DNA from: an uncultured Prevotellaceae bacterium
GTDB lineage: Bacteria; Bacteroidota; Bacteroidia; Bacteroidales; Bacteroidaceae
Assembly: GCA_900318685.1 (NCBI GenBank)
Contig: ONLL01000018.1
Location: forward strand, 18,206-82,205
Direction of reading: 5' to 3'
DNA: 64,000 bases
Shown here: positions 1 through 64,000 of the stretch, one piece after another
Layout of the letters: the number at the start of each line of letters is the position of its first letter
Position numbering within the stretch: position 1 is the stretch's first letter
Position numbers and translations under genes: made by a program
The notes under the pieces: model-generated
Database searches by the model: none
What the model was told of the DNA's origin: nothing
What the model saw: the letters and a program-made list of their open reading frames with translations, nothing else

Positions 1-50
1 CAGCATTGACGACAACGTAGCGTCGTCATGCAAGCAAAACGAAGAACCTC

Positions 51-1505
51 ATGAACGTAAAGCATCCAATCCTACTGACCGCCATATTGCTCCTCTTCAG
101 CATAGGAGCTTTCAGTGCTAAGGTGAAATATCCTGGCGGAAAAGCCTATATCTATCGCTATTACCTATCAAACAAGCAGGCTACTACACAGTCACTGGAG
201 CGGCCTCAGCGCTTCCTCTCGCGCCAGAGCATCGAACGCCGGCAGCGCCAAGGCCTCAGCATAGACTCTACCGACCTGCCCGTACCACGTGCCTATGTGA
301 AGCAATTCGCAGTGAAAGGTGCTGAAGTGCTAGGCACAAGCCGTTGGCAGAACACCGTCCTCGTACGTTCTACTGACACGCTGCTGCTTCATCGGCTTGC
401 TTCACTACCCATTGTGAGAGACGCCTGCTGCGTGTTTATTGCCCCCGACTCCATCGACAAGCAGGATGACATTCGCTGGAACGTGCATGACACATTCAAC
501 CGCTGGGATACTGTTCACAACGATCCTTATGGTATGGCACGACAGCAAATAGAGATGCTCGACGGTATCCGGATGCACGAGGCAGGGCTGACAGGTCGTG
601 GCATCACTATTGCCATCCTCGACGGAGGATTCCAGAACTTCAATCGCATCCCTGCACTGCGGCATGCCAAGATACTGGGAGTGAAGGATTTCGTAGATCC
701 ATCGAACACCCTACCCGAGAAGATGGCCGAATCGCCCTACCCCACTCAAGGTACAAGTTTCCAGTTCATTGACCACGGTACCAAGGTTTTCTCGGCAATG
801 GCAGCCTATGCCCCTGAGGTGACTATCGGCACTGCTCCTGATGCATCCTACTGGCTGCTGCGTTCAGAAATGAGTGCCACCGAGCAACCCGTGGAAGAAG
901 ACTACTGGACGATGGCGGCCGAATATGCCGACTCTGTGGGAGCTGACATTATCAACTCGTCGCTGGGCTACTATCAATATGACGACGGTCTGCCCAGCTA
1001 TCGTCTGCGCGACCTCGACGGACAAACAGCGTTCATCTCACGTTCAGCCTCGATGCTGGCCAGCAAGGGCATCATCCTATGTAACTCGGCAGGCAATTCG
1101 GGTATGGGTCCCTGGAAGAAGATCGGTGTCCCTGCCGATGCTCGCGATATTCTCACCGTGGGAGCTGTCGACGGCGAGGGACATCTGGCAGCCTTCAGCA
1201 GCATCGGTCCTTCACAAGACGGACGGGTGAAGCCTGACGTCGTGGCAAGAGGCAGCAACACCACCCTCATCTCAGGCAGAGGAACACTGGTACACGACAT
1301 GGGGACATCATTTTCTACGCCCGTCACCTGTGGTATGGTGGCATGTCTCTGGCAGGAACTGCGTCAAAAGACGGCATTGGAGATTATGGAGCTCATTCGT
1401 CAGAGCGCCGACCAGCATGATGCTCCAAACAACATCTACGGACATGGACTGCCCAACTTCTGGAAAGCCTATCAGCAAGGCTTAAACACTAACCCACAGC
1501 CATGA
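51..1505 (+). CDS. Secreted S8-family (subtilisin-like) serine peptidase
   Basis: A 484-residue protein with a signal peptide (residues about 1-22, hydrophobic run LLTAILLLFSIGAF). The subtilase catalytic triad is visible: Asp191 in AILDGGF, His242 in DHGTKV, Ser420 in GTSFSTP, with the oxyanion Asn in NSAGNSG. It should hydrolyse peptide bonds outside the cytoplasm. Residues about 23-160 form a propeptide-like N-terminal region. No long C-terminal sorting domain is seen; the protein stops soon after the catalytic domain. Its TGA stop overlaps the ATG of xseA (ATGA at 1502-1505), so the two genes are probably translationally coupled although their functions are unrelated. The family call is firm; substrate is unknown. 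Confidence 0.9.
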   Translation: MNVKHPILLTAILLLFSIGAFSAKVKYPGGKAYIYRYYLSNKQATTQSLERPQRFLSRQSIERRQRQGLSIDSTDLPVPRAYVKQFAVKGAEVLGTSRWQNTVLVRSTDTLLLHRLASLPIVRDACCVFIAPDSIDKQDDIRWNVHDTFNRWDTVHNDPYGMARQQIEMLDGIRMHEAGLTGRGITIAILDGGFQNFNRIPALRHAKILGVKDFVDPSNTLPEKMAESPYPTQGTSFQFIDHGTKVFSAMAAYAPEVTIGTAPDASYWLLRSEMSATEQPVEEDYWTMAAEYADSVGADIINSSLGYYQYDDGLPSYRLRDLDGQTAFISRSASMLASKGIILCNSAGNSGMGPWKKIGVPADARDILTVGAVDGEGHLAAFSSIGPSQDGRVKPDVVARGSNTTLISGRGTLVHDMGTSFSTPVTCGMVACLWQELRQKTALEIMELIRQSADQHDAPNNIYGHGLPNFWKAYQQGLNTNPQP

Positions 1506-2794
1506 CCACCCTCACTCTGTTCGAACTCAATTCCCTTGTGCGACAAGTCATCGAGGGGACTCTTTCCCAGGAATACTGGGTGGAGGCCGAAGTGTCAGAA
1601 TGCCGAGAAAACAAAGGGCACTGCTATCTGGAGCTTATTCAGAAAGACGAACGCTCGGCAACACCCATTGCACGTGCCTCTGCCAGATGCTGGGCATCGA
1701 AATGGAACGTCATCAGGCCCTATTTCGAGCGGACCACAGGTCAGCGGCTACAGGCTGGCATGAAGGTGTTGCTGAAGGTATATGCACAGTTTCATGAGGC
1801 CTACGGATTCGCATGGATCGTCACCGACATCGACCCTAACTATACCCTCGGCGACATGGCCCGAAAAAGGCAGGAGATTATCCGGCAGCTGAAGGAAGAG
1901 GGGGTCTTTGACATGCAAAAGGAACTCTATCTGCCACTCTTCTGTCAGCGTATAGCAGTCATCTCCAGCCAGACAGCCGCCGGCTATGGAGACTTTGTCA
2001 ACCAGCTGGCCAGCAACGACTTTCACTTGCAGTTCACTACCCGACTTTTTCCTGCCGTCATGCAGGGTGATCAAATAGAGACCAGCGTCATCAAAGCACT
2101 GAATGCCATCTACCAGCAAGTGGATGACTTCGACTGCGTAGTCATCATCCGAGGTGGAGGTGCTGTTGCCGACATGTCTGGATTTGACACCTTAGCCTTG
2201 GCAGAAAATGTGGCTCAATTCCCATTGCCCATCATCACTGGTATCGGCCATGACCGTGATGAGTGCGTCCTCGACATGGTGTCGTTCCTGCGGGTAAAAA
2301 CCCCTACTGCCGCCGCCGCCTTCCTGATCTCCCATCTGAAGGAAGTGCTCGATGCCGTCAACGACGCCCAAGACCGTATCACTGGATATACCCAGCGGAA
2401 GTTGTCGGTGCTCAAGGCCCAACTGTCGGCTATGGCTGAAGTGCTACCAAGAGTATTCTCCACTATCCGGACAAGACAAGAGGCACGACTCGACAGCCTC
2501 TACAGCCGCTTTGTCAACCATGCGCAGCAGAGAACCCTCAACTTTCGCCTGTCAATTGACAGTTTAGCTACTCGTCTGCCCATCTTGCTCGAACGCCGAA
2601 TGATGAAAGAGAAGCACCAACTTCAGCTCTTGGATGAGAAAGCCAAGAGCCTAGACCCTGCTCTCTTGCTCCACCGCGGCTACAGCATGACGATGAAAGA
2701 CGGCAGAATCGTGCGTGATGCCACGCAATTGCAGGCAGGCGACGAGATAGAGACCCGACTAGAAAAAGGAACCATCACATCAATCGTAAAATGA
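1502..2794 (+). CDS. xseA: Exodeoxyribonuclease VII large subunit
   Basis: A 430-residue protein matching XseA over its whole length: N-terminal OB-fold (residues 1-100, LTLFELNSLVRQVIEG to YTLGDMARKRQE), central catalytic domain with ISSQTAAGYGDF and VVIIRGGGAVADMSGFD and ITGIGHDRDECVLDMVS, then a long coiled-coil arm (about 270-380) and a C-terminal RGYSMTMKDGRIVRD segment. With XseB it degrades single-stranded DNA to oligonucleotides in the cytoplasm. Starts inside the stop of the upstream peptidase gene and ends by ATGA overlap (2791-2794) with xseB, the usual partner. Confidence 0.97.
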   Translation: MTTLTLFELNSLVRQVIEGTLSQEYWVEAEVSECRENKGHCYLELIQKDERSATPIARASARCWASKWNVIRPYFERTTGQRLQAGMKVLLKVYAQFHEAYGFAWIVTDIDPNYTLGDMARKRQEIIRQLKEEGVFDMQKELYLPLFCQRIAVISSQTAAGYGDFVNQLASNDFHLQFTTRLFPAVMQGDQIETSVIKALNAIYQQVDDFDCVVIIRGGGAVADMSGFDTLALAENVAQFPLPIITGIGHDRDECVLDMVSFLRVKTPTAAAAFLISHLKEVLDAVNDAQDRITGYTQRKLSVLKAQLSAMAEVLPRVFSTIRTRQEARLDSLYSRFVNHAQQRTLNFRLSIDSLATRLPILLERRMMKEKHQLQLLDEKAKSLDPALLLHRGYSMTMKDGRIVRDATQLQAGDEIETRLEKGTITSIVK

Positions 2795-2985
2795 ACCAGG
2801 AACAGAAATATGAACAAGCCTTCGCACAGCTACAGGATATTGTGCGCAAGATGGAGAGCGACGAGTACAGCATAGATGAAATCGCTGTGCAACTGAAAGA
2901 AGCACAACGATTGATCAAGTTCTGCAAGGACAAGCTGACCAAGACAGAAGCTGAAATCCAGAAGATTCAGGCCGAGCACGAGTGA
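2791..2985 (+). CDS. xseB: Exodeoxyribonuclease VII small subunit
   Basis: A 64-residue, almost fully helical protein with the family pattern YEQAFAQLQDIVRKMES and the later QRLIKFCKDKLTKTEAEIQ. Many XseB subunits bind the XseA arm to make the active exonuclease VII. Starts in the ATGA overlap with xseA, so the two subunits are made from one message by coupled translation. Length is typical for the family. No clear terminator hairpin follows before the convergent barrel gene that ends at 3019. Confidence 0.95.
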   Translation: MNQEQKYEQAFAQLQDIVRKMESDEYSIDEIAVQLKEAQRLIKFCKDKLTKTEAEIQKIQAEHE

Positions 2986-3018
2986 TCTCCTTTCATCAAA
3001 GAAGGCCACAGCCGCTCC

Positions 3019-3795
3019 TTAGAAATAGATGCCGAAGGCGAGCGACTTGAACTCAGGACCACGATCGGTCTTGAGTACGCTCATGGGCGAATACTTGCAG
3101 TAGATGCTCAGATCGCCGAAGTGCACCATACCCAATGCATCAATGGTGATGGGGCGCTGACCTATATCCTTCGTATTAAGACTGCACTCATCGTCGCCAT
3201 TATTAAAGCTGCTATGTATACGTGCATAGTAGTTCCAGTTCAGCTGTGCACCCAGCGAAATGCCAAACTTCTTGCTGAACTGCTGCCTGACGAGCAGAGG
3301 CACACTGAGAGAAACCGTGTGGATGTTCGATGAGAGATCGTCCAAACGCTGACTCACTAAATATACTTTTTCGGAGAGCGTCTGCGTATTATCTGTTGGT
3401 ATCGCAAGGTGTGCCAATGGCCCCAACACGACCACATCATCCAGCTTTACAAACATCTTTTCGTGACCTTTCAGCGTGTAGTTGCGCCAATCGAAACCCA
3501 AACCGGCAGAAAAAGTCGTCTTGGAGTTGTTGGGGGTGTAGTCGTACTGGGCAATCGTCCAGCCGATCTCCCAGGAGCGGAACGGAGCGAAGTCTACGCC
3601 ATCAGGTGCTCCCGTAGGCACATCGACACCCACATGGAAATGCATGGTCCAGATGTCGTCGTCGTCAGCACCCTTGCCAAGTTCCACACCACCCTTGCTG
3701 TCACTCTCATCACCAGCATTAGCCGTCATTGTTTCGGCATTGGCTGTCATTCCGACTGCCAGAAATGCCATCAATAGTAGTTTCTTCATATACAT
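3019..3795 (-). CDS. Outer-membrane beta-barrel protein, paralogue of the barrel at 29683-30576
   Basis: A 258-residue protein with a signal peptide (MKKLLLMAFLAVGMTANA), an acidic linker, and alternating hydrophobic strands ending in an aromatic residue (GIYF), as outer-membrane barrels do. It shares ordered blocks with the 297-residue barrel at 29683: SWEI, GLGxDWRNY, QRPxTID and the C-terminal KSLAFGIYF versus RSLSFGLYL. The signal-peptide end holds a short internal duplication (MTANAE then MTANAG). Two in-frame ATGs (3795 and 3789) are possible starts; MKKLLL at 3789 may be the true one. A TACCTTTG box lies at 3825-3832 on the coding strand. Function unknown. Confidence 0.8.
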   Translation of the reverse strand: MYMKKLLLMAFLAVGMTANAETMTANAGDESDSKGGVELGKGADDDDIWTMHFHVGVDVPTGAPDGVDFAPFRSWEIGWTIAQYDYTPNNSKTTFSAGLGFDWRNYTLKGHEKMFVKLDDVVVLGPLAHLAIPTDNTQTLSEKVYLVSQRLDDLSSNIHTVSLSVPLLVRQQFSKKFGISLGAQLNWNYYARIHSSFNNGDDECSLNTKDIGQRPITIDALGMVHFGDLSIYCKYSPMSVLKTDRGPEFKSLAFGIYF

Positions 3796-3891
3796 AAAAT
3801 ATTAAATTGTGTTGAAAACTGTTGCAAAGGTAGTCATTTCCCCATAAACTGAAAAAAAAGGAAAGAAAAAAGCGAAATTTCAAGGGAAATA

Positions 3892-3923
3892 GTTGCTTAA
3901 ACGCAGGATTTTGATTACTTTTG
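3892..3923 (+). promoter_or_regulatory. Bacteroidetes-type promoter of ilvE
   Basis: GTTG at 3892-3895, a 20-bp spacer, then TACTTTTG at 3916-3923, matching the TTTG / TAnnTTTG pattern of the Bacteroidetes housekeeping sigma factor. It lies 33 bp before the ilvE ATG. Confidence 0.7.
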
Positions 3924-3956
3924 CAAGCAGAATTGAAACTTTAACATTAAAGAAAT

Positions 3957-4973
3957 ATGAAGAATTTAGATTGGGGTAGTCTGTCATTCGGCTATATGAA
4001 GACCGACTACAACGTGCGTTGCTATTATCGCGATGGTAAATGGGGCGAGATTGAGGTTTGCTCCGACGAGTATCTGAAACTGCATATGGCCGCCACCTGC
4101 CTGCACTATGGCCAGGAGGCTTTCGAGGGTCTGAAGGCATACCGCTGCCTCGACGGTAAGGTGCGCGTGTTCCGTGTTGACGAGAATGCTGCCCGCCTGC
4201 AATCAACCTGCCGCGGCATTATGATGCCGGAGGTAAGCACTGAGCTTTTCACGGAGATGGTGAAGAAGGTCGTACGCCTCAACCAGGAGTGGATTCCCAC
4301 TTACGAGAGTGGTGCCACGCTCTATATCCGTCCGCTGCTCATCGGCACCAGCGCACAGGTGGGCGTACATCCCGCCAAGGAATATTGCTTCCTGATCTTT
4401 GTCACGCCTGTGGGTCCGTACTTCAAGGGTGGCTTTGCAGCCAATCCCTATGTCATCATTCGCGACTACGACCGCTCGGCTCCTCTTGGAACAGGTAAGT
4501 ATAAGGTGGGTGGCAACTACGCTGCATCGCTCTTTGCCAACAACCTGGCTCACGAGAAGGGCTATGCCTGCGAGTTCTACCTCGACGCAAAGGAGAAGAA
4601 ATTCATGGATGAGTGTGGTGCCGCCAACTTCTTCGGCATCAAGGACAACACCTACGTTACACCGAAGTCTACCTCCATCCTGCCCTCCATCACCAACAAA
4701 AGCTTGATGCAGGTAGCCGAAGACTTGGGCATGAAGGTGGAGCGCCGTCCTATTCCTGAGGAGGAGCTTGACACGTTCGAGGAGGCAGGTGCCTGCGGTA
4801 CAGCAGCTGTCATCTCGCCTATCAGCTACATCGACGACCTCGACACAGGCAAGCGCTACTCGTTCGGCGAGAAGCCCGGCCCCATCTCAAAGAAACTCTT
4901 CGACACGCTGCGCGGCATTCAGTACGGAGAGATCGAGGACAAGCACGGCTGGACGACGGTCGTTATCGACTAA
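3957..4973 (+). CDS. ilvE: Branched-chain amino acid aminotransferase
   Basis: A 338-residue class IV PLP aminotransferase. The PLP lysine is Lys183 in [10 protein letters not shown], the same context as in eukaryotic-type BCATs. Other family marks: [15 protein letters not shown] near residue 50, [21 protein letters not shown] and GTAAVISPI. It interconverts Leu, Ile and Val with their 2-oxo acids in the cytoplasm. The ATG follows an A-rich leader (AAAGAAAT) rather than a Shine-Dalgarno site, as is common in this phylum. trmB follows after 43 bp on the same strand, so they may be cotranscribed. Confidence 0.96.
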
Positions 4974-5016
4974 AGTTCAGTACGTTGCGATTGAATCGCA
5001 ACAAACCAATAGAAGC

Positions 5017-5778
5017 ATGGGCAAAGGAAAACTGGCGAAATTCGCCGATATGGCAACTTACAAGAACGTCTTTCAGTACCCTTATTCGGTAGTGAGCGAC
5101 GTTCCCTTTGCCATGCGTGGCCGCTGGAGGGAAGATTATTTCGGCAACCAGAATCCTATCATCCTTGAGCTGGGATGCGGTAAGGGCGAATATGCGGTGG
5201 AGCTTGCGAAGGCACACCCTGACTGCAACTACATTGGAGTAGATATCAAGGGAGCACGCATGTGGACGGGTGCCACGCGTGCGCTCCAGGAAGGAATAAC
5301 GAATGTGGCCTTCCTCCGTACGAACATCGAGATCATCGACCGCTTCTTCGGCAAGGATGAAGTGCAGGAGATATGGCTCACCTTCAGTGACCCCCAGATG
5401 AAGAACCCGCGTAAGCGTCTCTCTTCCACCTTCTTCCTGAATCGCTACCGCCAGTTCCTGCAGGATCGAGGCATCATACACCTGAAGACCGACTCCAACT
5501 TCCTCTTCACCTACACCACCTATATGGTGGAGCGCAATCATCTTCCACTCATTGCCCGCACCGAAGACCTCTATGCTGAAGCTGAGGCGCACCCAGAAGC
5601 CTCCAGCATCCAGACCTATTACGAACAGATGTGGCTGGCTCGAGGTCTGAACATCAGGTACATGCAATTCCAACTCCCCCAAGAGGGACCTCTGGAAGAA
5701 CCCGACATTGAAATAGAGCTTGACGATTACCGCAGTTATCACCGCAGCAAGCGCAGCTCGCTAGATACCAGCAAATAA
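5017..5778 (+). CDS. trmB: tRNA (guanine-N7-)-methyltransferase
   Basis: A 253-residue SAM-dependent methyltransferase. [15 protein letters not shown] is the SAM-binding loop, [10 protein letters not shown] follows, and [16 protein letters not shown] replaces the FPDPWPKxRH motif of proteobacterial TrmB, a difference I associate with Bacteroidetes members. It forms m7G46 in tRNA variable loops. The reading frame is open further upstream to 4768, inside ilvE, but that part is a shadow of ilvE; the ATG at 5017 (MGKGKLAKF) begins the conserved region. Eight bases separate it from the LRR gene downstream. Confidence 0.93.
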
Positions 5779-5785
5779 CCCTTGA

Positions 5786-7537
5786 ATGTCAGATATGAAG
5801 AAACGATTATTTGCCTTCCTCATGATATGCTGTCCGCTGTTTGCGATGGCTCAGGAGATGACCGTGACAGTCGACTCCGTTGGCCAGTTGGCTTCACAGC
5901 TTCCCGACAGCATCCGCTATTCAATGACTGAGCTGAAGATAACAGGTCCGCTGAATGGCAATGACCTGAAGATCATCCAACTCATCACCAACCGCATCAG
6001 AGGTCGCAAGGCCACTGAACAGATTCTCACCTCGCTCGACCTCTCGGAAGCCGTCATCACTGAAGGCAAGGGCAGCTTCCGCACCAAGGCCAACGTGCTG
6101 CCTGCAGCTATGTTTCAGGGCTGCAAGAATCTGGAACGTGTGGTATTGCCCAACACTACCCTGGAAATCAGCCGCAGCTGCTTCAGCGGTTGTGCCAACC
6201 TGAAGGAGATGGAGGTTCCTGAGGGTACGCGCCTCATCGACGACTATGCCTTCAATGGCTGTGTCAGTCTTAGCGAGGTGAAGCTCCCCACCTCACTCAC
6301 CATCATCGAAAATCATGCTTTTGAGGGTTGTATCGCCCTGACGAGCATCGATGTGCCCAATGGTGTGGATGTTCTTGGTGTGGGTGCTTTTGCCAACTGT
6401 AAGTCTCTGGAGAAGATCACCCTGCATGAGACTGCCATCAAGAAGATCAATAATACTACCTTTGCCCGTTGTGAGCGCCTGAGCGACATCGTGCTTCCAC
6501 CCTCGGTGACCGTCATCGGCAACGAAGCCTTCAAGGGTTGCGCTTCCCTGGAGACTATCCAGATGCCCGATGCTATCTCAGAGATAGGCAACAGTGCCTT
6601 CGAAGGCTGCCAGAACCTGAGTTCCATCGAGATGGTTACTGCTTCTGTCATAGGCAGCGATGCTTTTAGGGGTTGTACCAGCCTGAGTTCCGTAGAGATA
6701 GAGCGTGTGAACAAGATCGGCAATGGTGCTTTCGAGAATTGTGCCGGTCTGAGCACAGTATCCCTCGACGGCAACCTGCAGAGCATAGGCACCGAGCTAT
6801 TCTCCGGATGCACAGGCCTCACGTCAATAACGCTTCCTTCAACGGTGAAGACTATCGGCACAAGAGCTTTCTTCGACTGCAAGTCACTGCCCGACATCAC
6901 CTTGCCCGAAGGGCTGTCACGCATCAACGACCATGCCTTCGAGAACTGCTCGTCGCTGAGCGAGCTGACCATTCCCAACATGGTGAAGCAGCTGGGCAGT
7001 GATGCCTTTGAAAACTGCACCTCGCTCGACAGCGTCGTCATCAAAGGGTTTATCGAGAAGCTGGAGAGCGATGTCTTCCGCTACTGCCATTCACTGCGCG
7101 TGGTGGTTCTTCCTGTCTCGGTGAAGAGCATTGGTGACAACGCTTTCGAACAGTGCTCGTCGCTCACCGATATAAACCTGCCAATAGCCGTGAGCAGCAT
7201 TGGCGACAACGCTTTCGACAAATGCGTATCGCTCACCTCCGTAATCGTGCCTGCCGCATGCACCACCATCGGCAGTGCCTCCTTCCGCGAGTGTACTGCA
7301 CTGGTACGTATGGAGCTGCCTGCTGCTATCAAGAAAATAGGTGGCAATGCCTTTGCCAAGTGTGTATCACTGCGCGAGCTCGTCATCAACGCCCCGCTGC
7401 CACCAAGCATCTCACACAGCACCTTCAAGGGTGTGGTGGCATCTGCCTGTCAGGTGATTGTGCCCAAAGGAGCCAAGACTAACTATCGCAGTGACAAGTC
7501 GTGGGTCAAGATGCCCACCATCGTTGAACAAAATTAA
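5786..7537 (+). CDS. Secreted BspA-like leucine-rich repeat protein
   Basis: A 583-residue protein with a signal peptide ([18 protein letters not shown]) and about nineteen LRR_5-type repeats of about 23 residues, pattern IG-x-x-AFxxCxSLxxIxLPxxV. The repeats run from about residue 95 to 550. BspA-type proteins sit on the cell surface or are released and bind host or bacterial proteins. It ends with a short [17 protein letters not shown] segment typical of the last LRR_5 cap, without an obvious sorting tail. Alternative start at 5795 (MKKRLF). Rubrerythrin follows 26 bp later. Confidence 0.88.
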
Positions 7538-7563
7538 TCATTTCCAATACTAACTCTATCAAC

Positions 7564-8106
7564 ATGAAAAGCTTAAAAGGAACAAAGACAGAGAAGAACC
7601 TGCAAGAGGCCTTTGCAGGTGAGTCAATGGCTCGCAACAAGTACACATTCTTTGCATCGAAGGCCAAGAAGGACGGCTACGTACAAATCTCCAACATCTT
7701 CCTGGAGACAGCAGCCAACGAGAAGGAGCACGCAGAGCTCTGGTATAAGTACCTCAACGGAGGCAAGGTTTCCGATACTCCCACCAACCTTGAGGATGCT
7801 GCCGGCGGCGAGAACTTCGAGTGGACTGATATGTATGCCCGCATGGCCCGTGAGGCTCGTGAGGAAGGCTTCGACGAGATTGCCGAGAAGTTTGAGGGTG
7901 TAGCCAAGATCGAGAAGGAGCACGAAGAGCGCTATCGCAAGCTGCTCGACAATATCAGGCAGGAGTGCGTGTTCTCGAAGGATCACGATGTCATCTGGCA
8001 GTGCTCCAACTGCGGACACATCGTCATCGGCAAGAAGGCTCCCGAGGAGTGCCCCGTCTGCAATCACGCACAGGCATACTTCCAGGTGAAGGCCGAGAAC
8101 TACTAA
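7564..8106 (+). CDS. rbr: Rubrerythrin
   Basis: A 180-residue protein with an N-terminal ferritin-like diiron domain ([50 protein letters not shown] supply the Glu and His ligands) and a C-terminal rubredoxin-like iron site (CSNCGH and CPVCNH). It reduces hydrogen peroxide in the cytoplasm of anaerobes and protects against oxygen exposure. Length and domain order are standard. The coding sequence ends 24 bp before a strong hairpin terminator. Confidence 0.97.
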
Positions 8107-8129
8107 GCATTACTCTCAGAGAGACAAAA

Positions 8130-8165
8130 AGAGCGGACATTCAGTTTTTGTCCGCTCTCATTTTA
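8130..8165. terminator. Bidirectional intrinsic terminator between rbr and clpB
   Basis: A perfect 10-bp stem (AGAGCGGACA at 8130-8139 pairing with 8149-8158) followed by CATTTTATTT on the + side and preceded by an A-run (8126-8130) that gives a T-run on the - side. It lies between the convergent ends of rubrerythrin and clpB and can serve both. Confidence 0.85.
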
Positions 8166-8181
8166 TTTACCCACTAAAGAT

Positions 8182-10686
8182 CTAATTGTGGAACACCAGT
8201 CCATCGCCAAATTCATCGACAACGATGGGACGCTCGCGAGTAACCTCGTCAGCCAACAGCTTACGAGACAATTCATTGAGCACATAATGCTGAATGGCTC
8301 GTTTAACGGGGCGTGCGCCCATATCAGGATCATAGCCTTCCCGGGCCAGCCAACCAATAGCGTGTTCCGTCACCTCAAGGGTGAACCCTTGCGGCTCCAA
8401 CATTTTCTTAACGCGGTCGAGCTGCAGACGCACCACTTGTGCTACCTCCTCCTTCGACAGCTGTTGGAAGGTGATAATCTCGTCGATACGGTTCAGGAAC
8501 TCGGGCCTCATCACCATACGCAGCTGCTCACGGGTGGCATTACTGGTCATGATGATAATGGTGTTCTTAAAGTCGGCCGTCCTTCCTTTGTTGTCTGTCA
8601 GTCGTCCGTCGTCCAGCACCTGCAACAGGATGTTGAACACGTCAGGATGAGCCTTCTCTATCTCATCGAAAAGCACCACGCTATAAGGCTTGCGCCTTAC
8701 CGCCTCAGTCAGCTGACCACCCTCATCGTAGCCCACATAGCCCGGAGGAGCGCCAATGAGTCGGCTGACGGTATGTTTCTCCTGATACTCCGACATATCG
8801 ATACGGGTCATCATCGTCTCGTCGTTGAACAAATACTCAGCCAATGCCTTGGCCAGCTCCGTCTTACCTACGCCCGTAGTTCCCATGAAGATAAACGAAG
8901 CGATAGGTCGCTTGGGGTCTTGTAGTCCTGCACGCGAACGACGTACGGCATCACTGACGGCACGTATAGCCTCGTCCTGACCTATCACCCGCTTGTGGAG
9001 TTCCTCCTCCAGGCGCAGCAGTTTTTCGCGTTCGCTTTGCATCATGCGGCTCACAGGAATGCCCGTCCAGCGCGACACCACCTCAGCGATATCATCGGCA
9101 GTAACTTCCTCGCGCACAAGTTTCTCGCCATCAGCATTGTTCAACTGGCTCTGTATCGAGGCGATATGAGCATCCAGCTCCTTCATCTTGCCATAGCGTA
9201 TCTCAGCCACTCGTCCATAGTTGCCTTCTCGCTCGGCTCGCTCAGCCTCATATTTCAGCGACTCCTTCTGCTGCTTATCCTGCTGAATCTGGTTCACCAG
9301 CTGACGTTCTCCTTCCCATCTGGCCCGGAACTGGGTCTCCTTTTCCTTTAGTGCAGAGATTTCCTTGTCCAGCTGCTGGATCTTAGGTTCGTCGCCCTCG
9401 CGTTTGATGGCCTCACGCTCAATCTCCAGCTGAGCCAGCCTGCGGGTGATTTCATCAAGCTCCTCAGGCACGCTGTCACGCTCCATACGCAGCTTGGCAG
9501 CAGCCTCGTCCATGAGGTCGATAGCCTTATCAGGCAGGAAACGCTCGGTGATATATCGCTCCGACAGCTTGACGGCTGCTATACAGGCATCATCCTGGAT
9601 ACGCACCTTATGGTGATTCTCATAGCGCTCCTTCAGGCCTCGCAGGATGGAAATGGCATCCAGCTCGTCGGGTTCATCGACCATCACCGTCTGGAAGCGT
9701 CGCTCAAGAGCCTTGTCCTTCTCGAAGTACTTCTGATATTCGTTGAGCGTTGTAGCACCGATAGCCCTCAGCTCACCACGTGCCAGTGCCGGCTTCAGGA
9801 TATTGGCTGCATCCATAGCGCCCTCACCTCCTCCGGCACCCACCAGCGTGTGGATCTCATCGATGAAGAGGATGACGCGTCCATCGCTCCTGGTCACCTC
9901 GTTGATGACGCTCTTCAGCCGCTCCTCAAATTCACCCTTATACTTAGCACCAGCCACGAGTGCACCCATATCGAGTGAATAAACTTGTTTGTCCTTCAGG
10001 TTCTCAGGCACGTCGCCACGCACGATACGTCCTGCCAGTCCTTCGACAATAGCAGTCTTACCCGTGCCGGGCTCACCTATGAGGATAGGGTTGTTTTTCG
10101 TACGACGTGAGAGTATCTGCAGCAGGCGGCGTATCTCGTCATCACGTCCGATGACAGGATCCAGCTTCCCTGCCCTTGCCAGGCTGACGAGGTTCTTGGC
10201 ATACTTCTCCAGCGACTGATAATTATCGTCAGCCGACTGCGACTGCACGCGTTGTCCCTGACGCAGCTCGAGGATGGCCTGCCGCATGTCCTTCTCTGTA
10301 GCGCCGCCGTCCTTGAGGATGCGACTCACAGTCGAGTTCACCAACAGCAGTGCCAGTAGAATAGGTTCGCACGATACATATTCATCGCCCATCTCCCGGG
10401 CTAAATCCTGTGCCTTCAGCAGCACCTTGTTAGCATCTGCCGAAAGATAAGGCTCACCGCCCTGAACACGTGCTAGGTGTCGAATCTCCTGCTGACAGAG
10501 CATTTCGATCTGGCCGGCGTTCATGCCAAGTTTCTGAAATACGAAGCCCACCACATCGCGCCCTTTATCCAGCAAGGCCGCCATCAGGTGAACAGGTTCA
10601 ATAGACTGCTGTCCGTTCTGTTGAGCCAACAGCACAGCCTGCTGAACCGTTTCCTGAGCTTTGATAGTAAATTTTTCCAGTGTCAT
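8182..10686 (-). CDS. clpB: ATP-dependent chaperone ClpB
   Basis: An 834-residue Hsp100 disaggregase. Order: N-domain ([13 protein letters not shown]), NBD1 with Walker A GEPGTGKT and Walker [11 protein letters not shown], the long coiled-coil middle domain (about residues 395-520) that separates ClpB from ClpA/ClpC, and NBD2 with GTTGVGKT and [10 protein letters not shown]. With DnaK it rescues aggregated proteins. The start at 10686 is chosen because [11 protein letters not shown] is the conserved N-terminus and an AGGAG lies 9 bases upstream; the frame is open 14 codons further, without support. No IGL/IGF loop for ClpP binding was seen. The 118-bp leader toward proA holds a small GGCGT/ACGCC hairpin but no CIRCE element. 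Confidence 0.96.
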
Positions 10687-10803
10687 GATTGTTTCTCCTT
10701 TCTGTGATATGTTTAACCTGTCAAACAACCCACAAAAGGCGTGCCCAACGCCATGACTATGACAAAGAGTCAGTCAGAAGCGACAATATGACACCAGACG
10801 CTT

Positions 10804-12072
10804 CTAACTTCTAATCTGTCCCTCGCCCTCGATGAGCCACTTGTAGGTAGTGATCTCCTCCAGAGCCATAGGACCGCGAGGCCCCAGCTTCTGCGTTGAG
10901 ATGCCTATTTCGGCACCAAGGCCGAACTGGGCGCCGTCAGTAAACGACGTAGGAGCGTTCCAGTAGACACAGGCAGCATCGACGTGCTGTTGGAAGATGC
11001 GGGCTGCAGACTCATTCTGGGTGATGATAGCCTCGCTGTGACCTGAGCCGTAGGCATCGATATGCGCAAGAGCCTCGTCGAGACTGTCGACGGTCTTCAC
11101 CGCCAGTTTGTAGTCCATGAACTCCGTTCCGAAGCTCTCGTCAGTGGCATGCTCGAGCAATGAATAATGTCCGCTGAGTGCCTCGTAGGCCCGTTCGTCG
11201 GCATAGATGATGACTGGCGTCTTGTTTGTTGCAATAGCATTGCAACATACTGAACCGGAAAGCGGGGCGACGAGTGCAGGCAGGTCGCTGAGGCGGCTGC
11301 TATGAACGAGCAGACAGTCGAGCGCATTGCACACGCTGACGCGACGCGTCTTGGCATTATTGATAATGGCACGTCCCATCTCGAGGTCGCCCTCTTTGTC
11401 AAAATAAGTGTTCACCACTCCGGCACCCGTCTCGATGACAGGAATGCGGGCAGTATCACGTACGAAATCAATCAGCCTACGTCCGCCGCGAGGGATACAA
11501 AGATCAACATAGCCAACAGCATTGAGCATCTCGCCCGTAGCCTCATGGGTGGCAGGGAGCAGAGCGACGACATCTGGATCAACGCCATATCTCTCCAACA
11601 CCTCATGAATGAGCTTCACCTCCTCGCGATTGCTGCAGTCAGCGTCCTTGCCGCCCTTCAGCACACACGCATTGCCGCTCTTGAAGCAAAGTGAGAACAC
11701 ATCGAAGGTGACATTAGGACGAGCCTCGTAGATCATGCCGATGACACCGAAAGGCACAGATATACGACAGAGCCGCAGGCCGTTCGGCAGCGTCTTCTGC
11801 TCCGTGATATGTCCGAGGGGCGAAGGCAGTCCCGCCACGTTTCTCATATCGTCAGCGATAGCCTCCAGACGGGCCTCAGTCAGCATCAGCCTGTCGTAAA
11901 GAGGGTTCTCGCGGTCCATCTTCGCAAGGTCTTCGGCATTGGCTTTAATAATGCGTTCCTTGTCAGCTACGATGGCCTCGCTGACGGCCAAAAGGATCTC
12001 GTTGCGACGACTGTCGCTAAGTGCTGCCAGACTCTTGCTGGCTTGCTTGGTCTTTACGAATTGTTCGTTCAT
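10804..12072 (-). CDS. proA: Glutamate-5-semialdehyde dehydrogenase (gamma-glutamyl phosphate reductase)
   Basis: A 422-residue member of the aldehyde dehydrogenase superfamily. Catalytic Cys248 lies in [13 protein letters not shown]; other family blocks are [34 protein letters not shown] and [20 protein letters not shown]. It makes glutamate semialdehyde, the second step of proline synthesis, using NADPH. The start is set at [10 protein letters not shown] (12072); the ATG five codons upstream lies in the heptamer-repeat region. It is the last gene of a proB - secreted protein - proA run on the minus strand. Confidence 0.95.
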
Positions 12073-12082
12073 AATCCTATAT

Positions 12083-12114
12083 TTCAAATCTCAAACCTCA
12101 AACCTCAAATCAAA
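12083..12114 (-). repeat. Heptanucleotide repeat directly 3' of the 12115-13332 gene
   Basis: On the minus (sense) strand GRTTTGA-like heptamers start immediately after the TGA stop codon at 12115-12117 and run about four units toward proA. Same repeat family as at 13336-13396 and 34238-34314. Confidence 0.8.
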
Positions 12115-13332
12115 TCAGAACACCCCGAAGAGGTTTCTACTCTCGAAGAGCCGTAGCACCTCCTGCTCCACAGGCGTGCGCAGCACAATCTCATTGTCGC
12201 GCCAGAACTTCTTGTCATAGCCTTGACTCTCGATAGCATCATGCATATTCGACTGTGTGTCAAGCAGACGACCGTGTCCTATATCCCTGTCGCCCACGTT
12301 GAAGAGCATCGAGCTGGTCCTGATGGTCTTGCCGTAGAGCTCGTGCTGCTCTTCTATGATCACCGACTCCACTTCCAGGAATTCACGGTCTTCAGTCATG
12401 TTGACCACGAAGTGAAACTCAGTATCGATGAGCTCATCAAAATAGTCTTTGCCAAACAAAGCTGCCAGCTCCTCCTCGTACCTGCTGCCCCGCTGCTTCC
12501 TGTGCATCACTTTCAGGTTCAGCTCCCGCCCTTCTATTTTGCGCAGGCGGTAGGTGTTCGCGTCGAGATAGAGCGTAGCGTCGAGTACAGGCTTATCTGT
12601 TGGTTTAGGTGTGAAGTGCGCCGCTAGCAGACGTTCGTTGTCGCTGCCTATCATATCGAAGCTCACGTCGTAGTTCGACTCGTAGTATTCCGACAGGGGA
12701 TAGCGGTCGCTACTGGTAACTTTCGTTCCCGGCATGTAGGTCACCTGAATCTGAGACGTTGAGAAGAAGTTGGCATAGTACGAATAATAATGCAGGCTGT
12801 CGGGCTGTATGCCGGCGAAGCGCCCTTTGCTCAAAGCCAGGTCACGCAAGAACACCGACGAATGTCCGCTGAGGAAGGCTTCCATGAATTCATAGCACAC
12901 AGAGTCGGCATAGGCCGTCTGACGATAGAAGAAGTTTGCCCTCTTCTTGCGGTTCTTCTTGAGCTGTCGTTGTGCCTCTTTGATGGCTTCCTTCAAATAG
13001 GAGGAATAAGGTTTCACCGTCACCTCGTCAAGAGTCGTTGACACAGCATGCAGCTCCACGACACGTCCCATCTGCCCTGCAACGATGGTTCTGGTCTGAT
13101 AGCCCACAAAGCTGATGCGAAGCATATCCGTAGGGGCGCACTCGATACTGAAACTGCCTTCAGCATTGGTCATCGTCGAGTTTGAGCGGCTGACGAACAC
13201 GCCAGCGAAAGGCAGCGTCTGATGCGTCTGGGCATCGATGACCACTGCCTCGAATCGTTCTGTCTGGCCAATCGCCAACAGCGGCAGCCATAACAACACC
13301 CACAGAACAAAATGTTTCACCAGTCTATTCAT
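12115..13332 (-). CDS. Secreted carboxypeptidase-regulatory-like (CarboxypepD_reg) domain protein
   Basis: A 405-residue protein with a signal peptide (LVKHFVLWVLLWLPLLAIGQ) followed by one CarboxypepD_reg-like beta-sandwich (residues about 25-105: AVVIDAQTHQTLPFAGVFV, GSFSIECAPTDMLRISFVGYQ). The remaining 300 residues are strand-rich and resemble the DUF5686-type proteins that often follow this domain in Bacteroidetes. I cannot name a function; a periplasmic or outer-membrane place is likely. It lies between proB and proA, separated from each by heptamer repeats, which is an odd position for an envelope gene. Start chosen at MNRLVKHF (13332); the upstream candidate is a TTG inside the repeat. 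Confidence 0.8.
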   Translation of the reverse strand: MNRLVKHFVLWVLLWLPLLAIGQTERFEAVVIDAQTHQTLPFAGVFVSRSNSTMTNAEGSFSIECAPTDMLRISFVGYQTRTIVAGQMGRVVELHAVSTTLDEVTVKPYSSYLKEAIKEAQRQLKKNRKKRANFFYRQTAYADSVCYEFMEAFLSGHSSVFLRDLALSKGRFAGIQPDSLHYYSYYANFFSTSQIQVTYMPGTKVTSSDRYPLSEYYESNYDVSFDMIGSDNERLLAAHFTPKPTDKPVLDATLYLDANTYRLRKIEGRELNLKVMHRKQRGSRYEEELAALFGKDYFDELIDTEFHFVVNMTEDREFLEVESVIIEEQHELYGKTIRTSSMLFNVGDRDIGHGRLLDTQSNMHDAIESQGYDKKFWRDNEIVLRTPVEQEVLRLFESRNLFGVF

Positions 13333-13335
13333 GAC

Positions 13336-13396
13336 AAATCTCAAATCTCAAACCTCAAATCTCAAACCTCAAATCTCAAACCTCAAACCTCAAACC
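13336..13396 (-). repeat. Heptanucleotide array directly 3' of proB
   Basis: On the + strand about eight consecutive CTCAAAY units (sense strand RTTTGAG) fill the gap between proB and the next gene. The first unit touches the proB stop TGA (13397-13399). Period is 7 bp, so the TGA inside each unit falls in every frame. Confidence 0.9.
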
Positions 13397-14170
13397 TCAT
13401 CGAGTCAAGAACACCGTGTGAGGAGTATTTTCCTGATTTTGGAACAGATCGACGAGGATGTCGTCGCGCTCACCATTGGCGATGATCACGCGGATGCCCG
13501 ACTGCTGCACACGACTCGCAGTGGTGTACTTCGAATGCATCCCACCACGTCCGAAAGCACTCTTCTCCGGCTGGATATACTCCGACAGGTCGCGACCTGG
13601 CGCTACCTCGCGGATGAGCTCAGCCGAAGGATCATCGGGATGGGTGGTGAAGATGCCGTCGATGTTCGACAGCAGCACCAGCGTCTCGGCCTCCATCATC
13701 ATCGCAATGAGGCCCGACAGCTCGTCGTTATCCGTGAACATCAGCTCCGTGACACTCACCGTATCGTTCTCGTTCACGATAGGCAGTACGTCGTTCTCAA
13801 GCATCACTGTCATGCAGGCACGCTGGTTACGATACTGTTCACCGGGCTCGAAGTTCTCCTTCATCGTAAGCACCTGCCCGACGTGGATGCCGTATTCACG
13901 GAAGAGGTCGTAATAGAGTCCCACCAGTTTCACCTGCCCCACCGCCGAGAACAGCTGCCGCTGCTCCACCGAGTCAAGCGAGTGATCCACTGTCAGCTCC
14001 CTGCGCCCACAGGCCACAGCTCCCGAACTCACTAGAATCACTTCATAACCTTGGCGTCGCAGCCAAGCTATCTGGTCGACAATGGCCGACATACGAGTCA
14101 CATCGAGCTTCCCATCCTGTCGCGTGAGAACGTTGGAACCTACCTTGATAACAATCCTTTTATCCATCAC
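13397..14170 (-). CDS. proB: Glutamate 5-kinase, short form without PUA domain
   Basis: A 257-residue amino acid kinase. KVGSNVLTRQDGKLD is the N-terminal phosphate loop, VILVSSGAVACGRREL the glutamate-binding block, and NENDTVSVTELMFTDNDELSGLIA and LLSNIDGIFTTHP follow. It phosphorylates glutamate, the first and normally feedback-controlled step of proline synthesis. Enterobacterial ProB is about 367 residues because of a C-terminal PUA domain; this one ends right after the kinase domain, as in other Bacteroidetes. Promoter at 14189-14219. Confidence 0.95.
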   Translation of the reverse strand: MMDKRIVIKVGSNVLTRQDGKLDVTRMSAIVDQIAWLRRQGYEVILVSSGAVACGRRELTVDHSLDSVEQRQLFSAVGQVKLVGLYYDLFREYGIHVGQVLTMKENFEPGEQYRNQRACMTVMLENDVLPIVNENDTVSVTELMFTDNDELSGLIAMMMEAETLVLLSNIDGIFTTHPDDPSAELIREVAPGRDLSEYIQPEKSAFGRGGMHSKYTTASRVQQSGIRVIIANGERDDILVDLFQNQENTPHTVFLTR

Positions 14171-14188
14171 AATTGCGTATTTGGGCTA

Positions 14189-14219
14189 CAAAGGTACGAA
14201 TAAGTGAGCGAAATGCAAA
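14189..14219 (-). promoter_or_regulatory. Promoter of the proB operon
   Basis: Read on the minus strand: TTTG (14216-14219), 19-bp spacer, TACCTTTG (14189-14196), a full match to the Bacteroidetes consensus, 19 bp upstream of the proB start. Confidence 0.85.
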
Positions 14220-14623
14220 AGAAAAAAGGCTTTTTCTTTTCATTTCCGAGCGAAAGTACCTTCGAGCGCCAGCTCAAAGTTACGAAGAAGTGAGGAGAAA
14301 ACCAAAGGAACCTATGCTTTTTTGTTCTTAACCCTATGTTTTTTCATTCATAAAGCATATCCTTATAGTTCTCAACCCTATTCCTTTTTACTTCTTACCC
14401 CTCTACTGGCTATCCTACCCGCCCTCTTTCAGAACCTTCCTTTCGGATTTTGCTAACGCCGGACACGAAGGAACGACACCGAAGTTGGCCTCCCGTTAAA
14501 GTAAAACAAGTTGTTTTACCTTTCTAAGTCATAGGTTTTGCATACCAAAGTCGGCCACTTTCGAAGGTAAAACAACTTGTTTTACTTCATCAAGTGGCCG
14601 CCCTTCCATTCCAAAGGCCGGAA
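14220..14623. other. Gene-free stretch with two facing 19-bp palindromes
   Basis: About 400 bp between the proB promoter and the end of the DUF2264 gene. No open frame with coding character was found. The left part is pyrimidine-rich on the + strand with loosely repeated TTCTTAACCCTA-like strings (about 14325, 14378, 14393). The right part holds two copies of an inverted repeat listed separately. No intrinsic terminator with a T-run was found for the DUF2264 gene. Confidence 0.6.
14501..14600. repeat. Pair of GTAAAACAA-N-TTGTTTTAC palindromes, the second nested in a longer inverted repeat
   Basis: Copy 1 at 14501-14519 has central base G; copy 2 at 14567-14585 has central base C, so the two are exact reverse complements. 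Copy 2 sits inside a wider inverted repeat, CGGCCACTT at 14552-14560 with AAGTGGCCG at 14592-14600. Related AAGTYGGCC strings flank copy 1. Confidence 0.8.
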
Positions 14624-16525
14624 TCAGCGTCTATTACCTTTCGATTTCTTGATGATGAGTTGCGACTTCAGCTCTTTCGAACCGCTGACTATGGCTGTGA
14701 GATCCACCACCGTGCTGCTATCAGCCTCAGGATGGAGAGACTGGCAACGAACCACCTCGATATCTTCCCAGCCATCATCAAGTATTGTCGTCAGTTCATA
14801 GACGCCATTGTCTATGGTGATGGCCCTCTTGCCTTTGACCTTCGTTTCAGTCGCGAGAACAGGCTTGTCGAGTTCGGGCAGCGCATAGAATCCCATGCGA
14901 ACCTTGCGAGGACCTTTGGTAGTCACCTTGTCAGCACGAATGACGCCATCGGCAGTAACCATCTCAGTCAGGTCGATAGTGACTGTGGTGTCGCGCTCCA
15001 TCTCTGCCTTGCGACAGAACCAGCCTTCAGCATTGAGGCCGTTGCCACGATAGCTGTTGATCTGCAGCCATTGGCCATCATCGCCCTCCACGACATAGCT
15101 CATAGCCACCTCGCCATTCTTTCCATCCGACTGCCAAGGAAGCGCTGAATTGTAAGCCAGGCGGTTGTAGTTCTCGAGCCCGTAATAGAACCCATTGTTG
15201 CGTGTGAACACATTGCGGAATTCCGCCATCCCCAGCGCAGGATAGTCAGTGGTCAGGATCTTGGCTTTTTCCGAATAGACGTTATACGGCTCCTTTTTAT
15301 TCATCTTTACCCACGCTCCCTCTGTCTCACGTGCCGTCCAGAAGGGATTGTCAGCCGGCATGTAGAGGGCAAGGAACAACTTTGCCATCCAGAACACGCT
15401 GCCTCGACAGGAATAGTGCTGCAGGCAATCCTCAAAATGACCATAGAACCCTAGGTTGGGAAGACCGTCCTCGGCCAGAAAATTCGGGTTCTGAAGGAAC
15501 TGAAGAATGGCACCCGAGCAGATGCGACGCATCCAGCCATAGTCGATGTCGGGACTTTGAAGCAGACCTGTGAGGGCGAGCGGGATGGCAGCTCCCATGC
15601 GATAGGTGATGCTTCGACCCCACATCTGCATCTTGCCGTCGCGGCCGAACATATAGGGATACTGCTTCGGGATGTCGCCCAGATGCTTCATAAACAGCTC
15701 TGCCTCTGCCGGATAGTATTTCTTTCCGAAGCTCTCAGCCCACAGCGGCCCATACATCTGGAATGCCCACATGCTGTAATAGTCGAAAAGCGGAGCATCG
15801 TGATACCATCCGTCACCCACATAGGCATCGAGGTTGGCATGCAGCAGATGTTCCATATACTGCATATTGACCTGATAGCCCTCCTTGTGCAGGAAGCTGA
15901 GCAGGCACTGGTTGAAGAAGCGCCAGTTCATGTTGATCGTTTCTCCTTCGGCATAGGTCTTGAACACGGCAGCAAGACGGTCGCGGGTATCCTGCGGCAG
16001 AGGATTCCAGAACACCTCGGGTGCCATGAGTAGCGATACCGCTAGTCCGCCCAGCTCTACCAGCTTTTGTCCGCCGTTGCCCCTTCCGCGCTTCTCAGGC
16101 AGGAAGATAGGACTCTCCCGGTCGAGCATCGATGCCATCTGATAGCGATAGTAGTCGCCCACCTTCACGCCGTGGAGCGTCAGGTCGGGGTTCTCCTTCA
16201 GCAGCGGCCCTGCCAGGAACATCGTCCGGCAGAGTGCCTCCATGCGTGCTGTCGCTACGCCGCCTGCATCGCGAGGGTAGCTCTTGCCTTCCTGCTTCGG
16301 GAGGTTGAACGGGTCCTTGATGTCATTCACATACTGGAAGGCAGTGCTGAGCAGATATTCCGCAGCCTGCTTCCAGTGGTCGCGCGTCATGCCCGTAAAC
16401 GGACTGAGTTTCATATCAGGGTTCTTCACCTCGAAGATCTTGCCCGGCTTCTGCGCAGCAAATGCGGGAAGGCTCAGGGCACACAAGATGGTTGATAGCA
16501 GTAATAAACAATAGTTCTTTCTCAT
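14624..16525 (-). CDS. Secreted DUF2264 family protein
   Basis: A 633-residue protein with a signal peptide ([20 protein letters not shown]). The N-terminal two thirds match DUF2264 as I recall it: [19 protein letters not shown], a helical-toroid-like region with [26 protein letters not shown]-like content, and AGPLLKENP. The last 200 residues are strand-rich and look like the C-terminal beta-sandwich of polysaccharide lyase or glycosidase relatives. DUF2264 proteins are thought to act on uronic-acid or related sugars; the reaction here is not known. Start chosen at MRKNYCLLL (16525), with a TATCTTTG promoter box 40 bp upstream. Confidence 0.82.
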   Translation of the reverse strand: [633 protein letters not shown]

Positions 16526-16564
16526 AATAATAAAATGTGTATGGCCAGCACTCATATTCAACTG

Positions 16565-16596
16565 CAAAGATACGAAATTTGAAGCCCTTATGCAAG
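16565..16596 (-). promoter_or_regulatory. Promoter of the DUF2264 gene
   Basis: On the minus strand CTTG (16593-16596), 20-bp spacer, TATCTTTG (16565-16572), 40 bp before the chosen start. Confidence 0.7.
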
Positions 16597-16633
16597 CTTC
16601 TTCCCAATTATTTTTAAAAAGAGCCAGTATTTC

Positions 16634-16664
16634 ATTGCAGGTCTCATTTTTTTTTGTATATTTG
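16634..16664 (+). promoter_or_regulatory. Promoter of the frameshifted small secreted gene
   Basis: ATTG (16634-16637), 19-bp spacer, TATATTTG (16657-16664). It lies 32 bp before the ATG at 16696, so the remnant is probably still transcribed. Confidence 0.7.
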
Positions 16665-16695
16665 CCCCGAATTATAAACCAAAACCTAAAAACAA

Positions 16696-17002
16696 ATGAA
16701 ACGAATCTTGTCTCTTACCATTGTCCTGTTGTTCTCAGTAATGGCAGTAGACGCACAACTTAAAGTGAATTCCTTGGGCAAGGTGGGCATAGCCACTGGA
16801 ACAAATACGCTTGAAGCCCGATTGTCTGTTGGTTGGAACAACTATTTCAATGTTTCAAATACTAGTATTGGCTTAGTCGCAACGCCAAAATATGACAACC
16901 AATGGCGTAACGTTGGTTTAGCTGGCATCATTAAAAAGCAATGATGTGATAATAGAAAACGATTTTGAAGTGAAACCAGGAGGAACTTTAGAGATAAGGT
17001 AA
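16696..17002 (+). pseudogene. Small secreted protein gene broken by one extra A in an A5 run
   Basis: The intact frame runs 16696-16944 (82 residues): signal peptide (MKRILSLTIVLLFSVMAVDA) and LKVNSLGKVGIATGTNTLEARLS, as at the start of Bacteroidetes surface proteins. It stops at 16942 just after the A5 run at 16933-16937. Removing one A continues the frame as KSNDVIIENDFEVKPGGTLEIR, stop at 17000-17002; this ending (ENDFEV-K-GGTLEI) is like the end of many secreted Bacteroidetes proteins. The repaired product would be 101 residues, short for such proteins, so an internal deletion may also have happened. Could instead be a sequencing error. The region is AT-rich compared with neighbours. Confidence 0.7.
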
Positions 17003-17022
17003 TCTCCCCAAATAGAGATAGT

Positions 17023-17955
17023 ATGAAGAGAAGAATCTGTCTTTTGATAATGTTTATAGTATATTTGTCTGGCTTAAACGCGCAACCTGCTTCGGAGACA
17101 GGTAATGTAAAATACTGGGTGTATAGATTCACGGAAAACTGGAGAAATCAAAATGATAGTATAGTAGGATGGTTTAAAGAAGAGAATGAAGAAAAATATT
17201 TAGTAACATCAATGGACAAGTTGGAATTTGAGGGAGTTGTATACGACGTTGTATATCATGAGCCTCCTCTTTTTCCTATCCATGAAGAGGTCACTGGCAA
17301 GAAATCAGTTCCTAAAAGACGCCTTTATTCCATCGGCGTACGTTGTGAAAAAGGACGTGTATATACAAACTATAGTGATTTCTGTGAATACCAGAACTAT
17401 CGTTTCGATCATGATCTCTATTTTCTGCCTTGTTGTTGGTCTTTCAGCGACCCGAACTATCTTCCCTACCACCTGACAGAGGACGGCAGTGAGCTCATCC
17501 TGTATGATTACACGATGGAGGTGGGCGACGGTTTCCGCCATGTGGATGGTCATGACGACATCACGGTGGTGGAGAAGGACACGGTGGCATACGCTGATGA
17601 TGTGCCCCGTCGCCGGCTGACACTGAGCAACGGACTCATCATCATTGAAGGCATGGGATGCATCAACTCGAACGGGATGCTCATCGACTGGCTGAACCCG
17701 GCTGAGGAGTATCAGTCGAACTTCACATACCTTGATTACTGTGCCGACGACTGGAACAAGCCTTTCAACATCATCTATACCCATGAGGACTCCGGCCTGC
17801 ATGTGGTGGACACCAACCCGGCAGGGATAGAACCCCTGCAAGCATCCGAGTCACCAAGCGGGCATGCCATCTTCGACCTTCAGGGCCGCCGCCTATCTGC
17901 GCCTCTTTCCAAAGGCATATACATCCAGGATGGACGAAAGCGTATCGTGAAGTAG
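17023..17955 (+). CDS. Secreted protein of unknown function with a Prevotella-type C-terminal tail
   Basis: A 310-residue protein: signal peptide (ICLLIMFIVYLSGLNAQ), a body of unknown fold rich in Tyr, Trp and Asp, and a C-terminal tail ending GHAIFDLQGRRLSAP, KGIYIQDGRKRIVK. The tail resembles the last strands of type IX secretion sorting domains and is shared with the C10 protease ending at 24600. Base composition changes inside the gene: hand counts give 38% GC (17041-17100) and 33% (17101-17160) but 60% at 17521-17580, so the gene looks like a mosaic with the joint near 17.4 kb. It starts 20 bp after the frameshifted gene and probably shares its promoter. Confidence 0.75.
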   Translation: MKRRICLLIMFIVYLSGLNAQPASETGNVKYWVYRFTENWRNQNDSIVGWFKEENEEKYLVTSMDKLEFEGVVYDVVYHEPPLFPIHEEVTGKKSVPKRRLYSIGVRCEKGRVYTNYSDFCEYQNYRFDHDLYFLPCCWSFSDPNYLPYHLTEDGSELILYDYTMEVGDGFRHVDGHDDITVVEKDTVAYADDVPRRRLTLSNGLIIIEGMGCINSNGMLIDWLNPAEEYQSNFTYLDYCADDWNKPFNIIYTHEDSGLHVVDTNPAGIEPLQASESPSGHAIFDLQGRRLSAPLSKGIYIQDGRKRIVK

Positions 17956-17974
17956 ATCTATCTCTTTTCTATAA

Positions 17975-20900
17975 TCAGAGTACTGCAAAGTCATCCATAA
18001 GCTGACGGAAGAGGGGGACGTGGCGGAGGAGGTCGGGACGGCCCACGACGATGGTCTGCAGGCGGGCTCGGGTGAGGGCAACATTGAGTTTGCGGTCGAT
18101 GAGGGTGCCGTCATCATCGGTGAAGGTGGTGGCGGTGAGGAAGTCGAGCTGGTAGCGGTGAGTTACGCCAAAGCTATAGATGATAATGTCACGCTGGCTG
18201 CCCTGATAACGCTCTACGGTGTCGATGCTCACCTGTCGCAGGGCCTCAACATCGTATTGCTCCAGAGCCAGACGGATGAGCGCTATCTGATGACGATAGG
18301 TGACGATGACTCCAACAGTTTTTTGAGGATTGAAGTGGTCGGCAGTAAAGTGGTGGATGCGTTGAAGAAGGTCGGCCACGAGCGTTGCCTCAGCTTGCAG
18401 AGAGTCGTTCTCGCTAGCAGAAGCCACTTTTTGGAGTGGAAAGAACAACATGCGCCGCGACTGCAGTAGCTGGTCAATACGGTTATTCGCCACCGAGCTA
18501 TAGCCCAGACTTGTCTCCTGCTGATGAGGAAGGGGTACGGCGCTGAGGGCCTCGCGCTGATAGAAATGGCTTATGGGGAAACGTGCAACCTCAGGATGCA
18601 TGCGGCCATGACTGTGGAGGATGCCCACGAACTGTGAACGACCTTGACGGTGCTCCCAGCGCAGCAGTCGCTCGAAGAGGGAGTGGCGGCAGTCGTCAAG
18701 GCCTATGTCGCACAAGCTCGGCTCGTCGACTTTCGACAACTCAGGGCTTTGCTGCACTACTGCAGGCAGTTGCTTATGGTCGCCTACTAGCACGAAGCGG
18801 TCGACGGTATCACTCGCCAGGAGTCCGATAATAGCAGGTTCGAGGATCTGCGAAGCCTCGTCGACGATGGCCAGCGAGAAGTGTTTCAGCTGGAAGATGT
18901 AAGGTTGTGCCTGAAGCGTGGATGTAGTGGCGACGATGATGGGTGTTCGCTCAATGAGCTGACGGGCTTCGTCGAGCTTTTTCGTAGTAGCCAAAGCTGT
19001 GTCGAGCAGATAGGGACGAAAACGTGGGTCGCAGGAGGCAGGACGGCCTAGGCGAAGGAAAGACCACCCCTGCCCCTCCCCGAGGGAGGAGAGATTGGAT
19101 AACATAGCGCAGATTTCGTCAACAGCTCTGTTGGTATAGGCGGTAAGGAGAATGTTACAGTTGAGTGTTGCCCTCAACGAAGCCAATTCTTCCTCGACAA
19201 TGAAACGGAGGGCCATCGATGTCTTACCAGTACCGGGCGGGCCCTGCAGGAGGAAATAGTCGCGTGCCTGCTTGATGCGCAGGAGGACATCGTCGTAGTC
19301 AGGATGGTAGGGACGCGAGAGACAGAGCGACGTGTCGGCCTCAGGCTGTCGCTGACACAGCAGCAGCGCCTTGCGACTGGGTGATGCCGTAGCAAATCGA
19401 TAGAGCGAGCGTATGGCTGATGATGTTCCCACCTCAGCTCCATCGCGCTCCACAGCCCATGTCCTGCCATCGCCTGGGCGGAAGACGCTCTCGTTCTGTT
19501 GTCCGTCGCTGAGCGCTACCACGAGGCTGTCGGTCTTGAGTTCCTGCAGCGATCCCTTATAGAGGATGCTATGGCGCACATCAGGCGTAGTGTCGTAGGC
19601 ATAGAGGCACACCATATCGCCACGCCTGAAGTTAGGGACAGTATTGAGACCATCAGGTATGCGCAGGGTAATGATATCGTATCCCACAGAAATACTCGAG
19701 CGTTCGCTTTTAACAATACTGAGTCCCAGTAATATAGATCCAGTTTCCTGACGCTCTGCAAGCGACATCTGCCAGAGGTCGGCAATGCAGCCGCCCGAGT
19801 GATGCAGACGCATCTCGCTAGACCCCAGACGCTGCGCCACCTGCTCGCGATAGACGAAGGTGAGCATCCGCTCGACATAGGAACGCTCCAGTGGCTGGAG
19901 GGCGGCGATGGACTGCTGCATAGCCTGCATGCCCGGCAGCACAAATTGATGGAAATAGCCGTCGCGCTCCACATCTTTATATATTATGTCGGCATTGAGC
20001 ATCGACAGGATGCGCCCCACCCCTTCGCGGGCCATCAGCAGCTCAGTGGCAACAATTTGATTGCGCAGACGGATGGCTTCGCGCAGCAGCGTGCGGTAGT
20101 AGTTGACGCTGAGCAACCCCTGAGCGGCAGGATAGCGCGAATAGAGCAGGCGGGTGTCCACCTGGCGGTCGCTCTTGCCGAAGTTATAGCGCAGCACGCC
20201 ATAGTAAAGCAGCAGCTGCACATAGTGGTCCTCACGCTGCAGACCATGACGGTCGTGACTTTGATACTCAATCTTCATGTTCTTGCCAGCCTTTTGCTCC
20301 ACGAGCAGGCTCATATCCTCCGTCATTAGGTCGACACGTCCCTGAAGTCCCAGCCGTTCACATACAAACGAAGGTTCGAGCAATGCTCCCTCGGGCTTCA
20401 AGAGGGCTACCGCCTGACGAATATTCTGCATCTGCGCCTCGGCTTGCAGACGAAAGGCTTCGGCTTTGAAGTCAGGGCAGCTGCAGTAGCGCAAGGCCTG
20501 CTCGCGGAACGACCGCTGCAGCACCTGGGCGGTGGTGACGTCGGGCTGGTTGATAACGGCATCGAGGGCGGCTCCCGCAAAGAGTCCCAAGAGGATGGCC
20601 TGGGTGTTGGGACGCTCTTTCAGTCTGTTGATGGTATAAAGCAGAGGATGATGTCCATAGCTGGTGAAGCAGGCCGCCAACGACGAGATGTCGATGAGGA
20701 AGTCGGGTTCGACGACCACCTGACCAGGCACGATGATGTTGTCGTCTTCGCTGAGGCTACAGTCGAGCAGGTTCAGCTGCATACCGGGCCGCAGCAGCTT
20801 CTGCAGGTAGGCAAAGTCGCGGCCCTGCTGCGTATTGCGATAGTCGATGGTGATGGGGCCGTCGTCGGTATCGGCTGTAACCAAGGCATCGCCGACTTCG

Positions 20901-21310
20901 CTGACGATGCACCGGATGTACTGTTTATCGATGTGGAGCCCAGGCTGCTGCTGGCGGCTATCGACAGGCAGGAGGCGCAGAACCTGAGCGGGCACATCCT
21001 GATGGAACACCGCCGACACAAAGCGTGCCGCAGCCATCAGGTCGTAGGGCCAGTCGTCGGCAGCAATAGTGCCGTCGCCATTAGAGTGGCGACGGGCAGT
21101 CTGCACCTCGCGTGTAAGTCGGGCAGAGAGTCCTAGCTTCTTGGAAAGAAAATCTATCTGGGAGAAAAGATTGCCGAAGGCACCGCCCTGCTGGCGGCAT
21201 CCCTCGGCAGCACTGAGCACGATGACCTCCTGCAAACGCCGCGAGGCATCAGCCGACGGGGGCTGTGATGCCAGCTCGGCGCAGATGCCGAACAGTTCAG
21301 ATGCTTCCAT
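17975..21310 (-). CDS. Dna2-like nuclease-helicase: PD-(D/E)xK nuclease fused to SF1B helicase
   Basis: An 1111-residue protein. C-terminal half: SF1 helicase of the Upf1/Dna2 group with Walker A GPPGTGKT (Lys696), LLTAYTNRAVDEI, Walker B LAIVDEASQILEP, VLVGDHKQLPAVV, VSIDTVERYQGSQRD and LNVALTRAR. N-terminal half: RecB-like nuclease signature Asp327 (GRVDLM), then Glu338-x-Lys340 (VEQKAGK), and a downstream HYVQLLLYY helix. A CSCPDF pair precedes it, possibly part of an Fe-S site as in Dna2, though four cysteines in the right pattern are not obvious. It probably processes DNA ends or flaps. A GC-rich repeat forms an insert NLSSLGEGQGW between motifs Ia and II. Overlaps the Tdh gene by 14 bp. 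Confidence 0.85.
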   Translation of the reverse strand: MEASELFGICAELASQPPSADASRRLQEVIVLSAAEGCRQQGGAFGNLFSQIDFLSKKLGLSARLTREVQTARRHSNGDGTIAADDWPYDLMAAARFVSAVFHQDVPAQVLRLLPVDSRQQQPGLHIDKQYIRCIVSEVGDALVTADTDDGPITIDYRNTQQGRDFAYLQKLLRPGMQLNLLDCSLSEDDNIIVPGQVVVEPDFLIDISSLAACFTSYGHHPLLYTINRLKERPNTQAILLGLFAGAALDAVINQPDVTTAQVLQRSFREQALRYCSCPDFKAEAFRLQAEAQMQNIRQAVALLKPEGALLEPSFVCERLGLQGRVDLMTEDMSLLVEQKAGKNMKIEYQSHDRHGLQREDHYVQLLLYYGVLRYNFGKSDRQVDTRLLYSRYPAAQGLLSVNYYRTLLREAIRLRNQIVATELLMAREGVGRILSMLNADIIYKDVERDGYFHQFVLPGMQAMQQSIAALQPLERSYVERMLTFVYREQVAQRLGSSEMRLHHSGGCIADLWQMSLAERQETGSILLGLSIVKSERSSISVGYDIITLRIPDGLNTVPNFRRGDMVCLYAYDTTPDVRHSILYKGSLQELKTDSLVVALSDGQQNESVFRPGDGRTWAVERDGAEVGTSSAIRSLYRFATASPSRKALLLCQRQPEADTSLCLSRPYHPDYDDVLLRIKQARDYFLLQGPPGTGKTSMALRFIVEEELASLRATLNCNILLTAYTNRAVDEICAMLSNLSSLGEGQGWSFLRLGRPASCDPRFRPYLLDTALATTKKLDEARQLIERTPIIVATTSTLQAQPYIFQLKHFSLAIVDEASQILEPAIIGLLASDTVDRFVLVGDHKQLPAVVQQSPELSKVDEPSLCDIGLDDCRHSLFERLLRWEHRQGRSQFVGILHSHGRMHPEVARFPISHFYQREALSAVPLPHQQETSLGYSSVANNRIDQLLQSRRMLFFPLQKVASASENDSLQAEATLVADLLQRIHHFTADHFNPQKTVGVIVTYRHQIALIRLALEQYDVEALRQVSIDTVERYQGSQRDIIIYSFGVTHRYQLDFLTATTFTDDDGTLIDRKLNVALTRARLQTIVVGRPDLLRHVPLFRQLMDDFAVL
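19064..19093. repeat. GC-rich hairpin repeat inside the helicase gene
   Basis: On the minus strand the string CTCCCTCGGGGAGGGGCAGG and its flanks match the intergenic hairpin repeat at 39863-39890 (CCCCTCGGGAGGGGAAGG on the same strand). It is in frame in the helicase and adds about 11 Gly/Ser-rich residues. Confidence 0.65.
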
Positions 21311-22265
21311 TCCTCTGGAATCGCTCGCTGAGCTTGTCGATCATGTCGGCAGTCATCTGCGTCAGACCATATTCATGGTTCCAGTCCCACTCACGGCGGG
21401 CGCAGCTGTCGTCCATCATGTCGGGCCAGGAGTCGGCTATCGACTGCTTCAGCGGGTCGATGTCGTAGTCCATCTCAAATTCAGGCTTCAGCTTGCGGAT
21501 AGCATGATAGATCATATCGGGATCGAAACTCATAGCAGCCACATTGAAGCCATTGTGATGGATGAGACGCGTGGGGTCGGCCTCCATCAGCTCGATAGCG
21601 GCACGCAGGGCATCGGGCATATACATCATATCCATGCGTGTGCCGGCCTTGATGGGGCAAGTGAACTTTTCACCACGCACAGCATAGTAATAGATGTCGA
21701 CGGCATAGTCGGTGGTGCCTCCACCCGGAGGTGTCACATAGCTGATGATGCCAGGAAAACGAACAGAGCGGGTGTCGACACCATACTTATGGTGATACCA
21801 GTCGCTGAGCAACTCGGTGGTCACCTTCGACACGCCATAGATGGTGCGAGGGCGCTGGATGGTGTCCTGAGGAGTCATATCGTGAGGGGTCTCCAGCCCG
21901 AAGGAACCTATCGAACTAGGCGTGAAAACGGCACAATGCTGCTCGCGCGCTACCTCGAGAATATTCCACAAGCCATCAATACCCACGCGCCAGGCAAGGC
22001 GGGGCTTCGACTCAGCCACCACCGACAGCAGAGCTGCGAGGTTGTAGATGGCGTCGATGTGGTATTTCCTCACCACCTCGCTGATGGCCTCACCGTCAGT
22101 GACGTCGGCCAGCTCCTTAGGCCCGCTCTCAGCCAGTGCTCCCTTAGGTTCAGCACCAGCAATATATCCCGCCACCACATGCTCGTTGCCGTAGCGTTTT
22201 CTCAGTTCCATCGTCAGCTCGGAACCTATCTGCCCCGTTGAGCCAATCACCAGAATATTCTTCAT
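21297..22265 (-). CDS. NAD-dependent L-threonine 3-dehydrogenase, SDR/epimerase type
   Basis: A 322-residue extended short-chain dehydrogenase. NAD-binding GSTGQIGSEL at residue 8, NLAALLSVVAE, TPSSIGSFG, the catalytic YGVSK (Tyr/Lys), and RFPGIISYVTPPGGGTTDYAV, which is diagnostic for the SDR-type threonine dehydrogenase rather than for sugar epimerases. It oxidises L-threonine to 2-amino-3-oxobutyrate. Its 3' end overlaps the start of the Dna2-like gene by 14 bp, so translation is probably coupled. TATCTTTG box at 22293-22300. Confidence 0.9.
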   Translation of the reverse strand: MKNILVIGSTGQIGSELTMELRKRYGNEHVVAGYIAGAEPKGALAESGPKELADVTDGEAISEVVRKYHIDAIYNLAALLSVVAESKPRLAWRVGIDGLWNILEVAREQHCAVFTPSSIGSFGLETPHDMTPQDTIQRPRTIYGVSKVTTELLSDWYHHKYGVDTRSVRFPGIISYVTPPGGGTTDYAVDIYYYAVRGEKFTCPIKAGTRMDMMYMPDALRAAIELMEADPTRLIHHNGFNVAAMSFDPDMIYHAIRKLKPEFEMDYDIDPLKQSIADSWPDMMDDSCARREWDWNHEYGLTQMTADMIDKLSERFQRNGSI

Positions 22266-22292
22266 CTTACATTGGATTTAAGAAACAACGTG

Positions 22293-22351
22293 CAAAGATA
22301 CAAAAAAGTTTTGTTGTTTTGTCATTATTCCGAATTTTTTTTGTAATTTTG
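22293..22351. promoter_or_regulatory. Divergent -7 boxes between threonine dehydrogenase and the C10 protease
   Basis: TATCTTTG on the minus strand at 22293-22300 faces the dehydrogenase; TAATTTTG at 22344-22351 on the plus strand, with TTTG at 22318-22321 (22-bp spacer), faces the protease. Confidence 0.6.
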
Positions 22352-22392
22352 CACGGTTTTTCAATAAAGGCATACACTTAACAACCTCAAAG

Positions 22393-24600
22393 ATGAGAAA
22401 ATACATTGTAATACTGACCATCCTGCTGCTCTCCTCGACGGCAGTAATGGCAGCACCACGCACCACTACGCAGATGCAGGCTGCTGCCCTGCAAGCCATC
22501 AACAAGCATCGCGCCTCCAGGCACCTGGCACCACGCAACGAGCCGCTGAAGGTGCTTCGCAGCAGCGCTCAGCTACAAGTCATCGGCTATGAGTCGGGAG
22601 GCTTTGCCGTCGTCGCCGTCGACGATCTGCTACCCGCCGTGATGGGTGTCTCGACGGCCCGCCATTCCAACGGCAGCAATCCTAACTTCGAATGGTGGCT
22701 GCAGGCTACCGAAGCTGCTGCCGCCAGCATCGCCAGCGGCCAGGCTCCGATGCAGGTCACTATGCCCGACCCCGCCCTCTATCCAGAGGAAGTACAACCA
22801 CTAGTCACCACCAAGTGGTATCAGGAAAAGCCCTACAACAATATGTGCCCGGCATTTAATGCCTCCGCCAACTGTCTCACAGGCTGCGTAGCTACAGCGA
22901 TGGCACAAATTCTCAACTACCACAAGTCGCCGGAGCACGGTTTCGGCCATCGCACCATCTACTACCCTCACGCCAACACCTCGGGCCAGCCCGTCACCGC
23001 CGACTTCGAGGAAGACTATTACGACTGGGGTAATATGCTCGACATATACAAAGAAGGAGAGTATAACGAAGAGCAGGCCAATGCCGTAGCACTGCTCATG
23101 CGCGACTGCGGCGTAGCTGCTGATATGGAGTATGGTGGTCCCAATGAGGGCAGCGGAGCCTATTCGCAGAATGCCGCGTATGGACTGCGCAAGTACTTCG
23201 GCTTCGAGGATGCCCAGATGCTGTCGCGCATCAGTTATAGCGAGTCAGACTGGATGAACATCATCTATCATGAGCTCTCAGAGAACGGCCCTGTCTATTA
23301 CGGAGGCGCCGATATATTTATGGGAGGACATGCGTTCCTCTTCGACGGATATAATGCCGAAGGCCAGGTTTCGGTCAACTGGGGATGGGCAGGCGACGAC
23401 GACGGTTACTTCTACGTCAGTCAGCTCAACCCTACGCCCTATAACTTTTCCTTCGGACAGGATATGATTGTGGGCATCAAGAGCGCCAATCACAAGATGT
23501 TTCGCTCGGAAGAAGTGAAGGTCACCACTGGCGGACAGCTGAAGGAAATGCTTGAGGACGACAGCGACGACCGCGCTATCGCCTCGCTAACCATCGAAGG
23601 CCCGCTCAATATGGACGACCTTCTCTATCTGCGACACCTATCAGGATGGAATGCCGAAGGCGAGCCTACCGAGGGAGTCCTTCGCCAGCTTGACCTGACG
23701 AAGGCCAGGCTCGAAGGCAACAGCCTGCCCGACAGCATCTTCAAGGACTGTGCCACATTGCGACGAGTACGTCTGCCCGAGACCATAGCCACCATCGGTG
23801 CGAAGGCCTTTATGGGATGTACGGCGCTCGCCGAACTGCGCCTCACCTGCAAGACGGTGCCAAGACTGACGGCTAACGACGCATTCGAAGGGCTGCCCTT
23901 CGGCAAGTCGAAGCTCTACGTCTTGAAGGGTCTGAAGCAGACTTACGCCCATACCGAGCCCTGGAGCGCTTTCGGATCGAACAACATCTTTGAGATAGGC
24001 ACCAGCCTGAAGGTGCGCAACACAGTAAGGAATTACGGCGAAGAGAATCCCGAGTTCAAGTTCACTGTCAACGGCAGCGACCGCGTGATCGGCTCGCCCT
24101 TCCTCACTTGTGAAGCTACACCTACTTCGCCGGCAGGCCGCTATCCCATTCACATCAGTGCCGGCACGATGACCAATGCCGAGGCTTTCAACTTCATCGA
24201 CGGCTACCTCATCGTGCAGAAGATTGATGCCAAGGCTTTTGTAGAGACTGCCGAGCGATTTGAGGGCGAGGAGAACCCCACGTTCACCCTCCGCTACGAA
24301 GGACTCATCAAGAAAGAGAAGACACCCGCATGGATAGAAGGTCCTGTCTTCGTCACCTCAGCCACGCCCTTGTCGCGTCCCGGTGAGTATACCGTCTATG
24401 TGGAGAGCGGCGAGGCCGAGAGCTACAACATGGTGTTCCTTCCCGGCAAGCTCATCGTCAAGGAGAATCCCATCCCCAACGGCATCAGCGAAGTGAACAC
24501 CAACAGCGACACTCCAGCATTCAACCTGCAGGGCCAGCGCATCAGCCAGCCCACAAAGGGTATCTACATCAAGGACGGCAAGAAAGTCAGCATCCGATAA
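22393..24600 (+). CDS. Secreted C10-family cysteine peptidase with LRR and MBG-like domains
   Basis: A 735-residue protein. Signal peptide (ILTILLLSSTAVMA), propeptide (about 20-125, ALQAINKHRA, FAVVAVDDLLPAVMGVS), C10/streptopain catalytic domain with Cys165 in TGCVATAMAQILNYH and His313 in GGHAFLFDGY followed by VNWGWAGDDDGYF. Then a short BspA-like LRR stretch (DCATLRRVRLPETIATIGAKAF), two MBG-like sandwiches (NYGEENPEFKFTVNG, FEGEENPTFTLRYEG), and the C-terminal tail FNLQGQRISQP, KGIYIKDGKKVSIR. It should be an exported, possibly cell-surface protease. Known relatives: SpeB, interpain of Prevotella. The multi-domain C-terminus is longer than in interpain as I recall it. Confidence 0.93.
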   Translation: MRKYIVILTILLLSSTAVMAAPRTTTQMQAAALQAINKHRASRHLAPRNEPLKVLRSSAQLQVIGYESGGFAVVAVDDLLPAVMGVSTARHSNGSNPNFEWWLQATEAAAASIASGQAPMQVTMPDPALYPEEVQPLVTTKWYQEKPYNNMCPAFNASANCLTGCVATAMAQILNYHKSPEHGFGHRTIYYPHANTSGQPVTADFEEDYYDWGNMLDIYKEGEYNEEQANAVALLMRDCGVAADMEYGGPNEGSGAYSQNAAYGLRKYFGFEDAQMLSRISYSESDWMNIIYHELSENGPVYYGGADIFMGGHAFLFDGYNAEGQVSVNWGWAGDDDGYFYVSQLNPTPYNFSFGQDMIVGIKSANHKMFRSEEVKVTTGGQLKEMLEDDSDDRAIASLTIEGPLNMDDLLYLRHLSGWNAEGEPTEGVLRQLDLTKARLEGNSLPDSIFKDCATLRRVRLPETIATIGAKAFMGCTALAELRLTCKTVPRLTANDAFEGLPFGKSKLYVLKGLKQTYAHTEPWSAFGSNNIFEIGTSLKVRNTVRNYGEENPEFKFTVNGSDRVIGSPFLTCEATPTSPAGRYPIHISAGTMTNAEAFNFIDGYLIVQKIDAKAFVETAERFEGEENPTFTLRYEGLIKKEKTPAWIEGPVFVTSATPLSRPGEYTVYVESGEAESYNMVFLPGKLIVKENPIPNGISEVNTNSDTPAFNLQGQRISQPTKGIYIKDGKKVSIR

Positions 24601-24616
24601 GAATGGTGACAGCACT

Positions 24617-24648
24617 AAAAAGGCAAGGGAGTCAATTGACTCCCTTGC
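24617..24648 (-). terminator. Intrinsic terminator overlapping the end of the acyl-CoA synthetase gene
   Basis: A perfect 26-bp palindrome (11-bp stem GCAAGGGAGTC, AATT loop, 24623-24648). On the minus strand it includes the last codons and the TGA of the synthetase and is followed by CCTTTTTAG, a T-run. On the plus strand it stands 22 bp after the protease stop and may help there too. Confidence 0.85.
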
Positions 24649-26296
24649 TGTCTTTCTTGCGTATTTCAACGCGGCGAATCTTGCCGCTGATTGTCTTGGG
24701 CAGTTCGTCGACGAACTCCACTATACGGGGGTATTTATAGGGGGCTGTCACACGCTTGACATGTTGCTGGAGCTCCTTTACGAGCTCGTCGCCAGCCTTA
24801 TCCTTCCACTCCTTGCCCAGGACGACGGTAGCCTTCACTACCATACCTCGCACATCATCGGGCACTCCGGTGATGGCACATTCGACGACGGCAGGATGGG
24901 TCATCAGCGCCGACTCCACCTCGAAGGGGCCGATGCGATAGCCTGACGACTTGATGACATCGTCGATGCGTCCCTCAAACCAATAGTAGCCGTCCTCATC
25001 GCGCCAGGCCATGTCACCAGTATGGTATAGACCGTCGTGCCAAGCCTCGCGGGTGAGTTCCTCGTCGCGGTAGTACTCCTTGAACAGGCCGATTGGCTTT
25101 TTCTCACCCACACGAACCACAATCTCGCCCTTCTCGCCATCCTCGCAGGGGGTACCGTCGGCCTTGATGAGGTCTATCTCGTACTGGGCGTTGGGTATGC
25201 CCATAGAGCCGGGCTTGGGAGTCATCCAGGGGAAGGTGCCCAGGGTCATCGTGGTCTCGGTCTGTCCGAAGCCTTCCATCATGCGGATACCGGTCTTCTC
25301 GAAGAACTTATCGAAGACGGCTGGGTTGAGGGCCTCGCCGGCAGTGGTGCAGTATTCGAGACTGCTGAGGTCGTACCTGGACAGGTCCTCGCGAATCATG
25401 AAACGATAGATGGTAGGCGGGGCGCAGAACGAGGTGACACGGTATTTCTCCATCTGGCGCAGCAGCGTATCGGCATTGAACTTCTCATGGTCGAAGACAA
25501 ACACGGTAGCTCCGGCAAACCACTGTCCATAGAACTTGCCCCAGACGGCCTTACCCCACCCTGTGTCGGCCACAGTGAGATGGAGCGAGCCTTCGTGCAA
25601 GTTATGCCAAAAGACGCCCGTCGTGAGATGACCCATCGCATAAAGAAAGTCGTGAGCCACCATCTTGGGTTCGCCGCTGGTGCCGCTGGTGAAGTACATC
25701 AGCATGGTGTCGTCGTTGGTGTTCACATGAGCAGGACGTACGAAGGCTGGTGCCTGTCCTATCTCCTGCTGGTAGTCGTGAAATCCCTCAGGAACATGGT
25801 CACCGATAGCGATGTAGCAGCTGACGGTGGGACTCTCGTCGCGAGCCAGAAGCACCTGACTGGTGACATAGGCATCATCCACACAGATGATGGCCTTCAC
25901 CGAGGCACGCGTGTTGCGATAGACGATGTCTTTCTTCGTAAGCATGTGGGTAGCGGGAATGACGACAGCGCCCAGCTTATGGAGGGCAAGCATCACCACC
26001 CACCACTCATAGCGTCGCTTGAGGATGAGCATCACGGGGTCGCCCTTGCCGATGCCCTGTGTCTGCAGATAAGAGGCAGCCTGGTCGGTCTGCTCCTTCA
26101 GTTGGGCAAAGGTGGTGCGAATCTCAGCCCCTTGGTCGTTCGTCCAAAGCAGGGCGAGACCGTCGGGGTTCTCTTTAGCCCAGACGTCCATCACGTCATA
26201 GGCAAAGTTGAAGTTCTCAGGGATGATGAACTCCAGGTTGTTGTTGTAATCCTCTACAGACGTGAAACTTGTCTGCTTTAAAAATCTTTCTACCAT
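24632..26296 (-). CDS. AMP-forming acyl-CoA synthetase (acetyl-/medium-chain type)
   Basis: A 554-residue ANL-superfamily enzyme. P-loop MYFTSGTSGEPKMVAHD, GWGKAVWGKFYGQW, GFGQTETTMTLGT, YHTGDMAWRDEDGYYWFEGRIDDVIKSSGYRIGPFEVESAL and the acylating-site PKTISGKIRRVEIR. It activates a carboxylic acid to acyl-AMP and then acyl-CoA in the cytoplasm. The sequence is closer to the Acs/ACSM group than to long-chain FadD. It lies 10 bp after an XRE-cupin regulator gene and they form an operon, a pairing I recall from other Bacteroidales. Acid substrate not determined. Confidence 0.9.
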   Translation of the reverse strand: MVERFLKQTSFTSVEDYNNNLEFIIPENFNFAYDVMDVWAKENPDGLALLWTNDQGAEIRTTFAQLKEQTDQAASYLQTQGIGKGDPVMLILKRRYEWWVVMLALHKLGAVVIPATHMLTKKDIVYRNTRASVKAIICVDDAYVTSQVLLARDESPTVSCYIAIGDHVPEGFHDYQQEIGQAPAFVRPAHVNTNDDTMLMYFTSGTSGEPKMVAHDFLYAMGHLTTGVFWHNLHEGSLHLTVADTGWGKAVWGKFYGQWFAGATVFVFDHEKFNADTLLRQMEKYRVTSFCAPPTIYRFMIREDLSRYDLSSLEYCTTAGEALNPAVFDKFFEKTGIRMMEGFGQTETTMTLGTFPWMTPKPGSMGIPNAQYEIDLIKADGTPCEDGEKGEIVVRVGEKKPIGLFKEYYRDEELTREAWHDGLYHTGDMAWRDEDGYYWFEGRIDDVIKSSGYRIGPFEVESALMTHPAVVECAITGVPDDVRGMVVKATVVLGKEWKDKAGDELVKELQQHVKRVTAPYKYPRIVEFVDELPKTISGKIRRVEIRKKDSKGVN

Positions 26297-26306
26297 ATAG
26301 CCTAGT

Positions 26307-26864
26307 TTATCCTACTGTAAATGCCAAGAACTTGACTGCCTTGTCGCCGATGGCCAGCATGCCGTGAGGCTTCGTCGAGTCGAAATAGATGCTGTCGCCC
26401 TCCTCCAGCACGATGGTCTTACCACCAATGTAGAGCTCCATCTTGCCCTCGAGCACCAGGTTGAACTCCTGGCCGGCATGCGAGTTCTTATAGACGGTGT
26501 GAGCACCGGGCTTGGGTTCGACGGTGACGATGAACACGTCGGCCTTATGGTTGACAAAGCCACCCACAAGACTCTGGTACTTATAGGCCTTCGTACGCTC
26601 GATACTCATGCCCTGACCTTTGCGCACCACGAAGTAGCTCTTCATGTGGGGCGACTCGGCGAAGATGAGTTCCTCTGTCGAAACACCGTACTTGTGGGCA
26701 ATCTTCATCAGGTTCGAGATGGTGATGTCCAGCTCGCCCGCCTCTATCTTCTCATACTTCTCCACGCTGATGCCGATGGTCTCAGCAACCTCCTCAGCCG
26801 TTAAGTCGAGCACATCACGCAGTCCGCGCAGCCGCTCGCCAATCTGCTTTAATTGATCTTCCAT
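26307..26864 (-). CDS. XRE-family transcriptional regulator with C-terminal cupin
   Basis: A 185-residue protein: HTH_3 domain (residues 8-62, GERLRGLRDVLDLTAEEVAETIGISVEKYEKIE) and a cupin_2 domain (about 110-180, PGAHTVYKNSHAGQEFNLVLEGKMEL, EGDSIYFDSTKPHGM). Such proteins bind DNA and sense a small ligand through the cupin. Because it is the first gene of a two-gene operon with the acyl-CoA synthetase it probably controls that gene and itself. Start chosen at MEDQLKQ (26864); the upstream extension MPPQTKGHY has no support. Confidence 0.92.
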   Translation of the reverse strand: MEDQLKQIGERLRGLRDVLDLTAEEVAETIGISVEKYEKIEAGELDITISNLMKIAHKYGVSTEELIFAESPHMKSYFVVRKGQGMSIERTKAYKYQSLVGGFVNHKADVFIVTVEPKPGAHTVYKNSHAGQEFNLVLEGKMELYIGGKTIVLEEGDSIYFDSTKPHGMLAIGDKAVKFLAFTVG

Positions 26865-26888
26865 ATAATGTCCTTTAGTTTGCGGGGG

Positions 26889-26919
26889 CAAAATTACGAA
26901 GAATCACCGACATAAACAA
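26889..26919 (-). promoter_or_regulatory. Promoter of the XRE-cupin / acyl-CoA synthetase operon
   Basis: On the minus strand TTG (26917-26919), 20-bp spacer, TAATTTTG (26889-26896), 25 bp before the start. Confidence 0.7.
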
Positions 26920-27043
26920 GCTTATTGGAAAGATTTTGTGCAAAAAACGCAGCGAATGGCGCAAAAAAGAGGTTAAATCTTCGATGATGCTCGTCTCTTT
27001 GCAAATAATTTTGTACTTTTGCGTGCTTTCCGAGATTGGCGTT

Positions 27044-27583
27044 ATGGACTGCGACCGCATCAGCCAGGTGATGCAGCCCGTCTTCCTCGATATGGAGAGT
27101 GAGCCCGTCCAGAAGCTTTGTGCCAAGCTGAGGGAGATCAGCCTCACCACGGGCTGGGAACCCGACGTCACCAAGAACTACTACATCGAGCACAGCCGCC
27201 ACGACAATTACGTGCCCATACAGTCGGTGCGCAACATCATCCCCTGGATGACGGAGAAGGGCCTGTCAAGAAGCAACCTGCCTGTCAACTACACCCTGTT
27301 CGATCTCATACCCGATATAGGCGATGTCCTGGCTAAGGTCGACCTGACCACCGACGACCTCGAAGAGATGTGCAACGATGCCGGCATCAGCCAGGTGGAC
27401 ATTCTGATGGCATACGCATATCTCATGACTGAAGAGGAGACGGAAGAGGCACCTGCCGCAACGACTACGCTCGAAGAGCGTGTGGAGGCTCCGCTCTTCC
27501 TGTTGCGCAGCTACGAGCAGACGCTGGCCAACTGGTTCAAGCTCGCCGGTTACGACGTCAACTACGAACTGTGGGGTATGTAA
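27044..27583 (+). CDS. Conserved-looking hypothetical protein, acidic, two-part
   Basis: A 179-residue soluble protein that I do not recognise. Residues 1-110 hold an acidic N-terminus (MDCDRISQVMQPVFLDME), YYIEHSRHDNYVPIQSVRNIIPWMTEKG and an LTTDDLEEMCNDAGISQVDILMAYAYL helical block; the C-terminus ends in YDVNYELWGM. No signal peptide or membrane segment. The frame is open upstream to 26936, but the ATG at 27044 follows a TACTTTTG box (27014-27021) and gives a plausible start. Stands alone between a divergent regulator gene and the repeat region. Codon use is like its neighbours, so I take it as real. Confidence 0.7.
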   Translation: MDCDRISQVMQPVFLDMESEPVQKLCAKLREISLTTGWEPDVTKNYYIEHSRHDNYVPIQSVRNIIPWMTEKGLSRSNLPVNYTLFDLIPDIGDVLAKVDLTTDDLEEMCNDAGISQVDILMAYAYLMTEEETEEAPAATTTLEERVEAPLFLLRSYEQTLANWFKLAGYDVNYELWGM

Positions 27584-27679
27584 TGTCTCACGGAAAAACA
27601 TTTTTTTGCGAGACCTAACATTACAAAATTACAACCTGTTAGTTTACAATAAGTTAAATACGCAAAACAAGCATTTCAC

Positions 27680-27823
27680 ACCTAACTAAGAGGTAACTAA
27701 GACCTAACATAGACCTAACATCACATCTAACATCGAAGTAAGGAAGTAGCCCCATTCATGTTAGGTCTATGTTAGGTCTTAGTTACCTCTTAGTTAGGTC
27801 TTAGTTACCTCTTAGTTACCTCT
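27680..27823. repeat. Two facing arrays of an 11-bp repeat forming a perfect 42-bp inverted repeat
   Basis: Left arm 27680-27721 and right arm 27758-27799 are perfect reverse complements over 42 bp, with a 36-nt loop. The right side is six units of WWGTTASSTCT: ATGTTAGGTCT twice, then TAGTTACCTCT, TAGTTAGGTCT, TAGTTACCTCT, TAGTTACCTCT (27758-27823). The left arm has the complement units AGACCTAACAT twice, AGAGGTAACTA, and a partial one. Single outer copies lie at 27611-27621 and 27879-27889 in mirrored orientation. Confidence 0.97.
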
Positions 27824-27973
27824 TGAAGGCCATTAAAAACGCATAAATCACTTATATATAGACACTTATAAAAACGCAATGTTAGGTCTTAAGAAAAAAG
27901 GACTAAACTTAAAAATTTTCGTCATTTAAGAAACGACAACCTAGATGGTCAAAAGCGACAAGCAAGAGGCCGA

Positions 27974-28042
27974 GGAGCGTTACGCTCCCACGCTGGGAAT
28001 GTTACGCTCCCAGCATGGGAATGACTCGCTCCCAGCATGGGA
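27974..28042. repeat. Three short palindromes at 22-bp spacing plus a GGAGCG hairpin
   Basis: TCCCA-N3-TGGGA occurs at 27986-27998, 28008-28020 and 28030-28042, exactly 22 bp apart, joined by AATGTTACGC / AATGACTCGC-like linkers. The first is preceded by GGAGCG-TTA-CGCTCC (27974-27988). From memory, similar units are found between genes in other Bacteroidales. Confidence 0.92.
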
Positions 28043-28139
28043 ACAGACTGCCCGTCAGTTTCTTTGGAGTACCAGAACACCAAGCAGCGGAGGCAAACGC
28101 GTGCGGTTTGTCGATTACGAACGCTTTTATGGAACATTG

Positions 28140-28171
28140 TTTGGCTGCTGACTGATTTTGTTGTACCTTTG
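28140..28171 (+). promoter_or_regulatory. Promoter of the ECF sigma operon
   Basis: TTTG (28140-28143), 20-bp spacer, TACCTTTG (28164-28171): full match to the Bacteroidetes housekeeping promoter, so the operon has a vegetative promoter; no separate ECF-type site was recognised. Leader of about 90 nt to the ATG at 28262. Confidence 0.85.
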
Positions 28172-28261
28172 TATCGGCAAAGACAACTTTTTGGGGGCTG
28201 ACTCAGAAAAAAATGCGGAAAAGAAGTCACAAAATGAAAGTCTTTGCGTATAGAGAGTAGA

Positions 28262-28732
28262 ATGACGCAAGAAGAATACAAGGAAGAGGCTCGACGGCTG
28301 CGCCCACAAATGATGAATGTGGCCAGGCGCTACCTAGCCGACGACGATGCCGAAGACACCGTGCAGGACGCTCTGCTGCGTCTGTGGCAGATGGTGGACA
28401 AGCTGCGCATGCCCCTCGACGGGCTGGCCTCTGTCCTCGTACGCAACCTCTGCGTTGACAAGGAGAGGCGACGGCATCGGACACTAGCCCTGACAGAAGC
28501 CGGCGACAATGAGGACAACGGGCGGGACGAGCGTATCGAGCGCATGATGGGCATCATCGAGAGCCTGCCCTCGCTACAGCAGACCATCCTCCGCCTTCGC
28601 CACATGGAAGGAATGGAAATGAAAGATATCGCGGAAATCATCGGAAGCAGCGAGGTGGCCCTGCGCAAGGCACTGAGCCGAGCCCGACAAGCCGTAAGAC
28701 AACAATACATGAAGCAATATGATGAACAATGA
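28262..28732 (+). CDS. ECF RNA polymerase sigma factor
   Basis: A 156-residue sigma-70 family protein. Region 2 (residues about 10-80: ARRYLADDDAEDTVQDALLRLWQ) and region 4 (about 95-150: IESLPSLQQTILRLRHMEGMEMKDIAEIIGSSEVALRKALSRARQAVR). It should direct RNA polymerase to a special promoter set. The start MTQEEYK at 28262 is preferred to the one 6 codons upstream. It overlaps the next gene by 14 bp, the usual layout for a sigma factor and its partner membrane protein. Region-2 tail after LVRNLCVDKERRR is short, as in Bacteroidetes ECFs. Confidence 0.93.
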   Translation: MTQEEYKEEARRLRPQMMNVARRYLADDDAEDTVQDALLRLWQMVDKLRMPLDGLASVLVRNLCVDKERRRHRTLALTEAGDNEDNGRDERIERMMGIIESLPSLQQTILRLRHMEGMEMKDIAEIIGSSEVALRKALSRARQAVRQQYMKQYDEQ

Positions 28733-29162
28733 ACTGAAAATACGCACGCTGGTGGAACGCTTCTTCGATGGAGAGACGACACTCGGGGAGGAACACGAGC
28801 TCTACAATTACTTCAGCCAGGAGCCTGCTGCCCTGCCCGAGGACCTGCGCCCTCTTCGCGAGATGTTCCTCGGCTTCGATGCTGTTCAGTCTGTTACTGT
28901 TGTACAGCAACAAACAGGGCAAAGGGAGCGACGCTGGACTACCTGGGCTGCCGCTGCAGTCGCTGCCCTGCTGATAGGAGGGGCTGCCACCCTTTCCATT
29001 CTCAAGGCCCAGGCTGACGAGGAGTATGTGGCCTATATCTACGGCGAGCGGGTGACCGACCGTGAGGTTGTCCTCTCCGAGATGCACAAGACGATGGCAG
29101 CCATCAGCAATGACGGGAGTGACATCGTGGAAGAGCAGTTGAAATCAATGTTTGCCAACTAA
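28719..29162 (+). CDS. Single-pass membrane protein, probable anti-sigma-like partner
   Basis: A 147-residue protein: cytoplasmic helical N-terminus (MNNELKIRTLVERFFDGETTLGEEHELYNYF, about 75 residues), one membrane helix (WTTWAAAAVAALLIGGAATLS, about 70-92), and a short periplasmic C-terminus. The ERFFDGETTLGEEHELYNYF stretch is the pattern of the small N-terminal domain of many Bacteroidetes anti-sigma-like proteins, but it lacks a zinc-binding HxxxCxxC. Start codon inside the sigma gene (overlap 14 bp) suggests coupled synthesis. Function as anti-sigma is inferred from layout, not shown. Confidence 0.8.
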   Translation: MMNNELKIRTLVERFFDGETTLGEEHELYNYFSQEPAALPEDLRPLREMFLGFDAVQSVTVVQQQTGQRERRWTTWAAAAVAALLIGGAATLSILKAQADEEYVAYIYGERVTDREVVLSEMHKTMAAISNDGSDIVEEQLKSMFAN

Positions 29163-29170
29163 AATAAGAA

Positions 29171-29629
29171 ATGTATATGAGAAAGACAATCATCATGTTC
29201 CTGATGCTCGTGGCCTGCCTCTCGGCATCGGCCCAGACGGGGCTGAAGATCAACGAGCTCTTCGAGGGACGCATCATTCCGCAGGAGCGAATGATGGAGA
29301 CCCGTGTAAGGGGAAAGTCGATAGCTAAGTATCAGCTCACCTACTACCGCAGCCTGCGCCTCAACGTCACGAACAAGGAAGCCGGACAGCTGCGCCAACT
29401 GCTGGGACAGGATACCGAGCGGAGCATCGACTGGCGCACCAGCCGCAAGAATCCCCACAGCTGGGACACCTGGACCTGCAAGATGCAGATGCCGTCGGCT
29501 GGCAACAAGAACCGCTTCCTGTGCTATCAGGAGGAGTGGAACAAAGAGCACGAGCAATGCAAGCTGACCGTCATCTATATGGAAGGCACCGTCGGCAGTC
29601 TGGAAGAACTGGAAGAACTTCTCAAGTAG
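29171..29629 (+). CDS. Small secreted protein, unknown function, in the ECF operon
   Basis: A 152-residue protein with a signal peptide (KTIIMFLMLVACLSASAQ). The mature part (TGLKINELFEGRIIPQERMMETRVRGKSIAKY, LTYYRSLRLN, WTCKMQMPSAGNKNRFLCYQE) is basic and looks like a single alpha/beta domain; two Cys residues could make a disulphide. I do not recognise a named family with certainty. It is the third gene of the sigma operon, 8 bp after its predecessor. Right after its TAG stop come heptamer repeats. Alternative start at 29177. Confidence 0.8.
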   Translation: MYMRKTIIMFLMLVACLSASAQTGLKINELFEGRIIPQERMMETRVRGKSIAKYQLTYYRSLRLNVTNKEAGQLRQLLGQDTERSIDWRTSRKNPHSWDTWTCKMQMPSAGNKNRFLCYQEEWNKEHEQCKLTVIYMEGTVGSLEELEELLK

Positions 29630-29665
29630 AGTTAGGAGTTTGGAGTTAGGAGTTAGGAGTTAAGA
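29627..29665 (+). repeat. AGTTAGG heptamer array directly after a stop codon
   Basis: The TAG stop at 29627-29629 is followed at once by AGTTAGG, AGTTTGG, AGTTAGG, AGTTAGG, AGTTAAG: five 7-bp units in the sense strand, the same placement as the GRTTTGA arrays. It lies between the third and fourth genes of the ECF operon. Confidence 0.85.
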
Positions 29666-29682
29666 ACAAAACCATTATAGTC

Positions 29683-30576
29683 ATGAACCGAATCATTTAT
29701 TTGTCATTTATCATTTGGCATTTGTCATTTGGCAGCGCAGCTGCTCAAAACGACACCCTCGTCATCAACAACCCCAGGAAGGTGACCATCATCAGCAGCG
29801 ACTCGCTGCAGCGCGTCATCGTCAACGGCAAGCAAGGCGACGACGACTTCACCTACCAGAACACCATCCGTCTGGTCGATGCCAACTACGAGAGCAACAC
29901 CAGCATCAGCCGCGACCATTGGGAGCTCATACCCTCGGTAAAGGTAGGAAAGAGCGGCAGCCAAAACGAGGATGGCATCCACTATCCCCACTATAACAAT
30001 GAGATATCTGCTCATCTGGGAGTGGGCTTCACTTGCCCCACACATGTCGACAGCCGGGTAGACTTCTCGACGTTCAAGTCGTGGGAGATCTTCGCTACTG
30101 TCATGCAGTGGGATCACTTCCTCGACCGCAAAGACCGCAACATGATCTCACTGGGCCTCGGCATCGACTGGCGCAACTACCGCATGACCGACGACATGCA
30201 CTTCACCAAGGGGCCTGATGGCAACGTCACCGTAGAGAAGATGCCGCTGGAGTTCGAGCCGAAGTTCTCTCGTATCAAAGTATTCTCTCTCACGGCAACA
30301 CTCCGCTACGAACACGACTTCGGCGACGGCTTTGCCATCGGCTTCGGCCCCATATTCAACTATAACGCCTACGCCTCGATTAAGACACGTTACAAGCTGC
30401 TGGGCGACAAGCTTCAGCACAATGAGAAGAAGATACGCCAGCGCCCATTCACCATCGACTGGATGCTCAACATGCGCATCGCCGGCTTCCCCTTCTACGT
30501 GAAATACTCGAACGACGACGTGCTCAAGGATGGTGGCGTGAAATTCCGCTCACTCTCCTTCGGACTCTACCTCTAA
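29683..30576 (+). CDS. Outer-membrane beta-barrel protein, paralogue of the barrel at 3019-3795
   Basis: A 297-residue protein with a signal peptide encoded by heptamer repeats (YLSFIIWHLSFGSAAAQ), a linker that starts VINNPRKVTIISSDSLQRVIVNG, and a barrel domain ending SLSFGLYL. It shares SWEI, LGLGIDWRNY, QRPFTID and KF-SL-FG-YL with the 258-residue protein at 3019. It is the last gene of the ECF sigma operon, so the sigma factor or its partner may monitor this envelope protein. A strong hairpin terminator follows. Exact role unknown. Confidence 0.83.
   Translation: MNRIIYLSFIIWHLSFGSAAAQNDTLVINNPRKVTIISSDSLQRVIVNGKQGDDDFTYQNTIRLVDANYESNTSISRDHWELIPSVKVGKSGSQNEDGIHYPHYNNEISAHLGVGFTCPTHVDSRVDFSTFKSWEIFATVMQWDHFLDRKDRNMISLGLGIDWRNYRMTDDMHFTKGPDGNVTVEKMPLEFEPKFSRIKVFSLTATLRYEHDFGDGFAIGFGPIFNYNAYASIKTRYKLLGDKLQHNEKKIRQRPFTIDWMLNMRIAGFPFYVKYSNDDVLKDGGVKFRSLSFGLYL
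29699..29733 (+). repeat. ATTTGKC heptamer array inside a signal-peptide coding region
   Basis: ATTTGTC, ATTTATC, ATTTGGC, ATTTGTC, ATTTGGC: five contiguous 7-bp units in the gene starting at 29683. Because three heptamers equal seven codons, the encoded peptide has a 7-residue rhythm (LSF...LSF). Confidence 0.92.
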
Positions 30577-30594
30577 GCCTGCAAAGAGAATGTT

Positions 30595-33096
30595 TCACCG
30601 CTTGCTGCGCACGATCATCGTGCGCAGTTTTGCGTTGTACTTGTCAGCTTGAAGAAGCTGCTCGATGGTGAGATGCATGCGCCACTGCCAGCGGTTGCCT
30701 GGATCACCCGGAATGTTGATGCGCTCGTCGCGGAGCTGGCGGGAACGCAGCTCATGATCCATAGCGAGCCAGTCCTGCAGCTGCAGGATGCAAAGCATAG
30801 AGGGCGAGTAGACGTGCCGGGCGATGATCTCTTCAGCCAGATGGGCGGGCAGCTGCTCAGGCGCACGTCCCTGCTTCTGGAGCATCGTGGCAAAGTAGCG
30901 CTGGGCCCGCTCGGGGTTCTCCTGCCACCAGAGGCGAAGGGGAGCCATATCGTGAGTGGAGATGGTGCTGACGCTGCGCACGGGGTTGCCGTCGAGATGG
31001 CTGAACTCCTCGCCGGCCTGCTTGGGCATCTGCTGAATCTCGAGGGTGAGGATGCGCAGGCTGTCGAGCACAGGCGCTACGCAGGAAGGCAGCAGGCCGA
31101 GGTCCTCAGCGCAGAGGAGCATAGAGGTGGAGCGCTGCAGGCGTGAGAGCCGGTTATAGCCCGTCGTCCCCCAGAAGACATTGTGACGCTGGTAGAAGTA
31201 ATTATTGTAGATGCGCATATAAGCATCCTTCTCGTCGGAGGAGAGTGATTCGTAGACGGGCTCCTGCCAGGCCTGGATGCGGGGGTGATACATCTCGGGC
31301 TGATGCGGGTCCTCAAGGAAGAGAACATTGCTCACCAGCCGATAGAGAGCATCACGAATCCAGAGGCTGTTCTCATCGCCGCGTCCGTCGAAGCACGCCT
31401 GTATGCGCCGCTGTGTGGACACCTCGTCACGCAGGTCGTAGAGGCCATAGGCCCGCTTCACCAGATAGGTGTCGCGCACGTACTGGGCATGAATGCCAAA
31501 AAGGCGATCGACAACGCGGTCGTTGATGAAAGGACGCGTGAGGAAGTCGCGACGGAAGGGCAGCCCGTAGTATTCTATCTCGCCAGCTGTGAGAGGCAGG
31601 GCGGGCGAGAAATGTCCCATCGTGGCGAAGAGCTGCTCCTCGGGTATCTCCCAGATGCGGAAGAAGCCCAGCACATGATCGATGCGAAGGGCGTCGAAAT
31701 ACTGCTCCATCCACTTCAGACGACGCTCAAGCCAAGGTGCAAGTGCCTCGTCGTTCCAGTTATAAGTGGGGAATCCCCAGTTCTGTCCCTGCCGACAGCT
31801 GCTGTCGGGCGGTGTTCCTGCCTGACTGTCGAGATTGAAGCATGAAGGATGCTCGGCTACATCACGGCTGTCGCGACTGACACCAATGGGCAAGTCGCCC
31901 ATGAGGATGACTCCCTTGGAGCGAGCATAGTCAGCGGCTCGCTTCAACTGCAGATGGAGCTGCTCCTGCACGAAGTCGTCGAACGGGACTTGCTGGTGGT
32001 TTTCCTGATAGAAAGCCTCGAGATAGTCCATCTTGACGCGGTCGACGGCCTCATAGTCGCTATAAGGCAGGGAATTGAGTTCTCGCTGCTGCCTGCGGAA
32101 GGCAGTCATGCGCTGTTTGTTCTTCAGGGGGCCTAGCTGGTTGAGGTCGATATAGTGCGGATGCAAGCGGAAGGCTGAAGTGATGTTGTAGGGGTCGGAG
32201 TCGCCCCACTGGTGACTATTGGTGGTGTCGTTGACAGGCAACAGCTGAATGACCTTGATGCCTACAGCCACAGCCCAGTCGACGAAGCGGCAGAGATCGC
32301 CAAAGTCCCCTACCCCACACGACTGCTCGCTGCGCAGCGCGAAGACGGGAATGCTGACGCCAGCTGCCCTCCAAGGCTGCTCGGCCAAGTGCAGCGAATC
32401 GCCCCCGACCACATGCACCTCGCCGTCGGCAATAGTTCCCTCCACCTGTCGGTTGTCGCCCTCTTCCCATTGCAGCAGCTGGTGTGTCTGTCCGTCGACG
32501 ACCACAAACTTAAACTCAAGAGGCAACTGAAGGGCATCGGCATTCAGGGTGAGCATCCATTCATGATGGGCTGCATGCTGCATCACCTGATAACGGGCTG
32601 GACTCCAAGAACCGAGCACGGGATGGCTGCCGATGATGGCCACCTCCTGACCGGCCTGCAGCTGTGGGGCTGCGACACGAAAAAGCAACGTCTTCCGGAA
32701 GAGCGGCAACGGGTTGTCAATCTGACTGTCGTCACGATGGGTGGTCACCCCATAGGCCGCAGTATAGAGATGTGCCGCCAGAGGCAGATCACGCCACTGG
32801 TCGTTGAGCACATAGGTCTTGGAAGGGTCGAAGGCGAAAGTACGAGGCACCTGCGACCACTCGCGACGCAGTTCCTCGCCGTCGCCATCAGCAACGATAT
32901 AAATGTAGGAGAACGACGTGATGGGAGTGCGGCGTGACTCGACCACTGATGTCTCTGCCTGCCAGCATTCGCCATCCTGTGTGAGTAGCGGCACGCGCGA
33001 AGAACGCTCGCTGCCGTCAAGATATCGGTAACTCAGAACAGCCATCAGCTGCTGTCCCCACTCAGTGCGATAGTGTATGGAGAAACGGAGTTTCAT
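30595..33096 (-). CDS. malQ: 4-alpha-glucanotransferase (amylomaltase), GH77 with N-terminal CBM20-like modules
   Basis: An 833-residue protein. Residues 1-120 and 130-240 are two starch-binding-like modules (MKLRFSIHYRTEWGQQL; VAIIGSHPVLGSWSPARYQVM). The GH77 barrel follows: FALRSEQSCGVGDFGDLCRFVDWA, INSHQWGDSDPYNITSAF-like block, DALRIDHVLGFFRIWEIP with the nucleophile Asp, and LLCAEDLGLLPSCV with the acid/base Glu. It transfers alpha-1,4-glucan segments, used in glycogen or maltodextrin metabolism in the cytoplasm. The modules and size are those of the Bacteroidetes and plant DPE2-like group. Start chosen at MKLRFSI (33096); 5 codons upstream is a Lys-rich shadow. Confidence 0.92.
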   Translation of the reverse strand: MKLRFSIHYRTEWGQQLMAVLSYRYLDGSERSSRVPLLTQDGECWQAETSVVESRRTPITSFSYIYIVADGDGEELRREWSQVPRTFAFDPSKTYVLNDQWRDLPLAAHLYTAAYGVTTHRDDSQIDNPLPLFRKTLLFRVAAPQLQAGQEVAIIGSHPVLGSWSPARYQVMQHAAHHEWMLTLNADALQLPLEFKFVVVDGQTHQLLQWEEGDNRQVEGTIADGEVHVVGGDSLHLAEQPWRAAGVSIPVFALRSEQSCGVGDFGDLCRFVDWAVAVGIKVIQLLPVNDTTNSHQWGDSDPYNITSAFRLHPHYIDLNQLGPLKNKQRMTAFRRQQRELNSLPYSDYEAVDRVKMDYLEAFYQENHQQVPFDDFVQEQLHLQLKRAADYARSKGVILMGDLPIGVSRDSRDVAEHPSCFNLDSQAGTPPDSSCRQGQNWGFPTYNWNDEALAPWLERRLKWMEQYFDALRIDHVLGFFRIWEIPEEQLFATMGHFSPALPLTAGEIEYYGLPFRRDFLTRPFINDRVVDRLFGIHAQYVRDTYLVKRAYGLYDLRDEVSTQRRIQACFDGRGDENSLWIRDALYRLVSNVLFLEDPHQPEMYHPRIQAWQEPVYESLSSDEKDAYMRIYNNYFYQRHNVFWGTTGYNRLSRLQRSTSMLLCAEDLGLLPSCVAPVLDSLRILTLEIQQMPKQAGEEFSHLDGNPVRSVSTISTHDMAPLRLWWQENPERAQRYFATMLQKQGRAPEQLPAHLAEEIIARHVYSPSMLCILQLQDWLAMDHELRSRQLRDERINIPGDPGNRWQWRMHLTIEQLLQADKYNAKLRTMIVRSKR
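30605..30631 (+). terminator. Terminator of the ECF sigma operon, inside the 3' end of malQ
   Basis: Perfect 10-bp stem CTGCGCACGA (30605-30614) with 30618-30627, 3-nt loop, followed by TTTT. On the minus strand these bases encode LRTMIVR near the C-terminus of MalQ. Confidence 0.8.
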
Positions 33097-33119
33097 AGCG
33101 CTTTTAGTTTTTTTATGCG

Positions 33120-33157
33120 CAAAGATAGCCATTTTTCCGCAAAAATCACTAACTTTG
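33120..33157. promoter_or_regulatory. Divergent -7 boxes between malQ and mltG
   Basis: TATCTTTG on the minus strand (33120-33127, for malQ) and TAACTTTG on the plus strand (33150-33157, for mltG). Good -33 TTTG partners at 19-20 bp were not found. Confidence 0.55.
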
Positions 33158-33174
33158 CACCGTTTTTTTAAACT

Positions 33175-34218
33175 ATGAGCATGAAATCATTGAAAAAGAA
33201 GCATTATATCCTTGCTGTCCTCGCCCTGTTGTTGATTGTGGGAGCAGCTTGGGCGTTCATCATCTACCGACAATTCTGTGCTCCGATGCTGACCGGCACG
33301 GCTACACATTATTTATATATAGACACTGACGACACAGCCGACTCTGTCTACAGCAAGCTCTCAGGCGCATGCAGCGAACAGGGCATGAAGGGACTGAAGC
33401 GACTGGCCTCGTACAACGACTACGGGCAGCACCTGCGCACAGGCCGCTATGCCATCGAGCCAGGACAGCAGGCCCTCGACGTATTCCGCATGCTGCGCAA
33501 CGGCCAGCAGACTCCCGTGATGCTCACCGTGCCAGAAGTGCGCACAATGGACCGTATGGCTGCCAAGCTCAGCGCCAAACTGATGCTCGACAGCGCGTCG
33601 CTTGCCTCAGCGCTCTGCAGCCAGGACTACTGCCAGCAGTTGGGCTACGACACAGCAACGATCGCCTGTCTCTTCGTGCCGAACACCTACGAAGTGTATT
33701 GGAACGTGAGTCTCGACGGACTGATGCAACGCATGAAGCGCGAGCATGACGCCTACTGGAACGCCGACCGAAAGCAAAAGGCTGCTGCTCAAGGCCTGAC
33801 TCCCAACGAGGTGGCGACGCTGGCCAGCATCATCGATGAGGAGACGGCCAACAATGCTGAGAAGCCCATGATAGCCGGTATGTACCTCAACCGACTGAAG
33901 CGCGGCATGCTGCTACAGGCCGACCCCACGGTGAAATATGCCCTGAAGGACTTCACACTGCAGCGCATACTAAACCGCCACCTCGAAGTGGAAAGTCCCT
34001 ACAACACTTACAAGTATGCAGGACTGATGCCCGGCCCCATCCGTGTGCCGTCAGTACAGGCGATTGAAGCAGTACTCAATCCTGCCCAGCACGACTATCT
34101 CTACATGTGTGCCAAAGAGGACTTCTCAGGCACCCACAACTTTGCCCGCACCCTATCCGAACATATGCAGAATGCCCGCCGTTACCAGCAGGCACTCAAC
34201 AAGTTGGGCATCAAATGA
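33175..34218 (+). CDS. mltG: Endolytic peptidoglycan transglycosylase MltG (YceG-like)
   Basis: A 347-residue inner-membrane protein: short basic N-terminus, one TM helix (YILAVLALLLIVGAAWAFII), a LysM-like middle, and the catalytic block IDEETANNAEKPMIAGMYLNRLKRGM, LQADPTVKYAL, then YNTYKYAGLMPGPI. The Glu in ASIIDEET is the catalytic acid. It cuts nascent glycan strands and sets their length. Gene ends 19 bp before a long heptamer array that belongs to the convergent asparaginase. Confidence 0.93.
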   Translation: MSMKSLKKKHYILAVLALLLIVGAAWAFIIYRQFCAPMLTGTATHYLYIDTDDTADSVYSKLSGACSEQGMKGLKRLASYNDYGQHLRTGRYAIEPGQQALDVFRMLRNGQQTPVMLTVPEVRTMDRMAAKLSAKLMLDSASLASALCSQDYCQQLGYDTATIACLFVPNTYEVYWNVSLDGLMQRMKREHDAYWNADRKQKAAAQGLTPNEVATLASIIDEETANNAEKPMIAGMYLNRLKRGMLLQADPTVKYALKDFTLQRILNRHLEVESPYNTYKYAGLMPGPIRVPSVQAIEAVLNPAQHDYLYMCAKEDFSGTHNFARTLSEHMQNARRYQQALNKLGIK

Positions 34219-34237
34219 CGGTATAGAGTCGTGACCC

Positions 34238-34314
34238 CTCAAACCTCAAATCTCAAATCTCAAATCTCAAACCTCAAATCTCAAACCTCAAATCTCAAAC
34301 CTCAAACCTCAAAT
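34238..34314 (-). repeat. Eleven-unit heptanucleotide array directly 3' of the asparaginase gene
   Basis: Exactly 77 bp made of eleven CTCAAAY units on the + strand (sense RTTTGAG). It begins next to the asparaginase stop codon TAG (34315-34317) and ends 19 bp from the mltG stop. Confidence 0.95.
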
Positions 34315-35346
34315 CTACATAGACACCTCGCCGCAGATGCTCTGGTTCATCAACTTGCGAACCAGCTCGGGGTTGTCGTACTTACCCTGCAGATACATCA
34401 GCTTGGTGACAGCTGCCTCGACGGTAGAGTCGCAGCCGCTGATCACGCCTGCTTCCTTCAACTGATAGCCCGTGTCGTAGCGGCCCATCTCGACACATCC
34501 CTGCAGACACTGGCTGATATTGACAATGACCTTGCCGGAAGCCGTTCCTTGCTTCAGCGCACCGATGAGCCAAGGGCTCTGGGGAGCATTGCCGCTACCA
34601 AAGGTGCGCATGACGATAGCCCTCAGATTGGGAGTGGCGATGATGTGGCGTATCAGGTCCTCGCGCACACCTGGGAACAGCGAGAAGATGATGACATTGG
34701 AGTCAAGCTGGAAGTGAGGCACCATCGGCTTGTTGAAGTTTGGACGATGGATGAGCTCCTCATGATAAGTGATCTGCACACCGGCATCAGCCAGATGGGG
34801 ATAGTTGAACGACTCAAAAGCATTGAATTCATCAGCACTCTGCTTCGTCGTGCGGTTGCCGCGCATCAGATGTCCGCTGAAATAGATACACACCTCGGGC
34901 ACGACGGCCGTACCATCCTGATGGCGGGCTGCAGCTATCTCGATGGAGGTTATCAAGTTTTCCTTACCATCAGTACGCAGCTGTCCGATGGGCAGCTGAC
35001 TGCCTGTGAGAATGACGGGCTTGGTCAGGTTCTGAAGCATGAACGACAGGGCTGAGGCTGTATAGGCCATCGTGTCGGTGCCGTGCAGGATGACGAAGCC
35101 GTCATAATCAGCATAGTGGTCGCTGATGATGTGCACCAGCTCTGTCCACAGCTTGGGCGACATGTCGCTGGAATCGATGGGAGGATTGAACTGATAGGTT
35201 GCAATCTCCGTCTGAAACTGCTCTAGCTCGGGAACACAACTGCGCAGGTGCTCGAAGTCGAAAGGTTCGAGAGCGCCTGTCAGCGGGTTGCGGTTCATGC
35301 CGATGGTACCGCCGGTATAGATGAGTAATACTCTAGAAACGTACAT
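34315..35346 (-). CDS. ansA: Type I L-asparaginase
   Basis: A 343-residue protein with LLIYTGGTIGM (first catalytic Thr), VILHGTDTMAYTASALSFML (second Thr/Asp pair), and LTGSQLPIGQLRTDGKEN. It lacks a signal peptide, as in the cytoplasmic type I group, so it deaminates asparagine to aspartate in the cell. Start MYVSRVLL at 35346; the earlier codon is TTG. Its start lies 14 bp inside the 3' end of the upstream porin gene, so expression of the two is coupled. Gene is followed at once by a heptamer array. Confidence 0.93.
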   Translation of the reverse strand: MYVSRVLLIYTGGTIGMNRNPLTGALEPFDFEHLRSCVPELEQFQTEIATYQFNPPIDSSDMSPKLWTELVHIISDHYADYDGFVILHGTDTMAYTASALSFMLQNLTKPVILTGSQLPIGQLRTDGKENLITSIEIAAARHQDGTAVVPEVCIYFSGHLMRGNRTTKQSADEFNAFESFNYPHLADAGVQITYHEELIHRPNFNKPMVPHFQLDSNVIIFSLFPGVREDLIRHIIATPNLRAIVMRTFGSGNAPQSPWLIGALKQGTASGKVIVNISQCLQGCVEMGRYDTGYQLKEAGVISGCDSTVEAAVTKLMYLQGKYDNPELVRKLMNQSICGEVSM

Positions 35347-36349
35347 CGAGCTCAACGTCTACAAGGTTATAATTATGGCTTCCCACACGCTCGTTGACAC
35401 GGGCATACTCCACATTCAGCTGGAGGTTCTTGGTGAAGAGATAGTCGAGACCTCCCTCATAATAGATCTTTGCCGACGACCAGGCCTTCTCATCACGATA
35501 GACATCATAGCGGGCCTTGAAGTGAAACTTGTTCTTGATGATGGGCACGATAGCAAGAGCATAGAGACCGTCGGCCTTGTCGCCCTTCGTTGCATCGGCA
35601 CCCATACCCTTGCTGTGGATGTACTCCGAGCGCACCGTCCAGTCGTTCTTCGAATATTCGGCAGAGAGGGCATAGCGAGTCTTGTCGCCTACACCCACGC
35701 GGTTGCCCTTCCATCCGAAGGCACCCAGGCGCAGCCCTTCGAGCGGCATGAGCCACACGCCGCCGATGATATCCTTGCGGTTGTCCTTGTCCTTCACGTT
35801 GATGCCCTCACCATTGAACACGCCCACCTGATAGTGGAACCAGTAGTGTCCCCACAGCTTCAGCAGGTCACCCTGCAGCTGCAGACCGATGTCACGGCCG
35901 TTGCTGGCATGCTCGCCGGTACGATCACTGAAGCCTGACAGTTTAGACACGTTCTGAGAATAGGACATGAAGCCCTGCGTGATGGGGTGCATGGGATTCT
36001 CGAAGGTAAACGGACGCTTGAACTGTCCGAACTTCACACGGGCAAAGTCGAGCTTCTGCCACTCGGCAAAGAGGTCGACCAGACGGATGGCACTAGAACC
36101 CTCGCTGGTATTGCCGTTAATCTGCATCTGTGCCTTATAGGCAAAGTCGTTGTGGGCACGACCTTCAAGCGACACACGAGCCAGGCGCAGATTGAATGTG
36201 TTCTGCTTGTCGGTCACCTTGTCCTGACCCTGGAACTGTATCATACCGTATCCGCTGAGCCTGATATCCTGCAGCCACTTGTTGTCCTGAGCGCCAGCTG
36301 TTGCTGCAGTCATCAGCATGGCCATCATTGCGATGAAAGTCTTTTTCAT
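35333..36349 (-). CDS. Phosphate-selective porin (OprO/OprP-like) outer-membrane protein
   Basis: A 338-residue protein with a signal peptide (KKTFIAMMAMLMTAATAGA) and a strand-rich body of the porin O/P type: IRLSGYGMIQFQGQDK, FNLRLARVSLEGRAHNDFAYKAQMQI, DLFAEWQKLDFARVKFGQFKRPFTFENP, and a last strand YNLVDVELDVRF ending in Phe. It would be a 16-stranded general or anion-selective porin. Starts at MKKTF (36349). The tight 14-bp overlap with asparaginase is unusual; perhaps both serve nitrogen uptake, but that is a guess. Confidence 0.86.
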   Translation of the reverse strand: MKKTFIAMMAMLMTAATAGAQDNKWLQDIRLSGYGMIQFQGQDKVTDKQNTFNLRLARVSLEGRAHNDFAYKAQMQINGNTSEGSSAIRLVDLFAEWQKLDFARVKFGQFKRPFTFENPMHPITQGFMSYSQNVSKLSGFSDRTGEHASNGRDIGLQLQGDLLKLWGHYWFHYQVGVFNGEGINVKDKDNRKDIIGGVWLMPLEGLRLGAFGWKGNRVGVGDKTRYALSAEYSKNDWTVRSEYIHSKGMGADATKGDKADGLYALAIVPIIKNKFHFKARYDVYRDEKAWSSAKIYYEGGLDYLFTKNLQLNVEYARVNERVGSHNYNLVDVELDVRF

Positions 36350-36380
36350 TTTGTTTCTATTTTTGTTCAATTATTCCTAT

Positions 36381-36421
36381 AAAAAACATCTGCAAGCTCT
36401 TGTAATCAAGAAACTTGCAGA
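36381..36421 (-). terminator. Intrinsic terminator of the tRNA-Arg gene
   Basis: On the minus strand TCTGCAAG pairs with CTTGCAGA (36389-36396 and 36414-36421), with an inner TTCTTG/CAAGAG extension, and is followed by TGTTTTTTA (A-run 36381-36386). It begins 10 nt after the tRNA 3' end. Confidence 0.85.
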
Positions 36422-36430
36422 CTCCGTAAG

Positions 36431-36504
36431 TGACTCCCGCGGGATTCAAACCCACAACCTTCTGATCCGTAGTCAGATGCTCTATTCAGTTGAGCTAGGG
36501 AGCC
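36431..36504 (-). tRNA. tRNA-Arg, anticodon ACG
   Basis: A 74-nt cloverleaf on the minus strand. Acceptor stem GGCTCCC with GGGAGTC, D-arm containing AGCTCAACTGAATAGAGC, anticodon stem TCTGA/TCAGA with loop CTACGGA (ACG at 36468-36470), T-arm GTGGGTTTGAATCCC. CCA is not encoded. The wobble A is expected to be made inosine and so to read CGU/CGC/CGA. Confidence 0.95.
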
Positions 36505-36546
36505 ATCCAAGTGCTTCTCTATCGCTATCCTTTCGTTTAGCGGGTG

Positions 36547-36578
36547 CAAAGTTACGCACTTTTTTTCGTTCCACCAAA
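36547..36578 (-). promoter_or_regulatory. Promoter of tRNA-Arg
   Basis: On the minus strand TTTG (36575-36578), 20-bp spacer, TAACTTTG (36547-36554), 43 bp upstream of the tRNA 5' end. Confidence 0.8.
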
Positions 36579-36606
36579 TTTTTTCATGTTTTTTTTTGCA
36601 AAAAAG

Positions 36607-37785
36607 CTAGAAATTGTAGGAAAAGCCCAGTGAGGAGTACTCCTTGAACTGCCAATAACCGAGATCATCATCCCAAATGTTCGAGTCGTCGAAGCGAGGA
36701 TAGAGGAAGAGATTGGCGGTGATATACTTCGACACTTTAAGCGAGAAAGTATTCTCCCACTCCACCTGTGCACGGTGATAGCTGGTGAAAGCGTAGAAGC
36801 GAGTCTTCCAGGTGACCACATCATTGATCTTCCATTGCAGGGAGGCTGTCACCTGCGAACCGAAGTCTGTCAGCGAGTGGGTGTGCTTGTCGGTCTTCAC
36901 ACCGAAGCTCTTAGCCAGCGCCGTACGGTCGACATAGCGATAGTTGATGGCAAGAGGCGAGAGGTTGATGGTTCCCGTAAGTTTCTTGTCGAACCACTCC
37001 ACCTTGTATTCCATACCGAGACCGACGTTGAAGTTGAAAGGCGACATGAAGTCGGAGAAGGTCTTCCGGTTGTTGGACTTGAAGCCTCGTGCGAACTGGG
37101 TATAGGCCAGCACCTGCAGGGTGTAGTACCACTTGTTGGCTGCCTGCAGCCCCACCTTACCGGTATAGCGGAAAAGGTCTTCGTTGGCCTTGAACTTATG
37201 TACGGTATCCGTGCGGGAGGTCTGGAAGCCAAGTTTCATCTCCAGCTTGTTGTCCCACTTCCACTTCGACTTATTGTCGTAGTTTGCCTCCAGCGTCAGG
37301 CTTCCCACTGCCGAGTAGTTGCTCTCACCACCCTTGTACCAGTTGCTGCTGACGTAGTTCTGCATGAACTGCAGGAAACCGTCGCCCTTGCGCGTCCAGA
37401 ACTTGGGTTTCTCCACTACCACCTCTACGGGGTCGGCCTCAGGAGCATCAGGCAGCGGGGCCGACTGCTCGACCATCGTAGCAGCCTGCACCACCGGCTG
37501 GTCGATGATGTCCTGGCGTAACTCGCCCGACTGCTCCTGCTCCTGCTCGGTCACCTCAACCAAGTCGGGACGGTTGAGATAGACGTGCATCAGAGCCTGA
37601 TCAATAGCCCTGCTCACTTCGTCAGGGTTATTAGAGGCTATTGACAACTGCTCACCGGCCACAGAGTGATAGAACGTGAGTGGCGCAAAGAGCTTATAAT
37701 ACTGCCCGTCGAGCGGGTCATTCTCCTGTGCGGCTACGACGCTGAGCGTCAGAACGGCCGCTAATGTCAACATGATTCTTTTCAT
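36607..37785 (-). CDS. DUF3078 family outer-membrane protein
   Basis: A 392-residue protein with a signal peptide (RIMLTLAAVLTLSVVAAQ), an unusual Glu/Pro/Val-rich linker (about residues 65-120), and a barrel domain with FLQFMQNYVSSNWYKGGESN, which is the DUF3078 signature as I recall it, and a last strand YSSLGFSYNF ending in Phe. Location: outer membrane; function unknown. Start chosen at MKRIMLT (37785). A TAACTTTG box at 37795-37802 lies directly before it. About 180 bp separates it from the divergent yidC. Confidence 0.82.
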   Translation of the reverse strand: MKRIMLTLAAVLTLSVVAAQENDPLDGQYYKLFAPLTFYHSVAGEQLSIASNNPDEVSRAIDQALMHVYLNRPDLVEVTEQEQEQSGELRQDIIDQPVVQAATMVEQSAPLPDAPEADPVEVVVEKPKFWTRKGDGFLQFMQNYVSSNWYKGGESNYSAVGSLTLEANYDNKSKWKWDNKLEMKLGFQTSRTDTVHKFKANEDLFRYTGKVGLQAANKWYYTLQVLAYTQFARGFKSNNRKTFSDFMSPFNFNVGLGMEYKVEWFDKKLTGTINLSPLAINYRYVDRTALAKSFGVKTDKHTHSLTDFGSQVTASLQWKINDVVTWKTRFYAFTSYHRAQVEWENTFSLKVSKYITANLFLYPRFDDSNIWDDDLGYWQFKEYSSLGFSYNF

Positions 37786-37897
37786 AACTAGGTGCAAAGT
37801 TAGCGATTTTATTTGAAAAATGGTAAGCAAAACCTAAAAAAATCATTCAGAAGGCGCTTTTTCTGCCTCTTCATTCTTATTTCTTCATTTTTATTCG

Positions 37898-37905
37898 TAC
37901 CTTTG
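37898..37905 (+). promoter_or_regulatory. -7 box upstream of yidC
   Basis: TACCTTTG 68 bp before the ATG of yidC. No convincing TTTG at 19-20 bp. Confidence 0.5.
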
Positions 37906-37972
37906 CACCTTGATTTGCCGAGACGTCTCGCGCGAACATTATTTAATAATAAAGTAAACACAGGATAGAAAT

Positions 37973-39856
37973 ATGAACAAAAACACACTTACAGGCTTTG
38001 TGCTCATCGCCGTCGTGCTCATTGTTTTCAGCTGGTACGGACAGAAACAGGCTGCCGAACAGCAGGCTGCCGCTCAGCAGGAGCAGATGAGGCTAGACTC
38101 GATAGCTAAAGCCAATCCTGCCCCCAAGGACACCATCGACGCTGCACAGCTGGCTGCACAGCAGCTGAAGGCCGACAGTAGCCGCATCTTCTTTACGGCT
38201 ATGCAAGAGCAACAGGGCGAGGACATTGTGCTGAAGAACAGCAAGGTAGAGCTCACTCTGGGCACCAAGGGCGGCATCGTGAAGAAAGCCAAGGTGCTGG
38301 GATATAAGGACTACAGAGGCAATGCTGACGTGACCCTCTTCGACGAGCGCGACCAGCAGCTGACCTTCACCCTTCCCGCCAATGCCAACAAGGAATACAT
38401 CAGCACGGGCGACCTCTATTTCCAGCCTTCAGAAGTGAGCGACAAGGGCGCCACGCTGATAGCAGAGGGTGCCAACGGTGCCAAGATCGTGATGCGTTAC
38501 AGCTTGGGCGAGAGCTACCTGATGCACTTCAGCATCAAGACCGAGGGAATGGATCAGCTCTATGAACCCGGGCGCAAGCTGATGAATGTAGTGTGGAAAG
38601 ACTCCTGCCGACAGCAGGAGCGCGGCTATACCTTTGAGAACCGCTATACCTCGCTCACCTATAAGGAAGTCGGTGGAGGCACTGAACATCTAAGCGAAGG
38701 CAAGGACGACGTGGAGACTACGGAGGAAGCCGTCGACTGGGTGGCATTCAAGACGCAGTTCTTTGCTGCAGTACTCATTCCGAAGACTCAGTTTGAGAAG
38801 GGAGCCTATCTTGAAAGCACGATGAATCAGAAGGAGTCGCACTACCTCAAGTCGTTTTTTGCCGAGCTGCAGACGCCCTTCGACACCCAGCAGGCCAATG
38901 AGTTTGAGATGTACTTCGGTCCTAACGACTTCCAGATTCTGAAGAACATCGACAAGCAAAGCCAGTTTGGACGCGACCTCGACCTCCAGAGCCTCGTTTA
39001 TCTGGGATGGTGGCTTGTGAGATGGATCAACAGATGGTTCACGCTCTACGTCTTCGACGGGCTCACATCGCTGGGTCTGGGCATGGGCATTGTGCTTATC
39101 CTTATCACCCTGCTACTGAAGGCCCTCACCTTCCCCATGGTGAAGAAGAGCTACATGTCGAGTGCCAAGATGCGCGTGCTGAAACCAAAGATCGAGGAGG
39201 CCACCAAGCAATACGACAAGCCAGAGGATCAGATGCAGAAGAACCAGGTGCAGATGCAGATGTACTCACAGTACGGCGTGAGCCCACTCGGAGGATGCCT
39301 GCCCATGCTTATACAGATGCCCATCTGGATTGCGATGTTCTTCTTCGTGCCCAATGCCATCCAGCTGCGAGGCGAGAGTTTCCTTTGGATGAACGATCTC
39401 TCGACCTACGATCCCATCTTTGAATGGTCGAAGCCCATCTGGGGCATTGGCGACCACCTCTCACTCACCTGCATCCTCTTCTGCGTCAGCAACATACTCT
39501 ACTCCTACATGACTATGCGCCAGCAGCGTGACCAGATGATAGGACAGCAAGCTCAGCAGATGAAGATGATGCAGTATATGATGTACATCATGCCGCTCAT
39601 GTTTTTCTTCATCTTTAACGACTACTCCAGCGGTCTGAACTTCTACTACTTCATTTCGTTGTTCTTCTCTGCAGCCATCATGTGGGCGCTGCGCAAGACT
39701 ACTGACGACGCAGCTCTTTTGGCGAAGCTGGAGGCCAACTACAGGGAGAACAAGAACAATCCGAAGAAACAGAGTGGTCTGGCCGCCCGTCTCGAAGCCA
39801 TGCAGAAACAGCAGGCAGAGATGCAGCGCCTGCGCGACCAGATGAAGAAAAGATAA
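37973..39856 (+). CDS. yidC: Membrane protein insertase YidC
   Basis: A 627-residue inner-membrane protein: TM1 (LTGFVLIAVVLIVFSWYG), a Gln/Ala-rich stretch, a large periplasmic beta-sandwich domain (about 70-330), then the conserved 60KD_IMP core with TMs from residue about 345 (LTSLGLGMGIVLILITLLLKALTFPMVKKSYMS, GVSPLGGCLPMLIQMPIWIAMFFF, IMPLMFFFIFNDYSSGLNFYYFIS) and a basic tail RLRDQMKKR. It inserts proteins into the membrane with or without Sec. Length fits the Bacteroidetes form. Followed by a GC-rich hairpin repeat. Confidence 0.97.
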   Translation: MNKNTLTGFVLIAVVLIVFSWYGQKQAAEQQAAAQQEQMRLDSIAKANPAPKDTIDAAQLAAQQLKADSSRIFFTAMQEQQGEDIVLKNSKVELTLGTKGGIVKKAKVLGYKDYRGNADVTLFDERDQQLTFTLPANANKEYISTGDLYFQPSEVSDKGATLIAEGANGAKIVMRYSLGESYLMHFSIKTEGMDQLYEPGRKLMNVVWKDSCRQQERGYTFENRYTSLTYKEVGGGTEHLSEGKDDVETTEEAVDWVAFKTQFFAAVLIPKTQFEKGAYLESTMNQKESHYLKSFFAELQTPFDTQQANEFEMYFGPNDFQILKNIDKQSQFGRDLDLQSLVYLGWWLVRWINRWFTLYVFDGLTSLGLGMGIVLILITLLLKALTFPMVKKSYMSSAKMRVLKPKIEEATKQYDKPEDQMQKNQVQMQMYSQYGVSPLGGCLPMLIQMPIWIAMFFFVPNAIQLRGESFLWMNDLSTYDPIFEWSKPIWGIGDHLSLTCILFCVSNILYSYMTMRQQRDQMIGQQAQQMKMMQYMMYIMPLMFFFIFNDYSSGLNFYYFISLFFSAAIMWALRKTTDDAALLAKLEANYRENKNNPKKQSGLAARLEAMQKQQAEMQRLRDQMKKR

Positions 39857-39862
39857 ATACCC

Positions 39863-39890
39863 AACCCCTTCCCCTCCCGAGGGGAGGGGG
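39863..39890. repeat. GC-rich hairpin repeat after yidC
   Basis: CCCCTCCC (39871-39878) pairs with GGGAGGGG (39882-39889) around a 3-nt loop. It lacks a T-run (ATTTG follows), so it is a poor terminator. The same repeat occurs inside the helicase gene at 19064-19093. Confidence 0.7.
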
Positions 39891-39975
39891 ATTTGTTATG
39901 ATCCGTCGGTGACTTGTGCAGAAGCTACTATGAAAGATCCTTCAGCCCTTCGCTAACCCATGCTTGTGCTTTGCC

Positions 39976-40746
39976 TTATCGCCACTTCCATTCGAAAATC
40001 TTGTAGAGGAACTTCAAGCTGATCATAGCGGCATTGGTGTAGATGCCATTCTCGCGACAGGCTCGCACATCGTCCTTTATCAGCTGTAACCGACTGCGCA
40101 CATTGCGCGTGCTGGTTCCTCCCGTGCGCATAGTGACGAAATCCATAGGAAGGTACTTCGCCCTGATCTTCTGCTTTCTGAACAAGCGGACCATCATCTC
40201 GTAGTCAGAACCAATCTGATAGTTGGTCTTGTAAAGGCCAGCCTCGTCGAATACCGTGCGACGGGCGTAGAACGAGGGATGGGCAGGCATAAAGCCGAAA
40301 CGAAGCCAGCGCGGATGGAAACGCTTTGAACTGTAATAGCGGATACATCTGTCAGGCTCGCCGTCGCGGATGAAATGGATATCACCGTAAACTGCATCGA
40401 GACTGACATCATCGTTACTGAACGCCGCCACCATTCGCTCGAGCACATCAGACGAGGTGAAGTAGTCGTCGCTGTTGATGATGCCCACCACGTCGCCCTG
40501 AGCCATTCGGATGCCCTTGTTCATCGCATCGTAGATGCCGTCGTCCTTCTCCGATATCCATCGCATGCGCCCTTCGAACAACGGCTCATATCGTCTGACG
40601 ATGTCCATCGTTGCATCTTTCGACCCACCATCGACCACAATATAGTCAATGTCTTGATAGGTCTGACCCAGAACCGACTTCAAAGTATCCTCTATCGTAG
40701 AGGCACTGTTGTATGTTGCAGTTATGATTGATACTCTTATACTCAT
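39976..40746 (-). CDS. Family 2 glycosyltransferase
   Basis: A 256-residue GT-A glycosyltransferase: VSIITATYNSASTIEDTLKSVLGQTYQDIDYIVVDGGSKDATMDI at the N-terminus, then the DxD-like NSDDYF, and AHPSFYARRTVF. It transfers an NDP-sugar to a growing surface glycan. The frame is open upstream to 40881, but the conserved start MSIRVSIIT is at 40746. It lies alone on the minus strand next to a polysaccharide gene cluster on the plus strand and may belong to it functionally. Confidence 0.92.
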   Translation of the reverse strand: MSIRVSIITATYNSASTIEDTLKSVLGQTYQDIDYIVVDGGSKDATMDIVRRYEPLFEGRMRWISEKDDGIYDAMNKGIRMAQGDVVGIINSDDYFTSSDVLERMVAAFSNDDVSLDAVYGDIHFIRDGEPDRCIRYYSSKRFHPRWLRFGFMPAHPSFYARRTVFDEAGLYKTNYQIGSDYEMMVRLFRKQKIRAKYLPMDFVTMRTGGTSTRNVRSRLQLIKDDVRACRENGIYTNAAMISLKFLYKIFEWKWR

Positions 40747-41069
40747 TATTCTAATAACGCAGTTGCCCTGCAGATTATTGCGATGAGATTGAATAAAAAT
40801 CCCCCTCTCAGCACATCTACTTCTGCCCCGAGGCTGACTTGCCTTAGCACCTCCGCCTATCAGCTTTAGCTCAGAGGCCAACTTGCCTTGAATTTGTTAG
40901 CCTTTTGCCTCTGTCGCAAAACCACGTCGACTTGGATGCCCAGGGCAGCAGCACTGAACTTTTTGTGATTTTTCTTGTTAGTTTGGAAAATTATTCGTAT
41001 CTTTGCAATGAGAAACAGAAGAGAATCAAATCCACTCTCCATCCATGTAAAACGAAAACTACAAGCAAT
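40747..41069. other. 323-bp divergent intergenic region
   Basis: Between the GT2 gene and the GH78-like gene. It holds the promoter of the GH78-like gene at 40974-41005. No coding frame, repeat array or hairpin with a T-run was found in the rest. Confidence 0.6.
40974..41005 (+). promoter_or_regulatory. Promoter of the GH78-like gene
   Basis: CTTG (40974-40977), 20-bp spacer, TATCTTTG (40998-41005), 64 bp before the chosen ATG. Confidence 0.7.
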
Positions 41070-42914
41070 ATGAACCACCTAAAAGTCAGCGTCATACCAA
41101 TCATGCTACTTCTCAGCATAACAGGCATCAACGCTACCTCTGCAGGTAACATTGCAGCACTCCTGCAAGCAACATCTGCCCATGAGAATGACCAGCCTGA
41201 CACGATGCGACTGGCACAACATCTGCCCCCCACTTTCGGCTCTGCTAAGGCCACAACCGACCAGCTGACACGAGCTTATCTAGTGCCACAGCGCATCGTC
41301 TGGCAACGAGGTAACATCCAGCAGCAGGACGTGCTGTTGCGCGAAGGTACGGGTCAGCCCGATATGGCGGGAATGCCAACCTGCCTGATGCAGACGGATG
41401 ACAACGACACAGCAGCGCTCATCTTAGACTATGGGCGAGAGCTGCACGGCGGTTTGAAGCTTGTCATCGGGTCGTGCAACGCTGCTTCTACAGCCGTTCG
41501 CATCCGATTTGGCGAGAGCGTGGGCGAGTGTTGTGCCGATGCCGACGGCGGGCAGAACAGGAAGGGGTATACCACCAACGACCACGCTACGCGTGATGCT
41601 ATCTACATCGTGCCGCGTTACGGACAGCTAGAAGTAGGGTCCTCAGGATTCCGCTTTGTGCGCATCGACCTGCTCGACCGTAACCGCCGGCTGCAGCTGA
41701 AGGAGGCCACAGCCATCCTGCGCTTTCGCGACATCCCCTACCTGGGCTCGTTCCACTCGAGCGATGCGCGCCTCGACAGCATCTGGCTTACAGGAGCATA
41801 CACCGTGCACCTATGCATGCAGGAATACCTGTGGGACGGCATCAAGCGCGACCGCGCAGTATGGCTGGGCGACATGCACCCGGAAGTGCAGACCATTATG
41901 TCGGTATTCGGACAAAACGAGGTGGTGCCTCGCTCGCTCGACCTAGCCATCACCCAGTATCCGCTGCCACGATGGCTCAACGGCATGAGCAGCTACTCGC
42001 TGTGGTACCTCATCATCCATCACGACTGGTATATGCGGGGTGCCGACCGCGAACTGCTAGAGCGGCATCGTCCTTACATCATGGGCCTTATCGACAAGAT
42101 TGACCCGTTGGTGGAGGCTGATGGCACAGAGTATCTGGAGGGACGGTCAGGACAAGGTTGGCGCTTCCTCGACTGGCCCTCATCGCCCAACATCAAGGGC
42201 GTCGAAGCTGGCTACAGAGCGCTGATCACTTGGGCCATGCAGAGCGCAGAGGAAATCTGCCAGGTGCTGGGCGACGAGCAACATGCTGCCAAATGTCGCG
42301 ACATAGCAAGCCGCATGAGTAGGAAGGTGATGGCCGACAACGGGCTGCAACAGGCAAGGGCACTTAAGATGCTGGCAGGCCTAGAACAGCCGAGCGGTGA
42401 ATTCAGCAGCAAAGGATTCTCAACGTTCTACGGCTACTATATGCTTGAGGCACTGGCAAAGGCTGGATGCTACGAGCAGGCGATGGACATCATCAGCGAG
42501 TACTGGGGAGCGATGCTTGACCTAGGAGCAACAACGTTCTGGGAGGATTTCGACCTCAGATGGCTTGAAAACGCTGGGCGCATTGATGAGCTAGTGCCTG
42601 CAGGAAAGGTGGACGTGCACCGTAAATACGGCGGCTACTGCTACCTGAGCTACCGCCACTCGTTCTGTCACGGATGGGCCTCAGGGCCTACTGCCTGGCT
42701 CTCGCGCCATGTGCTGGGTGTAGAAGTCAAGGAACCTGGCTGTCGCAAGTTGGTCATCACTCCTCATCTTGGTCGGCTGAAGTGGGCCGAAGGCACTTTC
42801 CCCACACCACTGGGTGCCGTCAGCATCAGGCACGAACGTAGGACCGACGGCAGCGTGAAATCGACGGTCAAAGCCCCAAAGGGTATCAGTTACCGACTAG
42901 AGAAGGGGGAGTGA
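41070..42914 (+). CDS. Secreted alpha-L-rhamnosidase-like glycoside hydrolase (GH78 group)
   Basis: A 614-residue protein with a signal peptide (VSVIPMLLL-like run, cleavage near residue 25). Beta-sandwich N-terminus (about 90-215: LDYGRELHGGLKLVIG, TAVRIRFGESVGECCAD), then the (alpha/alpha)6 catalytic barrel with WDGIKRDRAVWLGDMHPE, GRSGQGWRFLDWPS and FWEDFDLRW, and a C-terminal sandwich with CHGWASGPTAWLSRHVLG. WDGxxRDRxxWxGD is the GH78 hallmark with acid residues. Likely releases L-rhamnose from polymers in the periplasm. Start chosen at ATG 41070 because the signal peptide begins there; the longer frame from 40905 has no signal. Confidence 0.88.
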   Translation: MNHLKVSVIPIMLLLSITGINATSAGNIAALLQATSAHENDQPDTMRLAQHLPPTFGSAKATTDQLTRAYLVPQRIVWQRGNIQQQDVLLREGTGQPDMAGMPTCLMQTDDNDTAALILDYGRELHGGLKLVIGSCNAASTAVRIRFGESVGECCADADGGQNRKGYTTNDHATRDAIYIVPRYGQLEVGSSGFRFVRIDLLDRNRRLQLKEATAILRFRDIPYLGSFHSSDARLDSIWLTGAYTVHLCMQEYLWDGIKRDRAVWLGDMHPEVQTIMSVFGQNEVVPRSLDLAITQYPLPRWLNGMSSYSLWYLIIHHDWYMRGADRELLERHRPYIMGLIDKIDPLVEADGTEYLEGRSGQGWRFLDWPSSPNIKGVEAGYRALITWAMQSAEEICQVLGDEQHAAKCRDIASRMSRKVMADNGLQQARALKMLAGLEQPSGEFSSKGFSTFYGYYMLEALAKAGCYEQAMDIISEYWGAMLDLGATTFWEDFDLRWLENAGRIDELVPAGKVDVHRKYGGYCYLSYRHSFCHGWASGPTAWLSRHVLGVEVKEPGCRKLVITPHLGRLKWAEGTFPTPLGAVSIRHERRTDGSVKSTVKAPKGISYRLEKGE

Positions 42915-42923
42915 TTGTCGTAG

Positions 42924-43103
42924 TTATCTGGAGGAAAAAGTCCTTCAAGGCATTCAGAAGGCAATCACCAGGCTAGTAACTTGAGCAATATTTCCGTTTC
43001 GACTAAAGTAGAAAGCACCGAGCTGATACGCACCAGTCAGAGCTGGGGCAGCATAGAACTGCCCGAATACTTCGAGGGAGCAGTTGGCTCAAGACGCCGG
43101 TAG
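42924..43103 (+). pseudogene. Possible remnant of a cupin-type gene
   Basis: A 60-codon frame without ATG between the GH78-like gene and the WecA-like gene. It reads ESTELIRTSQSWGSIELPEY, which resembles the start of small Bacteroidetes cupin proteins (RT-SWDG-LP-Y) as I recall them, then stops at TAG 43101-43103. No promoter, no start codon and no cupin barrel follow. Might be chance. Confidence 0.3.
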
Positions 43104-43176
43104 AGAAAAAAACATGCCACAATGCAATATTAAGCGACATTTCGTGTTATTATATTAAAGACAATTAAAACCGCCT

Positions 43177-44304
43177 ATGACGCAATATATACTCTACATA
43201 GTTGGAGCCTTCCTGTTGAGCGCTTTATGCGGATTCATTATCATGCCCCTGATATTGAACTTCTGCAAGAAGAAAGGCCTCTACGACCTGCCCGACGGAA
43301 GGAAGATACATCACAACGCTATCCCACGGCTGGGAGGTATCAGTTTCATGCCTAGCATGTTGCTGGCCACGATGGTGGTGATCATAGCAAGCAACTATCG
43401 CATGGGCGACCACCAGGTAAGTTTCAGCTTGTGGTCCATCTGCTTCTTCTGCAGCCTGATGATTATCTACTGCGTAGGTATCGTCGACGACCTCGTAGGA
43501 TTGGGAGCCCGCTCGAAATTCACGGCTCAAATCATCGCAGCCACACTGCTGCCGCTGTCAGGACTCTACATCAACAACCTCTACGGCTTTCTGGGCATCA
43601 ACGAGATACCCTTTGCAGTAGGTGCTCCACTCACCGTGTTTATAATCATCTTCACCTGCAACGCCATCAATCTTATCGATGGAATCGACGGATTGTCAGC
43701 AGGATTGTCGCTGTTTGCACTGGGAGGATTTCTCATTTGTTTCATGCGTGAGAGGATGTACATCTACAGCATTCTCATTGCAGGACTGATGGGCGTCCTT
43801 ATCCCGTTCCTATACTACAACATCTGGGGACGTGTGGAGAAGAACCAGAAGATATTCATGGGCGACTCAGGATCGCTGACACTAGGCTATATCCTTGGAT
43901 TCCTCTTCGTAAAGTTCACAATGGATAATCCCAACGTGGCTCCCTTCCGGCTCGACTCAATGATGCTGTCGTACACGCTGCTCGTCGTGCCCGTCTACGA
44001 TGTTGTACGTGTATCGTTGGTCAGGCTGAGTCACGGTGCCCCCATCTTCCAGGCCGACAAGAACCATATCCACCACAAGCTGATGCGTTCGGGCTTGAAC
44101 CAGCATCAGGCACTCATCTGCATCCTCTCGCTAGCTGTGGCCTACACGCTGCTCAACCTGATTCTCTGGCAGTTCTGCACTTTCAGTGTCATCATCCTCA
44201 TCGACATCATCGTCTGGATGTTGTTTCACTACATACTCAATCAAGCCATAACGAGACACGGCAACCAAGTGTACCTCGCCAATACTAAAACACCGACGAC
44301 ATGA
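43177..44304 (+). CDS. Undecaprenyl-phosphate GlcNAc-1-phosphate transferase-like protein (WecA/MraY family)
   Basis: A 375-residue polytopic membrane protein with about ten TM helices. Family blocks: HHNAIPRLGGISF, VGIVDDLVGLGARSKF (Mg-binding DD), NLIDGIDGLSAGLS, FMGDSGSLTLGYILG, and ADKNHIHHKLMRSG. It moves a sugar-1-phosphate (probably GlcNAc) from UDP to undecaprenyl phosphate, the first step of a surface glycan. It overlaps the next gene by 4 bp (ATGA at 44301), a second initiating transferase. No promoter was recognised directly upstream. Confidence 0.92.
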   Translation: MTQYILYIVGAFLLSALCGFIIMPLILNFCKKKGLYDLPDGRKIHHNAIPRLGGISFMPSMLLATMVVIIASNYRMGDHQVSFSLWSICFFCSLMIIYCVGIVDDLVGLGARSKFTAQIIAATLLPLSGLYINNLYGFLGINEIPFAVGAPLTVFIIIFTCNAINLIDGIDGLSAGLSLFALGGFLICFMRERMYIYSILIAGLMGVLIPFLYYNIWGRVEKNQKIFMGDSGSLTLGYILGFLFVKFTMDNPNVAPFRLDSMMLSYTLLVVPVYDVVRVSLVRLSHGAPIFQADKNHIHHKLMRSGLNQHQALICILSLAVAYTLLNLILWQFCTFSVIILIDIIVWMLFHYILNQAITRHGNQVYLANTKTPTT

Positions 44305-44876
44305 GTAAACGACTGTTTGACATCATAGCATCAGCGCTGGGACTAATCATTCTAGCACCTGTTTATCTTGTTATATATATCATCCTGAAAATCACGACAA
44401 AAGGGCCGGCCATCTTCATTCAGGAGCGCATCGGGCTGGGAGGGAAGCCTTTCAACATCTACAAGTTTCGCACAATGATTGTCAACAACGAGCAGAATGG
44501 TATTCCGCAACTGGCAGAGGCCAACGACGACCGTCTGACACCCTTCGGCCGCTGGCTGCGCTCACATCATCTCGACGAACTGCCACAACTGTGGAACGTG
44601 CTCAAAGGCGACATGTCGCTGATAGGTCCACGACCTGAGCGGAAATACTTCATCGACCAGATTCTGGAGCACGACCCACGATATGTGGAGCTCTACAAGA
44701 TCCGGCCAGGCATCACTTCCTATGCCACCCTCTACAACGGATATACTGACACGATGGACAAAATGTTGCGACGCCTAGAACTTGACCTCTACTACCTGGA
44801 ACATCGTTCCTGGTGGTTCGACTTGAAAATCATCGGGAAAACGTTGGCAAACATCGTTTTTGGCAAGAAATTCTAG
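44301..44876 (+). CDS. Initiating sugar transferase, short monotopic (PglC-like) form
   Basis: A 191-residue bacterial sugar transferase: one reentrant hydrophobic helix at the N-terminus (IIASALGLIILAPVYLVIYIIL), then GPAIFIQERIGLGGKPFNIYKFRTM, the catalytic LDELPQLWNVLKGDMSLIGPRPE with Asp-Glu, and RPGITSYAT. It transfers a sugar phosphate to undecaprenyl phosphate in the monotopic way, unlike the neighbouring polytopic enzyme. Translation coupled to the previous gene through ATGA. Confidence 0.93.
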   Translation: MSKRLFDIIASALGLIILAPVYLVIYIILKITTKGPAIFIQERIGLGGKPFNIYKFRTMIVNNEQNGIPQLAEANDDRLTPFGRWLRSHHLDELPQLWNVLKGDMSLIGPRPERKYFIDQILEHDPRYVELYKIRPGITSYATLYNGYTDTMDKMLRRLELDLYYLEHRSWWFDLKIIGKTLANIVFGKKF

Positions 44877-44947
44877 AGTTAAAATTGATTTTTCTTTATT
44901 TTCCATAAAAAAAAGAGAAAGTATGCGGGTAATTGTTTTTTTTTTAA

Positions 44948-44955
44948 TATCTTTG
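44948..44955 (+). promoter_or_regulatory. -7 box upstream of the CapD/PglF-like gene
   Basis: TATCTTTG 20 bp before the ATG at 44976; no good -33 partner. The 100-bp gap suggests a separate promoter. Confidence 0.5.
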
Positions 44956-44975
44956 CAGCCTGAATGAACTAGTTT

Positions 44976-46895
44976 ATGACCAAATATTTAGATAGAATAG
45001 CTAATTGGTACTTCAACCGGAACACACTTCCATTCTGGTGTATACTTCTGATTGATAACGCCATTGTTTTTGCATCCTACCTTTTCGTATTCCTGCTCTT
45101 CAACCGCAGCGTGCGCACGATGCACACAATGGAGTTGTTGTCCCTGTCGATTGTCATCTTCCTGATCTTCTACAACATCGGTTTCCGCATCTTCCGCACC
45201 TATTCCGGTATCCTGCGCTATTCCACGTTTGTAGACTTGCAGCGTGTGGGCTACGCGATGATTTTCGGGTCGAGCATAGCCTTTATTATCCACAAGTTGC
45301 TCATGGACCACTCGGAGATGTTCACACTCATTACCGGATCGCAGATTGTTGCGGCATTTGCTGTCGCCACATTCCTCATGTGGATCCTGCGCATCATGGT
45401 GAAGACTTTCTACGATGTAGCTTTTGCCAGCAGAAGAGCTAAGCGCACCTATATCTACGGTGTAAAGAACGACGGTATTGCTATCGCCAAGCATATACGA
45501 ACAGAGAAACCCATGCACTTCCAGCTAAAAGGCTTTGTCACAATTGAGAAGGATATGGAAGGGCATATTCTCATGGGCTCGAAGGTGCGGATGGTAGACG
45601 AGCATATTGTAGAGACGATGAAAGCCAACAAGATTGAGGCACTTATCGTCTCCCCTTATCGTCTGCGTGACTTCCGCAACAACCAGCACTTCCAGGATGA
45701 ACTGATCAAGGCAGGAATCAACATTTATATCGAGCAGCGCGAAAAGGAGATGACGGGCACAGAACAAGCCCTAGGCTCAGAGCCGCAGCTGAAGGAGATC
45801 AGTATCGAGGATCTGCTGCCTCGCGACGAGATACAAGTCGATATGGATTCCGTAGGTAAACAGCTAACCGGCAAATGCATCATGATTACTGGCTCAGCAG
45901 GCAGCATAGGCAGTGAGATGGTGAGACAAATTGCTGTTTATAATCCATCTGAAATGGTGCTTATTGACCAGGCAGAAACCCCTCAGCACGACGTCAGGTT
46001 GATGATGCAGAAGGAATGGCCCCACATCAAGACTCACACCATCGTGGCCAGCATTTGCGAGCGCGACTATATGGACGAGATATTCAGGCAATATCATCCT
46101 GTCTATGTGTTCCACGCCGCTGCCTATAAGCATGTGCCCATGATGGAGGATAACCCCTCAGAGAGCGTACGCAATAATATAATAGGTACGCGCGTGATAG
46201 CCGACCTTGCCGTGAAGCACAACACGCAGAAGTTTGTGATGATATCTACCGACAAGGCCGTCAATCCCACCAATGTCATGGGATGCTCAAAGCGCATCTG
46301 CGAGATCTATGTGCAGAGTCTCGACAAGGCTATCAAGGACGGTAAAGTTGCTGGCGTAACACAATTTGTCACTACCCGTTTTGGCAACGTTCTAGGCTCC
46401 AACGGATCCGTCATTCCCCTATTCAAGGAGCAGATCAAACAAGGAGGTCCCATTACTGTCACCGACCCCAACATCATCCGCTTCTTCATGTTGATACCAG
46501 AGGCTTGTAAGCTTGTGCTGGAAGCTGGAACGAAGGGCAATGGTGGTGAGATATTCGTCTTTGATATGGGACAACCAGTGAAGATTGCCGATCTGGCTAT
46601 GCGTATGATCCTCCTCAGCGGTGCTAAGCATGTCGAGATCAAGTACACGGGTCTGCGTCCAGGAGAAAAGCTCTATGAGGAAGTGCTCAACGAGCAGGAG
46701 ACCACCAAGCCTTCATTCCACGAGAAGATACGCATCGCTCAGGTTCGTGAGTACGATTATGCCGAAGTGTGTCAGGAGATCGACCAGCTGTACAGCATCA
46801 GTAAGGAGTTCGATGACATGAAGACGGTGGGCAAGATGAAGCAAATCGTGCCAGAATATAAGAGCAACAACTCGGTATATAGTAAGCTCGATTAA
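44976..46895 (+). CDS. Nucleotide-sugar 4,6-dehydratase/epimerase, membrane-anchored CapD/PglF type
   Basis: A 639-residue protein: four TM helices (about 20-140), a Rossmann-like domain (about 150-270), then the SDR domain from about 300 with GSAGSIGSEMVRQI (NAD site), YKHVPMMEDNPSESVRNNI, STDKAVNPTNVMGCSKRICE (the catalytic Thr/Asp/Lys variant of the family), and TRFGNVLGSNGSVIPLF. It makes UDP-4-keto-6-deoxy-HexNAc or its epimer for surface glycans. Third gene of the local polysaccharide set. Confidence 0.92.
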   Translation: MTKYLDRIANWYFNRNTLPFWCILLIDNAIVFASYLFVFLLFNRSVRTMHTMELLSLSIVIFLIFYNIGFRIFRTYSGILRYSTFVDLQRVGYAMIFGSSIAFIIHKLLMDHSEMFTLITGSQIVAAFAVATFLMWILRIMVKTFYDVAFASRRAKRTYIYGVKNDGIAIAKHIRTEKPMHFQLKGFVTIEKDMEGHILMGSKVRMVDEHIVETMKANKIEALIVSPYRLRDFRNNQHFQDELIKAGINIYIEQREKEMTGTEQALGSEPQLKEISIEDLLPRDEIQVDMDSVGKQLTGKCIMITGSAGSIGSEMVRQIAVYNPSEMVLIDQAETPQHDVRLMMQKEWPHIKTHTIVASICERDYMDEIFRQYHPVYVFHAAAYKHVPMMEDNPSESVRNNIIGTRVIADLAVKHNTQKFVMISTDKAVNPTNVMGCSKRICEIYVQSLDKAIKDGKVAGVTQFVTTRFGNVLGSNGSVIPLFKEQIKQGGPITVTDPNIIRFFMLIPEACKLVLEAGTKGNGGEIFVFDMGQPVKIADLAMRMILLSGAKHVEIKYTGLRPGEKLYEEVLNEQETTKPSFHEKIRIAQVREYDYAEVCQEIDQLYSISKEFDDMKTVGKMKQIVPEYKSNNSVYSKLD

Positions 46896-46904
46896 GAAGT
46901 ATAA

Positions 46905-46955
46905 GGACAGGGAGTCTTTTTCTCTTCTAAAAGGGAAAATCGACTCCTTTAAAAC
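46905..46955. terminator. Probable bidirectional terminator after the CapD/PglF-like gene
   Basis: GGAGTC (46911-46916) pairs with GACTCC (46942-46947) with an inner TTTTC/GAAAA stem, followed by TTTAAAAC. It lies between convergent genes and is imperfect but G/C-clamped. Confidence 0.6.
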
Positions 46956-47398
46956 TTTCTGAAATGCATCCTCAGACGCTCGTTCTCGAGCGTCATTTTT
47001 GTTGACTCCAATCGCAACACTCGGAATTCCTCTCTCAGATGATAAACTCCGTAGAAACTTAACATACGCACCTCAGTCACTACGCTGTCGGAGATCAGTC
47101 GATTGTCAATCGTTGGATCATAAACGCACAGTTTGTCACCTTCGTGTTCGAAATGGAAGTATATGCCCAGGTAAGCATGGGTCATATCATGACGATCCTG
47201 CATGAGTAGCAGTTTCGACTGCACCGACCAGAAAATCATCCTTTGAGTCACATCCTCAGAAATGCCATTCTCCAAAGTATCTACTTGGGTCAGTTGCCAA
47301 AAACCGTCCAGTTTTCCGTTCTCTGAAGTATGGAATTCTACACACGCAGACATCAGCAGTGCTAGAAGGGCAAATGCCAGTAGTCTCATCGTTTTCAT
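46949..47398 (-). CDS. Lipocalin-like lipoprotein
   Basis: A 149-residue lipoprotein: signal peptide with lipobox LMSAC (cleavage near Cys19), then GKLDGFWQLTQVDTL, the start of lipocalin-like domains, and eight possible strands ending RLRMHFRKF. It would be attached to a membrane in the envelope. Overlaps the Wzi gene by 4 bp at its start (47395-47398), so it is cotranslated after it. Function unknown. Confidence 0.75.
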   Translation of the reverse strand: MKTMRLLAFALLALLMSACVEFHTSENGKLDGFWQLTQVDTLENGISEDVTQRMIFWSVQSKLLLMQDRHDMTHAYLGIYFHFEHEGDKLCVYDPTIDNRLISDSVVTEVRMLSFYGVYHLREEFRVLRLESTKMTLENERLRMHFRKF

Positions 47399-48930
47399 CT
47401 TTCTATCTTTAAAGTCTTCCCTATCGTCAACTGCAGCCCCACGTTATCGCCTAGCAGGCCTCCTCTGTCCATTCCCAAAGCACCTTTCACGCTCCAACCC
47501 GCAAGCATAGCTGTCTCTGGGAAGCGATATCCGACTTCAGCCAAAAAGCTCATGTTCCGTCGCGGGCTAACCAGCGGCTTGTCATAGGTGCCGAAGCCCC
47601 GCTGCCAGGTGCTCAGCACCCTATAGCTCCATCCGTCGAACGGTGTTCCCGTCGCGGCCAAATGCCAAGCCCAGAAGCGGTTGTCTTCTACAAGTATGCG
47701 TCCATCATCATTATACAGCGGAGAACGGTAAAGGGGATTACCCATCACCTGTCCCCAATGCTGCCAGCCGGTGAACACCACATGATTATAGTAATTATCA
47801 TTGCCTCCAATATGATCAGACAAATGACGCGTATGATCGTGATAGACGGGACCGCTCTGATACTTCGTGTACATAAACTCCGCCACAACGTTGTTCACCC
47901 ATCGTGAATGCTTGAAGCGCATCTCAGCACCCAGCAGGATATCACGCAAGTCATAAACCAACCAATCATCATCCTTCCATTTGTCCCACTCTTCTCCGCT
48001 CCCATAACCATCGAAATCAAGGTGAAACATCTGCGACTGATCCTCAAAGAAATGGTCAGCATATATCGATGCCCCCCACCCTTCTGTATCATAATTGACA
48101 CGCACCAACCAGCTACCCAGATGGTTACCACCGATATTCTTGTATTCAATGTCCTTTTCTATCGACTCATAGCCGCTGGGGAGCAACGCATGCCACATTC
48201 CTTTCAGACCACCTTCATTCTTCACGCTGCTAAGCTCCGTGCTGTTCGTTTGCAGAAAAGAAGTACCACCAAACTGGGCTGCCATCTCCAACCCAAGCTC
48301 CACCGAAAAGGGCTTTCCAGGCTTACCAACCCTCATGAAGCCAGCCTTCGTGTGTAGCCAAGTATGCTCGGTGTATCGGGTCTGCTCATCGGTGAAGTCA
48401 CGCTGCCATTCATCATCAGTGGTCACACCATAACTCAGGTGGCCTTTTACGCCTATCCACCCCCGCGTTCCGGGAATCGTCCAGTAGTCAGGCAGCGACA
48501 GGCGCACCGAAGGAACGGGCCTGGCATTAATGCCCAACGTCTGAGATCCTGTGCTCAGCTCCTTATTCTTGAGTTCCATCGGTTGCTCTTTACTGCCCAC
48601 GGTGAGTAGTGCCTTCCAAAAGCCCACCTCACCATAAGCTTGCTGCAGAACCATATCACTGGTAAAACCTTTTGTAGCTGCTACATCAACGCCTATGCCC
48701 CAGCGAAGCAGGCGGCTGGAGTCCTGCTGCTCATCACGGAACAGACCAGCCCGCACATAGCCATTTGTCTTTTCCAGCGAGCTCAGCCCATAACGGTTGG
48801 CATTCAGCCACAACGGGGTATGATCGCCATCAGATGTCGTCGACTGAGTTTCAAGGCGCACCTCCATCTGGGCTTGGGCTATCGCAACCCAAACCATCAA
48901 CAGCATGAAAAAAACGCCCTGTCTTCTCAT
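47395..48930 (-). CDS. Capsule assembly Wzi family outer-membrane protein
   Basis: A 511-residue protein: signal peptide (QGVFFMLLMVWVAIAQA), then a Wzi-like barrel with DHTPLWLNANRYGLSSLEKTNGYVRAG near the N-terminus, YWTIPGTRGWIGVKGHLSYG, VEFMYTKYQSGPVYHD and a last long strand. Wzi helps hold capsular polysaccharide to the outer membrane. It lies next to the surface glycan genes. Start chosen at MRRQGVFF (48930); the open frame extends to 49089, but the TACCTTTG box at 48951-48958 sits inside that extension. Confidence 0.87.
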   Translation of the reverse strand: MRRQGVFFMLLMVWVAIAQAQMEVRLETQSTTSDGDHTPLWLNANRYGLSSLEKTNGYVRAGLFRDEQQDSSRLLRWGIGVDVAATKGFTSDMVLQQAYGEVGFWKALLTVGSKEQPMELKNKELSTGSQTLGINARPVPSVRLSLPDYWTIPGTRGWIGVKGHLSYGVTTDDEWQRDFTDEQTRYTEHTWLHTKAGFMRVGKPGKPFSVELGLEMAAQFGGTSFLQTNSTELSSVKNEGGLKGMWHALLPSGYESIEKDIEYKNIGGNHLGSWLVRVNYDTEGWGASIYADHFFEDQSQMFHLDFDGYGSGEEWDKWKDDDWLVYDLRDILLGAEMRFKHSRWVNNVVAEFMYTKYQSGPVYHDHTRHLSDHIGGNDNYYNHVVFTGWQHWGQVMGNPLYRSPLYNDDGRILVEDNRFWAWHLAATGTPFDGWSYRVLSTWQRGFGTYDKPLVSPRRNMSFLAEVGYRFPETAMLAGWSVKGALGMDRGGLLGDNVGLQLTIGKTLKIER

Positions 48931-48950
48931 CGTATCATCAATTATTGGTG

Positions 48951-48958
48951 CAAAGGTA
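48951..48958 (-). promoter_or_regulatory. -7 box for the wzi-like gene
   Basis: TACCTTTG on the minus strand, 21 bp before the chosen start. No -33 partner at the usual distance. Confidence 0.5.
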
Positions 48959-49091
48959 ATACTTTTTTTCGTATTATAGGGATTTTCCCCCGCCAAATTA
49001 GGGAAAATCCTTTGCCCACATAGAAAAAAAGCTGTTATTTTGCAGCAGAAAACAAAAATAAGTATGTATAACCCATAAAAAGAATACAACT

Positions 49092-50348
49092 ATGAAGAAG
49101 ATGATCCTTTCCCTGATGGCCATGCTGACGGTAGCAGTATCAGCAAGCGCCATGTCTTACGAGCAGGCTCGCAACGAAGCCCTCTTCCTCACCGATAAGA
49201 TGGCTTATGAGCTCAACCTCACTGACGCTCAGTATGAGGCTGCCTACGAGATAAACCTCGACTACCTCATGGGTGTTACCAGCCAGTACGATGTGTTTGG
49301 CCCCTACTGGGAGCGCCGCAACCTCGACCTGAGCTATATTCTCTACTCGTGGCAGTGGGATCTCTACCGCGCAGCCACCTATTTCTACCGTCCCCTGTTC
49401 TTTGACGCAGGCTACTGGCACTTCGGCATCTATGCGCGCTATCCTCACCGCGACTACTTCTACTTCGGACGTCCCGCCTTTTATATCTCCTATCGTGGCG
49501 GACACAGCTGGAGGATGAACGGAGGACGCAGTTTCTACGAGGGACGTCGCGACCACTACCGTCCTGAGCATCGTTCACGCGACCAGCACTTCGGCATGCG
49601 CAACGGATGGGACCGCGGCGACTATCGTGGCGGTAATCCCGGCAGCCGGCCTAGCTCTACACACGTCACTGGCAGCACACGCTTCAACGACCGTCCCAAC
49701 AACGATGGCGAGCGCACGCTCCATGTTGGAGGCAGCCGCAGCGGCGGACAGCAGGGTGGCTTCGGCAGCGGACGTTTCGGAGGAAATGTCAATGACCGCC
49801 AGAATAACAACGGCATGGGCGAACGTCCTCAGGGCGGTGTAGGTACTCAGGGCAATCAGAATGGCGTAGGGTCGCAGGGCGACCGTCCTACTATGGGAGG
49901 CTCGCGCTCTGGTGGAGCATTCGATGGAACACGCAGTTCTGGTACAGGCACAGGCACCACCGGTGGTCCTTCCGTAGGCACTTCACGCTCTAATGGTTCC
50001 TTTGGCGGTAGTCGTCCCAACGTTACCCCGACTCAGCCTAGCGTTGCTCCCAGCCGTCCCAACGTCGTCAGCCCAAGTCGTACCACCGTCACTCCCAGCC
50101 AGCCCAGTGTCACTACTAGTCGACCCAGTGTCACCACCAGCCGTCCTAGCGTCACCACAAGTCGTCCTAGCGTTACCACAAGTCGTCCCAGCGTTACCAC
50201 AAGCCGTCCTAGCGTTACCACAAGCCGTCCTAGCGTTACCACTAGCCGCCCCAGTGGTGGCAGCACAACACGCAGCGCTGGCTCCGTTGGCGGAGGCCGT
50301 AGCGGCGGCAGCAATAGTCACGGAAGCTTCGGTGGCAGTCGCAGATAA
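49092..50348 (+). CDS. Secreted low-complexity protein with VTTSRPS repeats
   Basis: A 418-residue protein. Signal peptide (MILSLMAMLTVAVSASA); an Ala/Tyr-rich folded part to about residue 130 with a Trp/Tyr/Arg-rich face (WERRNLDLSYILYSWQWDLYRA, RYPHRDYFYFGRPAFY); then a Gly/Arg/Ser-rich region and seven perfect heptapeptides SVTTSRP (nt 50106-50252, 21-bp units), ending GGSTTRSAGSVGGG. The repeat DNA is so free of stops that several other frames are open; they are shadows. Could be a surface or matrix protein; no family is known to me. A strong terminator follows 34 bp after the stop. Confidence 0.78.
   Translation: MKKMILSLMAMLTVAVSASAMSYEQARNEALFLTDKMAYELNLTDAQYEAAYEINLDYLMGVTSQYDVFGPYWERRNLDLSYILYSWQWDLYRAATYFYRPLFFDAGYWHFGIYARYPHRDYFYFGRPAFYISYRGGHSWRMNGGRSFYEGRRDHYRPEHRSRDQHFGMRNGWDRGDYRGGNPGSRPSSTHVTGSTRFNDRPNNDGERTLHVGGSRSGGQQGGFGSGRFGGNVNDRQNNNGMGERPQGGVGTQGNQNGVGSQGDRPTMGGSRSGGAFDGTRSSGTGTGTTGGPSVGTSRSNGSFGGSRPNVTPTQPSVAPSRPNVVSPSRTTVTPSQPSVTTSRPSVTTSRPSVTTSRPSVTTSRPSVTTSRPSVTTSRPSVTTSRPSGGSTTRSAGSVGGGRSGGSNSHGSFGGSRR
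50106..50252 (+). repeat. Seven 21-bp tandem repeats coding SVTTSRP
   Basis: Unit AGYGTYACYACNAGYCGNCC, seven copies in the 418-residue protein, preceded by diverged PSQPSV units. Third-base differences between units show they are not brand-new copies. Confidence 0.95.
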
Positions 50349-50381
50349 CACCTGATTGGTTTTTAGCTTTAGCAACAATCA

Positions 50382-50417
50382 CCCCTCTGTCCTACTATTA
50401 AGAACAGAGGGGTTTTT
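50382..50417 (+). terminator. Strong intrinsic terminator after the repeat-protein gene
   Basis: Perfect 9-bp stem CCCCTCTGT (50382-50390) with ACAGAGGGG (50404-50412), then TTTTT. Confidence 0.93.
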
Positions 50418-50457
50418 CAAATAGTCTCTAAATCAAAAGCGATTCCCGGTGGGTACT

Positions 50458-51537
50458 TTACAATTGACGAATCAGCTTTTCCATATCTGACCGCCGCTCC
50501 ATCACGCGCTGGAAATAGCGAAGCTGGTTGCGGGTACGGACAAGATTATGCTCTGGGTAGTTGATTTTGTAATAGGTATCGCCATTGAGATAGTCGGCAA
50601 GGAAGCGTACAGCCTGCATCATGGGGAAGAGCGCCACAGCGAAGGGCAAGTTATCACGCTCAACGTCGGTCAGGAACGATGCAGTCGACTCCAGATAGCC
50701 ACGCGAGAAAGCCTCAAAGATATCCCATCGGAAGTCGATCTTCTCCAGTTCGGGCGAATCCTCAGCAACCGTATTCGCTGCAGTACGAAGAAAATCGCCA
50801 AAGTCAGAGAAAATGTATGCCGGCATCACTGTGTCGAGATCAATGACGCAGAGCACATTGCCTTCGTGATCGAAAAGCATGTTGTTGACCTTGGTATCAC
50901 AATGACAGATACGCTTGGGCAACAATCCCTGACGGTGAAGTTGCTCAGCAAGGCACATCTCTTCGGAATACTTTCGGATGAGTTCGAGCTCAGCACCTAC
51001 ATCGGCTACTCTTCCTGCAGCATCACAGCTGACAGCATCGCTCAACTGCTTGATCCGGAGTTCCATATTATGGAAATCAGGGATGGTTTCTCCGAGAGTC
51101 TCTGGCAGGTCGATGAGCTGCTGTTCGAATCGTCCAAAAGCCTTACCTGCATCGTAGGAGGAATGTGGGGTTACCTCGTCGATTGTTAGTGTATCGGCGA
51201 TAAAGACAGACATTCGCCAATAGTTGGTACCATCGAAATGATAAGTACGGTCCTCGTCAGTAGACAGGAACTGCAACACGCGACGCTGTATGTCACCTAC
51301 ACCCTCAGCCTCGAGCTTACGACGGAGATGGCGGGTTACAGCCTCGATGTTACGCTGCAGTAGCTCAACATCGGTAAATATAGCATGATTGATGCGCTGC
51401 AGCACATAATCTGGTTGATCCGCCTCAGCAGTAGTGACAAGATAGCTGTCGTTGATAAGTCCGCTACCCAAGGGCTTTACCTCACTGACAGTACCCTTTA
51501 GCAGGAAATGACTGATGACGCTGTTCAACTCTTTCAT
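50458..51537 (-). CDS. N-acetylhexosamine 1-kinase-like (NahK) phosphotransferase
   Basis: A 359-residue member of the APH fold, the same length as the bifidobacterial NahK I recall. Catalytic HCDTKVNNML, metal-binding VIDLDTVMPAYIFSDFGD, then MQAVRFLADYLNGDTYYKINYPEHNLVRTRNQL, a block nearly identical in NahK. It should phosphorylate GalNAc or GlcNAc at C1 in the cytoplasm. It lies 3 bp after a GH109-like gene that would free GalNAc, so the pair forms a salvage step for host or bacterial glycans. The call rests on remembered motifs; the exact sugar is unknown. Confidence 0.85.
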   Translation of the reverse strand: MKELNSVISHFLLKGTVSEVKPLGSGLINDSYLVTTAEADQPDYVLQRINHAIFTDVELLQRNIEAVTRHLRRKLEAEGVGDIQRRVLQFLSTDEDRTYHFDGTNYWRMSVFIADTLTIDEVTPHSSYDAGKAFGRFEQQLIDLPETLGETIPDFHNMELRIKQLSDAVSCDAAGRVADVGAELELIRKYSEEMCLAEQLHRQGLLPKRICHCDTKVNNMLFDHEGNVLCVIDLDTVMPAYIFSDFGDFLRTAANTVAEDSPELEKIDFRWDIFEAFSRGYLESTASFLTDVERDNLPFAVALFPMMQAVRFLADYLNGDTYYKINYPEHNLVRTRNQLRYFQRVMERRSDMEKLIRQL

Positions 51538-51540
51538 AGC

Positions 51541-52941
51541 TCATTCGTTTTTGAATGCGTAATGGAAGCCTTGAATGCGGTTCCAGGCGCCACGCGTGAA
51601 GTCAGGAATGGCTACAGGTGCAGAGCCATTCTCGAGTGAAATGCGTGTGAGTTCGCCGAGACAGCACCACTCAGCCATATCATAGACATCCATATCGAGG
51701 GGAAGCCCATTTTGCAGGCAATAGACGAGGCGATAGTCCATGATGAAGTCCATACCTCCGTGTCCCCCTACCTTCTTGGCCTTTTCTTCCAGCTCTTTGA
51801 CGAAATCTGGCAGGTACTTGTGCAACATAGCTCGGCAGAGACTGTCGGGCATAGCGGAATGGGCATTGAGGTTCTGATAGTCAGCCGGCTCCGAAGTCTC
51901 GAGCTGTCCCTGACGGAACAGGAGTTGATTGACAGGATACTTACTGGCATATCCGTCGGTGCCCACAATCTGGAACATACGGCTATAGGGCCTTGGTGTG
52001 AGGACGTTATGTTGTATAAGCATAGTCTTGCCGTTGACGGTGCGAATGAGCGTCGATGTCTGATCAGCATTCTGGAAGTCAGGACAATCATTACCTGTGA
52101 GCTTCTTTACTACACGCGGTCCATTGAAAGGCTTGGTATCTACTGCCACAAGATATTCCATTCGGTCACCACGGTGGATGTTAAGCACCTGACAATCAGG
52201 GCCTATACCGTGGGTGGGATAGACATCACCACGGAACTTTGCGTTATAGTCCAGTCGCCAGTTGTTCCAATAGTCACCCCAGAAGTCATCGAGGTTATGA
52301 AGATAGGATCCCTCTACATGTACTACCTCTCCGAAGAGCTGCTGCTGAGCCATGTTAAGGGCGGCCATCTCAAAGAAATCATAGACACAGTTCTCCAGCA
52401 TCATGCAATGCTTACGAGTGCGCTCAGAAGTATTGATGAGCTGCCAGATCTCTTCGAGATTCATAGCGGCAGGCACCTCTACGGCTACATGCTTGCCGTG
52501 CTCCATTGCATAGAGAGCGATGGGCACATGATGAATCCAGTCGGTAGCGATATAAATTAGGTCGATGTCATCCCGCTCGCACATTTCCTTATACGCCTCA
52601 GTAGAGCCGCTATAAGCTGCAGCACGCGGACGGCCAAATTTCTCAAGCAGCTGCTGGCACGCTTCTACCCGATCGGGCTCTACGTCACATAGAGCCTTCA
52701 CATCAGTACCTTCTATCTGACTGAAACGCTCTACGGCTCCTGGTCCTCGCATACCCAAGCCAACAAAACCGACACGCACGACCTCGAGAGGTTCGCAGGT
52801 AAGTTGTAAAACATCCTGCTGCCCTGCAGGCCGTTGCGGTATTTCCGTTTGCAACATCTGTACCTGCTGAGAAGAGCCTTGTGTGCACGATCCCAAGAAC
52901 ACGGCGAATGCCATGTAGAAAAAGGTTAGTAGTTTATTCAT
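51541..52941 (-). CDS. GH109-like NAD-dependent alpha-N-acetylgalactosaminidase, lipoprotein
   Basis: A 466-residue Gfo/Idh/MocA-fold protein with a lipobox signal (FAVFLGSC, Cys about 19). NAD site VGFVGLGMRGPGAVERF; LIYIATDWIHHVPIALYAME; EVPAAMNLEEIW; NWRLDYNAKFRGDVYPTHGIGP; GGHGGMDFIMDYRLV. These match the GH109 group, which removes terminal alpha-GalNAc using a bound NAD. A lipid anchor places it in the envelope. Start at MNKLLTF (52941), since the codon two residues earlier is TTG. Operon with the NahK-like kinase; nadC lies 26 bp upstream on the same strand and may be cotranscribed. Confidence 0.88.
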   Translation of the reverse strand: MNKLLTFFYMAFAVFLGSCTQGSSQQVQMLQTEIPQRPAGQQDVLQLTCEPLEVVRVGFVGLGMRGPGAVERFSQIEGTDVKALCDVEPDRVEACQQLLEKFGRPRAAAYSGSTEAYKEMCERDDIDLIYIATDWIHHVPIALYAMEHGKHVAVEVPAAMNLEEIWQLINTSERTRKHCMMLENCVYDFFEMAALNMAQQQLFGEVVHVEGSYLHNLDDFWGDYWNNWRLDYNAKFRGDVYPTHGIGPDCQVLNIHRGDRMEYLVAVDTKPFNGPRVVKKLTGNDCPDFQNADQTSTLIRTVNGKTMLIQHNVLTPRPYSRMFQIVGTDGYASKYPVNQLLFRQGQLETSEPADYQNLNAHSAMPDSLCRAMLHKYLPDFVKELEEKAKKVGGHGGMDFIMDYRLVYCLQNGLPLDMDVYDMAEWCCLGELTRISLENGSAPVAIPDFTRGAWNRIQGFHYAFKNE

Positions 52942-52966
52942 AGTCAATAGGTTTTAGATAAATTCT

Positions 52967-53815
52967 TCAGAAAGCTTTAAAGCTCATGTCAAGACCCTTC
53001 ACGCTATGTGTGAGTGCTCCGACGGAGACGAAGTCGACCCCTTGCTCGGCATAGTCGCGTATGGTGTCGAAGGTGATGCCTCCGCTAGACTCTGTCTCGA
53101 AACGATGATTGATAATATCGACTGCCTTCTTTGTGTCTGGCACCGAGAAATTGTCAAGCATGATACGATCGACGCCACCGTGGTCGAGCACCTGCTGGAG
53201 TTCGTCGAAGTTACGCACTTCAATCTCAATCTTGAGGTTCAGTCCTTTCTCCTCCAGATATTGGTGGCAACGGTCAATACCATTGATGATTCCTCCTGCG
53301 AAATCCACATGATTATCCTTGAGAAGAATCATGTCGAACAGTCCAATGCGGTGGTTGCACCCTCCGCCAATCTTCACGGCCTGCTTCTCGAGCATACGCA
53401 TGCCAGGAGTGGTCTTGCGGGTATCGAGCACACGCGTACCAGTCCCCTCCAGCCGTTTCACATAGCGGGCAGTCATCGTGGCGATTCCGCTCATACGCTG
53501 CATGATGTTTAGCATCAGGCGCTCTGTCTGCAGCAACGAGCGAACTCGTCCGCTGACAATCATAGCGATATCACCCTTCTTAACGGGTGTGCCGTCAGGC
53601 ATGATTACCTCCACCTGCATCTCCGGATCAAAGCGGCGGAACACCTCTTTAGCCACCTCCACACCAGCGAGGATGCCATCTTCCTTGATAATCAGGCGCG
53701 AGCGTCCCATAGCATCAGCAGGGATGCAGCAGAGCGTAGTGTGGTCGCCGTCACCGATATCCTCGGCAAACGACAGGTCGATGAGTCTGTCGACCAGTTC
53801 TTCAGTGCTCAGCAT
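52967..53815 (-). CDS. nadC: Nicotinate-nucleotide pyrophosphorylase (quinolinate phosphoribosyltransferase)
   Basis: A 282-residue enzyme. Family blocks: EDIGDGDHTT, LMLNIMQRMSGIATMTARYV, RVLDTRKTTPGMRMLEKQAVKIGGGCNHRIGLFDMILLKDNHV, IEIEVRNFDELQQVLDHGGVDRIMLDNFS, and SVGALTHSVKGLDMSFK. It makes nicotinate mononucleotide from quinolinate in NAD synthesis. Start MLSTEELVD at 53815; the earlier ATG at 53872 falls inside the preceding barrel gene. Together with that gene it forms a run cstA - barrel - nadC. Confidence 0.96.
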   Translation of the reverse strand: MLSTEELVDRLIDLSFAEDIGDGDHTTLCCIPADAMGRSRLIIKEDGILAGVEVAKEVFRRFDPEMQVEVIMPDGTPVKKGDIAMIVSGRVRSLLQTERLMLNIMQRMSGIATMTARYVKRLEGTGTRVLDTRKTTPGMRMLEKQAVKIGGGCNHRIGLFDMILLKDNHVDFAGGIINGIDRCHQYLEEKGLNLKIEIEVRNFDELQQVLDHGGVDRIMLDNFSVPDTKKAVDIINHRFETESSGGITFDTIRDYAEQGVDFVSVGALTHSVKGLDMSFKAF

Positions 53816-53819
53816 ATAG

Positions 53820-54335
53820 TTACTCGAAATAGATACCGAAGCCGATGCGCAATCCGAAGCCGGAGTAGTCACTGTGATCCTTGAGGCTCTGGTTGTAGTA
53901 CAGCTCAGGCTCGATGGTCACGGTGCGATTGAGGAAGAATGCATAACCCAACTGGATGGTGGGCATGAGGTCGTCGTAGTCGTGATTCTGGTGCACATAG
54001 TTTGCTCCAAGACCCAGGTAAAGGCCGTTCTGCTCGATGTAGTAGCGCAGTCCGGCTCCTGCCGTAAAGGCATTGGGGGCATACTTCCGATAGTTGTATC
54101 CCAGCTGTCCGGTGACCATCCAATTGTCTGTAAAGAGATATCCAGCCTTAGCCGACACATCGAGTTTCCACTTCTCATTGCTGTTGAAATTGAGGTCGAG
54201 GCCGGAAAGTGCCGTTGCCACATAATACTTACCCTCGCCGAAAGGAGGACGGTCATTGTAAGGCTTGGTGTAGCCCTGTGCGTTGCTTGCCAGTGCGCTC
54301 ATAGCGCAGAGCAGCGATAGGATGATTTTCTTCAT
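53820..54335 (-). CDS. Small outer-membrane beta-barrel protein
   Basis: A 171-residue protein with a signal peptide (KKIILSLLCAMSALASNAQ) and about eight strands (KWKLDVSAKAGYLFTDNWMVTGQLGYNYRK, GAGLRYYIEQNGLYLGLGANYVHQ, TIQLGYAFFLNRTVTIEPELYYNQSL), ending GFGIYFE. It resembles the OmpW/OmpA-like porin family with GAGLRYY. Lies 9 bp after cstA and 4 bp before nadC; likely one transcript. Role unknown. Confidence 0.85.
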   Translation of the reverse strand: MKKIILSLLCAMSALASNAQGYTKPYNDRPPFGEGKYYVATALSGLDLNFNSNEKWKLDVSAKAGYLFTDNWMVTGQLGYNYRKYAPNAFTAGAGLRYYIEQNGLYLGLGANYVHQNHDYDDLMPTIQLGYAFFLNRTVTIEPELYYNQSLKDHSDYSGFGLRIGFGIYFE

Positions 54336-54344
54336 AATGTTTAA

Positions 54345-55802
54345 CTATTGATTGGATTGTTGATACTTTCTATACCAGAGGCAGAACCACGTCAGCGCGA
54401 TGCAGAAGCAGAGTGCCCCAAGGAGATATGCCAGCGTCTCGTCGAGATGGAAGGCCTGCTTCGAGATAAAGAGGAAGGTGGAGCAGACGGTGGTCATGAA
54501 GAGTGCCGGAATGAGCGTGATGATGAAGGGTTTCTTCTTCTGTACAAGATAGACTGTGAGCGTCCAGAGCGTGAACACCGACAGTGCCTGGTTCGACCAT
54601 CCGAAGTACTGCCAGATGGTGTTGAATCCATCAGGATTCTCTATCTGCCAGACCAGCATTGCGATAGAGCAAGCGAACATCGGGATGCAGATCATCAGTC
54701 GGTGGGCGATGGGTCTCTGGTCCATCTTCAGCCAGTCGGCAACGATCAGTCGGCCAGAGCGGAAGGCAGTATCGCCGCTGGTGATGGGAGCAGCCACCAC
54801 ACCGAGCATAGCCAGGATGCCGCCGAAGATTCCCAGCCAGTCGTTGCAAATGATGTTGACGACAGCCGGTGCCGGGGTGTGATACCCTGACTCCACACCT
54901 ATAAGCTCATAACCCGGAGTACCATCGTTGTAGAAGAAATACATCGAGACGGTGGCCCAGATCAAAGCTACCACACCCTCGGTGATCATTGCTCCGTAGA
55001 AGATAGGGCGCCCCATACGCTCGCTCTTCACGCAGCGAGCCATCAGAGGGCTCTGCGTAGCGTGGAATCCACTGATAGCTCCACAGGCAATGGTGATGAA
55101 GAGGCAGGGGAAGATCTGATCGGTCCAATTTGCATCTGAAGCAAAGCCCATATTCTCAAAGTTGGTCCACAACTCGGGCAGCGAAGGCCACTTCACGACA
55201 AGCATCACCATCAGTGCTGCCGCCATGAAGAGCAGCGAGAAGGCGAAGAGCGGATAAACCCTGCCTATAATCTTGTCGATGGGCAGCATCGTGGCAATGA
55301 TGTAGTAGCCGAAGATGATAATGATCCACATCATTGTCGAGCCCCAGATACTGTGCAGGATCGCAGCCGGCGAATACACAAATACCGTACCCACCATGAT
55401 GAGCAGCACGACGGTGAACACCAGCATCACAGCCCTCGTGGATTTGCCCAGATAGCGCCCGATGAGCTCAGGCAGGCCTGCACCGTCGTGCCTCATGGAG
55501 AGCATACCAGAGAGGTAGTCGTGGGTTGCTCCTGCAAAGATACATCCGAAAACAATCCAGAGATAAGCCGCAGGGCCGAACTTCGCACCCATGATAGCTC
55601 CGAAGATGGGGCCAGTGCCTGCAATGTTAAGAAACTGGATCATGAAAATCTTCCACGACGGCAGCACGATATAGTCCATACCATCGGCCTTTCGCACAGC
55701 AGGCGTCTGCCTGTCATCCGGGCCGAATACCCTTTCCACGAAACGCCCATAGAGCAAATAGCCCAGGACGAGCACTACGAGGCTCACTAAAAATGTAATC
55801 AT
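54345..55802 (-). CDS. cstA: Carbon starvation protein CstA-like transporter, short form
   Basis: A 485-residue inner-membrane protein with about 13 TM segments. Conserved CstA blocks: IAGTGPIFGAIMGAKFGPAAYLWIVFGCIFAGATHDYLSGMLSMRHDG, SGFHATQSPLMARC, SGDTAFRSGRL and FGWSNQALSVFTLWTLTVYL. Enterobacterial CstA (about 700 residues) takes up pyruvate and peptides; the shorter homologue here is typical of Bacteroidetes. First gene of a cstA - barrel - nadC run. A TACCTTTG box lies at 55831-55838. Confidence 0.93.
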   Translation of the reverse strand: MITFLVSLVVLVLGYLLYGRFVERVFGPDDRQTPAVRKADGMDYIVLPSWKIFMIQFLNIAGTGPIFGAIMGAKFGPAAYLWIVFGCIFAGATHDYLSGMLSMRHDGAGLPELIGRYLGKSTRAVMLVFTVVLLIMVGTVFVYSPAAILHSIWGSTMMWIIIIFGYYIIATMLPIDKIIGRVYPLFAFSLLFMAAALMVMLVVKWPSLPELWTNFENMGFASDANWTDQIFPCLFITIACGAISGFHATQSPLMARCVKSERMGRPIFYGAMITEGVVALIWATVSMYFFYNDGTPGYELIGVESGYHTPAPAVVNIICNDWLGIFGGILAMLGVVAAPITSGDTAFRSGRLIVADWLKMDQRPIAHRLMICIPMFACSIAMLVWQIENPDGFNTIWQYFGWSNQALSVFTLWTLTVYLVQKKKPFIITLIPALFMTTVCSTFLFISKQAFHLDETLAYLLGALCFCIALTWFCLWYRKYQQSNQ

Positions 55803-55830
55803 CTTAACTCGCGAATTACTTATTTTCGTG

Positions 55831-55838
55831 CAAAGGTA
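55831..55838 (-). promoter_or_regulatory. -7 box upstream of cstA
   Basis: TACCTTTG on the minus strand, 29 bp before the start. Confidence 0.5.
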
Positions 55839-55881
55839 GGAAATAATTATGAATTATGAGTGACGAATGGCGATTTTTTTG

Positions 55882-55889
55882 TACCTTTG
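55882..55889 (+). promoter_or_regulatory. -7 box upstream of the GHL10-like gene
   Basis: TACCTTTG 21 bp before the ATG at 55910, within the open frame extension, which argues for the later start. Confidence 0.5.
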
Positions 55890-55909
55890 CATGCAAAAAA
55901 CAAGAAAAC

Positions 55910-57568
55910 ATGAGATATTTCTGCATACTACTCCTCCTATTAGTATCATCATGGCGCCTTCAGGCACAGGTGCTGACGGCCTTGCCCTGGGACGACACAT
56001 CGATGCCCAAGCATGAAGTGCGTGCTGTATGGCTCACCGTCATCGGGGGGCTCGACTGGCCTTCCACCAGCAATCAGCAGGCACAGCAGAGGGAGCTTCG
56101 ACAGATATTAGACCAGCTCAAGCAGGGAGGTATTAATACTGTACTCGTGCAGGCGCGCGTGAGAGCCACCACTATCTATCCCTCGCAGCTCGAGCCCTGG
56201 GACGGCGGTTTCTCGGGCACCCCGGGCGTCGCCCCCAGCTATGACCCGCTGCAGTTCTGCATCGACGAGTGCCACAAGCGAAGTATGGAATGCCACGCGT
56301 GGGTGGTGACCATCCCTATCGGCAAGTGGAACAAGATCGGGGCCCAGCAGCTGCGCAAGCGCCAGCCTCAGCTGGTGAAGCGTATCGGTGAGGATGCATT
56401 CATGGATCCCGAGAACCCTCAGACAGCTACCTATCTGGCTAATGTCTGTCGTGAGATAGTCAGTCGATATGACGTCGACGGCATCCACCTCGACTACATC
56501 CGCTACCCCGAACAATGGCGCATCCGAGTGAGCCGACCCAAGGGACGCGAATACATCACCAACATCGTCAGAGCTATCCACAGCGCCGTCAAAGGTGTGA
56601 AACCCTGGGTGAAAATGTCGTGCTCGCCAATTGGAAAACACGACAACCTCACACGCTACAGCGCAGGAGGATGGAACGCCCGCACCGCTGTCTGTCAGGA
56701 TGCGCAGGAATGGATGCGCCTGGGACTGATGGACGAGCTCTTCCCCATGATGTACTTTCAGGGTGACAACTTCTATCCCTTCGCCATCGACTGGAAGGAG
56801 CGCAGCTACGGGCGCATCGTCGTACCCGGGCTGGGAATCTATTTCCTCGATCCTCGCGAAGGACGCTGGACACTGGATCAGGTCGAGCGACAGATGCACG
56901 TGCTACGTCACCTGGGTCTGGGTCACTGCTATTTCCGCTCCCGATTCTTCACCGACAACATCAAGGGCGTCTACGATATGGGGCGTCGCTTCGATGCCAC
57001 ACCGGCTCTTGTGCCGCCTATGACCTGGATGGGCCGACCTGCACCTACGGCTCCCACTTCACTCACCATGCAGGGGACAACATTGCGATGGAGCGGAGCA
57101 CAGGACCGCAGCGGCGGACCCTACCTCCACTACAACGTCTATGCCTCCGAGGACTACCCCGTAGATATAAGTAAAGCTGAGAATTTGATGGCCATGCGAC
57201 TGACCACTAACCAGTTACAAGTGCCGGCAGGACGTTTGAACTATGCCGTCACAGCGATGGACCGCTACGGACAGGAGAGCCCTGCCGCACAGCTGCTGCT
57301 CAATGCCGGCCCGATCTATGCTGTGCCGCTCATCGCCAAGAGCGACGGCCGCCCCATCGCCCTTCCTGACAAGGGACAGACGCTGGACGCCGACTTCGTC
57401 ATCGTCGAGAACTTCATGGGACAGGCCGTGACCACCGCCCCCTACAACTCCACCCTCAACGTCGCCCCTCTGCCCGACGGCATGTATCAGTTGCGCTCCC
57501 TCGGACGCAAGGGCCGCAACCATCGCATTGGTTTCTTTGCAAAGAAAGAGAAGAAGGAGTCACGTTAA
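55910..57568 (+). CDS. Family 10-like glycosyl hydrolase (GHL10/DUF187), secreted
   Basis: A 552-residue protein with a signal peptide (MRYFCILLLLLVSSWRLQAQ). Residues 30-350 hold the GHL10 barrel: EVRAVWLTVIGGLDWPS, GGINTVLVQARVRATTIYPS, YDVDGIHLDYIRYP, FPMMYFQGDNFYPF. A fibronectin-type III-like sandwich follows (about 385-470) and the C-terminus LPDGMYQLRSLGRKGRNHRIGFFAKK resembles a shortened type IX secretion sorting tail. Related proteins act on glycans or peptidoglycan; exact substrate unknown. Start moved from 55856 to 55910 because of the signal peptide and promoter position. Confidence 0.87.
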   Translation: MRYFCILLLLLVSSWRLQAQVLTALPWDDTSMPKHEVRAVWLTVIGGLDWPSTSNQQAQQRELRQILDQLKQGGINTVLVQARVRATTIYPSQLEPWDGGFSGTPGVAPSYDPLQFCIDECHKRSMECHAWVVTIPIGKWNKIGAQQLRKRQPQLVKRIGEDAFMDPENPQTATYLANVCREIVSRYDVDGIHLDYIRYPEQWRIRVSRPKGREYITNIVRAIHSAVKGVKPWVKMSCSPIGKHDNLTRYSAGGWNARTAVCQDAQEWMRLGLMDELFPMMYFQGDNFYPFAIDWKERSYGRIVVPGLGIYFLDPREGRWTLDQVERQMHVLRHLGLGHCYFRSRFFTDNIKGVYDMGRRFDATPALVPPMTWMGRPAPTAPTSLTMQGTTLRWSGAQDRSGGPYLHYNVYASEDYPVDISKAENLMAMRLTTNQLQVPAGRLNYAVTAMDRYGQESPAAQLLLNAGPIYAVPLIAKSDGRPIALPDKGQTLDADFVIVENFMGQAVTTAPYNSTLNVAPLPDGMYQLRSLGRKGRNHRIGFFAKKEKKESR

Positions 57569-57617
57569 TAAAACCAAAAAAACAGTAGAATCGTGACGAA
57601 ATACTGATAAATATGTG

Positions 57618-57625
57618 TACCTTTG
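57618..57625 (+). promoter_or_regulatory. -7 box upstream of the TPR/OmpA lipoprotein
   Basis: TACCTTTG 64 bp before the chosen ATG at 57690. Confidence 0.5.
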
Positions 57626-57689
57626 CATGAAGATAACCCGTCAACAAGGCAATAACATTCAAATAACCATTAAAAATAACAACAAAGAA

Positions 57690-59378
57690 ATGAAGAAAAC
57701 AACATTGTTTCTGCTGTCGGCCGGCGCGCTGCTGCTGACAGCTTGCTCAGGAAAGCTTGGTGCTCTCTCAGCTGACAACTTCACCGTGACGCCCAACCCG
57801 CTGGAGTCACAGACAGGTCAGGTAGCTGCAACGATCAACGGCTCCTTCCCCCAGAAGTATATGAAGAAGAAGGCCGTAGTCACCGTGATTCCCGAACTGC
57901 GTTTCCAGACCGTCAACGGCCAGATGGCTGTGAGGGGCGAGAGCGCAACGTTCCAGGGAGAGAAGGTTCGCGGCAACGACCAAACCATTCAGTATCAGAT
58001 GGGTGGACGCTATGCGATGAAGTCAAACTTCACCTATCAGCCTGAGATGCAGCAGAGCGAGCTCTTCCTCACCTTCGACGCTAAGGTAGGCAAGAAAACC
58101 GTCAAGGTTCCCGATGTGAAGGTGGCCAACGGTGTGATCGCCACATCCGAGCTCTACAAGCGCACGCTCACCTCCGCCCAGCCCGCTATGGCCCTCGATG
58201 CCTTCCAGCGCATCATCAACCAGAAGCAGGATGCCAACGTGAAGTTCCTCATCAACCAGGCTCAGCTCCGTCGCTCCGAGCTTCAGAACAACTCCGTCCA
58301 GGAGTTCGTCCGCCTGCTGGGCGAGATTGCCAAGGACCAGGAAGGCCTGCGTCTCGACGGCATCGAGGTCTCGGCCTATGCATCGCCTGATGGTGGCTAC
58401 AACCTCAACGAGCGTCTGGCTGGCCAGCGTCAGGAAGCTGCCGCCAAGTACGTGAAGGAGCAGATGAAGAAGACCAACACCACCGCTCCCCTCGACACGA
58501 AGTACACCGCTGAGGACTGGGAAGGATTCCAGGAGCTGGTGGGTGCCTCCAACATCCAGGACAAGGACGTCATCCTGCGTGTTCTCTCGATGTATCAGGA
58601 TCCTGAGGAGCGCGAGCAGCAGATCAAGAATATCTCCAGCGCCTTCCGCGAGCTGGCCGACGGCATCCTGCCTCAGCTGCGCCGCGCACGCATGACCATC
58701 AACTACGACGTTGTGGGCCGCGACGACCAGCAGATCAAGGATCAGCTCGCCAGCGATGCCACGAAGCTCAGCGTCGAGGAGCTGCTCTATGCCGCCACTC
58801 TCTATGGAAACGACAAGAACAAGGCCGAGGAAGCCTACAAGAAGGCTGCCGAGATCTACCCCAACGATGCCCGCGCTTTCAACAACGTGGCTCTGATGGA
58901 GTATGCCAAGGGCAACTACAGCGAGGCTGCCAACTGGCTGGCTAAGGCCGCCCAGAAGGGACAGGTGCTGCCCGAGACCAACGCCAACCTCGGCCTGCTC
59001 GCCCTGCAGCAGGGCGACGTGCAGAAGGCTGAGCAGCTCATCGCTCGCGCTACTGGTGCCAACGGCCTCAGCGAGGTGCTTGGCAACCTCCACCTGGCTC
59101 AGGGCAAGTACGCCCAGGCAGAGCAGGACTTCGGCAAGCTCGCCACCAACTCAGCCGCTCTGGCTCAGCTGCTCAACAAGAACTATGCCGCCGCTGCCAC
59201 CACGCTGGCTAACGTGAAGAACGCCGACGCCATCACCGACTATCTGAAGGCTATCGTCAACGCTCGTCAGGGCAACACCTCAGCTGCCGCTCAGGCTCTG
59301 GCTGCTGCTGTCGCCAAGGATGCCTCTCTCCGCGCCTATGCCGAGAAAGACCTGGAGCTGACCAACGTCCAGAAGTAA
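57690..59378 (+). CDS. Outer-membrane lipoprotein with OmpA-like and TPR domains
   Basis: A 562-residue protein with lipobox LLTAC (Cys near residue 19). Middle: strand-rich domain and an OmpA-like peptidoglycan-binding block (LRLDGIEVSAYASPDGGYNLNERLAGQRQEAAAKYV, about residues 215-260). C-terminal half: TPR repeats (NKAEEAYKKAAEIYPNDARAFNNVALMEYAKGNYSEAANWL). It probably anchors to the cell wall in the periplasm and scaffolds other proteins. Alanine codons are dense near the C-terminus. Conserved in Bacteroidetes as I recall. Start at MKKTTLFLLS. Confidence 0.87.
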   Translation: MKKTTLFLLSAGALLLTACSGKLGALSADNFTVTPNPLESQTGQVAATINGSFPQKYMKKKAVVTVIPELRFQTVNGQMAVRGESATFQGEKVRGNDQTIQYQMGGRYAMKSNFTYQPEMQQSELFLTFDAKVGKKTVKVPDVKVANGVIATSELYKRTLTSAQPAMALDAFQRIINQKQDANVKFLINQAQLRRSELQNNSVQEFVRLLGEIAKDQEGLRLDGIEVSAYASPDGGYNLNERLAGQRQEAAAKYVKEQMKKTNTTAPLDTKYTAEDWEGFQELVGASNIQDKDVILRVLSMYQDPEEREQQIKNISSAFRELADGILPQLRRARMTINYDVVGRDDQQIKDQLASDATKLSVEELLYAATLYGNDKNKAEEAYKKAAEIYPNDARAFNNVALMEYAKGNYSEAANWLAKAAQKGQVLPETNANLGLLALQQGDVQKAEQLIARATGANGLSEVLGNLHLAQGKYAQAEQDFGKLATNSAALAQLLNKNYAAAATTLANVKNADAITDYLKAIVNARQGNTSAAAQALAAAVAKDASLRAYAEKDLELTNVQK

Positions 59379-59422
59379 GCGTGCGCCGCACTCACACAGA
59401 ACAACCACAAACATAAACTGAT

Positions 59423-60460
59423 ATGGGTAAAAAGGCTGGCATTATGACCTCCAAATTCGTGATCCTCCCCTTCATCGTAGTGTCATGCCTTTTTACCATT
59501 TTTCTTACCTCCTGCGGCCGGCATAGCGACCGGTTCCACTTCGAGGCTCAGTTCAAGAACCTCAATCAGGGCGAGTTCTACCTCTACAATCCCGAGACTG
59601 GCACCAAGGACACCATCCCCGTCAACGACGGACGCTTCGTCTATGAGCGCCAGCAGAAGGACACCGCGACGCTCGTCATCCTCTTCCCCAACTATTCCGA
59701 GATGCCCGTCTTCGCCACTCCCGGCGCCTCTGTCAAGATGACCGGCGACGTGTCGCACCTCAGGGAGACCGAGATCAAAGGCACGAAAGAGAACGACCTG
59801 ATGACTGCCTTCCGCATCAAGACCAACGAGATGATGCCACCAGAGGTGCAGCAGGAGGCCCGGCAGTTCATCACCGAGCATCCCGCCTCCATCGTCAGCA
59901 ACTATCTCCTGCAACACTATTTCCTGCAGGCCCTCGAGCCCGACTACGCCCTCTGCGGCGAACTCTGCGCGATGCTCCACAAGGCGCAGCCTTCCAATCA
60001 GTATATGGCCCGCCTCGACAAGCAGCTCGAGAGTCTTGCCCACTATGTAGGCGAGGGACAGCTGCCACAGTTCACGACCGTCGACACCAAGGGCGACACC
60101 ATCACCAACCGCCAGCTCACGGGCGACGCCAACGTCATCGTGGCCTGGGCATCGTGGAGCTACGACTCGCAGACACCCATGCGCCAGCTCCGGGCCCTGA
60201 AGGAGGACTACGGTTCGCGCCTGCGCGTCGTCAGCATCTGCCTCGACGCCTCGCCTTCCGAGGGCCGTGCGTTCCTCGAGCGCGACAGCATCGAGTGGCC
60301 CAACGTCTGCGACAGCCTCCTCTGGCAGTCGCCCCTCCTGTCGCAGCTCAGCATCGCCACCCTTCCCGCCAATATCGTGGTCGACAAGCGGGGCAACATC
60401 GTGGGCCGCGACCTCAGCCACAACGATCTCAAGGACAAAGTCGAGTCCCTGCTGAAATAG
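59423..60460 (+). CDS. Thioredoxin-fold lipoprotein lacking the CxxC motif
   Basis: A 345-residue protein: lipobox LTSC at residue about 31, an N-terminal DUF4369-like domain (FEAQFKNLNQGEFYLYN, DTIPVNDGRFVYERQQKDTATLVIL), a helical linker and a C-terminal TlpA-like thioredoxin domain from about 215. Where TlpA/ResA proteins have WASWCxxC this has WASWSYDS: both Cys are Ser (Ser246, Ser249). It therefore cannot do thiol-disulphide exchange in the ordinary way and may bind without catalysis. Alternative start at 59444. It lies 44 bp after the TPR lipoprotein gene. Confidence 0.82.
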   Translation: MGKKAGIMTSKFVILPFIVVSCLFTIFLTSCGRHSDRFHFEAQFKNLNQGEFYLYNPETGTKDTIPVNDGRFVYERQQKDTATLVILFPNYSEMPVFATPGASVKMTGDVSHLRETEIKGTKENDLMTAFRIKTNEMMPPEVQQEARQFITEHPASIVSNYLLQHYFLQALEPDYALCGELCAMLHKAQPSNQYMARLDKQLESLAHYVGEGQLPQFTTVDTKGDTITNRQLTGDANVIVAWASWSYDSQTPMRQLRALKEDYGSRLRVVSICLDASPSEGRAFLERDSIEWPNVCDSLLWQSPLLSQLSIATLPANIVVDKRGNIVGRDLSHNDLKDKVESLLK

Positions 60461-60543
60461 CCCCCCCTCCGTCTTTTTCTCGTCCTAACGTTAAATTAAT
60501 GCAAAAAAACGCATTGATTGATACTACGTATGCATAAAAGTTG

Positions 60544-60551
60544 TATATTTG
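60544..60551 (+). promoter_or_regulatory. -7 box upstream of the pnt operon
   Basis: TATATTTG 41 bp before the pntAA ATG; TTG at 60518-60520 is 23 bp upstream, longer than usual. Confidence 0.55.
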
Positions 60552-60592
60552 CGTACGAAAATCTACGTAACCTGAACTAAAAACTTGAAAAC

Positions 60593-61750
60593 ATGATTAT
60601 TGGTATTCCAAAAGAGATTATGCACGACGAAGCTCGTGTAGCAGCAACGCCCGAGACTGTGGGCAAGTTTGTCAACGACGGATTCCAGGTGCTCGTTGAG
60701 TGCTCGGCCGGCGACGGCGCGCTCTATCACGACGCCGACTATATCAAGGCAGGAGCCACGATGATAGCCGACGCACAGGAGATCTACGACCGTGCAGAGC
60801 TGATTCTCAAAGTCAAGGAGCCGCTCTTCAACGAGCAGAAGCAGCGCCACGAGGTCGACATGATGCACAGCGGACAGGTGCTCATCACCTTCATCCATCC
60901 AGCGTCGCCCGTCAACCACGATATGGTGCGCCAGATGACCCGGCGCGGCATCACCGCCATCACCCTCGACGGCATCCCCCGCATCTCACGTGCACAGAAC
61001 ATGGATGCCCTCACCTCGATGAGCACCTGCGCCGGCTACAAGGGCATCCTCATGGCCGCCAACATGCTCACCACCTTCGTCCCGCCCATGTTCACCGCCG
61101 TAGGCCAGATCAAGCCCGCTAAGGTGATGGTCATCGGAGTGGGCGTAGCCGGACTGCAGGCCCTCGCCACAGCCAAGCGGCTGGGAGCCATCACCTATGC
61201 TGCCGACATCCGTCCGATGGCTTCTGAGAATGCTATGTCGCTCGGAGCCAAGGTCGTCGACACCACCGTGCCTGCCCATCTGGCCATTGCCGAGGGCGGT
61301 TATGCGCGCCGCCTGCCTGCCGACGTGCTCATACAGGAGCAGGAGGCCCTGTGCGCTACGATCCAGCAGATGGACATCGTGTTCTGCTCGGCACTCATCC
61401 CGGGCAAGGTGGCCCCCATCATCATCACCGAGGAGATGGTGAAGGGCATGAAGAAGGGCTCCGTCATCGTCGACATCTCCATCGACCAGGGTGGCAACTG
61501 CGAGCTCACGCCCAAGGGAGGCATCGAGCAGAAGTATGGCGTCACGCTGATGGGCGTGAAGAACATTCCCGGCCTGCTGCCCACCAGCTCCACCTGGATG
61601 TTTGCCAACAATGTCTACAACCTGGTGCACTATCTGGTCAAGGACGGCAGCATCGCCCTCGACACCAGCGACGAGATCGTGCGCAGCTCGCTCGTCTGCA
61701 TCGGCGGAGAGCTCGTGCATGCCGGTGCCCGCGAGGCTATGGGGCTCTGA
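60593..61750 (+). CDS. pntAA: NAD(P) transhydrogenase alpha subunit part 1 (NAD-binding domain I)
   Basis: A 385-residue protein like alanine dehydrogenase/PntA N-terminal part: MIIGIPKEIMHDEARVAATP, HPASPVNHDMV, GVGVAGLQALATAKRLGA (NAD site), RPMASENAMSLGA, DIVFCSALIPGKVAPIIITEEMV and a C-terminus of VRSSLVCIGGELVH. It binds NAD(H) outside the membrane and passes hydride to the NADP site. Split alpha subunit (PntAA+PntAB) as in Rhodospirillum and other Bacteroidetes. The next two genes complete the enzyme. Confidence 0.95.
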   Translation: MIIGIPKEIMHDEARVAATPETVGKFVNDGFQVLVECSAGDGALYHDADYIKAGATMIADAQEIYDRAELILKVKEPLFNEQKQRHEVDMMHSGQVLITFIHPASPVNHDMVRQMTRRGITAITLDGIPRISRAQNMDALTSMSTCAGYKGILMAANMLTTFVPPMFTAVGQIKPAKVMVIGVGVAGLQALATAKRLGAITYAADIRPMASENAMSLGAKVVDTTVPAHLAIAEGGYARRLPADVLIQEQEALCATIQQMDIVFCSALIPGKVAPIIITEEMVKGMKKGSVIVDISIDQGGNCELTPKGGIEQKYGVTLMGVKNIPGLLPTSSTWMFANNVYNLVHYLVKDGSIALDTSDEIVRSSLVCIGGELVHAGAREAMGL

Positions 61751-61771
61751 CCGTGAGATATTAATCATCCA

Positions 61772-61835
61772 CACTCTCTTCGCCTATGACACATCCACTC
61801 ATCCACTCTCTTCGCCTATGATACATCCACTCATC
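61772..61835 (+). repeat. 32-bp tandem duplication in the pntAA-pntAB leader
   Basis: 61772-61803 and 61804-61835 are identical except one base (GACACA versus GATACA). The copy contains the start region of pntAB (CGCCTATGAYACATCCACTC), so the upstream copy holds a decoy ATG at 61786. Confidence 0.95.
61786..61821 (+). other. 11-codon upstream ORF ending in ATGA at the pntAB start
   Basis: ATG at 61786 reads MTHPLIHSLRL and stops at TGA 61819-61821, overlapping the pntAB ATG (61818-61820) by ATGA. It arises from the duplication because 32 is not a multiple of 3. It might couple or damp pntAB translation. Confidence 0.6.
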
Positions 61836-62117
61836 CTCCTCGCGGTCTTTGCCGTCAGCACCGTGCTGGGCTATGTCATCATCCGGCAGGTGCCCAGCCT
61901 GCTCCACACGCCGCTCATGTCGGGCATGAACGCCCTCTCGGGCATCACCATCGTGGGAGCCATCGCCGCCACCGGCATCGCCCTCAAGAGCGGTCACGGC
62001 GGACTGGCGCAGGTTGTAGGCGGGCTGGCCATCATCCTCGCTGCCGTCAATGTCTTCGGAGGCTTCGGCGTGACCCATCGCATGCTGATGATGTTTCAGA
62101 AGAAAAAGAAAAGCTGA
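61818..62117 (+). CDS. pntAB: NAD(P) transhydrogenase alpha subunit part 2 (membrane domain)
   Basis: A 99-residue membrane protein with three TM helices (HPLILLAVFAVSTVLGYVII, ALSGITIVGAIAATGIAL, QVVGGLAIILAAVNVFGGFGV) and a basic tail MFQKKKKS. It is the membrane part of the alpha subunit in the split form. The ATG at 61818 fits the family start MxHPL; the open frame is longer upstream only by accident. It is preceded by a tandem duplication that makes a small upstream ORF. Confidence 0.94.
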   Translation: MIHPLILLAVFAVSTVLGYVIIRQVPSLLHTPLMSGMNALSGITIVGAIAATGIALKSGHGGLAQVVGGLAIILAAVNVFGGFGVTHRMLMMFQKKKKS

Positions 62118-62123
62118 GCGCCT

Positions 62124-63734
62124 ATGGATATCTATCAGATCATCATCAGCAGCATGCTCACGGTGGTGGTGCTCACGGGCCTCTCGATGATGAGCCGCGT
62201 GCGCACCGCCGCCTCAGGCAACCTCTTGTCGTCGCTGGCAGTCTTCGTCGGCATTGGCGTCACCCTGCTCTTCAATGAGATCATCTCCGTCTGGACCATC
62301 TGGGTGGCCGTCGCCGTCGGAGCCTTCATCGGCACATTGATGGCCGGGCGCGTACAGATGATACAGATGCCGCAGACGGTGGCCCTCTTCAACGGACTCG
62401 GAGGCGGTGCGTCGGCGCTCGTGGGCATCCTGTCGTCGCTGGGCATAGGCTTCAGCAGCATGCAGGCCGACTCGATCCAGGCTCACGGCTACTGGCCCTT
62501 CGTTCAGTTCACGGGCCTGCTCGCCGTAGCCGTAGGCACCATCACCCTCGTAGGTTCGCTCGTAGCAGCAGGCAAGCTCCACCGCGTGCTCTCACAGCGC
62601 CCCGTGGTCTGGCCGCTCCACTCGCTGGCCACGCTGCTCTTCCTGCTGCTCACCACAGCCTTCGTCGCCACAGCCATCTGGGCACCCAGGGCGGTGATAC
62701 CCCTCTCGCTGACGGGCACGATCATCGCCTCAGCATTCTTCGGGCTCTTCTTCGCCATCCGCGTCGGAGGAGCCGATATGCCCATCACCATCTCCCTGCT
62801 CAACTCGCTCTCGGGCGTAGCGGGAGCCATCGCCGGAATGGCCATCAGCGACGTGCTGCTCGTAGCCCTCGGAGGCATCGTGGGAGCCTCAGGACTGCTG
62901 CTCACCCAGATCATGTGCCGCGCCATGAACCGCAGCCTGGTCAGCATACTCATCCCAAGACAGCAGCAGCACTCCCCCACTCCTCCTCCTGCTCCCGTCA
63001 CTCCCAACAACAACATCAACCCCACCCTCATCAAACGCATCATGGACCTAGAAAAGAAAATAGCTGAACTCGAAGCCATCGTCAAGAACCTCGAAGACCG
63101 GGTAAAGGTGCTCGATGGTGCCATCAAGGAAAAAGAACAAACCGCTGCCGTCTCAGCCCCCGCTGCCGCTCCCGTCTCAGCCCCCGCTGCCGCTCCCGAC
63201 ACCCCTGCTCCAGCCGCTCCCGACACCGCCGCCAGCGTCCTCGCCCGGGCTTCCGACGTCATCATCGTGCCCGGCTACGGAATGGCCCTTGCCCAGGCAC
63301 AGCATCAGGTGCGCCAGCTGGCCGACGCGCTGCAGGCTCGCGGAGCCCGCGTGCGCTACGCCATCCATCCTGTGGCAGGCCGCATGCCCGGCCACATGAA
63401 CGTGCTCCTGGCCGAGGCCGACGTCGACTACGAGCAGCTCTACGAGATGGAGGCCATCAACGACGATTTCCAGCATTGCGACGCCGTCGTAGTCATCGGT
63501 GCCAACGACGTGCTCAATCCCGCCGCCCGTCATGCTGAGGGCACTCCCATCTACGGCATGCCCGTGCTGAACGTCGACCAGGCTCCAGCCGTAGTCATCT
63601 GCAACTACGACCTGAAGCCTGGCTATGCTGGTGTCGAGAATCCTCTCTACTCCCGTTCTCAGGGAGTCTTCCTGGAGCTAGGCGACGCCAAGCAGACTCT
63701 GCAGCGCCTCATCGCCCAGCTCTCAGCAGAATAA
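62124..63734 (+). CDS. pntB: NAD(P) transhydrogenase beta subunit with a long coiled-coil/Ala-Pro linker
   Basis: A 536-residue protein; enterobacterial PntB is about 460. TM domain (residues 1-275, about nine helices, including GLGGGASALVGIL), then an extra linker: TPPPAPVTPNNN, a heptad coiled coil LIKRIMDLEKKIAELEAI-VKNLEDRVKVLDGAI (about 300-340), an Ala/Pro-rich stretch with a repeated PAAAPVSA (about 345-370), and the NADP domain III (VIIVPGYGMALAQAQHQV, AIHPVAGRMPGHMNVLLAEA, VVIGANDVLNPAA). It translocates protons while transferring hydride between NAD and NADP. Confidence 0.94.
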   Translation: MDIYQIIISSMLTVVVLTGLSMMSRVRTAASGNLLSSLAVFVGIGVTLLFNEIISVWTIWVAVAVGAFIGTLMAGRVQMIQMPQTVALFNGLGGGASALVGILSSLGIGFSSMQADSIQAHGYWPFVQFTGLLAVAVGTITLVGSLVAAGKLHRVLSQRPVVWPLHSLATLLFLLLTTAFVATAIWAPRAVIPLSLTGTIIASAFFGLFFAIRVGGADMPITISLLNSLSGVAGAIAGMAISDVLLVALGGIVGASGLLLTQIMCRAMNRSLVSILIPRQQQHSPTPPPAPVTPNNNINPTLIKRIMDLEKKIAELEAIVKNLEDRVKVLDGAIKEKEQTAAVSAPAAAPVSAPAAAPDTPAPAAPDTAASVLARASDVIIVPGYGMALAQAQHQVRQLADALQARGARVRYAIHPVAGRMPGHMNVLLAEADVDYEQLYEMEAINDDFQHCDAVVVIGANDVLNPAARHAEGTPIYGMPVLNVDQAPAVVICNYDLKPGYAGVENPLYSRSQGVFLELGDAKQTLQRLIAQLSAE

Positions 63735-63759
63735 GCCGCGTCAATAAGCTAAGGGGCGG

Positions 63760-63870
63760 CTACAATGCAGGGATAACACTCATACAAGATACTGTCGTGA
63801 GTGCCGTGAGGAAGGCCGTCAGCGCCGCTATCAGCGCCTCCGCCAGTCGGTTCTTCAGTCGTTCTTTCAT
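63760..63870 (-). CDS. 36-residue smalltalk-like peptide
   Basis: A tiny gene with a good ribosome binding site (AGGAG 10 nt before ATG at 63870). Product: MKERLKNRLAEALIAALTAF then LTALTTVSCMSVIPAL: an amphipathic basic start, one hydrophobic helix LIAALTAFLTALTTVSC. It matches the 'smalltalk' small proteins I remember in Bacteroides and Prevotella, often found near HU-like DNA-binding genes; the expected upstream neighbour lies beyond the window edge. Function unknown. Convergent with pntB. Confidence 0.7.
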   Translation of the reverse strand: MKERLKNRLAEALIAALTAFLTALTTVSCMSVIPAL

Positions 63871-63904
63871 TGTGTTTTCTCCTTTCTTGATTATAGGTCG
63901 CTTA

Positions 63905-64000
63905 CGCTCAAAATTGAAGCAAAAATTTTAAGGAAAAATTAAATGAACCCGTCGGAATTTCGATTAATTTTCTTTTTAATTTTTGTTTTAATTTTGAGCG
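63905..64000. repeat. Imperfect long inverted repeat at the right edge
   Basis: CGCTCAAAATT (63905-63915) is the exact reverse complement of 63990-64000, and the next about 30 bases of each arm (A/T-rich) pair imperfectly. It lies upstream of the small peptide gene and may be a terminator of a gene off the edge or part of the peptide leader. The window ends inside or right at the arm. Confidence 0.6.

Follow-up and report, generated by a model that had tools for sequence, protein, structure and literature searches.

Results

The repeat block and its position in the window

The repeat block lies at 27601–27899 of the window (the whole 64-kb stretch of DNA that was analysed), upstream of an ECF sigma operon, and its parts are listed in Table 1. 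At its core is a 42-nt inverted repeat, the arms of which (27680–27721 and 27758–27799) are 100% complementary and lie 36 nt apart. The preliminary description had called this repeat perfect and built of 11-bp units, six of them on the right, and had likened the arrays to iterons; the repeat is indeed exact, without a mismatch, 11-bp direct repeats were confirmed, and we agree that the arrays have an iteron-like look. The word GTTASSTCT occurs 11 times in the window, every time within 27611–27889, against a mean of 1.26 and a largest count of 4 in 100 shuffles. When folded as single-stranded DNA, 27675–27825 has a z of -12.2, with 0 of 200 shuffles as good.

The mirrored single units reported at 27611 and 27879 were also found, and the mirror symmetry reaches out to 27601–27622 and 27878–27899 (82%), so that the block has terminal inverted repeats, as do MITEs and IS-type elements. 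The spacers of the window's own element type are AT-rich and lack the CCTTTGTACAAAGG-like palindrome described below for other elements.

Table 1 Features of the repeat block and of the adjacent palindrome array, in window positions.
Feature	Position	Strand	Evidence or remark
Left terminus: T-run and single outer word AGACCTAACAT (27611–27621)	27601–27621		Mirrored at 27878–27899 (82%); outer word recurs at ends of copies in the same genome
Left spacer, outer word to array	27622–27677		First array unit 67 bp from left outer unit; spacing across the family peaks at 65–67 bp
Left array, four word units, the outermost the variant GTTAGGTGT (27678–27686)	27678–27721	-	Repeat and word searches
36-bp centre, one degraded unit (27723–27731, by eye)	27722–27757		Position of vapE in gene-bearing copy (cf. 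C42, C19)
Right array, six 11-bp word units	27758–27823	+	Repeat and word searches
Right spacer	27824–27878		Outer unit 66 bp from last array unit
Right terminus: single outer word ATGTTAGGTCT (27879–27889) and A-rich run	27879–27899		Repeat and word searches
22-bp-period palindrome array TCCCAN3TGGGA, separate, associated	27974–28043		Accessory, often just beyond one element end

Copies in the same genome and an enclosed vapE gene

Three-unit and two-unit patterns of the window word locate it at eight places in its own genome: the window itself (contig C16) and contigs C19, C28, C34, C42, C46, C50 and C64. Facing arrays are present at seven of the eight; on C64 just one side carries a full array, and the right array on C34 stops short. 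On C42 the arrays stand 1.6 kb apart around an intact 415-aa open reading frame, which is vapE: its product matches the Pfam VapE-like domain PF05272 (123.8 bits), together with DUF5906 and, weakly, DUF3874 (29.6 bits; cut-off 28.3). The arrays on C19 enclose a vapE remnant of 33 aa (94%). Because the C42 gene and the C19 remnant lie inside like arrays, a gene-bearing element has the same ends as the gene-less copies, that of the window among them, and dispersed gene-less copies of this kind are a hallmark of MITEs. The outer word is also found at the ends of other copies in the genome.

The two proteins of the C42 copy match only PF05272, DUF5906, DUF3874 and DUF6078, with nothing from NCBIfam and only helicase/primase families from PHROGs. 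No transposase, integrase or nuclease was recognised in the two genes (Pfam, NCBIfam, PHROGs), no phage packaging gene was matched among them, and no HUH nuclease domain was recognised in their products. A defence system was considered and set aside, as neither VapE nor DUF6078 of this copy has a PADLOC match.

Across the 12 ends of six of these copies, the outer word is 97% identical and the next 49 bp 39% identical (ungapped; some spacers look alignable once gaps are allowed), which implies that the copies are old or that the words are kept where they lie. The 22-bp palindrome array is found about 75–120 bp from an end in six of the eight copies and 640–690 bp from the end on C34, and none was found by the C50 copy.

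The preliminary description had placed the block in front of an ECF sigma operon. The gene beside it is genuine (PF04542/PF08281), but a functional tie did not hold up: since the other examined copies adjoin unrelated genes, the ECF neighbourhood is incidental and the block is not a device of that operon. Ten of 13 genes neighbouring the gene-less copies were scanned, and they are mutually unrelated (EamA, GH10, ROK, methylmalonyl-CoA mutase, epimerase, M56/TonB, HipA, GH38, AAA/DUF4143 and metallophosphatase). Of 15 regions fetched from in front of orthologous ECF operons (one region only 418 bp), none contains the window word. In an Rfam search of the block no family reaches its gathering score, and because the matches are microRNA models below those scores, we read the hairpin as generic; the structured RNA suggested earlier has nothing but the symmetry in its favour and was rejected.

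Mirrored words flank vapE across the family

Two VapE paralogues in the same genome (C30 and C41; 70% and 67% identical) have the same flank design with different words, and the C30 word also occurs in gene-less copies, at both ends on C21 and C22 and at one end on C36 and C38. Two distant VapE proteins of this genome (C23 and C54; 34% and 33%) have no mirrored flanks, with scores of 11 and 9. VapE relatives at E ≤ 1e-80 are present in 89 of 299 genomes of the genus, and 40 loci were taken from among the matches listed, mainly top ones distant from contig ends, with some divergent ones added. A GTDB scan returned at least 439 relatives; the best 80 of the 439, which were kept, belong to Prevotella, Prevotellaceae, Bacteroidaceae or Bacteroidales, are mostly of ruminant origin, and include locus L207 of the cultured P. 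communis E15-14. With three loci of the window's own genome this made 123 loci, 104 unique genes and 97 loci with enough flank. No in-frame stop was found within the 104 matched vapE genes, which were drawn from best matches; the genus-wide set of matches holds one with a stop (G154) and several that are partial.

The left and right flanks of a locus score at least 20 as inverted repeats in 78 of the 97 vapE loci (the other 19 score below 20), as against 31 of 776 mismatched pairings of a left flank with the right flanks of other loci. For the first 43 loci the median score is 35 versus 9 for mismatched flanks, and 0 of 17 control ORFs reach 20. A mirrored word occurs at least twice on each side in 89 of the 97 loci, a count that is weak alone because a looser 6-mer control passes 45 of 97. 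The spacings of the words appear to be stronger evidence: as raw tallies across the 97 loci, they are 11 bp (150), 12 bp (89), 66 bp (52), 67 bp (19) and 65 bp (13), the outer word copy lying 65–67 bp from the array, and the word is doubled at 7/8 bp at the element tip in 27 instances. The preliminary description had proposed looking for one gene family beside such arrays; there is one, and it is vapE, not ECF sigma.

In many spacers the word recurs in inverted form alongside a CCTTTGTACAAAGG-like palindrome, and as a pattern for the palindromic core matches in 18 of 97 loci, we take the palindrome to be common, not universal. In 47 of 97 loci, vapE is followed at no more than 500 bp by a DUF6078 gene in the same orientation, and in L027 this gene lies directly beyond the right end (10212–10661); the name DUF6078 was found nowhere in the open-licence PMC text searched. 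The 22-bp palindrome arrays number 48 in the 189 kb near the elements, at 41 of 97 loci and with 42 of the arrays on the 5′ side, versus 3 in 401 kb farther away. The array was nonetheless rejected as a fixed part of every element, since it accompanies 41 of the 97 and occurs within a second repeat family as well.

The word covaries with a C-terminal segment of VapE

By comparison of the loci, the word differs between lineages and agrees at both ends of an element. Lineages with related words (such as L085/L096 or the GTTA-type group) score high against each other among the 43 loci, which makes the word a property of the lineage, not of every locus. In the same 43 loci, word similarity gives a partial value of -0.236 against VapE residues 361–405 and of -0.193 against residues 1–45, with 0 of 200 permutations as low in either case, shared ancestry being handled by permutation only; there is no tracking of the ATPase segment. 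For pairs with a core identity of 0.80–0.85, the C-terminal difference is 0.388 where words differ (n = 20) versus 0.265 where they are the same (n = 22), the core identity of the different-word pairs being slightly lower (0.819 vs 0.839). The contrast is small at 0.85–0.90 (0.255, n = 4, vs 0.221, n = 48), and above 0.90 zero pairs are classed as different-word.

A natural word-switch pair lies within one genome, G079, where the VapE proteins of L101 (word CATATAC) and L103 (word CTATTAAC) are 95.5% identical; 18 of 401 residues differ, seven at 358–396 and four at 2–5, and the pair falls in neither word class of the identity-binned comparison. L104, with 66 differences from L101, has the stretch LLYNNKR in common with L103 and, by eye, a TTAACAT-type word.

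In the structure model, the region of residues 361–405 is a C-terminal winged helix, with which the word covaries in the loci compared. The ATPase was poorly predicted in a first model (mean pLDDT 64.9), and a second model with distant relatives added reached a pLDDT of 82.3. The best solved relative of VapE is PriRep1 (PDB 7pds), which we take to be of staphylococcal-island origin, with 7ola (titled SaPI5) beside it and AAV Rep40 among the fold matches. Profile and fold support VapE as a likely PriRep-like initiator helicase, in which no primase domain was recognised. The repeats beside vapE, and their covariation with a C-terminal segment that is a candidate recognition domain, mark VapE as a strong candidate for binding its own word.

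Near-identical units lie in different surroundings

In addition to the dispersed gene-less copies, near-identical units are seen in different DNA when loci are aligned: L076/L152 (98% over 2309 bp), L159/L160 (93% over 2203 bp) and L197/L198 (93% over 2473 bp). Among 299 pairs with vapE at least 80% identical, eight share any flanking gene and one shares both, counts that are lowered by contig ends and short contigs. We estimate the shared unit at roughly 1.6–2.5 kb, and shared blocks usually stop near DUF6078 or the right compound end. Of ten DUF6078-bearing pairs judged by eye, six have their left edge no more than about 20 bp from the palindrome array, two have it some 85 bp ahead of that array and two have it elsewhere; the right edge is within about 90 bp of the DUF6078 end in all ten. 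Eight further pairs include L086/L207, whose shared block stops immediately beyond the right compound end, and some whose left edge coincides with the outer word; L092/L184 have further sequence in common downstream, L100/L215 have both flanks in common, and L094/L182 one.

Gene-less facing arrays at up to one mismatch are found elsewhere in nine of ten genomes with the window VapE type (e.g. G118 and G203), and exact two-unit arrays occur in 9 of the 14 genomes whose vapE is at least 80% identical, versus 8 of 285 others (p = 9e-10, the 80% cut having been chosen afterwards). Arrays of the window word thus recur in other species and are not confined to this locus; the strict three-unit pattern is absent in 59 other genomes. 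A separate observation concerns G129 (82% complete), which holds several exact two-unit arrays of the window type yet has no VapE match at E ≤ 1e-80.

No target-site duplication was evident by eye at the edges of the compared pairs, and no exact empty site was recovered at the window's left gene, the ECF operon or the C46 epimerase neighbour. For the left gene, one relative (G031) matches partly and has a different next gene, and others match over only 22–30 bp. At the ECF loci L257, L260 and L261 an XRE-cupin gene directly adjoins the ECF gene (by eye), a comparison that is inexact because the window has an extra gene there (26936–27583). The C46 epimerase neighbour has a match in 302 genomes; in the 20 that were fetched (one only 372 bp), neither the word nor an adjacent copy of the other flanking gene was found (0/20 each).

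Discussion

A probable small mobile element with private iterons

We consider it probable that rumen-type Prevotella harbours a family of small mobile elements whose helicase recognises private iterons at both ends, and that 27601–27899 belongs to this family as a gene-less, MITE-like derivative. The association with vapE, the matching of words and the relocation of units are well supported by the sequence comparisons, from which we infer VapE binding and the mode of movement. A complete element has vapE, encoding a PriRep/D5-type helicase, between two mirrored compound ends, each consisting of an outer private word of about 7–9 bp, then a spacer, then a few copies at an 11/12-bp period. The spacer in many elements carries the palindrome, often an inverted word copy; DUF6078 lies 3′ of vapE in about half of the elements, and a 22-bp palindrome array, mostly on the 5′ side, accompanies about two fifths. 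In the mechanism that we propose, the winged helix of VapE would bind the element's word along a single face of the DNA helix, helicase rings would be loaded at both ends and the DNA opened, gene-less copies with the same word would be served in trans, and relocation would occur via host replication or nuclease enzymes. More speculatively, words may diverge to keep co-resident elements apart, by analogy with iteron incompatibility, an idea weakened because the co-resident L085 and L096 of G316 have the same word (cross-scores 76 and 70). Several results count against the mobile reading: neither an exact empty site nor a target duplication was recovered, the two C42 genes show no recognised nuclease, integrase or transposase, 8 of 285 genomes that lack a close vapE of the window type nevertheless have arrays, 19 of 97 loci score below 20, and the looser 6-mer control passes 45 of 97.

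It is also possible, and we put this forward tentatively, that the family represents a recombinase-free class of mobile DNA, with a lone initiator helicase, a private iteron word at both ends, copy-out replication (hairpin-primed or by strand displacement), and host enzymes that finish and re-insert the copy. The word would then be a rewritable address, changed at about ten positions in concert, along with the wing of the winged helix, and lineages would be mostly blind to each other in one genome, each with its own gene-less satellites. In G290, for example, there are six copies of vapE, among which no fewer than four words are clearly distinct; G316, with two alike, is an exception.

AAV combines a Rep SF3-like helicase with inverted terminal repeats that have potential hairpins, and the vapE element is similar in its SF3-like helicase and in the repeats and potential hairpins at both ends; unlike AAV Rep, it has no recognised HUH nuclease domain. 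Rolling-hairpin flip/flop was not established, the direct orientation being better in 40, the flipped in 12 and the two equal in 3 of 55 loci, with no clear signature. Eukaryotic foldback transposons have long inverted repeats made of short tandem repeats; these ends are alike, the host domain and the enzymes are different, and to our knowledge no foldback transposon has a private word per element. No description of a vapE-iteron element was found in open-licence PMC text with the few terms used, which is weak evidence of absence, and we take the combination as new because its parts are of known kinds but no element described in that text combines them. If the proposal is true, mobile elements can spread even when their sole conserved protein is an initiator-type helicase. 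The family would then be a natural library of a protein domain with its matching DNA word (97 usable loci), making the joint change of a binding specificity and a many-copy array directly testable, and would account for conspicuous mirrored intergenic repeats in rumen-type Prevotella and show where more may lie.

Alternative explanations

The conserved words and diverged spacers would also fit a stationary function. VapE and its arrays would then be a chromosomal module for replication or regulation, and the host would use the gene-less arrays as satellite binding sites; the stop-free vapE genes among the best matches point the same way. We nevertheless think this unlikely, given the patchy distribution among genomes, the unrelated neighbours, the near-identical units in different contexts and the vapE remnant on C19.

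An ordinary DNA transposon, with an unseen transposase acting in trans on the ends and vapE as passenger or accessory ATPase, would explain a unit that looks mobile, has inverted ends and also occurs in copies without the gene. The termini of the P. gingivalis MITE BrickBuilt resemble IS ends: its 23-nt repeat lies between a leader and a tail whose tips are like IS5-family ends (PMC4596501). MITEs of this type are likewise short, non-coding multicopy units with tandem repeats, whereas the ends of the vapE element consist of the repeats themselves and its partner is a helicase gene. The end word varies by lineage and covaries with the VapE C-terminal domain, one foreign transposase would need to read many different words, and the C42 genes lack a transposase domain, all of which makes such a transposon quite unlikely in our judgement. 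Neither was any known transposon found to own the arrays.

A reduced phage satellite or PICI-type replicon that lost its integrase seems very doubtful, even with PriRep1 as the closest fold and matches to phage helicase/primase profiles. The plasmid and phage collections hold no record at 60% identity or more, the best of 23 IMG/VR candidates reaching 31%, and a phage or plasmid origin was rejected; moreover, the unit is small, and repeats stand to either side of the gene in place of one origin. The SaPI Rep/PriRep and SCCmec Cch2 proteins are initiator helicases with iteron origins (PMC7581432), and the likeness extends to a PriRep-like helicase fold, short repeats by the gene and a C-terminal domain that is likely DNA-binding. 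The vapE element differs in its mirrored repeats on both sides with a spaced outer copy, in the absence of a recognised primase domain, in its dispersed gene-less copies, and in words that vary by element.

That the block is a regulator-binding platform or a structured RNA/terminator for the ECF sigma operon, as its upstream location and the strong hairpin of 27675–27825 might suggest, was already disfavoured and can be given almost no credence in view of the word's absence upstream of orthologous operons, the unrelated genes beside other copies and the lack of any Rfam family at threshold.

Other repeats

A second dispersed repeat family (L129, L130, L131 and L134–L141; in the window's own genome C9, C14, C16, C26, C38, C40, C44 twice, C45, C49 and C61) has TCCCAN3TGGGA palindromes, in many copies with CTAGTATGGCACTTTG repeats at about 22 bp, and these palindromes sit in the middle of a stretch of about 600 bp with recurring outer parts. 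Elsewhere in the window, heptamer arrays TCAAACC/TCAAATC lie at 13335–13399 and 34237–34313, two copies of a GTAAAACAAGTTGTTTTAC palindrome at 14500–14590, and the heptamer repeats GAGTTAG and ATTTGTC at 29629–29662 and 29699–29731, around an ORF start at 29683. A repeat array of about 200 bp, with periods of 21, 42 and 63 bp, occupies 50037–50254.
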